DNA of 35,805 bases from Blastocatellia bacterium (GTDB lineage Bacteria; Acidobacteriota; Blastocatellia; UBA7656; JADIYM01): positions 1-35,805 of the forward strand of contig JAJTWZ010000045.1 in the NCBI GenBank assembly GCA_021463145.1, read 5' to 3'. The notes under the pieces were generated by a model. It was not told where the DNA came from, ran no database searches, and saw only the letters and a program-made list of their open reading frames with translations. The position numbers and the translations under genes are program-made. This document shows, piece by piece, positions 1 to 35,805 of the stretch (position 1 is its first letter; each line of letters begins with the position of its first letter).

Positions 1-1305
1 GCCCGTCGAAGACAGGCTGGGCTCGTTCCGAACCCGTCGTTCGATTTCGAGCAGCGCACCGGCCGGTTCACGGGAGCGCCGGGCGAGAAGGAGACCACCG
101 TCGGCATCGCCGTGCCGATCGAGATCGGAGGCCAGAGGCGGTCCCGACTCGATTTTGCCGAGGCGGAAATCGCGGCGGTCGAAGCGGACATCGCCAACCG
201 GGAGCGTTTGCTCGTCAATCAGGTCCGAACCGGGTATGCGCAGGCGCTCTCCGCGGCACGAGAGCTTGCAATCCTCGACAACCTCGCACGGATCGATGGC
301 GAAACCGCCCGGCTTGTCTCCGTGCGAATCTCCGAGGGCGATTCGGCGCCGCTTGATCTTCGGTTGCTCCAGACGGAGATCGGCCGACTCCAGGCTCGAC
401 GCTCGCTCGTCGAAGCGCGGCTTGAAGCGGCACTGGTAGAACTTCGAGCGCTCGTCGGCGTTCCGGCGGACGAACCGCTACCGCTCGTCGAGGACCTCAC
501 GACCGTCACGTGGTCGGCGGCGCCTGCGTCGCTTGGCGAGGCCATGGCCATCGCCCTTCAGACGCGACCCGACCTTCAACTCGCGAGGCTCGAGAAAGTT
601 GTCGCCGAGGCCGGGCTTCGCCTCGTTCGTGCACAGGCAGCCCCGGACGTCACGGCGTTCAGCCGCTACACGGTCGAGTCGTCGGTCTTCGACGACACGC
701 CGGTCGGAATCATCCGCGATCGCGACCGGACACTCTCGTTCGGAGTGTCGATCGGCCTGCCGCTCTTCAATCGTAACCAGGGCGCCCGCGCCGAGGCCGA
801 AACCGCCATCGTTCAGGCTGAGCGTCGTCGCGCCTTCGCCGAGAACCGCGTCCGCGCCGACGTCTCGGCAGCCTATGCGCGGTTTCGTGCCGCCGAGGCC
901 GCTGTCTCGACATTCGAGCGCGATGTCATTGCGCGATCCGAGGCGAACGTCGAGTCGGTACGCGGCGCCTATCTCGTCGGAGCCTACCGAATCTCGGAGC
1001 TGCTTGCCGAACAGCGCCGACTCGTCGAGTCGCAGCGCGAGTTCACCGAAACGCTCGCCGAGCGATACCGCGCGCTCGCCGACCTGCAGGCTGCGATGGG
1101 GATTGCGCCGGACATTGGGGAACGACCGCGATCGTCGCCGCCTGCGCCTCGACCGTCGCAGGCAACGAGCTATCCAGGTGCTCAGCGCCCGGAGCCGGAT
1201 CCGGGCGTTGTCGCTCCAATTGGCTTCAACGTCCCAGTGATTCCTCCCGAATCGACTGCGCCGGTCATGGCGCGGACCACGGCCGCGGATTCGCAGCCGA
1301 AATGA
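1..1305 (+). CDS. Outer-membrane efflux protein, CzcC/TolC family (5' partial)
   Basis: Outer-membrane channel of a tripartite heavy-metal efflux system (CzcC/CusC type, two OEP repeats). The reading frame is open from the first base of the window, so the start lies upstream. The first visible residues match the usual region after the signal peptide, ending 'GLVPNPSFDFE'. Two long helical stretches rich in Ala, Arg and Glu (for example 'AEAETAIVQAERRRAFAENR') are the coiled-coil periplasmic barrel, and 'GVSIGLPLFNRNQGAR' is the typical OEP motif before the second hairpin. The C-terminal tail is Pro-rich. The stop overlaps a possible ATG of the membrane-fusion gene, so the two are probably translated together. 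Family assignment is firm; the metal is not determined by this protein. Confidence 0.93.
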   Translation, partial: ARRRQAGLVPNPSFDFEQRTGRFTGAPGEKETTVGIAVPIEIGGQRRSRLDFAEAEIAAVEADIANRERLLVNQVRTGYAQALSAARELAILDNLARIDGETARLVSVRISEGDSAPLDLRLLQTEIGRLQARRSLVEARLEAALVELRALVGVPADEPLPLVEDLTTVTWSAAPASLGEAMAIALQTRPDLQLARLEKVVAEAGLRLVRAQAAPDVTAFSRYTVESSVFDDTPVGIIRDRDRTLSFGVSIGLPLFNRNQGARAEAETAIVQAERRRAFAENRVRADVSAAYARFRAAEAAVSTFERDVIARSEANVESVRGAYLVGAYRISELLAEQRRLVESQREFTETLAERYRALADLQAAMGIAPDIGERPRSSPPAPRPSQATSYPGAQRPEPDPGVVAPIGFNVPVIPPESTAPVMARTTAADSQPK

Positions 1306-2768
1306 GGAACCCGACCATGAATGATCGCGCCGAAACTACACCAAACGAGAAATCGACCCGCCCCCTGGTGACTCCAGGAGCAGCGGGCGTCGAAAGCCAC
1401 AACCGGAATCCAAAATGGCGAGCAGGCATTGCCGTCGCTCTGCTGTTCATCGCCGTGCCACTCGTCGCGTGGTCGTGTTCATCCGGCTCGAAGCCGGAAA
1501 CGGCCAAGTCCGTCGACGAGCACGGCGACGAAGGCGGTGAGCATGCCGAAGCCGAAGGCAGCGAAGTCAAGCTCTCGCCTGAATCGCTTCTTGCAGCAAA
1601 GCTCGAAATCGAAGCCGTTACCGAACGCTCGGCCGTTGCGCCCCTTCGCGCGACGGGCGCCGTCGAACCGAACGCCGAGAAGACACAGCAGGTCACACCT
1701 CTCGTCTCGGGCCGCGTCGAACGCGTCAACGCCGCGGTCGGCGATTACGTGAAGGCCGGCTCGACGCTCGCGGTGATCTCGAGCCCGGATGTTGCCGAAA
1801 TGGCGGGCAAGCTTCGCGAGGCCGAGACGCGGCTGACGCTCGCCAAGCGAAATGTCGAGCGCGTCCGGCGGGCGGAGAACCGGGCCGGCGTGCTCTCAGC
1901 CAAGGCGCGTCTCGATGAGGCGGAGGCAGGCCTGCGGCGCACCCGAAGACTCGTCGACCTTGGTGTCGGAGCTGGCAAGGACCTCATTGCGGCCGAAACG
2001 TCGTACACGACGGCAAAGGCCGAATACGACTACCAGAGCAATATCGCGGTCAATCGCGAGGTACAGGAGGCCCAGGCCGAGGTCGAAACCGCCACGACCG
2101 AAGTCGGCCACCTGCGCGAGAGCATCCGGTCGCTCGGCGGCGGCGAAGGCTCGAACATCTCGCAGGTGACGCTGCGCGCCCCGAACTCGGGTCGCGTAAC
2201 GGAGCGGCTCGTCAACGTCGGCGCCGGTGTTGCCGCCGGAAGCCCGATGTTCACGATCGGAGACCTTTCGTCCATGTGGGTCATAGCCCGGGTTCCCGAA
2301 TCGCAGGTAGGGCTGCTGCGCACGGGGTCTCCCGCCGAAGTCCAGACCCCTGAACCGGGAGCCGCTCCGATCAGCGGGCGGGTCAACTACATTGATCCGT
2401 CGCTCGATGAAGCCACACGAACGGCTCGCGTGCGGGTCGAAGTCCCGAACCCCGGCGAGCGGCTCAAGGCCGGAATGTTCGTCCAGGTTGACTTCCAGGG
2501 CGCCGCGGGCTCGGGGGCGCCCGCCGAGCGCGAGCTCGTCGTGCCGGCATCCGCCGTCCAGCGCATCGGTGAGCGCACCGTCGTCTTCGTTCCGGTCGAG
2601 GACGAAGAAGGCGCATTCGCGGTGCGCGACATCGACGTCGGCGGTGAGATCAACGGGTATCGCCGAGTCCTCGCAGGGCTCGAGGTGGGCGAGAAAGTCG
2701 TCGCGAACGGCAGTTTCACCCTCAAGACCCAGCTGATGAAGGGCGAGATGGGGGAGCACGGACACTGA
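1302..2768 (+). CDS. Membrane fusion (periplasmic adaptor) protein, CzcB family
   Basis: Periplasmic adaptor linking the RND pump to the outer-membrane channel. An N-terminal membrane anchor (about residues 40-60, ending 'VPLVAWSCSS') is followed by a His/Asp/Glu-rich stretch ('DEHGDEGGEHAEAEG') that could bind metal, as in other CzcB-type proteins. Then come a lipoyl-like half motif ('VSGRVERVNAAVGDYVKAG'), a coiled-coil hairpin (about 165-260), the second lipoyl half ('LRAPNSGRVTERLVNVGAGV') and a beta-barrel domain. The Cys after the hydrophobic segment is not in a good lipobox. The start at 1302 overlaps the previous stop (ATGA); an ATG at 1317 has GAGGAA about 8 bases upstream and is equally likely. 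The RND gene starts 1 base after its stop. Confidence 0.93.
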   Translation: MRNPTMNDRAETTPNEKSTRPLVTPGAAGVESHNRNPKWRAGIAVALLFIAVPLVAWSCSSGSKPETAKSVDEHGDEGGEHAEAEGSEVKLSPESLLAAKLEIEAVTERSAVAPLRATGAVEPNAEKTQQVTPLVSGRVERVNAAVGDYVKAGSTLAVISSPDVAEMAGKLREAETRLTLAKRNVERVRRAENRAGVLSAKARLDEAEAGLRRTRRLVDLGVGAGKDLIAAETSYTTAKAEYDYQSNIAVNREVQEAQAEVETATTEVGHLRESIRSLGGGEGSNISQVTLRAPNSGRVTERLVNVGAGVAAGSPMFTIGDLSSMWVIARVPESQVGLLRTGSPAEVQTPEPGAAPISGRVNYIDPSLDEATRTARVRVEVPNPGERLKAGMFVQVDFQGAAGSGAPAERELVVPASAVQRIGERTVVFVPVEDEEGAFAVRDIDVGGEINGYRRVLAGLEVGEKVVANGSFTLKTQLMKGEMGEHGH

Positions 2769-2769
2769 C

Positions 2770-5700
2770 ATGATTGACGCCATCATCCGCTTCTCCGTCG
2801 CGCAGCGCCTGCTCGTCCTCCTGATGGTCGCCATCATGGTTGGCGCCGGCCTCTACAGCCTGCGAAGTCTCCCGATCGACGCCGTGCCGGACGTCACAAA
2901 CGTCCAGGTACAGGTCCTGACGGCGGCTCCGTCGCTCGCGCCTCTCGAAATCGAGCGGCAGATCACCTTCCCGGTCGAAGTCGCAATGTCGGGACTGCCC
3001 GACGTCGAGGAAATACGATCGGTTTCGAAGTTCGGCCTGTCGGCGGTGACCGTCGTCTTCGAAGAGTCGGTCGACACCTACTTTGCCCGCCAGCTCGTTC
3101 TCGAGCGGCTCTCGCAGGCCCGCGAGCAGATTCCGGAGAACATCGGGTCGCCCGAGATGGGTCCGATCTCGACCGGGCTTGGCGAGATCTACCAGTACGA
3201 GCTGAAGGCCGCACCCGACAGCGGCTACGACGCGACGTCCCTGAGAACGATTCAGGACTGGAGCGTGCGACGCCAGCTGCTCGGCGTTCCCGGCGTCACC
3301 GAGGTCAACAGCTTCGGTGGCTACGAGAAGCAGTATCAGATTCGCCTCGAGCCGGCGCGCCTTCAGAGCTACGGATTGTCGATTCGGGACGTTCTCGAAG
3401 CCGTCGTGCGCAACAACGCGAACGTCGGCGGCGCCTACATTGAAAGTGGAGCAGAACAGTACCTGCTGCGCGGAATCGGACTCGTCAATTCGACGGACGA
3501 CATCGCAAGAATCGTTGTGAAGACGGGACCCGAGGGCGTGCCGGTCTATGTCAGGGATCTCGGAGATGTCGTGACCGGCGCAACCGTGCGGCAGGGCGCG
3601 GTCACGGCCGATGGAGAAGGGGAAATCGTGGCGGGCATCGCGATGATGCTCAAGGGCGAAAACACGCGCACGGTCGTCGAGCACGTCAAGGAGCGCATCG
3701 AGCAGGTCATGACAACGCTGCCAAGAGGCGTCGAATTGATTCCGTTCTACGACCGAACGGAGCTCGTGGACCGGACGATCAAAACGGTCGTCACCAATCT
3801 TGTCGAGGGAGCCGTCCTCGTCATCATCGTGCTCATCCTGCTGCTCGGGAACTGGCGCGGCGCCGTGCTGGTGGCGACGATCATCCCGCTCTCGATGCTC
3901 TTTGCCGCAATCTGCATGAAGATCTTCGGCGTATCCGGAAACCTCATGAGCCTTGGCGCGCTCGACTTCGGCCTTATCGTCGATGGCGCAGTCGTCATGG
4001 TCGAGAACACGGTGCGACGGCGAGCCGAGGCGCAACACGCCGGCTCGAAGACCGCTCCCGAGCGGACGATTCTCGACGCGTGCATCGAGGTTGGACGACC
4101 GGTCGTCTTCGCGGTGGCGATCATCATGATCGTCTACCTGCCAATCCTCAGTCTCACGGGCATCGAGGGGAAGATGTTCAAGCCGATGGCGCTCACGGTC
4201 GTCTTCGCCCTCGCCGGATCGCTCATTCTGTCGCTGACCTACGTTCCGGCGGCGATGACATGGCTTCTGAAGGGGCACGTCTCCGAGACCGAGAGCTTCC
4301 TGATCCGGATCGCGAAGCGTTGGTACGAAGCGTCGCTACCGGTCGTCCTGAAGCATCGGCTCACGGCTCTCGGCATGGCCGTGGCGCTGTTCGTCGCAAG
4401 CGCGACCATCTTCCCGTTTCTCGGCTCCGAGTTCATTCCGCGGCTCGACGAGGGATCGCTCGCCGTCCAGGTGCAGCAGCTCCCGAGCGTGTCGCTGACG
4501 CAGTCAGTCCAGACGATCACCGAGGTCGAAAAGGTGCTCATGAGCTTTCCGGAGGTCACGAAGGTCGTCTCGAAGACCGGTCGCGCCGAAGTGGCGACCG
4601 ATCCGATGAGCATCGACTTCAGCGATCTCTACATCGAGCTCAAGCCTCCCGGCGAGTGGACCACGACCCACGACAAGGTCGAGCTCGTCGAGAAAATGTC
4701 GCGGGCGCTCGAGCAGCAGGTGCCTAATGCAGCATTCAGCTTCTCGCAGCCAATCGAACTGCGCGTCGCCGAGCTGATCTCGGGCGTGCGGTCCGACGTG
4801 GCCATCAAGCTGTTCGGCGACGATCTCGACACGCTCAAGAAAACGGCGGACGACATTGCGCGAGTCGTCAGCACCGTGCCGGGAGCCGAGGACGTGAAGG
4901 CCGAGGCGGCGACCGGATTGCCGCAGCTCCAGATCACTCCCGACCGGGCAGCAATCGCCCGCTACGGCATCAACGTCGAGGACGTCAACGACCTCGTCGA
5001 GACCGTCGTCGCGGGCAAGGACGCGGGGCAGGTCTACGAGGGCGAGCAGCGATTCAACCTCGTCGTTCGACTCGGCCCCGCGTCGAGCGAGAACGTCGAG
5101 ACGATCAAGGGACTGCTCGTGGTTGCGCCAAGTGGCGCGCGGGTGCCGCTCCGGGAGCTTGCCGACGTCAATCTTGTCGAGGGGCCGGCGCAGATCTCGC
5201 GGGAGGACACGCGTCGCCGCATCGGCGTCGAGCTCAACGTCCGGGGCCGCGACATCGGCAGTTTCGTCGCCGATGCGCAGAAGCGGCTCGAGACCGAGGT
5301 CACTCTGCCGCCCGGCTATTACGTGACGTGGGGCGGACAGTTCGAGAACCTCGAGCGCGCATCGGCCCGCCTGCTCATCGTCGTGCCGATCGCACTGTTT
5401 CTGATCTTCGTGATGCTCTTTACGACGTTCGGATCGGTGAAGCAGGCGGCCCTGATCTACACGGGCATTCCGTTTGCCGTAGTTGGCGGAGTTTTCGCCC
5501 TCGCACTGCGGGGAATGCCGTTTTCGATCTCGGCGGGCGTGGGTTTCATCGCCTTGTTCGGAGTTGCGGTCCTCAACGGGGTCGTGATGGTGAGCTACAT
5601 CAACAGCCTACGTGAAGAGGGCCGGTCGCTCGCCGATGCGGTCAGCGAGGGCGCCGCCACGAGACTCAGACCCGTCCTGATGACGGCGCTCGTCGCGTCG

Positions 5701-5862
5701 CTCGGCTTCGTTCCGATGGCACTGGCATCGTCGGCAGGAGCCGAGGTCCAGCGGCCGCTTGCGACGGTCGTCATTGGCGGGCTCGTGACGTCGACGGTTC
5801 TGACGCTCTATGTCTTGCCGATGCTCTACCGCTGGTTCGAGCGTGAACGCGTCGAATACTGA
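2770..5862 (+). CDS. Heavy-metal efflux RND transporter, CzcA/CusA family
   Basis: Inner-membrane proton-driven pump of the HME-RND family; 1030 residues is the normal length. TM1 is at residues 13-30, followed by a periplasmic porter domain, a block of membrane helices (about 335-490), a second porter domain and a final helix block (about 865-1020). The TM4 signature 'GALDFGLIVDGAVVMVEN' (about residues 396-413) carries the D, D and E expected of divalent-cation (Zn/Co/Cd) HME pumps of CzcA type. CusA-type Cu/Ag pumps usually have a different arrangement here, so divalent export is more likely, though not proven. The gene is packed directly behind the adaptor gene. A large antisense open frame (2722-4278) is a codon-bias shadow. 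Confidence 0.95.
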   Translation: MIDAIIRFSVAQRLLVLLMVAIMVGAGLYSLRSLPIDAVPDVTNVQVQVLTAAPSLAPLEIERQITFPVEVAMSGLPDVEEIRSVSKFGLSAVTVVFEESVDTYFARQLVLERLSQAREQIPENIGSPEMGPISTGLGEIYQYELKAAPDSGYDATSLRTIQDWSVRRQLLGVPGVTEVNSFGGYEKQYQIRLEPARLQSYGLSIRDVLEAVVRNNANVGGAYIESGAEQYLLRGIGLVNSTDDIARIVVKTGPEGVPVYVRDLGDVVTGATVRQGAVTADGEGEIVAGIAMMLKGENTRTVVEHVKERIEQVMTTLPRGVELIPFYDRTELVDRTIKTVVTNLVEGAVLVIIVLILLLGNWRGAVLVATIIPLSMLFAAICMKIFGVSGNLMSLGALDFGLIVDGAVVMVENTVRRRAEAQHAGSKTAPERTILDACIEVGRPVVFAVAIIMIVYLPILSLTGIEGKMFKPMALTVVFALAGSLILSLTYVPAAMTWLLKGHVSETESFLIRIAKRWYEASLPVVLKHRLTALGMAVALFVASATIFPFLGSEFIPRLDEGSLAVQVQQLPSVSLTQSVQTITEVEKVLMSFPEVTKVVSKTGRAEVATDPMSIDFSDLYIELKPPGEWTTTHDKVELVEKMSRALEQQVPNAAFSFSQPIELRVAELISGVRSDVAIKLFGDDLDTLKKTADDIARVVSTVPGAEDVKAEAATGLPQLQITPDRAAIARYGINVEDVNDLVETVVAGKDAGQVYEGEQRFNLVVRLGPASSENVETIKGLLVVAPSGARVPLRELADVNLVEGPAQISREDTRRRIGVELNVRGRDIGSFVADAQKRLETEVTLPPGYYVTWGGQFENLERASARLLIVVPIALFLIFVMLFTTFGSVKQAALIYTGIPFAVVGGVFALALRGMPFSISAGVGFIALFGVAVLNGVVMVSYINSLREEGRSLADAVSEGAATRLRPVLMTALVASLGFVPMALASSAGAEVQRPLATVVIGGLVTSTVLTLYVLPMLYRWFERERVEY

Positions 5863-5933
5863 TGCTGTCCAGACGGCACGGTCGCACGCTTGCGGCCGTG
5901 CCGAATCCAATCCCACGGGAAGAGTGAGTTGAC

Positions 5934-6284
5934 ATGAAGATGATCGTTGCGATGGTGCAGCCGTTTCGGTTGGGAAAGGTGACCAGTGCGCTCGAGGAGA
6001 TCGCGGGCTTTCCTGGCATGACGGTGACAGACGTGCGGGGCTTTGGCCGCGAGAAGAGCTCACGGAAGGAGGGATCGCCGCATCGCGTCATCGAGGACTT
6101 CGTCGAGTTCATTCCGAAGGCGCGCATCGAGATTGTCGCGCTCGACGACATGGTCGGCGCCATCGTCTCGACAATCGCTCGCGTTGCCCGAACCGGGAAC
6201 AACGGCGACGGAAAGATCTTCGTCTGGTCCATCGAGACGGCGATTCGCATTCAGACCGGCGAGTCGGGGGACGAAGCTGTCTAG
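5934..6284 (+). CDS. P-II family signal protein of the metal-efflux-linked type
   Basis: A 116-residue trimeric P-II fold protein. The N-terminus ('MKMIVAMVQPFRLGKV'), 'GMTVTDVRGFGRE' before the T-loop and the ATP-binding 'TGNNGDGKIFVW' are close to GlnB/GlnK. The T-loop (about residues 38-56, 'REKSSRKEGSPHRVIEDF') lacks the uridylylated Tyr-51 region of nitrogen-regulatory P-II and is basic and His-containing instead. P-II-like genes beside CzcA/CusA genes are a known separate subfamily whose function is not established. It lies 71 bases after czcA and 56 bases before the P1B ATPase, on the same strand, so it probably belongs to the same transcription unit. It may sense adenylate nucleotides or metal and act on the pump; that is inference. 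Confidence 0.9.
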   Translation: MKMIVAMVQPFRLGKVTSALEEIAGFPGMTVTDVRGFGREKSSRKEGSPHRVIEDFVEFIPKARIEIVALDDMVGAIVSTIARVARTGNNGDGKIFVWSIETAIRIQTGESGDEAV

Positions 6285-6340
6285 CGTGCGGCGCGCCAGG
6301 TCGTGGCATCAGCGACGCATCGATCCGGAGAGAGAGTGAC

Positions 6341-8722
6341 ATGACCCAACAGCTCGAACTCGCGCTCGACATACTGCTCCCGGAGCTTCCGGACGTTCGC
6401 GATTCCTGTGTCGACCGCCTTGCAAAACGGATCGCGGCCGTACGTGGGGTGACCGACGTCAGCGTCGACCGCGAGGGTGCACAGGGAACTCTCCGTATCG
6501 AATTCGACCCGGAGTTCCTTTCTCTCTCGGCAATCCGGCGACTGGCGACAGAGTCGGGTACCGAGATTTCCGACAAGTTTCGCCACGAGACCCTGCGCCT
6601 CGAAGGAATGGACTGTTCCGACTGCACGTTCGTCATCGAGCACGGAGTCGGCAGGCTCGATGGCGTACTGGTCTCCGCCGTCAACTACGCGTCGCAAACG
6701 CTGCGCGTTGAATACGATGCCTCGATCGTCGACCACGCAGCCATTGTCTCGCACGTTCGCGGGCTTGGCTACGACGTCGCCAGGGAGGGCGTAGCGGCGC
6801 TTGCGGCGAAGTACCGGGAACTCCTTGTTGCAATTGCCGCGGGCGTCCTCGTGGCCGCCGGATGGGCGCTCGACCGCTTTACCAGCACGCCGGCGATCTT
6901 CACCGTCTCCTTGTTTGTCGCGGCCTACGTACTTGCCGGCTATGACATCGCCAGGCACGCATTCCACTCCCTACTCGAGCGACGGTTCGATACGGATGTC
7001 CTGATGGTCGTCGCCGCACTCGGCGCGGCGGCGCTTGGCGAATTCGCCGACGGCGCGCTGCTCCTGTTTCTCTTCGGACTCGGACACGCACTCGAGGAGC
7101 TTGCGCTCGACCGGGCGCGCGACGCAGTGCGAATGCTCGGCGACCTGACGCCGAAGTCCGCCCTCGTCAAGCGCGATGGCAAGGAAGTCGAGGTCGGCGT
7201 GGCCGATCTCCTGCTCGACGACATTGTCATCGTTCGACCCGGCGTCCGTCTCGCCGCGGACGGAGTGATAGCCGTCGGGAGCTCGTCGATTGACCAGGCC
7301 TCCGTCACTGGCGAGAGCGTTCCTGTCGAAAGGGGACCTGGCGACTCCGTGTTCGCTGGAACGATCAATGGCGAGGGTGCGCTCGAGATCCGGGTCACGC
7401 GTCTTACTTCCGACAACACGCTCGCGCGCGTCATGAAGCTCGTCGAGGAGGCGCAGGGTCAGAAGACCCGCACCCAGCAGCTGACCGAGAGATTCACCGC
7501 CTGGTTCGTACCCGCGGTCATCGTCGGCGACCTGCTGCTGATGTTCGTACCGCTGGCTTTCGGCGTCCCGTTTCGTGACGCTTTTCTGAGGGCGATGACC
7601 ATGCTCGTGGCCGCCTCGCCGTGTGCGCTCGCCCTCGGGACCCCGTCGGCGATGCTCGCGGGAATCGCGCAAGCCGCACGCAAGGGTTTGCTCATCAAGG
7701 GCGGCGCACACCTCGAGACGCTTGGACGACTGCACACGGTCGCCTTCGACAAGACCGGAACCCTGACGCACGGACGCCCGGAGGTCACCGATGTCGTCGC
7801 ATTCGATCCGGGAGGCGTCCCGGAACGGAAGCTTCTCGAGATCACCGCAGCAGTCGAGACCCGCTCGGGGCATCCGCTCGCGCAGGCCGTTGTAAGAAAG
7901 GCCGAGAGTCTCGGGCTCGTTCTGCCGGTGCCCGGCGAGGTCACTTCGGTAACCGGGCGCGGCGTGCGATCGAGCGTAGACGGCATCGCGGTGCTACTTG
8001 GAAACCGCGGTCTTTTTCAGGAGAACGGAATTGAGGTGCCTGAACTGGTCGAGGCAATCGCCATCAGACTCGAGTCCGACGGCAAATCGACGATGATCGT
8101 CGGCTTTGATGGCGAAATCGTCGGGCTGCTCGCCCTCGCGGACACGCCGCGAGCGAACGCGGCCGGGACACTTCGAGAGTTGAAACGGATTGGCGTCCGA
8201 CGCACGGTTCTTCTGACTGGCGACAATTCGCGGGTTGGAAAGAAAGTCGCGCGCGATCTCGGCATCGACGAAGTTCGATCGGACCTCATGCCCGAGGACA
8301 AGGTCACGGCCATTCGCCAGATCGCGGCCGGCGAGGTCGTGGCGATGGTCGGCGACGGCGTCAACGACGCGCCGGCCCTGGCAGCAGCGAGCGTCGGCGT
8401 CGCGATGGGCGGCGCCGGAACGGACGTGGCGCTCGAAACGGCGGATGTGGCGCTGATGGGCGACGACCTCGGGAAGCTGCCATTTGCCGTGGGACTCGGT
8501 CGGGCGACCCGTGCCATCGTTCTCCAGAACATCGCGATCTCGATGGCGGTCATCGGGTTTCTGATCGCCACGTCGATACTCGGCGTCGTCGGCATCAGCG
8601 TCGCCATACTCTTTCACGAAGGCAGCACGCTCCTCGTCGTTGCAAACTCTCTGCGGCTCCTGATGTTTGGAGACGGCGCGAGCGCCGTCGCAGGTGCCGG
8701 CGTTGCCGACGATGTGACGTAA
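6341..8722 (+). CDS. P1B-type heavy-metal ATPase (SPC/HEGS type, P1B-4-like)
   Basis: ATP-driven export of a transition metal across the inner membrane; 793 residues. There are two N-terminal HMA-like domains: the first (residues 1-75) lacks the CxxC pair, the second keeps 'GMDCSDC' (about 89-95). Core P-type motifs are all present: TGES in the actuator, 'FDKTGTLT' with the phosphorylated Asp near 470, the His-Pro pair ('SGHPLAQAV') and 'GDGVNDAPAL'. The TM metal site reads SPC (about 426-428) rather than CPC, with 'HEGST' near 759; this combination fits the P1B-4 Co/Zn/Fe-type group more than Cu or classic ZntA pumps. GAGAGAG lies about 5 bases before the ATG. It complements the RND system by moving metal from cytosol to periplasm. 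Confidence 0.94.
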   Translation: MTQQLELALDILLPELPDVRDSCVDRLAKRIAAVRGVTDVSVDREGAQGTLRIEFDPEFLSLSAIRRLATESGTEISDKFRHETLRLEGMDCSDCTFVIEHGVGRLDGVLVSAVNYASQTLRVEYDASIVDHAAIVSHVRGLGYDVAREGVAALAAKYRELLVAIAAGVLVAAGWALDRFTSTPAIFTVSLFVAAYVLAGYDIARHAFHSLLERRFDTDVLMVVAALGAAALGEFADGALLLFLFGLGHALEELALDRARDAVRMLGDLTPKSALVKRDGKEVEVGVADLLLDDIVIVRPGVRLAADGVIAVGSSSIDQASVTGESVPVERGPGDSVFAGTINGEGALEIRVTRLTSDNTLARVMKLVEEAQGQKTRTQQLTERFTAWFVPAVIVGDLLLMFVPLAFGVPFRDAFLRAMTMLVAASPCALALGTPSAMLAGIAQAARKGLLIKGGAHLETLGRLHTVAFDKTGTLTHGRPEVTDVVAFDPGGVPERKLLEITAAVETRSGHPLAQAVVRKAESLGLVLPVPGEVTSVTGRGVRSSVDGIAVLLGNRGLFQENGIEVPELVEAIAIRLESDGKSTMIVGFDGEIVGLLALADTPRANAAGTLRELKRIGVRRTVLLTGDNSRVGKKVARDLGIDEVRSDLMPEDKVTAIRQIAAGEVVAMVGDGVNDAPALAAASVGVAMGGAGTDVALETADVALMGDDLGKLPFAVGLGRATRAIVLQNIAISMAVIGFLIATSILGVVGISVAILFHEGSTLLVVANSLRLLMFGDGASAVAGAGVADDVT

Positions 8723-8759
8723 CGAAATTGCGCCGGGGACTGAGTCGAGGGAACTTTCG

Positions 8760-8960
8760 ATGGGTCGTGGCAACGCGAAACGCAAGCGTCGGCTCACGTC
8801 AAGACCACCGCGGCCGATTCCGTCGCGTATCGATAGGCTGAGGGCCTTCTTGCGTCGAAACCTCGGACTCGTCGTACTTGCGATCGGCATCGCAGGCGCA
8901 ATCGTCTGGCGAATACTCCACTGGCTCGGCTACATCCACTCCCACCACCCTCGACATTGA
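8760..8960 (+). CDS. Small basic membrane protein with His-rich tail
   Basis: A 66-residue protein not recognised as any named family. The first 28 residues are strongly basic (Arg/Lys/Pro), one transmembrane helix spans about 35-55 ('LGLVVLAIGIAGAIVWRIL'), and the end 'GYIHSHHPRH' holds four His in ten residues. GAGGGAA lies about 6 bases before the ATG. It follows the metal ATPase by 37 bases on the same strand, so it may be the last gene of the efflux unit. Topology by the positive-inside rule puts the basic part in the cytosol and the His tail in the periplasm, where it could bind metal. The metal role is inference from context. Confidence 0.6.
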   Translation: MGRGNAKRKRRLTSRPPRPIPSRIDRLRAFLRRNLGLVVLAIGIAGAIVWRILHWLGYIHSHHPRH

Positions 8961-9029
8961 TGTTGCAGCCCACTGGATCGCGGGCAGCATCCACCAAGCG
9001 GTTCGGCCTCATCGTCCGGCCGGTCGAGA

Positions 9030-9260
9030 TCAACCGGTGTGACCGGGGTGCACGGTTGTGGCGACGGTTGCCGGATCGACCGCCATCCGCTTGGCAAACT
9101 CAAAAACGTAAGTCTTGAACCCGCCATGTCCGTTTCGCGTGTAGAAGTCGTATGCAAGCATTTCTTGAAGGGCACGATCGACAGTCCAGCTCTGGTGGGT
9201 CATCCGGTAGAGAGCGGTTCTCCCGACGGCGAGATCCGTCCAGGTCTCACGCTTGTGCGT
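9030..9260 (-). pseudogene. 3' remnant of a dual-specificity/tyrosine phosphatase-like gene
   Basis: On the minus strand an open frame without a start runs from just after a TGA (9261-9263) to a stop at 9030-9032. It reads 'GRTALYRMTHQSWTVDRAL', then 'QEMLAYDFYTRNGHGGFKTY'. This resembles the segment just C-terminal to the HCxxGxxR(T/S) catalytic loop of dual-specificity phosphatases; only the final Arg-Thr of that loop is left and the catalytic Cys is gone. It therefore looks like a truncated, inactive 3' end. Identification rests on pattern memory of this family. Confidence 0.45.
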
Positions 9261-9836
9261 TCACGTTTCGCCCAAATTCGTCGGCCACTGCAGAAGCCCG
9301 GTCGGTTGCGGCCCACACGTAGGCTACCTCGTTTGCCGCTTCGCGGAATCTCGACGAATGGACATCTTGGACCCGGAGTCGCTCATTGTCCGCAGAGGCA
9401 CTCACCAGGCGGATGCCGGATGTCGGGACAGGCCCGCCATCACGACATCCGGAGCGGTGGCCCTTGGCCACCGAAATCGGAGACGGCCCCGCCTGCGCTC
9501 GACGCGCAATCCCGCGACACGAGCCACCGACGGGACGACACGCGATCCGTCGACTTCGACCACGCGCTGTCGCCTTCGGGAGTGCCCGGAACCCGAAGGC
9601 CGGCCGGCTCCGTGGGCCGCCGACAAGTGCCCGGGCCGCTGCGGCCCTGGAATCGCCACACGCCCGTCGTCGCCACAACCTGGGCGGGAATCCTCTGCTC
9701 GCGCCACGTCGACCGCGTGGCGGTCGTCCTGGCGCTCGCTGGCGGGTTCCTGCGAATGGTCCTGACCGTAGTCGGTCAGCCCGCAGTCTGAGCCACGCGA
9801 CGTTCCCGCGCCCTTGGTCACACGCACCTCCGAAGC
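9261..9836. other. Stretch without a convincing gene
   Basis: All long open frames here are Arg/Pro/Ala-rich low-information translations typical of off-frame high-GC DNA and lack ribosome-binding sites. The last part of one minus-strand frame (about 9247-9400, ending 'ADEFGRNVNAQA') has a more natural composition and could be another gene-end fragment, but no family is recognised. Confidence 0.4.
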
Positions 9837-9871
9837 GGGAATCCTTCAATCGCATGCTCTGAAGGATTCCC
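9837..9871 (+). promoter_or_regulatory. Perfect 11-bp hairpin in front of the SLOG gene
   Basis: GGGAATCCTTC (9837-9847) and GAAGGATTCCC (9861-9871) are perfect inverted copies around a 13-base loop. The element ends 4 bases before the GGAGG ribosome-binding site (9876-9880) of the following gene. There is no U-run, so it is not a standard terminator. It could be a leader-RNA structure or a protein-binding site. Confidence 0.6.
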
Positions 9872-9887
9872 TCTTGGAGGTGCTGGG

Positions 9888-10433
9888 ATGTCAGTCGTTT
9901 CCGTAGAGTTTCGCAGTGACGTGAGCAATCAACTCCGCGGCCGCACGGTTGCCGGAACGGGTCACAGGCCGCAGAAGCTGCTCGGGTTCGGCGCTCGAGC
10001 CGACTCCATACTGCGCCGATTCACCCGGGCGCGGCTCGAGGCACTTCGACCGAAACGCGTGATCTCGGGAATGGCGCTCGGCTGGGACCAGGCCCTGGCG
10101 ACGGCCGCCGTCGATCTCGGAATTCCGTTTGTCGCGGCCGTGCCTTTCGAGGGTCAGGAGGCACGCTGGCCCGAGTCGTCGCAACGTGAACTAGCCGCTC
10201 TCATTGCCCGTGCGGCCAAGGTTGTCATCGTCAGCCCCGGATCGTTCTCGGGCCGGTCGATGCAAGCGCGCAACGAATGGATGGTCGAACGCTGCGATCT
10301 GCTCCTGGCCGTCTACGACGGATCCCCGAGCGGCCCCGGCAACTGCATCCGGTTTGCAGACGGGTGCGGCCGGGACATCCTCAACCTGTGGACTTCCTGG
10401 CAGGTCTTCGTTCGGGCACTCGCGTACGGATAG
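9888..10433 (+). CDS. SLOG-superfamily protein (DUF1273/YpsA-like)
   Basis: A 181-residue cytosolic Rossmann-like protein of the SLOG superfamily, whose members bind nucleotides or nucleotide-derived ligands. Visible motifs are 'VAGTGHRPQKLLGFG' (about residues 20-35), 'VISGMALGWDQALATAAVDL' (about 58-78), 'NEWMVERCDLLLAVYDGSP' (about 126-145) and 'GNCIRFA', the usual order for the DUF1273/YpsA-like branch. The usual final GGT before the Asn is here GPG, a small variation. The GGAGG at 9876-9880 fixes the ATG at 9888. The gene lies before a DUF4326 gene on the same strand; both families are common in phage and plasmid accessory DNA. Ligand and activity cannot be told from the sequence. Confidence 0.82.
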   Translation: MSVVSVEFRSDVSNQLRGRTVAGTGHRPQKLLGFGARADSILRRFTRARLEALRPKRVISGMALGWDQALATAAVDLGIPFVAAVPFEGQEARWPESSQRELAALIARAAKVVIVSPGSFSGRSMQARNEWMVERCDLLLAVYDGSPSGPGNCIRFADGCGRDILNLWTSWQVFVRALAYG

Positions 10434-10458
10434 CCCGGCCGTTCGCCATTGCCCGTCG

Positions 10459-10515
10459 CCTCCACTGCCGAGTCTGACGGACGCCTTCGCGACCCGTCTG
10501 ACTCTCCGGTGGAGG
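10459..10515 (+). promoter_or_regulatory. Long symmetric hairpin with the RBS of the DUF4326 gene in its 3' arm
   Basis: Three consecutive paired blocks: CCTCCAC (10459-10465) with GTGGAGG (10509-10515), GAGTC (10470-10474) with GACTC (10500-10504), and GACGG (10476-10480) with CCGTC (10494-10498). The internal loops are the same size on both sides (4 and 1 bases), and the apical loop is 13 bases. The GGAGG at 10511-10515, 10 bases before the ATG at 10526, is within the outer stem, so folding would hide the ribosome-binding site. This is a candidate translational switch. Confidence 0.65.
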
Positions 10516-10525
10516 TTCCAATCCA

Positions 10526-10816
10526 ATGTGGAAGGTCGGGAATAGACGCCGCGGCGATCGCGGCGAATACGTCGGGCGGCCGAGCCCGCTGGGCAACCCG
10601 TTCGCGATGCGCGACGAGAGCCAGCGCGACGCCGTCGTCGACGCTTACGCGCGGTGGCTCGAGGCGCGAATGCAGGAGAACGGCCCCGAGCGCGCCGAGA
10701 TCGAACGCCTTGCTGCGTCGCCTGACGGCACGCTCGTTTGCTGGTGCGCGCCGTTGCGCTGCCACGCCGACATCATCAGCGAATGGATCGAACGCGTCCG
10801 CGACGGACGCAAGTAA
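10526..10816 (+). CDS. DUF4326 domain protein
   Basis: A 96-residue protein that fits the DUF4326 family over its whole length: 'EYVGRPSPLGNPFAM' (about residues 14-28), a helical middle with 'DAYARWLEARM', and the end 'GTLVCWCAPLRCHADIISEW' with two Cys and a His in the conserved CWCAP.xCH arrangement, possibly a metal site. The family has no established activity. The start is set by GGAGG at 10511-10515, which is inside the hairpin described separately. It follows the SLOG gene by 92 bases and precedes a broken gene by 11 bases, so the three may have formed one operon. Confidence 0.85.
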   Translation: MWKVGNRRRGDRGEYVGRPSPLGNPFAMRDESQRDAVVDAYARWLEARMQENGPERAEIERLAASPDGTLVCWCAPLRCHADIISEWIERVRDGRK

Positions 10817-10827
10817 GGAGGAACGGA

Positions 10828-11292
10828 ATGTATCTCCGGCTTCGCGGTCGCGACGGCGATTCGACCGTCGTCATCTTGTACAATCGATGAATCCACGACT
10901 TCACGTTCGAGGTCACGTGGGACGCGCCGTCCACACGGCCCGTCTTCGAGTCGTTCGTCTCGTCGCCCGCGATGCTCTCGCGCGTCGCGTCGCCGTTCGT
11001 CGATATCGACGACGCTCTCTACGGCTACATCGTGGAGCTTTCGGGCTCACATCCCGGCTGGGGACGCGTCGTCGACCGTCCGGAGACCGTGACCCTTCGC
11101 GGCAGGCCGCGCAGCGTCCAGCAGTCGCTCTACGCGCGCGGCGGGGTGCTTCTCGCCGTCTCCGAACTGTACCCGGCTCGTCCCATCGAACTGACACGCT
11201 GGCTGCCCGGTCTCGGGCTCGGCCCGAACCAGGCCGCCCTTCGAACCGGAGGCCCCGCGCGAGGCGCGCTTCGCGCGCTGGGGTTCGTCTAG
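10828..11292 (+). pseudogene. Hypothetical gene interrupted by an in-frame TGA and cut by the transposon end
   Basis: A very strong ribosome-binding site (AAGGAGGAACGGA) precedes ATG 10828. Translation gives 20 residues ('MYLRLRGRDGDSTVVILYNR') and then TGA at 10888-10890. The same frame continues without another stop to 11292 with natural composition ('IHDFTFEVTWDAPSTRPVF', 'LYGYIVELSGSHPGWGRVV'). The last codons (GFV-stop) are supplied by the left inverted repeat of the Tn3-family element, so the original C-terminus is also lost or altered. No family recognised. A sequencing error at the TGA cannot be excluded; a shorter product from an internal start (ATG 10972) is possible but lacks a clear RBS. 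Confidence 0.6.
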
Positions 11293-11323
11293 CAACGGAG
11301 AAAAAAGCGACGCTGTGCGTATA
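11280..11323 (+). repeat. Left terminal inverted repeat of the Tn3-family element
   Basis: Starts with GGGGTT and continues through TAGCAACGGAG and a run of six A; compare the reverse complement of 17237-17280. There are three differences (two near positions 7-8, one near position 36). The first 38 bases correspond to the usual Tn3-family repeat length. Confidence 0.92.
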
Positions 11324-11647
11324 CGAATACTTATATCGGGGATACAATCGCCCGTTCAAGCCGGAACTCGATGAGGGGGGCCTCAGGGATCCTCTCTCGA
11401 AGCCAACGATCATCATGGGCGCCTGTCTCGAGTGTCAGCCTGAAGTAGTTGAAGATGCGCAGCGTCCGATGATCTGCCGCAGTCTCGGGGCCGAGGAGAC
11501 GGCCGACACCGTAACTCAACCGGCCTGGCGTCGCTGGAAGCAGTGAAACAAACGAGTTGCCTTGGCGTTGACCGTAACATAGAGTCCGAAAAGTGTGATC
11601 CAGCGTCGATCTCAATACGGTACAGCGAGTAGCACCGGAGCGAAGAA
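11324..11647. other. Transposon left subterminal region without a gene
   Basis: Just inside the left repeat lies CTTATATCGGGGAT (11330-11343), similar to CTTATACGCGGGGAT at 17046-17060 near the recombinase gene. The rest shows no open frame with a ribosome-binding site. A promoter for the cargo gene at 11648 must lie here; a TTGACC near 11573 could be a -35 box, but no good -10 follows at the right distance. Confidence 0.4.
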
Positions 11648-12382
11648 ATGAAAAAGTATCAGCTTACGTGGGCGCTCTGTCTCACCCTGCTTGTGAGTAG
11701 TGGCTTTGTCGTGTCCCATCCGACAACCGGCGTCGCCCAAGAACCGGATCAGGATGCTATTGCGCTGCAACAGCAAGCGTTGCCTATCGTTGAGTACGAT
11801 GCACCTGCCGTCTTCCCGACACCAGCGATACGGCAATCTCGAAGCGCAAAGTACAATGATCCGGACGGCGGCACGTTGGCCGAGGAATGGGAGAACGATA
11901 CCGGTTCGCGCCACACCAGCAGCGACATAATTGTAGGGTTAGCGGCTCTCCCGGTACGATCCAGCGACGCCATTGTAGTGGGCAGGGTTACTACTGCAGC
12001 CGCGTATCTGTCAGCTGACAAGAAAAACGTGTACTCGGAGTATCAAGTAACTGTAAGCCGCATTTTCAAGAATACAAGCCCCATCGCAATCCAGATCGGA
12101 GGGGACATCGCTGCCGAACGACCAATTGGCGCGGTCCGACTTCCGAAAGGAGACGTGGTCTACCACACGTGGGAGTACATGGGGGTTCCAAAGGTAAACA
12201 CAAAGTATGTCCTTTTTCTCAGAGCTGCTCCCGATGGAACGGATTTCATCCTTATCACAGGCTATGAAATCACCAATGGGGTTGTGACAGCGCTCGACGG
12301 CAACGGCCAATTCGGTGCCAAACGGTATCACGGCGTATCCGAGAGCATTCTGACCTCTGACCTCGACGTCGCAACAAAGTAG
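11648..12382 (+). CDS. Exported hypothetical protein, transposon cargo 1
   Basis: A 244-residue protein with a signal peptide (MKKYQ, hydrophobic residues 8-25, likely cleavage near 'GVAQEP'). No known family is recognised. The mature part has an acidic low-complexity start, then a probable beta-rich domain from about residue 95 ('SDAIVVGRVTTAAAYLSADK', 'VYSEYQVTVSRIFKN', 'NTKYVLFLRAAPDGTDFILI'); this pattern of a 'VGRV' strand, a 'YSEYQVTVSRIFK' strand and a late 'KYVLFL' strand is seen in small uncharacterised exported domains. GAGCGAAGA precedes the ATG. AT content and codon use are visibly higher in A/T than in the transposase genes, a sign that the cargo came from elsewhere. It sits 24 bases before the metalloprotease gene and is probably co-transcribed. 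Confidence 0.75.
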   Translation: MKKYQLTWALCLTLLVSSGFVVSHPTTGVAQEPDQDAIALQQQALPIVEYDAPAVFPTPAIRQSRSAKYNDPDGGTLAEEWENDTGSRHTSSDIIVGLAALPVRSSDAIVVGRVTTAAAYLSADKKNVYSEYQVTVSRIFKNTSPIAIQIGGDIAAERPIGAVRLPKGDVVYHTWEYMGVPKVNTKYVLFLRAAPDGTDFILITGYEITNGVVTALDGNGQFGAKRYHGVSESILTSDLDVATK

Positions 12383-12406
12383 CGCTCGAAAGTAGGTGAT
12401 ATTCTA

Positions 12407-13078
12407 ATGTTGAAGCACAATCGACCAATTCTCAATGCGCTGCTCTTAGCGGCTACCTTCGTCGTCCTGGCGTGGTATCCGAATGCGGTTCACGGCAGCG
12501 CTTGCAGTACTTGCCAGCCGCCAGTGCGAGCGAAAAAGTGGGCGTGGCGAGAGGCGGCGCGAATTAACACGTGCATTGACAGCAACTATTGGCAGAGCTT
12601 TAATCCTGCGTTCACATTGATCGGTGATGGGTTTCGATCGTGGATGAATCACAGCACGAATGGCAAGAATTGCTCGAACGTTGTTCATGACATCTCTTCG
12701 CAGAGTATAAACCCGAACAATAACAATTCGTATTGGGTGACATTTTGGACCGACGGACCAATGCCGGACCCTGACACGGGTTACATTACTTATGCCCATA
12801 CGGACTGGTTCCAGAATTCGGCCGGTACTGCCCTGAAGAAGGCGACCACCAAGCTCAATACTAGGTACTTCCCAAGCCCCATCCCCGGTGATTACTTCTA
12901 CCCGACTATGCTCCACGAAATCGGCCACACCTACGCACTCAGTGACTGTTACGACGATGCGGCGACGCCATGCACATCCATCTCGGTGATGAATCACATT
13001 GTCCTCGGAGTGTCGCCGACAGACGTGACGGCGAATGATGATTCATCGGTGAAACGGAATTACAGTTGTACGCAGTAG
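12407..13078 (+). CDS. Exported metzincin-like zinc metalloprotease, transposon cargo 2
   Basis: A 223-residue protein with a signal peptide (hydrophobic residues 10-24, cleavage near 'AVHGSA'). The zinc site 'MLHEIGHTYALSD' gives H170, E171, H174 and D180, the HExxHxxxxxD spacing known from snapalysin-type (M7) metzincins where Asp replaces the third His; the usual Gly before it is Ala-177. A downstream 'SISVMNHI' (Met-195) fits the Met-turn. Eight or so Cys residues suggest disulfides, consistent with an exported enzyme. The third ligand and the missing Gly make the assignment family-like rather than certain. A/T-richer codon use (runs such as four Asn codons in a row) separates it from neighbours. 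It is the second gene of the cargo pair and converges with tnpA. Confidence 0.78.
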   Translation: MLKHNRPILNALLLAATFVVLAWYPNAVHGSACSTCQPPVRAKKWAWREAARINTCIDSNYWQSFNPAFTLIGDGFRSWMNHSTNGKNCSNVVHDISSQSINPNNNNSYWVTFWTDGPMPDPDTGYITYAHTDWFQNSAGTALKKATTKLNTRYFPSPIPGDYFYPTMLHEIGHTYALSDCYDDAATPCTSISVMNHIVLGVSPTDVTANDDSSVKRNYSCTQ

Positions 13079-13180
13079 AGTCATTGAAGTCTAGCCAGTT
13101 TCGCCGCCCGGCCGTCGCCCGAAAGGACTACTGTGACGGTTATGTTCTTCGGGAGCCGACAGTGCTCGTTCGATACTGAA

Positions 13181-16150
13181 TCAGGTTACTTCCGGGTCGC
13201 GAAGCGGGCGCAACGTAGCTGGGTCCGGTGCCGCGTCGATGTCGAATCGGTACTTCCCGTAGGGGTTGATGTGCCCATACCTCGCGGGCGAGAGGTGCGC
13301 GACGTCGACATCGGCGATCGCGATGCCCTCGCGACGGAGTCTCGAGATCACTTCGTTCATGTAGACGGTGTTCCAGGTGACGATCGCATTGACGACGAGA
13401 TTGAGGCAGCTCGCCTGGTTCGCCTGCTCCTCCTGGTGACGGCGACGCACCTTGCCCTCGTTTGCGAAGAAGAGGTAGTTCCGCAGTGCGTGAAGGGCTT
13501 CGCCCTTGTTGATCTGCGTGCCGATCCGCCGACGGTAGTCCTCGCTGTCGATGTAGCGGAGAATGAAGATCGTCTTCACGAGACGACCGTATTCCTGCAG
13601 GGCTTTCGAGAGCGCGTTCTGACGCGGATAGGACTGGAGCTTTCCGACCAGCAGCGACGCCGTGACCCAGCCGAGCTTGAGCGATCCGGCGACCCGGAGC
13701 AGCTCGTCCCACATATCGAGGATGACGTCCTTGCGAATCGTGCCCTTCAGCAACGGTTCGAGGTGCAGGTAGCGGACGTCCCGACTCATCCGGTAGAGGC
13801 GCTGATCGCCGAGATCCCGTATGCGCGGTGAGAAGACGAGTCCGAGGAGATCGAAGAGTGCGAAGACGATCTCGGTGAACCCAGCGGTATCCGTCGCGTG
13901 CTCGAGAATCTCGAGCTCGGTTTCGTTGTCGAGGATCTCGTCAAGTACGTAGAGGGCGTCACGCGTCGTCGACGGGATGACCTTGGTGCCGTACTGGGAG
14001 AACTGGTCCGACGTCCAGGTGTAGAACGTCACGCCGCGGCCGTATCCGAAGTAGCGCGGAATTGCCGTCGCGTGGCGCGACTTTACCGACACGGGGAATC
14101 GCTGTCCGTCCGAAGACGAAAGGGTTCCGCCGCCCCAGATCCGTGCGAGCGGAAGGTGATGCTGGTAATTGACAACCTTGACCATCGCCGCCCGAAGCGT
14201 CTCCTCGCGGAGGTACCACGTTGTGCACCATCCGAGCCGGCCCAGGGCAAGGTCCGCGACCTTCGCCATCGTCACCGGTCCGAAATTGCAGGCCTGGGAA
14301 ATGATCGCAGCGAACAGGTACGTTCGAAGATCGCGTGTCCGCGGTTCGGAGCCGCCAGCATGTTCGAAGCACTGCGTGAAGTGCGTCCAGCCGTCGACTT
14401 CGATGAGCAGCTCGGACAGGTCGATCTGCGGCAACCGCTCGCTGACCAATTGCTCGAGTGCGACGACGTCCGGCGAGATATCCGCGGCGCGAAGTCGCGG
14501 TACGTGCAGAGAGCCGTCCTCGATGTCGAAACCGCCCTTCGGAAACTCGTGGTCGAGCCGGCCGAGCAGCCCCTCCAGTTCCTCACGGCGCATTGCAAGG
14601 CGTTCGCGCCCGTCAACGGGCAGGTCGAGCATCGTGGACGTTTCCGTGCGCAACTCGAGCCATTGGGACGAAGCGATAAGATAGCTCGCTGGATCGGCGT
14701 GCCTGCGGCTTCCATCGATCCAGACATCTCCCGAGCGAATGGCCGCCCGCAGTTCCCACAGCACGCACAGCTCGTAGAAGCGGCGAACGATTTTCCCGTT
14801 GCCGTCGAACAGGTGAGGCCACCACTTGGCGGTAATGAAGTCCATCGGCGCGTCATCGGGAACGCTCCGGAGCCCGGTCGCATTGAGGTTCCGAAGCACC
14901 CCGACTGCTTTGAGCAGCGCTGCCGCGGACTGGGCCGACCGGAAGTCGAGCGCGTCCAGGAACGCGGGCGCGAACGAGCGGAAGTAGGAGTACTTTGTCG
15001 CCAGCAGGTCGAAGTAGTGGTCGTCGAGCGGTCTTGCGATTCGGGCGCAGTCGTGAACTACTTCCTCGAGAGCATCGGGAGCGACGAGATCGAAGACACG
15101 TGGACGGACTTCGTCGTCCGCGATTGAGGGATCGAGCAGGATCGATCCGACTTCCTGAAGCAGCACGACCTTCTCGTTGGTTGATCTCGCGACCCTTTTC
15201 CGAATCAGTTCCAGCTCCTTTCCGGCCTCTCCGTACGAATGCGCGAGGCACCGGTCGTAGAGGTCGACGATCTCGTCGAGCACATCGATCCCTGTCTGCA
15301 CGGCGAAGGCCAGCAGTACCGGGTAACGGCGGACGGGAGACATCCGCTCGATCGCCTGCGCCGTGGACTTGCGCCCGATCTGCGCGAGGAACTTGATCCG
15401 ATTTGGCGGGATCGCGTCGAGGTCGAGTCCGGCGAAACCCTGTCCGGCGAGATACTCCCGCTTCGCGATCGCATCGAGAATCGATCCGCCGCTGTTGCGT
15501 GTGGCTCCCTGCCGGAGCCAGACGAGTGGAGTGCGGCCGAGCACGGTATCGTGGCGGAGCAGTCCGTCGAGCCTCTGCCGCCGCTCGTCCGCGAGCAGGG
15601 ATTCCAGTCTCGTGTATGTCTCCGACTGAGCGCGGTCGCGGGCGTGAGAGACCATCCGTTCGAGAATCGTGACTCCCGGGCGGAGGATCTTCGCGGCGAA
15701 GAGTCGCTCGCACACCAAACTGAGAAGCAGCGTCGGCTTGTCGTGTTCGAGCGCCCGGTCGAGGAGCCACCCCGAGAGTTCGCTCCAGTCGTTCGCAGTA
15801 GGCCTGCGCATTCCGAGATGTTCGAGAACGGCCCGTATCTGCAGGTGCCTCGTGCGATCACGAGCCCCATAGGACATCAGCATCTGCGGCGGAACCCGGA
15901 GTTGCCGCGCGACGTAGCCGACAACCGGCGACGGCACCGCGGAAAGGTCGACCGGCGCGAAGCCAAGGTACCGTATGGTGCAAAGCAGGAGCGCGAATCC
16001 GAGCCGGTTGTGATCGCCTGTCCGGCGCCGGACGAGATCGAGGTCGGCCGGCGACAGGGTAAAGTAGCCGGCAGTGTCCGAGTCCGAAACCGTGCCGGGA
16101 AATCGACGAAGCCGCTCCCGCTCGGCATCCGCGAGAAAGCCGATCGGCAC
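13181..16150 (-). CDS. tnpA: Tn3-family transposase TnpA
   Basis: Replicative DDE transposase that binds the terminal repeats and forms cointegrates; 989 residues is the usual size. The N-terminal DNA-binding region (about 1-170, DUF4158-like) is present. Catalytic residues can be placed by motif: D681 in 'SSSDGQRF', D754 in 'HATDTAGFTE' and E884 in 'INKGEALHAL', with the surrounding 'VFSPRIRDLGDQRLYR' typical of the family. No frameshift or stop is seen, so it is probably active. The start is GTG at 16150, 3 bases after the recombinase stop, with AGGTAGAAGG acting as RBS and overlapping that stop; the pair is translationally coupled. The 3' end converges with the metalloprotease gene. Confidence 0.96.
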   Translation of the reverse strand: MPIGFLADAERERLRRFPGTVSDSDTAGYFTLSPADLDLVRRRTGDHNRLGFALLLCTIRYLGFAPVDLSAVPSPVVGYVARQLRVPPQMLMSYGARDRTRHLQIRAVLEHLGMRRPTANDWSELSGWLLDRALEHDKPTLLLSLVCERLFAAKILRPGVTILERMVSHARDRAQSETYTRLESLLADERRQRLDGLLRHDTVLGRTPLVWLRQGATRNSGGSILDAIAKREYLAGQGFAGLDLDAIPPNRIKFLAQIGRKSTAQAIERMSPVRRYPVLLAFAVQTGIDVLDEIVDLYDRCLAHSYGEAGKELELIRKRVARSTNEKVVLLQEVGSILLDPSIADDEVRPRVFDLVAPDALEEVVHDCARIARPLDDHYFDLLATKYSYFRSFAPAFLDALDFRSAQSAAALLKAVGVLRNLNATGLRSVPDDAPMDFITAKWWPHLFDGNGKIVRRFYELCVLWELRAAIRSGDVWIDGSRRHADPASYLIASSQWLELRTETSTMLDLPVDGRERLAMRREELEGLLGRLDHEFPKGGFDIEDGSLHVPRLRAADISPDVVALEQLVSERLPQIDLSELLIEVDGWTHFTQCFEHAGGSEPRTRDLRTYLFAAIISQACNFGPVTMAKVADLALGRLGWCTTWYLREETLRAAMVKVVNYQHHLPLARIWGGGTLSSSDGQRFPVSVKSRHATAIPRYFGYGRGVTFYTWTSDQFSQYGTKVIPSTTRDALYVLDEILDNETELEILEHATDTAGFTEIVFALFDLLGLVFSPRIRDLGDQRLYRMSRDVRYLHLEPLLKGTIRKDVILDMWDELLRVAGSLKLGWVTASLLVGKLQSYPRQNALSKALQEYGRLVKTIFILRYIDSEDYRRRIGTQINKGEALHALRNYLFFANEGKVRRRHQEEQANQASCLNLVVNAIVTWNTVYMNEVISRLRREGIAIADVDVAHLSPARYGHINPYGKYRFDIDAAPDPATLRPLRDPEVT

Positions 16151-16153
16151 CTT

Positions 16154-17029
16154 CTACCTGTCCTCGCCGATGAGGGCGACGGCGCCTTCCAGGTCCTTCA
16201 TCGACGGCTCGCAGTAGCGTCTCGTCGTCTGCATGTTCTCGTGCCCGGCGAGCGCGGCCACCTTCTCGAGGCCGACGCCGGCGTTGACCAGGTTCTTGCA
16301 GAACGTGTGTCGTAGCGCGTGAGGCGTGATCTCGGCGTTGATCCCGGACGCATAGCGCTCCATCATGGACTGGACGCCTCTCGGCGTCAGTGGTCCTCGC
16401 TGTCCGTAGTAGACCGGCACTCGCTGGCCGGCGCAAAGCCGGAATCCGGCAGCCTCGAGCGCGTTGCGGGCGTCGAGATTGAGCGGCACCTCGCGCCGCT
16501 TGCGCCCCTTCCCACTTCGGACGACGAGCACGCCCTTGCGCTCTGTCATCGTCACGTCACTCCAGAGAAGACCGCACAGTTCGTGAACCCGCAGACCGGT
16601 GTTGAGCATGAGCTTGACGATGGACAGGTCACGATCGCTTCCGCCATTCTCGAGCGTCCGGAGCAACGCGTTCTGTTCCCGGCGATCGAGCCATCGCGGC
16701 CCCGGACGGGCTTCGCGCTCGAACCGCGGAACCTTGTGCGCGATTCCGTCAGCGACGAGTCCGGAGTCGGTCGCCCACTTCAGGAAGCTCTTGAGCGTCG
16801 CCAGCTTCCTGTTGATGCTCGCGGGCTTGAATCCGAGCCGGACGATCATCGCCTGCTTGTACTCCCGCAAATCGGTCGGCGTGACCCTAGATGGCTCGAA
16901 GGCCTCGCCGTTGGTTTCCTCGAACCAGGCGGCGAACGCCCGAAGGTCGCAACGGTAGTTGATGATCGTCAACGGACTCCGCTCCGCATGCTCCAGAAAG
17001 GTCAGGAACTCTTCGACGGAAGACGACAT
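16154..17029 (-). CDS. Tyrosine recombinase (TnpI-like, XerC/D family)
   Basis: A 291-residue site-specific recombinase, probably the cointegrate resolution enzyme of the transposon. The N-terminal SAM-like core-binding domain covers about 1-90. Catalytic residues are visible: R147 in 'NTGLRVHEL', a Lys near 174 in 'SGKGRKRREV', H237 and R240 in 'HALRHTF', H263 in 'LAGHENMQTTRRY' and the nucleophile Y272. The start is ATG 17029 with GGAGG about 5 bases upstream; the frame stays open farther up to 17188, but that part crosses the repeat-rich candidate recombination site and has no RBS. It is upstream of, and coupled to, tnpA. Confidence 0.93.
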   Translation of the reverse strand: MSSSVEEFLTFLEHAERSPLTIINYRCDLRAFAAWFEETNGEAFEPSRVTPTDLREYKQAMIVRLGFKPASINRKLATLKSFLKWATDSGLVADGIAHKVPRFEREARPGPRWLDRREQNALLRTLENGGSDRDLSIVKLMLNTGLRVHELCGLLWSDVTMTERKGVLVVRSGKGRKRREVPLNLDARNALEAAGFRLCAGQRVPVYYGQRGPLTPRGVQSMMERYASGINAEITPHALRHTFCKNLVNAGVGLEKVAALAGHENMQTTRRYCEPSMKDLEGAVALIGEDR

Positions 17030-17040
17030 CCGACACCTCC

Positions 17041-17250
17041 AGACTCTTATACGCGGGGATTCTCGTGGGATAAGAAGCTGTCGGAAGTGACTTATATGAC
17101 GAGTCAGAGTCAGAGTCAACGGTGAAGGGTATTTATACGCGCAGATTGCCCATGGACGTGCGGGAGCCTCGAGTCGGAGACGAGCCACTTGAGTTTCGGA
17201 GCAATCTGCAAGGTCGCCTCAGCCGGAAAGCACGCTTATACGCGCAGCGT
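17041..17250. other. Candidate resolution/recombination site of the transposon
   Basis: Between the recombinase start and the right end lie repeated motifs: CTTATACGCGGGGAT (17046-17060), CTTATATGAC (17091-17100), TTTATACGCGCAG (17132-17144) and CTTATACGCGCAG (17235-17247, inside the right repeat). GAGTCA occurs three times in tandem at 17101-17118. Placement beside tnpI and repetition fit a TnpI internal resolution site, but the core crossover site is not defined. The same motifs may also serve as the tnpI-tnpA promoter/operator. Confidence 0.5.
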
Positions 17251-17280
17251 CGCTTTTTTCTCCGTTGCTAGATCAACCCC
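17237..17280 (-). repeat. Right terminal inverted repeat of the Tn3-family element
   Basis: Read on the minus strand from 17280 it begins GGGGTT and matches the left repeat at 41 of 44 positions. It includes the TTTTTTCTCCGTTGCTA core on the plus strand. Confidence 0.92.
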
Positions 17281-17372
17281 TGATTGATCCAACATTGCAT
17301 CTCCCGGTGTCCTCGCCTCGGATGTATCGTGGTGTTCGACATACGGTGTATCGGCATGTCTCATCATTGTTC

Positions 17373-18101
17373 ATGCCTTTGGTAGCCTGCGAAAGAGTGC
17401 CTGTCGTGCGTTCCAGAGTCGCCATTGTGGTCGGACTCATCTTCGCGATCGTGACGATGGGCTCAACCGCGCGCGTGCGAGGGCAGGACGTCGAACCGGA
17501 AGAACCGCAGGTCCGGACTTTGCTCCACGCACTCGCGGAGATCGGGGCGCGCCATCATGTCTTCCTCACGGTGGAGGCGACGTGGGCTGACGGCGAGAGC
17601 CTGAACAGCTTTGACGCGCAACTCGTCGGAGAGCTGGCTCGAGGAGAATCCGCGGATGCCGAACTTCGAGCGCTCCTGCTCGTGGTGCCGCGACTGACCT
17701 ACCAGGTATCAGCATCGCATCCGTCCGTTGTTCACGTGATCGACGCGCGGCTCGGTCGTGGCAGCGACTACGCAATGGACTCGATTGTCCCGAAGCTGGA
17801 CTACGCTGGAACGGTGCGGGATCTGGTTTCAGAGATCGGCCGGGACGGCATCCCGATTGCCTCTCCGACCGCGCATTCTTCACGCGAACTGTTGTTTGTC
17901 GATATGAGGTCTCGCGTAAGCATCCGGGCGGCGTCCATTCCGGTGCGGGATGCGCTCTCGAACTTCGTGGATCTCGAGGGAAGGGGACCTATTCTGTGGA
18001 TCGCGCGAACAGGCCCCGGCGAAAAGCAGACGACTACGGTGATGTTCTGTGGTCCCGCTGCCAGGCCAGTCGAGCCGCCGGCGTCCGAGGGTCCGAGATG
18101 A
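17373..18101 (+). CDS. Exported hypothetical protein
   Basis: A 242-residue protein, not recognised. A signal peptide or N-terminal anchor is present ('SRVAIVVGLIFAIVTMGST', cleavage likely near 'VRGQD'). The mature part has alternating strands and helices ('RTLLHALAEIGARHHVFLTV', 'VVPRLTYQVSASHPSVVHVI', 'TVRDLVSEIGRDGIPI'); the order resembles two STN-like small domains, but this is only an impression. The frame is open from inside the right transposon repeat (17265), so the start is uncertain: ATG 17373 is used here; GTG 17397 or 17406 near GAAAGAG would give a more standard signal peptide. The upstream region may have been replaced by the transposon, so the native promoter could be lost. 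Confidence 0.6.
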   Translation: MPLVACERVPVVRSRVAIVVGLIFAIVTMGSTARVRGQDVEPEEPQVRTLLHALAEIGARHHVFLTVEATWADGESLNSFDAQLVGELARGESADAELRALLLVVPRLTYQVSASHPSVVHVIDARLGRGSDYAMDSIVPKLDYAGTVRDLVSEIGRDGIPIASPTAHSSRELLFVDMRSRVSIRAASIPVRDALSNFVDLEGRGPILWIARTGPGEKQTTTVMFCGPAARPVEPPASEGPR

Positions 18102-18264
18102 GCGCTTCGTAACGCTTCCGGCCCTTAATGTTCGGCCGAATGCCCCACTCGCTGCCGGTCGCCGCGACAGATAGACCTTGCCCGCGCGTTTCCCGACGGC
18201 CGGTTTTGAGAGTCGGGAGGTTCGATCTGAATCCTGAGCAGACCCCCTTCCTCATGCGAACGCG
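18102..18264. other. Intergenic, nothing recognised
   Basis: Only Arg-rich off-frame translations are seen. No HigA-like antitoxin is found after the HigB-like gene in this stretch, where one would be expected for the minus strand. Confidence 0.4.
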
Positions 18265-18582
18265 CTAGTGAACTCGTAAGGAGGCAGCGAGCACCGCGTC
18301 CGCGTGTGTGAGGAATGCACGGACGAACACCCTCTGACGCTTGTAGTTCACCCACGTGATGATCCGAAACTCGTTGCGCCGAATGTCGAAGATCGTACAG
18401 TTGCCGTAGAGATCGGCGGTCCTGAAGTCCTGTCGCAGGTCAGTAAAGTCCGCCCACGACGCGGTCCGGCAGAGCGCGCCCAGGTTCATCGCGAAAGACG
18501 GCCGTCGAGTCGTGGAGCGTTGCCGAGTGACGTCGTCGAAGGCGATCAGGCCGAATGGAATGCTGGCTGAGACCGATGCCAT
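18265..18582 (-). CDS. HigB-like toxin (mRNA interferase family), apparently orphan
   Basis: The C-terminal two thirds match the HigB/RelE-related family (PF09907-like): 'WADFTDLRQDFRTADLYG', 'IFDIRRNEFRIITWVNY' and 'RVFVRAFLTHAD' correspond to the usual W..-DLR..F-SAD, VFNI-GN-YRL-NY and VFIR-THAEYD blocks. Active members cleave ribosome-bound mRNA. The N-terminus is uncertain: the family normally starts near 'LIAFDDV', but no start codon is there, so the ATG at 18582 adds about 12 extra residues. The C-terminus lacks the YD after THA ('THADAVLAASLRVH'). No antitoxin gene follows within 160 bases. The gene may be decayed or inactive. Confidence 0.55.
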   Translation of the reverse strand: MASVSASIPFGLIAFDDVTRQRSTTRRPSFAMNLGALCRTASWADFTDLRQDFRTADLYGNCTIFDIRRNEFRIITWVNYKRQRVFVRAFLTHADAVLAASLRVH

Positions 18583-18789
18583 GCCGGTCGAACCTGTCGA
18601 CTGCCGATGTCGCACGAAGGTGCCGCGGAGTGGATCAAGTCCGCGCTTCCAGGCTTCAACATCGACCTGACTTGCGCCGCCTCCTGGGAGTTGTCGTGTT
18701 CCGACGAAGGCGGATGTGCGCAGACGGAGATCGTCGTCACTTCGTTCGCGACGGCCGTCGCTCGCGGGCCAGTCAATCGCTCAATGACA

Positions 18790-19233
18790 TCAGCGGACCA
18801 CGACCCGGTGAACGTCAAACCCTTCGCGTTCGGCCGCCTTGGCAAGCGCATTATCGAAGCATACAAACGGCCTTCGACTCGGACGCTCCCGGCACCAGAC
18901 GAGCGCCGCAGCGAGCTGGAGTGCATCACCCGCCCTGAGGGCGCGCGATTCGGGAAGACCCTCGGCGAGGCGTCGCACGGGTTCGCTCGGTTCAACTTCG
19001 TCCCACCTGATCCGAAGCGCCGCGAACCGGGCCAACGCCTGCCCCGCCCCGTTCGGCGCAAGCGTACCGTCGCGGGTGAGCCTGGCGACGGCGCTGCGAA
19101 CCTCGACGGTTGTGCCCCACCACACCACGAAGTGCGGAAGCTTCCGGGAGACGGCCCGGGCACGCGGACTTGCGGGCTGATTGACGAAGAGTGCGAGCAG
19201 CGCGCTCGTGTCCCAGAATGCCTTACCAGGCAT
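18790..19233 (-). CDS. VapC-type PIN-domain toxin
   Basis: A 147-residue PIN-domain ribonuclease, the toxin of a type II pair. Acidic metal-binding residues are placed: Asp in 'FWDTSALLALF' (residue 7), Glu in 'TTVEVRSAVARL' (about 42), Asp in 'RAGDALQLAAAL' (about 100) and Asp in 'VCFDNALAKAA' (about 122). The ATG at 19233 overlaps the end of the antitoxin gene by 11 bases (its stop is at 19223-19225), typical of coupled VapBC operons. A farther upstream in-frame start would run antisense-like through the antitoxin gene in another frame and is rejected. Confidence 0.85.
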   Translation of the reverse strand: MPGKAFWDTSALLALFVNQPASPRARAVSRKLPHFVVWWGTTVEVRSAVARLTRDGTLAPNGAGQALARFAALRIRWDEVEPSEPVRRLAEGLPESRALRAGDALQLAAALVWCRERPSRRPFVCFDNALAKAAEREGFDVHRVVVR

Positions 19234-19510
19234 CGCGGTCTTCCTCGAGTGCCTTCTGCACGCTCTCGCCCGAGACCCGAGGCGCCGGCAAGTCCCAGAA
19301 CGAGTCCTCGATGGGACCGGCACCAAGCCGAAGCAGTCCCGCCGCCACGAGCTCGCGCTCTTCCTCCTCTTCGTCGCCGGCCGCTTCGATCGGGACGATG
19401 CGCGCAATCGCGCGGGATCTATCCCGAATGACCAGCTCCTCGCCGCCGCGAACCAGCCGCAGATAGGCGCTCAAACTGTTTTTCAGCTCGGCAATGTTGA
19501 CGCTGCGCAT
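19223..19510 (-). CDS. Phd/YefM-type antitoxin
   Basis: A 95-residue antitoxin partner of the PIN toxin. The N-terminal Phd/YefM fold is clear: 'MRSVNIAELKNSLSAYLRLV', then 'GGEELVIRDRSRAIARIVP', the dimerising DNA-binding part. An acidic linker (about 48-54, five or more Glu) leads to the C-terminal toxin-neutralising tail ('DSFWDLPAPRVSGESVQKAL'). GGAGGT lies about 5 bases before the ATG. It would repress its own operon through the upstream palindrome. Confidence 0.88.
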   Translation of the reverse strand: MRSVNIAELKNSLSAYLRLVRGGEELVIRDRSRAIARIVPIEAAGDEEEEERELVAAGLLRLGAGPIEDSFWDLPAPRVSGESVQKALEEDRDAW

Positions 19511-19516
19511 AGGACC

Positions 19517-19540
19517 TCCGTGATATAGCCATCATAGCTA
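19517..19540 (-). promoter_or_regulatory. Candidate antitoxin operator
   Basis: ATAGC and GCTAT arms separated by 7 bases (ATAGCcatcataGCTAT on +, within about 19524-19540) lie right before the antitoxin RBS. The low-GC palindrome in high-GC DNA is the expected place for autorepression and for the -10 region. Confidence 0.5.
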
Positions 19541-19583
19541 TGTTCTCACCCGAGGCCAAGGACGATTGAACTCCTCCGGCCGT

Positions 19584-20486
19584 TCAGGCATCTGCCACGC
19601 GAAACCGTGCGGCTCGCGCGTGAAGGTTCGCTCCGTGGTAGAGGCCGTGGTCACGGTAACTCGCGGAGACGACGATGTTCGGGAATGACTCGTAGAATTC
19701 GGCTCTCGTCATCTGGTAGACCCCGATCCCCGCGACGACGACGCGAAACGCCTCGTCGGGCGTGAGCGGCTCTATGTACTTCGCCTTGAAACAGAGCCGA
19801 TTCCTGTAGGTGTAGGTGACGGCAGGATCTGAGGCGCCTCGGTCGACTCGAACTGGCGACGAAGTCGTCGGCTCGGCGCAGGAGAACTCGAGAGATCCGT
19901 TCGCGCGCCCTTCAAAGCGAAGGCCGGCGACGGCAACAAATACCGTATTGACCGTCGTGATTGGCCTCGCACGAGTCGTTACCGAATATCGAATTGCCGA
20001 GGACAGAGATCTGAGGACTCGTGTCCTTGAAACTCCAGGGCAACGATTGAAGGCGATGATGTGGCCGGTACCCGGCTCGATGCCACCAATCAGCACGGGT
20101 CTCGACACGTCGCATCGAATCCCTGCCCCGCTGCTGTCGAGAGGCTTCCTGCCCCTTACATCTGTTCCGATCCGATTGCCCTGCACGACTGCGTCCGGTG
20201 AACTGATCAGGTAAAGGCCGCCGCCATACTCCACGCGGCCTCCGTTTCCGGAGAGCAGATTCCCCATCTCGGGCTCCGAACCACCGATCCGGCTGCCGGA
20301 CCCACTCGCCTGAATATCAGATGACGCCTCTGGCAGGTCACGACTGTGGCTTCGGCCGGGTCTTCGATTCCAGCTCGAGGCGGAGAGTTGGACCGACGGC
20401 GAAGGTAGCGGGAACACCGCCGAGATCTCAGCGGACGGACCTTTCTGCCGCTCCGTGCGATGATCTCGAAGCGGCAGTAGAACCAC
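19584..20486 (-). pseudogene. Frameshifted fragment of a parallel beta-helix repeat protein
   Basis: In the main frame the repeat 'IGGSEPEMGNLLSGNGG' with 'GGGLYLISSPDAVVQGNRIG' and then 'IGGIEPGTGHIIAFN' shows beta-helix rungs of large exported proteins. At about 20045 the homology jumps to another minus-strand frame (19912-20115), which reads 'SFKDTSPQISVLGNSIFGND', and later returns to the first frame ('VFVAVAGLRFEGRANGSLEF'). At least two compensating indels are needed. The last 90 residues ('AKYIEPLTPDEAFRVVVAGI', 'GVYQMTRAEFYESF') look like an unrelated module that I do not recognise and may be a fused remnant of another gene. No start with an RBS is present. Confidence 0.65.
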
Positions 20487-21301
20487 GTGGCGACGGCGGT
20501 TCTCCGCGAGCTGGAACTTGTTAACCTAGGCCGGCTTCAGGCGATGGTCAGAACCGCGAGCTACAGAGCGCGGCCATACTATGCCTTCCCTTCGCGGCGC
20601 CGCGCGCGAAGCAGCGACGATCCTGACGGCCCCTGCTCCACGTGAGAAAGGTCACCGGCTGGAACGCACCGGTCACGACGAGCCGAAACTGCAACCGATA
20701 AGGGCTGCTATGGAGAAGTAGCTACCAGATTTCTGCCCGTAGCCCTCTCCGCGCTCATGGATTCTTGAACGTCAGTTGTGCGTTCCACAGATTTCGGTCC
20801 AGCATACGGCGCATTGAAATGTTCGAACAACGGAGCCGAACAGTCAGTCATCTTCCTCGTCGCTGCTCGCCTTCAACGTGAAGTTTCATTTCACCCCCGT
20901 CGTACAACAAGATCGTCGTACAACAAAACTGTCGTACGACAAAACCGTCGTACGAAGTCAAGCGCTCCGAATCGCGGACCGTGTCGGGACCCTGGCGGAG
21001 CTGGGCGCCTTCGTCGCGTGACATTCAAGAAGGCCGGCGAACGCCTAGCGGGCCGAACCGTTTTTGACGAAGTCCTCGAACCGCGTGGTCGGCATCGCCA
21101 ACTCGGTGAGGGGAGGAGCACGCGGCCGGTTACATCGCCGCCTCCTCGGCCTCGCGCCAGCTCCACCGCGTCCGAGATGAACGCTGAAGCGAGTGACTTG
21201 CTCGATTACCAGGCCGGTTTGTGAAGCGCGGTGAACGGATTTGTTCATTGCGAACCCTGAGCCGAAGTGGTTGTCTTTCGAAGCTCTCGTTGTCCTACCC
21301 C
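20487..21301. other. 815-bp stretch without a convincing gene
   Basis: Apart from the 16-bp repeat array (listed separately) I see only short or Arg/Pro-rich frames. A plus-strand frame 20778-21224 covers the array and has no RBS. On the minus strand short natural-looking pieces occur near 20640-20780 (for example 'LVVTGAFQPVTFLTWSRG'), perhaps further remnants of the beta-helix gene. Confidence 0.4.
20899..20962. repeat. 16-bp direct repeats around a GTCGTACGAC palindrome
   Basis: Copies start at 20899, 20915, 20931 and 20947 with exact 16-bp spacing. Each begins GTCGTAC(A/G)A; the first three continue CAA(G/A)A. The third gives a perfect 12-bp palindrome TGTCGTACGACA (20930-20941). Iteron- or operator-like. 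Confidence 0.7.
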
Positions 21302-21547
21302 TTACTCAACCGAACCTAGGAACTCCACACTGACGACATAGCCTCCCCCGTCGGCATCAGCTCTCGATGCGATGTCCACCACCTCCCACGCCAGATGAAG
21401 GCCACCGTGATCATGGAAGAAGAGTATGGCGCCTACAAATACCCGCTCCTCAGGGTTGCTGATCACAGTGCGCGCGAGTACCGTTTCGCCGCCATCGGGC
21501 GCTTTGAGAATGAAGATCTGCGGAATCATCCCCGGTCGGTCACTCAT
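21302..21547 (-). CDS. Small hypothetical protein
   Basis: An 81-residue protein with natural composition, predicted mostly beta ('QIFILKAPDGGETVLARTVI', 'VFVGAILFFHDHGGLHLAWE', 'GGGYVVSVEFLGSVE'). No family is recognised. A strong ribosome-binding site (GAGGAGGGA) lies 3 to 5 bases before the ATG at 21547, which is the main reason to call it. No signal peptide or membrane segment. The nearest gene on the same strand is the DnaQ-like exonuclease 57 bases upstream, so the two may be co-transcribed. Confidence 0.65.
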   Translation of the reverse strand: MSDRPGMIPQIFILKAPDGGETVLARTVISNPEERVFVGAILFFHDHGGLHLAWEVVDIASRADADGGGYVVSVEFLGSVE

Positions 21548-21604
21548 GCGTCCCTCCTCTGTCGTTCGTAATTCAAAGGCAATTAGCTTGGGCTGGCTCC
21601 CCTT

Positions 21605-22123
21605 CTACGCCGTCCGGCCCTTCTGCTTTCGCGCGGCGGCCTCCGTTGCCAACCGAAACAGCTCGACGAGGAATGCCACGTCGCGAGCCGCGCGATGAGC
21701 CGGACCGGCCCTGCGGCGAGCTTCGCGCTCTATCCGGCCGTTTCGACGGGGAACGTCCGGGATCACGGAACCCGCGTGGCCGATCGAGAACTGCATCTCT
21801 TCTCCCGCCGCTTCGAAGAGCTGCCGGCACCACCACCCGTCAAACTCGGGTGAGTCCGAGTACGCCACCCGATCCGCGAGAGCAAAGTTGATGTGCCGCG
21901 CCACCACGCGAACGGAGACGCCCTCGCGCGCAAGCATCTCGCGGCTGATGCCGTGCAGGGCTTCGGCCTTCGGCGACCAGTCGGTCCAGCCTGGCGCCGG
22001 CCGGATCAGCCAGGACCTGATTTCGCCATCCGGCGTCGAGATCGCCACCTCGATCGGGTGGCCGTCGAACGAGCTCGCCTCGAAATCGAGAAACAACGGC
22101 TCCGCATTGGTGCTTTCGTTCAT
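21605..22123 (-). CDS. DnaQ-like (DEDD) 3'-5' exonuclease
   Basis: A 172-residue protein of the RNase H-like exonuclease superfamily. ExoI 'LFLDFEASSFDGHPIEVAI' has the Asp and Glu pair (about residues 13-15), a middle block 'DWSPKAEALHGISREML' matches the family's conserved 'HGI' region, the central Asp is in 'FDGWWCRQLF', and the end 'AHRAARDVAFLVELFRLA' gives the His and final Asp of the DEDDh set. All four acidic positions and the His appear to be there, so it may be active on nucleic acid 3' ends. The gene follows the zinc-ribbon-like gene by 15 bases; GGAC within that gap is a weak RBS, suggesting coupling. Confidence 0.8.
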   Translation of the reverse strand: MNESTNAEPLFLDFEASSFDGHPIEVAISTPDGEIRSWLIRPAPGWTDWSPKAEALHGISREMLAREGVSVRVVARHINFALADRVAYSDSPEFDGWWCRQLFEAAGEEMQFSIGHAGSVIPDVPRRNGRIEREARRRAGPAHRAARDVAFLVELFRLATEAAARKQKGRTA

Positions 22124-22138
22124 TTGAGGCCACAGGTC

Positions 22139-22597
22139 CTACTCTTCGTCTTCGTAGACGCACCCGTAGAAGAATCCCTCAGGGTCAATCAGGCCCCCGT
22201 CGTCTTCGAGTCCGTCATCCTCGACATGACAGTCAGCGACATCGTCAGTTGCGTCGTAGTCTTCTTCGACGTACCGGTCGAAGATGAAAACGAGCACGCT
22301 CCTGCGAACCGAAGGTCCGCGTCCCGCCTCGATCAGCAGATCCGCGCGTACGAACTGTATGCAGTTCGGGCATACCGGCACTTCATCGTCCCCAACCACG
22401 GTGCAGCGGACCTGCTTGTCAATGAACACGAACTCCTCGCGGCAGATGGCGCAAGGAGCCATCTCGAAACGCCCGGGTATGCGAATGACCTCCTGTCGAT
22501 TGAATCTGCGCCGGGTCGCAAACCCGCCTCGAAGTTGAACCTCAGCGTCAGCCGGCTCCGGGTCAAACGGTCGATGTCCCGTCGTTTTTCTGGCCAC
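22139..22597 (-). CDS. Hypothetical protein with a CxxC...CxxC zinc-knuckle-like centre
   Basis: A 152-residue protein, not recognised. The centre has 'APCAICREEFVF' and 'VPVCPNCIQFVRADL' (about residues 48-82), two CxxC knuckles about 27 residues apart, fitting one structural zinc site. The C-terminal third is very acidic ('EEDYDATDDVADCHVEDDGL') and the N-terminus is basic. The start is uncertain: GTG 22597 has no clear RBS. It lies 15 bases before the exonuclease gene on the same strand, so the two probably form an operon. Confidence 0.6.
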   Translation of the reverse strand: MARKTTGHRPFDPEPADAEVQLRGGFATRRRFNRQEVIRIPGRFEMAPCAICREEFVFIDKQVRCTVVGDDEVPVCPNCIQFVRADLLIEAGRGPSVRRSVLVFIFDRYVEEDYDATDDVADCHVEDDGLEDDGGLIDPEGFFYGCVYEDEE

Positions 22598-22637
22598 GGG
22601 GTCTGCGCCACGAACGTCTTCGAACTCGAACGGTTGT

Positions 22638-22820
22638 TCACACCCGCGGCTTTATCCGATGAGCCGCCACATCCGCGCGAAAGTCCTCAGTCGTGTAGTG
22701 GAGACAGGCGCCCTCTCGCTTGAGAAACTCGTCGACCTCGAGGCGCGTCTCGTGACCCACGTGGGGAGGCCATTTCGAACCGGCCCGTGCGCGCCGAGAG
22801 CAAAGGTCGAAAGGAGTCCA
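22638..22820 (-). pseudogene. UPF0175-like remnant
   Basis: A minus-strand frame open between TGA 22821-22823 and TGA 22638-22640 has strong G/C third positions and reads 'GHETRLEVDEFLKREGACLH', then 'YTTEDFRADVAAHRIKPRV'. The order 'EFL-REG-YT-EDFRAD' resembles the C-terminal half of UPF0175-type small proteins, several of which act as antitoxin components. No start with an RBS is present and the N-terminal half is missing. Confidence 0.38.
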
Positions 22821-22823
22821 TCA

Positions 22824-23095
22824 GGATCGGAATTCGCTAGACACGGTTCGGACATGCGGGAAATGTTATCAGACGCATAGTTATCTCATCGACACGCCGT
22901 GGGCTCGGCTGTCCCCATGAAGTCGATAAGTCGGGCATTTCATGTGCAGTTGCAACAGTTTACGGGCGCTCCTCCGCCCCGGCCAAAAAAATTTGCGGCG
23001 GGACATTCGCCATTTGATTCGGCATCCGGGCGGACGGAGCTTTGCGCTCACGACGCCGCGCTTCAGGGCGTCAACTCCGGACAAGTGAGGTCTTC
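22824..23095. other. Intergenic region before the next gene
   Basis: Locally A/T-richer around 22930-23010. No gene is seen. It probably carries the promoter of the gene starting at 23096; no clear -35/-10 pair is evident. Confidence 0.35.
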
Positions 23096-23722
23096 ATGGC
23101 TACACGAAAGAAAAAGACCAGCCAGAAGGCGCAGGACCCGAGCGCGATTCGCGCGCTCGTCGAGCGTCTCGTGGCCGCGGCGCGAGAGTCGGCAGTCGAC
23201 GGGGTCGAAGGCCCGGGACAGGATGCGTGGGAGCACTACAAGTACTGGGTCCAGGAGGACTACGCGCCCGGCTACTACCCGTACGCAGTCGAGTTCTTCG
23301 AGCTCGCGGAAAAGATTGTGGCGGATCTCGACCGCGAGTCGCTCGTCGCCGCCTGGGGCGAAACGCCGGCCGGACGCTGGCAGCGACGCAAGAACAGCGA
23401 GATGCCCGGGGACGTCGTCGTCCTCGACCGCGTGGTTCGCGAGCTGATACGGCGATTCGCCTTGCGCGCAGGTCGCGATCCGGTGACCGACGAACCCTGG
23501 CAGACCCGCTTCGGGCTGATGGGTGGCCCGGACTTTCCGATCTTCGCGAAGCTGCTCAAGAGGCCGCAACGCGGGCTCGTCGAGGTGCAGGGTTACTCGG
23601 TGGCCACGGGATCGGGCGGCGAGCGCGGGCAGGTTTACGAATCCGACATCGTGATGGACCTGACGGAGTCGGACTTCGAGGCAGCCCGGGCGAAGGGCTG
23701 GAGAATGCCGTGGAGCGAGTAG
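23096..23722 (+). CDS. Hypothetical cytosolic protein
   Basis: A 208-residue protein, not recognised. The N-terminus is Lys-rich ('MATRKKKTSQKAQD') and likely disordered; the rest is a mixed alpha/beta fold with aromatic-rich 'HYKYWVQEDYAPGYYPYAVE' (about residues 46-65) and 'WQTRFGLMGGPDFPIFAKLL'. No signal peptide or membrane segment. GTGAGG about 7 bases before ATG 23096 supports this start; the frame is open farther upstream to 23042 without an RBS. It stands alone between stretches without genes. Confidence 0.7.
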   Translation: MATRKKKTSQKAQDPSAIRALVERLVAAARESAVDGVEGPGQDAWEHYKYWVQEDYAPGYYPYAVEFFELAEKIVADLDRESLVAAWGETPAGRWQRRKNSEMPGDVVVLDRVVRELIRRFALRAGRDPVTDEPWQTRFGLMGGPDFPIFAKLLKRPQRGLVEVQGYSVATGSGGERGQVYESDIVMDLTESDFEAARAKGWRMPWSE

Positions 23723-24107
23723 CTCCGCGGCGCTACGCGGGGGCGCGAGTCGGAATCGACAACCGCCCCCGGTGTGTTTCCTTCCGAGCCGTGTCACGAC
23801 CGCACGGCGGACGTCTTGGCTCCGGCTAACCCGCCGACTCTGATCATGTGGCAACGTTCGCAGTCCTCATCGGGAGGCGAGACCGAGTACGGCTGCAGCC
23901 GATTCTCTGACGGGTCCGGTATCTGGCGAACTCCGCGGGACGCGCGGCGTTTGCGGCCCCGACCGTCGCAGGGCCAGGTTGGGGCAGCTGGCAACCGCAG
24001 CGGGCGGCGCCGGTCGCGTCGACAGGAAGTCCGGCAACCGAGTCGCCCGGTGGCAACCACGACTGCCGGTCAGACCGGAGGAACGAACCATAAAGCAGAG
24101 GAGAATC
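23723..24107. other. 385-bp stretch without a convincing gene
   Basis: Open frames here are Arg/Pro-rich and have no RBS. A minus-strand piece near 23794-23900 ('QPYSVSPPDEDCERCHMIR') looks more natural but has no start or family. Confidence 0.35.
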
Positions 24108-24536
24108 ATGACCGAAATCCAACGAACGAAGCTCGGCCCAGCACCGGCTCCAGACCAACCTCTTTACTTGTCGGTCCTTGACCGTGATCCGCGGTGGATC
24201 GCTGCGTCGACTGAAGTTCCCGCGTCACGCCGCGAATGCCGTCTGACGAGGGCAACCGCGATGTTGCTCGTCGGCGCGGCATTCGCCGGCGGGCTCTCCG
24301 CCGGCGGTTTTCTCGCGCTGACCGTCGGCGCCGAAGCCCGGCCGCGCCCGGGCAGGTCCGAAGTCTGGATGTTCCCATATCCGGCGATCGGCGGCCCGGC
24401 GCGACCTGGCGACGCGCTCATTCCCACTGCCACGTCGGAGAAGTCCGTTCCGGGATGGATCGAGACTCCGAACGAGCCCGTCACCGATGTCACGGCGCCG
24501 CAGCCAGGAGCCCGGCTCCGGGGAGAATCCAAATGA
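24108..24536 (+). CDS. Single-pass membrane hypothetical protein
   Basis: A 142-residue protein, not recognised. One transmembrane helix at about residues 50-70 ('TAMLLVGAAFAGGLSAGGFL') follows a polar 45-residue N-terminus; the C-terminal 70 residues are Pro-rich and without obvious domains. AGAGGAGA lies about 5 bases before ATG 24108. Its stop (TGA 24534-24536) overlaps an ATG at 24533 for the next frame, suggesting coupling to the downstream small gene. Confidence 0.65.
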   Translation: MTEIQRTKLGPAPAPDQPLYLSVLDRDPRWIAASTEVPASRRECRLTRATAMLLVGAAFAGGLSAGGFLALTVGAEARPRPGRSEVWMFPYPAIGGPARPGDALIPTATSEKSVPGWIETPNEPVTDVTAPQPGARLRGESK

Positions 24537-24830
24537 CCAGACGCAAGGAACCACCGCACGACAGGCAAATTCGGCTCCCGGACACGGATTCTGCTGACGA
24601 ACTACCCCGAGCACCACGGTCAGGGCTTCGTCCACACGCGAAACGACGGACGGGTCGTGGCCGGAAACTTCGACACGACGCTCACGGTCGAGCCGCATGC
24701 CTGGATGGCGCGGTTCGTCGGCCGGCACGTTGTGCCCCTCGCGCCGATGATGGCGGCGGATCCGCCGGAAGATGACCGTGATGTGACGGGGCCGGTCGTC
24801 CGGAAGGCTGCCGCCCCCTTCCCGATCTGA
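24533..24830 (+). pseudogene. Small gene, probably frameshifted
   Basis: ATG 24533 overlaps the previous stop, but its frame soon turns into an Arg-rich off-frame sequence ending near 24775. A different frame (that of the upstream gene) gives natural, G/C3-rich coding to TGA 24828-24830: 'ILLTNYPEHHGQGFVHTRND', 'GRVVAGNFDTTLTVEPHAWM'. A one-base change in about 24565-24590 would join the two. Alternatives are a rare start codon in the second frame or a sequencing error. No family recognised. Confidence 0.5.
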
Positions 24831-24873
24831 AGAATCACGGACGCGAGTGGGGCGGATGTTCGCCGACGAGGCG

Positions 24874-25158
24874 TCAACCCTTGCCGATCTGGCGTGCGAG
24901 CTCGAGCATCTGGCGTCGAGCTCCGGCGTCGGCTGTGTGAACCGAGATCTCGGGCAACGGCACCTGTCGTGTGCGCACGGCGGTTTCGAGCCAGTGCAGA
25001 ATGGAGATCCCGGTACGGTCCCGCCCCTGGCCGAGGTTCCAGTCGAGATCGAGATGCGTCACCTGCCCCGCGCGAAGGATCTCGAGCGCTTCCTCGCAGG
25101 TCCTTGCCAACGTCCAGCCCTCCGGGCAGAGCCTCGTGTCGTCGACGTAGAGTTTCAC
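24874..25158 (-). CDS. Receiver-like protein of the cyclic-phosphate-processing (cREC) type
   Basis: A 94-residue single-domain protein with a receiver-like fold: 'KLYVDDTRLCPEGWTLART' at the start, 'EEALEILRAGQVTHLDLDWN' in the middle, and 'GISILHWLETAV' and 'LPEISVHTADAGARRQML' at the end. The 'DD.R..PEGW..ART', 'LDLDWNLG' and 'VHTADA' blocks fit the cREC family, whose members occur near nucleotide-signalling and conflict genes; activity is not established. GTG 25158 is chosen because GGAGG lies about 8 bases upstream; longer in-frame starts (ATG 25173, 25194) overlap the upstream gene's end. Confidence 0.72.
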   Translation of the reverse strand: MKLYVDDTRLCPEGWTLARTCEEALEILRAGQVTHLDLDWNLGQGRDRTGISILHWLETAVRTRQVPLPEISVHTADAGARRQMLELARQIGKG

Positions 25159-25190
25159 GAGCAGTACCTCCATACCGCACAGCCCACGGC

Positions 25191-25862
25191 TCACAGGTCC
25201 GGATAGCCTTCCTCGAACTCAAGCTCTATCTCGCTGTCGAGCGCCGTGATGCAGTAGTGCAGGAGAGAGACGGCCAGGAACGACGAGGCGTGGAAGCCTT
25301 CGTAGTTCATGCCCGGCGCTCCGTCGGCGAGGTAGAGTTCGCCTAGCTCGACATCGGCATCCGCCGGCGGCTCGTTGGTCCTGCTTTCGACGAAGAACGG
25401 GCTCCGGAGGATCGGCCTGAGTACGCCGAAGGCGCTCCAGACGCGGCTCTGTACCGCGAGCTCCGGGTCGATCTCGGCAAGGGTGTATTTCGGAATGTCG
25501 TCATCGAGCTCGGACTCGTCCAGATCATAGTTGTCCAGAGCTTCCGTCCGGGCCTTCTTCTTCTTGAGATCGACGCCCCGGCTTTCAAGGTGCTGGCGCC
25601 ATGTGTAGCCCGTGTCGCCCGACTGGTTGATGCAGACCAGCCCGCAGGTCTCGTCAGTGTGCAGCACGGCGGTCACGCAGTCGTCGGAGCCTTGCGCCTG
25701 ACCCGACAGCCGCGGCGTCGCCGTCGCCATCATCCTCCCGAGCCTCGTCGAGTCGGCAGGCGTTGGCGAACCAAAGTACGGTTCGCCAGTCTCCTTGATG
25801 TGTCGCTTGGCCCTCGCCACGTACTTCGGATCTATCATCCCGGCCTTGAAGTAGTACGACAT
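25191..25862 (-). CDS. Hypothetical protein
   Basis: A 223-residue protein, not recognised. It has a soluble alpha/beta composition with an N-terminal 'YYFKAGMIDPKYVARAKRHI' segment, a central Lys/Asp-rich region ('LKKKKARTEALDNYDLDESE') and an acidic C-terminus ('CITALDSEIELEFEEGYPDL'). A His/Cys pair 'LHTDETCGLVCIN' (about residues 68-80) is the only motif-like part. AAGGGGG about 8 bases before the ATG supports the start. It precedes the receiver-like gene by 32 bases on the same strand, so they may be an operon. Confidence 0.65.
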   Translation of the reverse strand: MSYYFKAGMIDPKYVARAKRHIKETGEPYFGSPTPADSTRLGRMMATATPRLSGQAQGSDDCVTAVLHTDETCGLVCINQSGDTGYTWRQHLESRGVDLKKKKARTEALDNYDLDESELDDDIPKYTLAEIDPELAVQSRVWSAFGVLRPILRSPFFVESRTNEPPADADVELGELYLADGAPGMNYEGFHASSFLAVSLLHYCITALDSEIELEFEEGYPDL

Positions 25863-25945
25863 CTCCTGATCCCCCTTCGTGAATTGTCCGTCACAGTAGA
25901 ACGCGGGATTTCAGGTATGAGTGGCCAGCGGATCGATCGTTTTCT

Positions 25946-27673
25946 CTATCTGGCATTCGAATCTTCCGACGGCCGTTCCCTCCAGGACCTCAGCAACTCT
26001 CGTAACTCCCGCCCCTTTTCCTCGCTGCGCTCGACGACGACAAGGCGCCCGACGTTGACGAGATCCGACTCGAGCCATCGAACGGCGCTTCGCACGAGCG
26101 GCTCGACGATGTTTCGCAGAGCCCCGCGGCGACCACCGGCGCCAACGAGCGACATAGCCACCGTCGCGGGACTCTCGTTGTGGCCAATCACGGGAACGAG
26201 ACTGCGAAAGAGGTCGTCGATCCGGCTCGCCGGTGTTGCGACGCCCGTTGTCTCGAACAGAAGAATCCGACGTGCCGGAGGACTATCGACGACCCCTGCG
26301 AGCTCCTGCGACAACCAGCACGACGAGAACTCGCGCAGGTCGATCGCCTTCCGCTTCGCGAGATCCGAAACGACAATCCCGCGCTGCAGTAGCGCCCGGA
26401 TGAGCGTGCCATGTGTCGGGTGGTACGAGTTTCTGCCGGCAGACACCACGAGAACGTCTACATTCCAGTCTCGCGGCATTGCCAGGAGGTCACCCTGATA
26501 GAACTCGATGCTGCGTCGTCCGCCTCCGATGTCGATCCGGTCGATCGGTGTAAGCCCTTCGAAATGGATCTCGTGCAGAACCGGCGCATCGCTATCTGCC
26601 GCCGTCTCGCCGCGCAAGCTCGCCGCGAATGCTCCCGCCGTCGGAAAACGATCATCCGGCACGAGCGCCAGTGCTCGCTTAATCGCGACTCGCATCGGTG
26701 CCGGCACTTCCGGAGCGAACTCGTCGAGGCTCGCGAGATCGCGGCCGACGACACGCTCTCGAATCTGATCGACAGTTCCGACGACTGGACGCTGCCCCGC
26801 CAGCATCTCGAAGGCCACGACTCCCAGGCTGTAGACATCCGTTCGCTGGTCGACGGCGAACCGTCCCGACCATTGCTCAGGCGACATGTACGCCGGCGTC
26901 CCGGTGCCGACTGCCGTATTGTTCACGTCCGCGGAGTCATCCATCAACGGCGCGTGGCCGGCGATTCCGAAATCGATTACCCGCACCCTCGAACGCGGGT
27001 CCACATCTTCCGCGAGAAGGATGTTTTGAGGCTTGATGTCGCGATGCACGTATCCGGCGCGGTGCGCGGCATCGAGTGCCGATGCGACCTGGCTGACAAT
27101 CTCGACCGTCTCGTCGATGCGCATTCGACGGTGCAGGTTCATCTCGTCTCGTAGCGAACTTCCCGCAACGTAGTCCATCACGAGATAAGAGTCGCCGGAC
27201 GGCAGGATTCTCAGGTCGGTGACCGCGACAACAGCTGGATGCTTGATCTTTACCCCCGCCTCTCCCTCGAGTCTGACGCGAGACGACAAGCGCTCGGGAA
27301 CGACCTTGATGGCCACTTTCTTCGGAAGGTGCCGATGCTGAGCCCGATATACGACGCCCATTCCGCCCCTTCCGATAAAGCACTCCACGTCGTACGCGTT
27401 ATCGAGCGTCCTGCCAACGAGACCATATCGATCATCGGGTTCTACGAAATGGAGGAATTCTTCGGCGAGAAAGCTCACGTCGAGCGACTCCTCGAGAAAC
27501 CCGCTGGCGCTGCTGTACGCCTCGATCATTCGAGCAACATCCTTTCCAATGCCGGGGTCCGAGGCCTCGGCCTCCCGGAGGCGTTCTTGCCACTCGGATG
27601 TCTCGAGCTCGAGAAACTCGGCCAGCAGCACGGAGACTTTCTCGTATCGCTTCGGATTCATCGCGTCGCTCAC
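25946..27673 (-). CDS. Ser/Thr protein kinase with C-terminal macrodomain-like region
   Basis: A 575-residue soluble Hanks-type kinase. Residues 1-85 are a helical N-terminus; the kinase domain (about 88-355) has 'GRGGMGVVYRA' (P-loop), Lys-123 in 'VAIKVV', 'HRDIKPQN' (210-217, Asp-212), DFG at 234-236 and SPE in place of APE. There is no transmembrane helix or PASTA domain. Residues about 388-565 look like a divergent macrodomain: 'IEFYQGDLLAMPRDWNVDVL' matches the opening strand and GD of that fold, and 'SLVGAGGRRGALRNI' the glycine-rich phosphate loop, followed by 'VGRLVVVERSEEKGRELREL'. The start GTG 27673 overlaps the sigma gene stop (GTGA); ATG 27661 is an alternative. The kinase and an ECF sigma gene of the kinase-linked type form one unit. 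Confidence 0.88.
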   Translation of the reverse strand: MSDAMNPKRYEKVSVLLAEFLELETSEWQERLREAEASDPGIGKDVARMIEAYSSASGFLEESLDVSFLAEEFLHFVEPDDRYGLVGRTLDNAYDVECFIGRGGMGVVYRAQHRHLPKKVAIKVVPERLSSRVRLEGEAGVKIKHPAVVAVTDLRILPSGDSYLVMDYVAGSSLRDEMNLHRRMRIDETVEIVSQVASALDAAHRAGYVHRDIKPQNILLAEDVDPRSRVRVIDFGIAGHAPLMDDSADVNNTAVGTGTPAYMSPEQWSGRFAVDQRTDVYSLGVVAFEMLAGQRPVVGTVDQIRERVVGRDLASLDEFAPEVPAPMRVAIKRALALVPDDRFPTAGAFAASLRGETAADSDAPVLHEIHFEGLTPIDRIDIGGGRRSIEFYQGDLLAMPRDWNVDVLVVSAGRNSYHPTHGTLIRALLQRGIVVSDLAKRKAIDLREFSSCWLSQELAGVVDSPPARRILLFETTGVATPASRIDDLFRSLVPVIGHNESPATVAMSLVGAGGRRGALRNIVEPLVRSAVRWLESDLVNVGRLVVVERSEEKGRELRELLRSWRERPSEDSNAR

Positions 27674-28287
27674 GAATCCCCGAGAGTGTCATTGAGCTGG
27701 CTCCAGAGAAACGCTCTGGCCGCGGCCCAGTCTGTCTTGACTGTCGCGGGTGACTTGCCGATCTCCTTCGCAGTTTGGTCGATCGACCGTCCAGCGAAAT
27801 AGCGAAGCTCGACGACTTTAGCCTGCCTTGGACTAAGCACGCGTAGCTGCTCCAGCGCCCTGTCTATCGCACCCAGATCAACTGTCTTCTTCTGGACAGC
27901 AGGCATCCGGCTATCGAGCGCCAAGTTCTGGACAGCAGGCACGCGGCTATCGAGCGTCACAGGAATCTGGTCTCCGCCCCGCCTAAGCGCCCTCCTTGCT
28001 CTCAAATGATCGAGGAGTTTCCGCTTGATGACGATCGCCGCGATCCCGAGGAACTGCGCTCGATTCGCCGGATCCAGTTTTCTCTGCTTGATGATCCTCG
28101 AGTAGGCCACATTGACGAGCTCGGTCGCCTGCAGCGAGCAGTGCTCCTGTTTCGCGAGCTGAATCTTCGCACTCTTCCGCAGTTCGTCGTAGACCGCGGC
28201 AAACACCTCTTTGAGTGCCTGCTCGTTTCCATTCCGGCTCTGCGTCAGAAGCGATTCGAGATCGACAGCGTCAGGTTTCTCGGGCAC
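27670..28287 (-). CDS. ECF-type sigma factor linked to a Ser/Thr kinase
   Basis: A 205-residue RNA polymerase sigma factor of the ECF group often coded beside Ser/Thr kinases (Sigma70_ECF, ECF43-like). Region 2 covers about residues 8-100 ('ALKEVFAAVYDELRKSAKIQ', 'SLQATELVNVAYSRI', 'FLGIAAIVIKRKLLDHLRAR'); region 4 covers about 140-200 ('VLSPRQAKVVELRYFAGRSI', 'GKSPATVKTDWAAARAFL'). The linker holds a 12-residue duplication (see repeat). GTG 28287 has GGAGG about 8 bases upstream and is preferred to TTG 28323. There is no anti-sigma gene; kinase phosphorylation is the likely control in this group, and here the kinase is coupled by overlap. Confidence 0.88.
   Translation of the reverse strand: MPEKPDAVDLESLLTQSRNGNEQALKEVFAAVYDELRKSAKIQLAKQEHCSLQATELVNVAYSRIIKQRKLDPANRAQFLGIAAIVIKRKLLDHLRARRALRRGGDQIPVTLDSRVPAVQNLALDSRMPAVQKKTVDLGAIDRALEQLRVLSPRQAKVVELRYFAGRSIDQTAKEIGKSPATVKTDWAAARAFLWSQLNDTLGDS
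27890..27961. repeat. 36-bp tandem duplication in the sigma factor linker
   Basis: Two copies of 36 bp (27890-27925 and 27926-27961), both starting TTCTGGACAGCAGGCA and sharing GGCTATCGAGCG. They keep the frame and duplicate the residues 'LDSRVPAVQ' / 'LDSRMPAVQ' between regions 2 and 4. Confidence 0.85.
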
Positions 28288-28433
28288 GTCGACAACCTCC
28301 GGGGCGCGAACTCGAAGAAACAATTCCTGCGGTTAGGAAAGAATCTCCTAGCCGACCCGTCACTGAACTGCGCGTTTGTGGATGACGGGAAGGAATGAGA
28401 CCCGCCCAAGATTAGCACACGAGGGACGCCACA

Positions 28434-28991
28434 ATGTCGCAACCTGTTATCACCAAGGCACTTATCGCAGCCCTAAAGGGCGAGTTCGCGCTCGACTGGC
28501 AAGGAATCCACGGCGCGGGACATTGGGCTCGCGTCCGCCACAATGGCCTTCAACTGTCGCCTACGACCGGCGCCGTACCCCACGTCGTCGAGCTCTTCGC
28601 CGTCCTTCATGACGTAAAGCGCCGGCACGACGGCTTCGACCCCATTCACGGCGAACGCGCCGCCGAGTTCGCGCTTTCTCTCCGCGGGACGCTGCTCCAC
28701 CTCGATAACCGCGACTTCGATCTGCTCGTCGCAGCGTGCACGGGACACAGCTCCGGGTCCACTTCCGGCGATCCGACAGTGCTGACCTGCTGGGACGCCG
28801 ATCGCCTCGACCTTGGCCGTGTCGGCGTCGTTCCGAAGGCAACTCGCCTGTGCACTAGCGCGGCTCGCGACCCGAGAATCATCGCTGCCGCGTTGGCTCG
28901 CAGCCGTCAGCGCTCCCTCCGCGAAACGACATTCTTTTCTTCTTGCGAGGCACACCCTCGCAAGGTAACGTCCACACTGCATCAGGAGTGA
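28434..28991 (+). CDS. HD-domain phosphohydrolase-like protein
   Basis: A 185-residue protein with an HD-type metal site: His in 'GIHGAGHWARVRHNGL' (about residues 24-30), the His-Asp pair in 'VELFAVLHDVKRRHDGFD' (about 58-60), His in 'DPIHGERAAEF' and a later Asp in 'CWDADRLDLGRVGV'. Substrate unknown; family members act on phosphate esters, often nucleotides. The last 25 residues are Ser/Arg-rich. The end of the gene overlaps the 5' strand of the SAM riboswitch P1 stem (28979-28983), so gene and riboswitch are packed together. It is on the same strand as metK but ended by the riboswitch's own terminator region. RBS before ATG 28434 is weak. Confidence 0.78.
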   Translation: MSQPVITKALIAALKGEFALDWQGIHGAGHWARVRHNGLQLSPTTGAVPHVVELFAVLHDVKRRHDGFDPIHGERAAEFALSLRGTLLHLDNRDFDLLVAACTGHSSGSTSGDPTVLTCWDADRLDLGRVGVVPKATRLCTSAARDPRIIAAALARSRQRSLRETTFFSSCEAHPRKVTSTLHQE

Positions 28992-29060
28992 CCCGAAAGG
29001 GTCCGGCAACCGGGCGGAGACCCACGGTGCCTTCGGAACGCGAGTTTCGGATGCGCGGAG
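28976..29060 (+). ncRNA. SAM riboswitch aptamer (SAM-I/SAM-IV clan)
   Basis: The conserved core is present: GGCAACC (29005-29011) and GGTGCC (29026-29031). Helices can be drawn: P1 GCATC (28979-28983) with GATGC (29050-29054); P2 GACCC-GAAA-GGGTC (28990-29003); P3 ACC-GGG with CCC-GGT (29009-29028); P4 CGGAAC-GCGA-GTTTCG (29034-29049). P2 is a short GAAA hairpin without room for the SAM-I kink-turn, so the subtype may be SAM-IV or an intermediate form. It precedes metK, the expected target. Confidence 0.85.
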
Positions 29061-29130
29061 AGCGACAGGCTCTCCGAATCAAGTCTCCGATATTGGCCAC
29101 CCGGTATTTCACCATCAGGGTGGCCATTTG
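29058..29130 (+). terminator. Riboswitch expression platform with terminator-like hairpins
   Basis: A hairpin GGAGAGC-gacag-GCTCTCC (29057-29075) follows the aptamer, then TGGCCACCC (29094-29102) pairs with GGGTGGCCA (29118-29126) and is followed by TTTG. The second stem is a plausible, U-poor terminator that SAM binding could favour. Confidence 0.55.
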
Positions 29131-29187
29131 AACGTCTAGAGCCCCAGCCGCCTGGTGCATACATCCCGAAAAGGAAGGTATGTACCC

Positions 29188-30378
29188 ATGACGACCGCAA
29201 ACGATCGCAATTCCCTTCCGGCCTCCGCGCCGGCCACGACCGTTCCCTTCACCTCCGAGTCCGTCACCGAAGGCCATCCCGACAAGATCGCCGACCAGAT
29301 CTCGGACGCGATTCTCGACGAAGCCCTCCGCATCGACCCGCTCTCGCGCGTCGCGTGCGAGACGCTGCTGACGACCGGCCTCGTCGTCATCGCCGGCGAG
29401 ATCACGTCGAAGGCCGTTCTCGACTACCCGAAGATCGCCCGCCGCGTCATTCGCGACATCGGCTACACCGGCTCGCGCTTCGGCTTCGACGCCGACACGT
29501 GCGCTGTCATCACGGCGGTCGACGGCCAGTCGCGCGACATCAAGAAGGGCGTCGACACGGGAGGCGCGGGCGACCAGGGGCTGATGTTCGGCTACGCGTG
29601 CAACGAGACGCCCGAGCTCATGCCGCTGCCGATCAGCCTGGCGCACCGGCTGACCGGGCGGCTCGCCGAAGTCCGCAAGTCAGGCTTGCTTCCCTACCTC
29701 GGCCCCGACGGGAAGTCGCAGGTGACGGTCGAGTACGACGACGAGCGGCGCCCGGTCCGGGTCTCGGCTGTCGTCGTCTCGTCGCAGCACGACAAGGGCG
29801 TCGACCAGGAAGCGCTGCACCGCGACATCCGGCGCGAGGTCATCGCGGCCGTCGTCCCGCCGGAGCTCGTCGGCGATTGGACCGAAGTCCACATCAACCC
29901 GGCGGGCGACTTCGTCACGGGAGGACCGGTCGGCGACACGGGCCTGACGGGACGCAAGATCATCGTCGACACGTACGGCGGATCGGGCGCGCACGGCGGC
30001 GGCGCGTTTTCAGGCAAGGACCCGACGAAGGTCGACCGGTCGGCGTCCTACGCCGCGCGCCACATCGCGAAGAACATCGTCGCGGCGGGGCTCGCCGAGC
30101 GGTGCGAGGTGCAGCTGGCATATGCGATCGGCGTTGCGGAGCCGGTCTCGGTTCTCGTCGACACGAAGGGCACGGGCGTGGCGCCGGACAGGGCGATCGC
30201 ACGGGCGGTGCGGGAGCTCTTCGTGCTGACGCCGCTCGGGATCATCGAGAGCCTCGACCTGCGGAGGCCGATCTACCGCCGGACGGCGACGTACGGGCAC
30301 TTCGGCCGGCCTGGGTGTGACTTCACGTGGGAGCGGACGGACCGCGTCGAAGACCTGCGGCGGGAGGTGCTGCCGTGA
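29188..30378 (+). CDS. metK: S-adenosylmethionine synthase
   Basis: Makes S-adenosylmethionine from methionine and ATP in the cytosol; 396 residues, the normal bacterial length. Signatures: '[20 protein letters not shown]' at the N-terminus (methionine/ATP and metal site), '[12 protein letters not shown]' in the middle, and '[18 protein letters not shown]' (the P-loop-like signature). The C-terminal domain ends '[15 protein letters not shown]'. ATG 29188 with AAGGAAGG about 9 bases upstream is the real start; a longer in-frame start at 29155 adds an unrelated leader. A SAM riboswitch lies 130 bases upstream, giving feedback control. Confidence 0.97.
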
Positions 30379-30905
30379 AATCGGAAACCAGGCAGCTCGA
30401 CCTGCACGATCGAATCCGTCTTGCTCTCGAGGAGGATCGGCGTGGAGAGGCACATCGTCGACTCACGCTCTTCAAGTGCGCATGCGTCCGGTTGACGCTG
30501 CCGGCGGCGGCCGACGCACTTGATGCCCTCGACGCGACTGAGCGCCTGGCGCTCGGTCGCATCACGCGAGCCGAGCAGCGCGAGGTGGTCAACGGCCGAT
30601 TTTCCGGGGCCCAGACGGTGGTGATGGGATTGAAGTACGAGTCGCCGCGCGCGGCCACGGCGATCGCGCTCGACTCCGCGGTGCACGCGTCGGATCTCCA
30701 GTCCATTCGCAACGTGATGACCATGTGCCTTGCCTGGGCGCAGTTCACGGCGAAGAAGTTTGGCGAGGACACATCGGTCGCGCGCGGTGAGATGGAGGCT
30801 GCAATGCTTGACGCGCTCGATCGCATCCTCGAAGCCAGGTCGCTCGAAGAGGCGGCAATAGAAGTACGTCGCCTTCCGGTCAACTCCGCTGGCCCCGTGA
30901 ACTAG
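30375..30905 (+). CDS. Hypothetical protein coupled to metK
   Basis: A 176-residue, mostly helical soluble protein, not recognised. It starts with GTG 30375 overlapping the metK stop (GTGA), with GGAGGT about 6 bases upstream. Visible pieces: '[20 protein letters not shown]', '[20 protein letters not shown]' and '[20 protein letters not shown]'. Four Cys or Met-rich positions occur but no motif. Coupling implies it is under the same riboswitch as metK, so a role in methionine/SAM metabolism is possible but unsupported by sequence. Confidence 0.7.
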
Positions 30906-30939
30906 AAGGCCGGGACCGATTCGCCGTGCAGACGATTCT

Positions 30940-30985
30940 TCGGCGACTTTTTTCGCCGATCGGCTAGCCGTTTTCTCGCCGGACT
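30940..30985. terminator. Possible terminator after the metK unit
   Basis: CGGCGA and TCGCCG form a 6-bp stem around a T-rich loop (about 30941-30958), followed by the palindrome CGGCTAGCCG and TTTT (30961-30974). Either could end transcription. Confidence 0.45.
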
Positions 30986-31034
30986 GCGCGTTATCTAGTG
31001 AAGGCGATTTTCGATGGTTCAACGGAGGATCGAG

Positions 31035-31310
31035 ATGACTCAGACAGTTCGATTGGCGACCTCGCTGCTGATTGCAGCGCTCCTGCTCGTCCCGACGGTG
31101 GGTTGCTCGGGCGACTCGAGCGTTCCGGTCGCATCCGCGGCCGCTGCAACAACTACTGACAAGCGCGAAATCACCGTCTACGTGACCCGCACCGGCCAGA
31201 AGTACCACCGCGGAAGTTGCCGCCACCTGGCCCGAAGCAAGTTCCCGATGCCGCTTTCTGAAGCCAAACGCGCGTACGACCCGTGCAAGGTGTGCTCGCC
31301 GCCGCGATAG
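31035..31310 (+). CDS. Small lipoprotein with a Cys/His metal-binding-like domain
   Basis: A 91-residue exported lipoprotein: hydrophobic signal 'TSLLIAALLLVPTVGC' with Cys in a lipobox (TVG-C). After a 25-residue linker the domain 'ITVYVTRTGQKYHRGSCRHL' ... 'SKFPMPLSEAKRAYDPCKVC' has the pattern YH-x4-C-x-H/L ... PCxxC, known from small zinc-binding-like tails of nucleases and Ada-like proteins. GGAGG lies about 7 bases before ATG 31035; an upstream ATG at 31014 has no RBS. It precedes the first ADP-ribosylglycohydrolase gene by 53 bases and may share its transcript. Confidence 0.75.
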   Translation: MTQTVRLATSLLIAALLLVPTVGCSGDSSVPVASAAAATTTDKREITVYVTRTGQKYHRGSCRHLARSKFPMPLSEAKRAYDPCKVCSPPR

Positions 31311-31363
31311 GCCGCAAGACGGCCATCGACCCTCGAAGCCAACTACAAAAAGGAGTCCCGCAA

Positions 31364-32503
31364 ATGTCCACTAACCGCGAAAGTTTCGAGCAACTCGTCC
31401 GCAACTCGGCAATCGACATCCGCTGCACCGACCTGTTCGACACCGCGCCCCGCCCGATCCCGAACCTCGACCGCGACCGAATCGAAGGCCTCTTCCTCGG
31501 CCTCGCAATCGGCGACTCGCTCGGCAACACGTCCGAGAGCAGGAAGCCATCCGACCGAAAGACGCAGTTCGGCGAGATCCGCGACTACCAGTACAACCAC
31601 CACGCGGGAGCCGCCGTTGGTCTGCCCTCCGACGACACGCAGATGACGTTCTGGGCGATCGAGTCGATGCTCGAGGAGGGCGGCTTCAACCCCGAGCAAG
31701 TGAGCCTGGCCTTCACCCGCGAGCAAATCTTCGGAATCGGCAGCAACGTGAAGCAGTTCGTGGCCGCCGCAAAGTCCGGCAAGGGAACCTGGCACTCGTG
31801 GGGGCCGAAATCGGCCGGCAACGGCGCGCTGATGCGGATAGCACCGGCGATCCTTCCCCACTTGCGGGAACCGAGCGCCGACCTCTGGATCGATGCGGCG
31901 CTGCTCGGGATGCTCACGCACAACGACTCCGCCTCGAATGCGAGCTGCGTGGCGTTCGTCGGAATGCTGTGGGACCTGCTCGGGATGACTGAGACGCCCG
32001 TGCCTTCGTGGTGGACACGCCGCTTCGTCGAGATCGCCGGCGAGCTCGAGACCCACGACCGTTACGAGGTGCGGTTCGGCCCGCACAAGGGCCGGCGGAC
32101 GTCCCTGTGTGGCCTCATCGAGGATCTCCTGCCGCAGGCCGGGAGCCGCAACGTGCTCGACGCCTGCTACGACTGGGGCTCCGGGGCCTTCCTGATCGAG
32201 ACGGTTCCGAGCGTCCTGTGCATCCTCGAGCGCCACGGCCACGATCCCGAGGAAGCCATCGTCCGGGCCGTCAACGACACGCGCGACAACGACACGATCG
32301 CGGCCATCGTCGGCGCCGCCGTCGGAGCGCTCCACGGCCGATCGCGTCTTCCCCAGCGCTGGCTGGACGGCCTCATCGGACGTATCCGCAAGAACGACGA
32401 CGGCGCCGTCTTCCGCTTGCTCGACAAAGCCATCGAAACCTTCGCGCCTCTCCGGGCGTCCGGCACATCGATCGGAAAGGAGTCGAACTTTCATGTTCAC
32501 TGA
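31364..32503 (+). CDS. ADP-ribosylglycohydrolase family protein (copy 1)
   Basis: A 379-residue all-helical enzyme of the DraG/ARH family, which removes ADP-ribose from proteins or related substrates using two Mg ions. Motifs: 'IEGLFLGLAIGDSLGNTSES' (start of the fold), 'LPSDDTQMTFWAIESML' (DDTxM, metal ligands, about residue 86), 'NGALMRIAPAIL' and 'VNDTRDNDTIAAIVGAAVGA' (second metal block, about residues 304-322). The second block has NDT where DTD is most common. An insert of about 50 residues ('SWWTRRFVEIAGELETHDRY' region) is larger than in short family members. AAGGAG lies about 8 bases before ATG 31364. The gene overlaps the next one by 11 bases. Confidence 0.9.
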   Translation: MSTNRESFEQLVRNSAIDIRCTDLFDTAPRPIPNLDRDRIEGLFLGLAIGDSLGNTSESRKPSDRKTQFGEIRDYQYNHHAGAAVGLPSDDTQMTFWAIESMLEEGGFNPEQVSLAFTREQIFGIGSNVKQFVAAAKSGKGTWHSWGPKSAGNGALMRIAPAILPHLREPSADLWIDAALLGMLTHNDSASNASCVAFVGMLWDLLGMTETPVPSWWTRRFVEIAGELETHDRYEVRFGPHKGRRTSLCGLIEDLLPQAGSRNVLDACYDWGSGAFLIETVPSVLCILERHGHDPEEAIVRAVNDTRDNDTIAAIVGAAVGALHGRSRLPQRWLDGLIGRIRKNDDGAVFRLLDKAIETFAPLRASGTSIGKESNFHVH

Positions 32504-33509
32504 ACCCAACCCGACTGACCGGCGTGATGCGGCGCTCGGATCGATCCTCGGCGCGTGCGTCGGGGATGCCGCCGGCGCCAAGCTCGAGTTCGAATTCGAC
32601 GACTTGACGGCGTCGCGCGTGGACAATGCGATGACGCTTCCGGGGGGTGGCTGCTGGGGCGTCGCACCCGGCCAGATCACGGACGACGGCGAGCTCACGC
32701 TCTCGCTCGCGCTGGCCCTCTCAGAGGGTGGTTTCAACCTCGAGCGAATCGCGAGGTCCTATGCCTCGTGGATCGACTCTTCTCCGTTCGACATCGGTAT
32801 GGCGATCCAAAACGCACTGGGCTGTTGCCGCGATCGCCAGTGGGCGTCCGTCTGCGAGAGGGACGGCTACGCTGCGGCGATGACGCAGGCGGCTGCTCTA
32901 CACAATCAGGTTTCAAAGGCGAACGGCAGCCTGATGCGCGCGACGCCACTCGGCGTGTGGGGCGCCGCAATCGACGATCAACACCTCGCCGATTGTGCCA
33001 TCGCCGACTCACGTCTCTCACATCCGAATCCGAGCTGCACCGACGCCGTCGCCTGTTACGCGATAGCGATCGCGACGCTGATCCGCACCCTCGGCGACCG
33101 AGAAGCGGCATTCACTGCGGCCGAAAACTGGGCGACCGGGGTTGGCAACGCGGAAGTGATCTCGTGGCTCGAAGACGCCCGCCGGGGAGAGCTCATTCCT
33201 TACTTTCCTCACATCGGTTTCATCCGCATCGGCTTCACGCACGCATTCCGTCATCTCCTGGCCGGTAGCGATTACGTGACGGCGGTGCGCGAGACAATCG
33301 CCGGCGGCGGCGACACCGACACGAACGCCTGCATCGTCGGCGGCCTCATCGGCGCGGCCTGCGGCGCCGAGTCGATCCCGGCAGCGATGCGCGTGAAGGT
33401 CCTCGGCTGCTCGACCGAGGACGGGCGCCCCAGGCCAGAGTGGCTTCACGCCCGTCAGATTCCGGAACTCGTCGACCGAATCCTCGCGATCGGCGGAATG
33501 GAAGGATAG
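32493..33509 (+). CDS. ADP-ribosylglycohydrolase family protein (copy 2)
   Basis: A 338-residue second member of the same family but clearly divergent from copy 1. Motifs: 'ALGSILGACVGDAAGAKLEF', 'ITDDGELTLSLALALSEGGF' (metal block), 'KANGSLMRATPLGVWG' and 'GGGDTDTNACIVGGLIGA', the last being the canonical GGDTDT site. The family-typical DDTxM is here DDGEL, a subgroup variant. ATG 32493 overlaps the end of copy 1 (stop 32501-32503); AAGGAG is about 11 bases upstream. The two are translated together and may form a two-enzyme unit with different substrates. Confidence 0.9.
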   Translation: MFTEPNPTDRRDAALGSILGACVGDAAGAKLEFEFDDLTASRVDNAMTLPGGGCWGVAPGQITDDGELTLSLALALSEGGFNLERIARSYASWIDSSPFDIGMAIQNALGCCRDRQWASVCERDGYAAAMTQAAALHNQVSKANGSLMRATPLGVWGAAIDDQHLADCAIADSRLSHPNPSCTDAVACYAIAIATLIRTLGDREAAFTAAENWATGVGNAEVISWLEDARRGELIPYFPHIGFIRIGFTHAFRHLLAGSDYVTAVRETIAGGGDTDTNACIVGGLIGAACGAESIPAAMRVKVLGCSTEDGRPRPEWLHARQIPELVDRILAIGGMEG

Positions 33510-33566
33510 AAATGACTTGTGCAGCACCTTCGCCCCTGCTGCTCTTTTTCAACAAGGAATATTTCG

Positions 33567-34235
33567 ATGCAACTTCCACTTCACGCTCTCGACGGCCACC
33601 TCTTCGTCGAACTCGACGACCGTCGGTTTCTGATCGACACCGGCGCTCCATCGAGCTTCGGAGCCGGTAAGAGCGTTACGCTCGCTGGCATCACGTTCCC
33701 GTTGCCGACAGCCCAGATGGGACTCGATGCGGAGACCATCTCGTCGCTCGTTGGTCAGAGAGTCTCGGGGTTGCTCGGCGCCGACATCATAAATGCCTTC
33801 GACGTGCTTCTTGACGTCCGGTCAGGCCAGATTACGTTTGCGACCGACCCGATTCCGCTCGAGGGAGAAGCTGTCGCGACGGATGAGTTCATGGGAATCC
33901 CCATTGTCGATGCCGAGATCAGCGGGGTGTCGCGACGCATGTTCTTCGATACCGGAGCCCAGCTCTCGTACTTGCAGCACGAAACTGTGGCGGCGTTCCC
34001 GAGCCGAGGCGTCGTAACCGACTTCTACCCGGGTTTTGGCAGCTTCGAAACCGAGACGTATGCAGTCGACCTTGCCGTGTGCGCGATCCCGTTCACGCTT
34101 CGATGCGGAGTGCTGCCCGGTCTTCTCGGAATGACCCTCACGATGGCCGGGACCGAAGGCATCATCGGAAACGAAATCGTGCTTGACCGCGTCGTCGGCT
34201 ATTTCCCGAGGCGACATCAGTTGGTGATTGCCTGA
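33567..34235 (+). CDS. Two-lobed aspartyl protease-like protein
   Basis: A 222-residue protein with two retropepsin-like halves, each with DTG: 'FLIDTGAPSSFG' (Asp-24) and 'MFFDTGAQLSYL' (Asp-128). Each is followed by the hydrophobic-Gly strand of the fold ('VSGLLGADIINAFDVLLDVR', 'GIIGNEIVLDRVVGYF'). Having both Asp in one chain suggests a single-chain enzyme, unlike dimeric bacterial retropepsin-like proteases. No signal peptide is seen, so it is probably cytosolic. AAGGAA lies about 7 bases before ATG 33567. It follows copy 2 of the glycohydrolase by 57 bases on the same strand. Confidence 0.8.
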   Translation: MQLPLHALDGHLFVELDDRRFLIDTGAPSSFGAGKSVTLAGITFPLPTAQMGLDAETISSLVGQRVSGLLGADIINAFDVLLDVRSGQITFATDPIPLEGEAVATDEFMGIPIVDAEISGVSRRMFFDTGAQLSYLQHETVAAFPSRGVVTDFYPGFGSFETETYAVDLAVCAIPFTLRCGVLPGLLGMTLTMAGTEGIIGNEIVLDRVVGYFPRRHQLVIA

Positions 34236-34355
34236 GGATTCGACTGACTCGAGGGTGCGCTCTTCGGGGCCTACTCAGCAAACGTCCCTATGCCGTGTAC
34301 GAGAATGCGACCAGGACGATGATCTGCTCTACTTCGACGAAGCGTTCACGGACTG

Positions 34356-34937
34356 CTACAAGAGATCCAGCAGATCGTCTTCTGACTCCTTCTCCGGCTC
34401 GACTGACGGTCGCTCGTCTTTCATCACTGAGAACAGTCCGCCGACCTGCACGGTCAACCCGGCCGGCTCGAGTGCACGGAGGCGCGCGAGCTCGGGAAGT
34501 TCACTGCCCAGGCACGTGCTGAGAAACACCCACCGCGTTGCCCGCGACACCGCGACGAAGAGCAATCGCTCCAATCGAGCGGGACTGACCTTCGGGAACG
34601 AGTTCGGCACAAGACGAGGCAGCAATACCGTGTCGAACGTCAGACCCTTCGCGCTGTGGAACGGCATGACCTTCACCGCTTCCTTTGAGAAGTCGAGGCT
34701 CTTGGGGTCCTGTGCCTCGATACCGGCTTCCTGCAGCGCCTTTGCGAATCCGAACGCCTGCCTGCGAAGCGGAACGAGAATCGCGACCTGCTCGCCCTTG
34801 GCGAGACGTACCCGCACGATGTCGAGCAGGCGATGCCGCTCGTCGTCGAAGTCGGACGCATAGTAGAGCAGCGGCGTCTCGCGCTCCGTCTGCGTGTCCT
34901 GCTTCAGATGGAAACGGACAAACGGGTGGTCTGGCAT
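34356..34937 (-). pseudogene. 3' fragment of a UvrD/Rep-type superfamily I helicase
   Basis: Only the C-terminal part of motor domain 2 is present: 'VAILVPLRRQAFGFAKALQE', 'AVKVMPFHSAKGLTFDTVLL' (motif V region) and 'RLLFVAVSRATRWVFLST' (motif VI, with the Arg finger). The Walker A and other N-terminal motifs are missing. The frame starts right after a TGA next to the IS3-family element, so the 5' part was removed by that insertion or an accompanying deletion. Helicase activity is not possible from this fragment. Confidence 0.8.
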
Positions 34938-34960
34938 AGTTCACTCCAACGGAGGACGCT

Positions 34961-35272
34961 ATGCCGCGAAAAGCACGCCGATCCTACTCCGCGACCGAGA
35001 AGGTCGCCATCCTTCGCCGCCATCTCCTCGATCACGTCCCCGTCTCGGACCTCTGCGACCAGCATCAGCTTTTGCCGACGCAGTTCTACCGCTGGCAGCG
35101 ACAGTTCTTCGAGAACGGCGCCGCGGCTTTCTCGTCGTCGAAGCGAGCTGATGTGTCGCCCGTCGAGGCCGAGAACGCCGCGCTCAAGGCCAGGCTCATC
35201 CGCAAGCACGAAGTCCTTTCGGAGCTGATGGAGGAGCACGTCCGCCTAAAAAAAGAGCTTGGGGAGATCTGA
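34961..35272 (+). CDS. IS3-family transposase OrfA
   Basis: A 103-residue helix-turn-helix and leucine-zipper protein of an IS3-type element. The HTH spans about residues 8-50 ('YSATEKVAILRRHLL', 'DLCDQHQLLPTQFYRWQRQF'); the coiled coil spans about 65-100 ('EAENAALKARLIRKHEVLSE'). CGGAGGA about 4 bases before the ATG is a good RBS. A run of seven A (35248-35254) near its end is the expected -1 frameshift site for making the OrfAB fusion. Confidence 0.9.
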   Translation: MPRKARRSYSATEKVAILRRHLLDHVPVSDLCDQHQLLPTQFYRWQRQFFENGAAAFSSSKRADVSPVEAENAALKARLIRKHEVLSELMEEHVRLKKELGEI

Positions 35273-35619
35273 AGGGCCGCTGGGTTCCACCCGACATCAG
35301 GGATCAGATCGTCGACTTCATCCGCGGCTGGAGCGATCGCACCGAAATCCGCTTCACGCAGCTGCTCGGATGGCTCGGCCTGGCGCGCCAGAAGTATGCC
35401 TGCTGGCAGGCGCGCTACGGCCGGGTCAACGAGCACAACGGTCTCGTCCCGCGCGACTTCTGGCTCGAGGACTGGGAGAAGCTGGCCATCGTCGCGTTCT
35501 ACGAACTCCACCCGCTCGACGGCTATCGCCGCGTCGCGTTCATGATGATCGATGCCGATGTCGTCGCCGTCTCGCCGTCGTCGGTTTACCGAGTCCTGAG
35601 CGGTATCCGTCCGGTGTAG
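35253..35619 (+). pseudogene. IS3-family OrfB, N-terminal part only
   Basis: In the -1 frame relative to OrfA, coding continues after the A7 run: 'GRWVPPDIRDQIVDFIRGWS', 'DRTEIRFTQLLGWLGLARQK', 'EDWEKLAIVAFYELHPLDGY' and 'DADVVAVSPSSVYRVL', the standard OrfB start. After 'YRVLS' (about 35600) similarity ends and a stop follows at 35617-35619. The DDE catalytic domain is lost, so the element cannot move by itself. Confidence 0.85.
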
Positions 35620-35805
35620 CCATATCCATTGATCTGGCGGGTTCGGCGGAACTCTTGGATCGGGCCGCGTCGGCTCGATGTCTTCTCGGACTCTCACAGC
35701 GGCTGTCAGGCAAGCGATCCGAATTCGCGCAGCTTCCCGTCACCGCTCTGCAAGCCGTTCACGAAGCTTGTTCGGCGTGCCGCGTGAAATGCAAAGGCCC
35801 CGATG
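35598..35805 (+). CDS. Open fragment at the window edge (3' partial, unknown)
   Basis: Another plus frame is open to the window end and has natural composition: 'RYPSGVAISIDLAGSAELLD', 'LLGLSQRLSGKRSEFAQLPV', 'ALQAVHEACSACRVKCKGPD'. It begins at about the point where IS3 OrfB homology stops, so it may be the remains of a gene joined to the IS by deletion. CxxC near the end is the only motif. Family not recognised; low certainty. Confidence 0.3.

Follow-up and report, generated by a model that had tools for sequence, protein, structure and literature searches.

A TnpI-type Tn3-family transposon from Blastocatellia carrying genes for a predicted metzincin-like protease and an exported protein of predicted NTR/TIMP fold

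Introduction

Among 190 Tn3 elements covered by a survey published in 2020, TnpI was carried by Tn5401, TnBth4 and Tn4430 only (PMC7157771). Tn5401 and Tn4430, both from Bacillus thuringiensis, have a common layout in which tnpI and then tnpA are read in one direction, the resolution site lies upstream of tnpI, and long inverted repeats starting with GGGG close the element; for Tn5401, a TnpI site near each end has also been described (PMC7157771). The two differ in cargo, as Tn4430 has none while Tn5401 carries ParE-ParD beside the resolution site.

In Listeria monocytogenes, the secreted metzincin Mtz and the TIMP-like protein Tim are encoded by side-by-side genes (LMRG_00713-00714) that are linked to mobile elements (PMC8235301). 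Mtz shortens Tim by about 50 residues at the N-terminus, and sensitisation of Listeria cells to wall-targeting agents requires the two proteins together; the pair was described in 2021 by authors who found no previous bacterial record (PMC8235301). In the stretches of the Listeria phages A500, PSA and A118 that were read, mtz-tim was not present. To our knowledge, it is mainly in animals that metzincins have known TIMP-like partners, such pairs being barely known in bacteria. The NTR/TIMP fold is that of the animal inhibitors of metzincins, in which the N-terminal Cys of TIMP, being free, chelates the protease zinc.

We describe here a Tn3-family element with the layout of Tn5401 and Tn4430 whose host, in contrast to theirs, is a Blastocatellia chromosome, and whose cargo, placed at the tnpA end, consists of genes for a predicted NTR-fold protein and a predicted metzincin. 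In its described features, predicted fold and gene adjacency this pair is similar to Mtz-Tim: in association with a mobile element, a gene for an exported metzincin (HEXXHXXGXXH/D and Met-turn) adjoins one whose product is also exported and has a predicted fold like that of TIMP. It differs from the Listeria pair in that the gene for the TIMP-like protein comes first, no lipobox was seen, no XRE switch lies alongside and a Tn3 transposon serves as carrier. The pair is a new variant of this barely studied bacterial metzincin/TIMP-like combination, on a new TnpI-type Tn3 element.

Results

The DNA analysed (the window, 35,805 nucleotides) is one entire contig, C114, of a 5.28-Mb Blastocatellia genome. 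It includes a Tn3-family element at 11280-17280, 6,001 bp end to end, which contains tnpI, tnpA and two cargo genes on the opposite strand. The features of the element are as follows.

11280..11324, plus strand: left terminal inverted repeat, 45 bp, starting with GGGG; similarity continues to 11332
11317-11324: GCGTATAC, a variant of the TnpI motif, at the inner end of the left repeat
11648..12382, plus strand: cargo 1, exported protein; core (residues about 92-244) with a predicted NTR/TIMP-like OB fold, preceded by a conserved N-terminal extension
12407..13078, plus strand: cargo 2, exported, predicted metzincin-like zinc protease; HEIGHTYALSD ... SVMNH
13181..16150, minus strand: tnpA, intact Tn3-family transposase, Tn4430-like
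16154..17029, minus strand: tnpI, tyrosine recombinase (cointegrate resolvase)
17030..17235, no strand assigned: putative internal resolution site (irs); minus-strand GCGTATAA motifs lie at 17047-17054 and 17133-17140
17236-17243: third GCGTATAA motif, forming the innermost part of the right repeat
17236..17280, minus strand: right terminal inverted repeat, 45 bp; similarity extends inward to 17228

The anatomy of the transposon is evident from its ends and from its two recombination genes. The best inverted pair of the region is 11280-11332/17228-17280 (53 nt, 87% complementary), and the outer 44 bp of the two repeats are 93% identical. Repeats of this group match each other, are at least 38 bp long and start with GGGG, and those of the window element have all three properties. 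No 5-bp target duplication is present at the flanks, which read GCGCT on the left and TGATT on the right, indicating that the insertion is old or has been rearranged. Such a duplication marks a fresh, unrearranged insertion and is erased by later rearrangement; the Tn3 family is not defined by it, and its absence does not exclude the element from that family. Just to the left of the element (window positions 9888-10816) lie a gene for a SLOG-family protein and then a DUF4326 gene. Promoter and terminator scans gave signals at or below background.

TnpA matched the Pfam DDE_Tnp_Tn3 profile (PF01526) at 1.4e-144, with the whole profile covered. Its closest solved relative is the TnpA of Tn4430, to which it aligned nearly end to end (residues 5-985, E about 1e-187), and the catalytic residues, Asp in SSSDG, Asp in DTAG and Glu in NKGEA, are in register in this alignment. 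The best plasmid relative was a Rubrobacter transposase, 49.6% identical. As judged by alignment to a homologue in another Blastocatellia genome (G123), the likely start of tnpI is the ATG at 17029 and not the GTG at 17188 given in the open reading frame list. The protein matched the Pfam phage integrase family (2.9e-32), and the residues R, K, HxxR, H and Y are all present. The gene lies upstream of tnpA and is co-directional with it, an order that is identical in the G123 element. The element belongs to the TnpI-type Tn3 group of Tn4430 and Tn5401, on which the families of TnpA and TnpI and the repeats agree. A preliminary description of this DNA had already named a Tn4430/Tn5401-type Tn3 element with a TnpI-type recombinase, bounded by GGGG-starting inverted repeats and encoding an intact TnpA with catalytic D, D and E as well as a tyrosine recombinase with complete catalytic residues, and each of these points was borne out.

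The motif GCGTATAA occurs exactly three times in the window, against 0.15 occurrences expected in 35.8 kb; two copies lie upstream of tnpI and one in the right repeat. The layout is repeated in G123, where the motif is likewise found at the repeats and upstream of tnpI. Candidate TnpI-site-like motifs lie in each of the two repeats as well as upstream of tnpI, the arrangement described for Tn5401. In G123 the motif upstream of tnpI falls within a palindrome with 14-bp arms (13 positions matching) and a 7-bp centre, whereas a search of the window for such an irs core palindrome did not find one.

The G123 element, on contig C39 (L074), encodes a TnpA 52% and a TnpI 57% identical to those of the window. 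Its 45-bp repeats follow the same plan and have the core AAGCGACGCTGCGCGTATAA in common with the right repeat of the window; as it holds tnpI and tnpA alone, it represents this kind of element in its cargo-free form. Remnants were also found in the genome from which the window comes, namely three lone decayed repeats (C124:5978-6022, C116:30132-30173 and C92:40918-40970), for which no partner repeats were found nearby, and a tnpI fragment (C100:11463-11609). These suggest that the element was probably active there earlier. When 396 genomes of the phylum were searched with the repeat core, notable matches came from this genome alone, and two further matches were no better than expected by chance or than those of the reversed control. 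The relatives searched, all of them from other families, yielded no empty site.

Other Tn3-family transposase genes, cut at contig ends, were seen in the same genome on C62, C101, C113 and C124 (L079, L080, L081 and L034); their products are about 22-33% identical to the window TnpA. On C124, a distant cargo-1 homologue without an adjoining protease stands beside another Tn3 transposase. It was considered as a second copy of the cargo and rejected, since the stretch common to C124 and C101 stops before the gene, which therefore most likely lies just outside that element.

The cargo had been described as two A/T-richer genes for exported proteins on the opposite strand, a metzincin-like gene and its partner forming the sole cargo of the element. 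The contents of the repeat-bounded 6,001 bp agree with this, as do the GC contents of 0.54 (cargo 1) and 0.52 (cargo 2) versus 0.63 for tnpA. The term metalloprotease pair holds for one half only: cargo 2 is predicted to be metzincin-like, while its partner is not a protease and has instead a core of predicted NTR/TIMP fold.

The predicted fold class of the cargo 1 core is clear. An AlphaFold model made with 16 sequences had a mean pLDDT of 81 (mostly 85-98 in the core), and its best 50 structural matches were all NTR-type folds or chains containing one. These included agrin NtA (Z 10.7), the NTR domain of PCOLCE (10.6) and complement C345C domains, as well as N-TIMP-3 bound to TACE (Z 9.9) and TIMP-1 bound to MT1-MMP (Z 9.5). 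The match to the TIMPs starts at cargo-1 residue 92, equivalent to TIMP residue 1, which leaves a conserved extension of ~60 residues between the export signal and the fold. No Pfam family was found for cargo 1, and the Pfam TIMP (PF00965) and NTR (PF01759) profiles stayed below cut-off, in the genomes searched as well. The TIMP-type N-terminal Cys is absent, the sole Cys of the protein lying in the signal sequence. Cargo 1 thus resembles animal TIMP/NTR proteins in its predicted core fold (Z about 9.5-10.7) and in its pairing with a metzincin, and differs from them in having neither a Pfam TIMP/NTR match nor the N-terminal Cys and in the 90-residue N-terminal part that precedes the fold. The predicted fold is one that is common to TIMPs, and membership of the TIMP family is not borne out by sequence; an OB/NTR fold is by itself no proof of inhibition.

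Cargo 2 is predicted to be metzincin-like from its motifs and from weak profile matches. HEIGHTYALSDC and the Met-turn SVMNH together make up a metzincin signature with Asp as the third zinc ligand; HEIGHTYALSD ends on this Asp and has Ala in place of the Gly that most metzincins have at that position of the HExxHxxG motif. The matches to the M7, M10, M12B and M54 models were weak and lay at the zinc site, no Pfam family reached its cut-off, and the AlphaFold model was poor (pLDDT 54). Cargo 2 shares with snapalysin (M7), matrixin (M10), reprolysin (M12B) and archaemetzincin (M54) the HExxH motif, a third ligand position of Asp, His or Asn and a downstream Met-turn, but differs from these families in staying below the Pfam cut-offs and in the change of the motif Gly to Ala. 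Snapalysin likewise has Asp as its third ligand. NCBIfam and PHROGs family scans gave nothing usable for either cargo protein.

Neither a recognisable propeptide nor the C-terminal FrpC-SPM-like domain carried by most chromosomal homologues is present in cargo 2. In the chromosomal proteases of L084, L086, L088, L093, L094 and L095, this C-terminal domain matches the FrpC self-processing module (6sjw, E 7.7e-33), which is a calcium-dependent clip-and-link domain. When the proteases of L010-L033 and L083-L095 were read by eye, Asn occupied the third position of HExxHxxGxxX in roughly half of them and Asp or His in the rest; Asn being an unusual ligand, this may mean an altered or lost activity in those copies.

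Homologues of cargo 1 were found in 36 of 147 relatives by single-sequence search and in 42 of 162 Blastocatellia genomes by profile search. The pairing of the two genes is likewise evident. The protease follows directly downstream on the same strand in 30 of the 41 strong cargo-1 homologues in Blastocatellia, and cargo 1 lies upstream in all of the best 21 protease matches, a count that is partly circular because the protease alignment was built from members of the pair. At three loci (L085, L087 and L092) cargo 1 is not followed by an intact HExxH protease, and L092 has an SPM-like protein alone. Cargo 1 and cargo 2 are a conserved, otherwise chromosomal two-gene unit in Blastocatellia.

A search of 21 homologue loci with flanks, among which some genomes are present twice, found neither a TnpA or TnpI of this kind nor such an inverted repeat in the vicinity of the pair. 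In a tree of 26 sequences, the cargo 1 of the transposon is nested among the chromosomal homologues and its branch exceeds all others in length, and the cargo proteins are less than 40% identical to any relative found. No relatives of the cargo were found in plasmids, and none of cargo 2 in the phage collection. The absence of a transposon from the homologue loci, together with the placement in the tree, points to the capture of a chromosomal unit, and the transposon copy looks like a single such event. The earlier suggestion that the pair is an established transposon cargo was not upheld: the pair is widespread outside the repeats, one copy was found between matching ends, and the related G123:C39 element is without cargo.

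Discussion

On balance we favour the view that the locus is a TnpI-type Tn3 element with a captured chromosomal pair, whose protease and cognate NTR partner work as in Mtz-Tim. TnpA would act on the GGGG-starting repeats in replicative transposition, and TnpI would resolve the cointegrate at the site just upstream of its gene, its putative binding motif also lying within each terminal repeat. The chromosomal two-gene unit would have been captured between the tnpA end and the left repeat. Once exported, the protease and its cognate partner would work outside the cytoplasm, as Mtz and Tim do; cargo 1 would bind cargo 2, and trimming of its N-terminal extension by the protease would leave the NTR domain freed and/or able to cap the active site. 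By analogy with Mtz-Tim, the most likely principle would be that cargo 2 acts upon its NTR partner, which may in turn restrain it. Physical interaction, cleavage and inhibition are inferred, as would be any benefit to the host. A more specific form of the proposal, which we put forward tentatively, is that the metzincin and the TIMP-fold protein make up a self-contained extracellular protease-regulator module, conserved in the class and mobilised by Tn3, and that the NTR protein would regulate its protease by a mechanism unlike that of animal TIMPs, once its extension had been trimmed by that same protease.

The structural matches of cargo 1 can also be read in another way. The best of them include the non-inhibitory NTR domains of agrin (NtA) and complement (C345C), and NTR domains of agrin and complement bind other proteins; the TIMP-type N-terminal Cys is absent, and three loci keep cargo 1 with no intact HExxH protease after it. 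Cargo 1 might therefore be a substrate-docking or surface-targeting partner, directing the metzincin to a target in the envelope or matrix, and not a regulator. We consider this unlikely, as the metzincin itself is the most constant neighbour of cargo 1 and as, in the one analogue put to the test, the TIMP-like protein is the target of the protease (PMC8235301). Somewhat less likely still is a reading of the cargo as a passenger in decay: a chromosomal pair, truncated in that it is without the SPM-like domain, that was picked up by chance and has lost its function. Cargo 2 is half as long as most of its chromosomal homologues and a near-invariant Cys is missing, cargo 1 has the longest branch of all in the tree, and the element is without a target duplication. 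However, both frames are open, and the export signals, HExxH, Met-turn and NTR core have been retained despite identities to relatives of less than 40%; some other proteases of the family are similarly short, with open frames of 227-273 aa.

An additional scenario, to which we give the least credence, is an envelope-acting conflict or maintenance module, in which the protease would be harmful outside the producer, the NTR protein would protect, and loss of the element would be costly. The two-gene unit, with the putative protector first, is consistent with it, and so are the toxin-antitoxin pair of Tn5401, itself a TnpI-type Tn3 (PMC7157771), and the observation that the Listeria pair sensitises cells, neighbouring ones included, to lysis (PMC8235301). 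Yet the pair is mostly chromosomal and, at the homologue loci examined in the class, was not seen with such elements; moreover, the cargo sits at the tnpA end, whereas most toxin-antitoxin pairs of Tn3 elements lie upstream of the resolvase (PMC7157771).

If the reading modelled on Mtz-Tim is correct, the conserved set in this soil class of the Acidobacteriota would show the metzincin/TIMP-like pairing to be widespread, and the two small exported proteins would offer a compact test system for the control of a metzincin by an NTR domain. The element also adds to the TnpI-type Tn3 elements, of which the 2020 survey had three among 190, and carries a kind of cargo that we have not found described for Tn3 elements.

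A recombinase 49% identical to the window TnpI was also noticed on the Caedibacter plasmid pKAP298 (NC_005915, L106), where it adjoins a Tn3 transposase annotated in two pieces. This arrangement suggests that the survey's count of three may understate how common TnpI-type Tn3 elements are.
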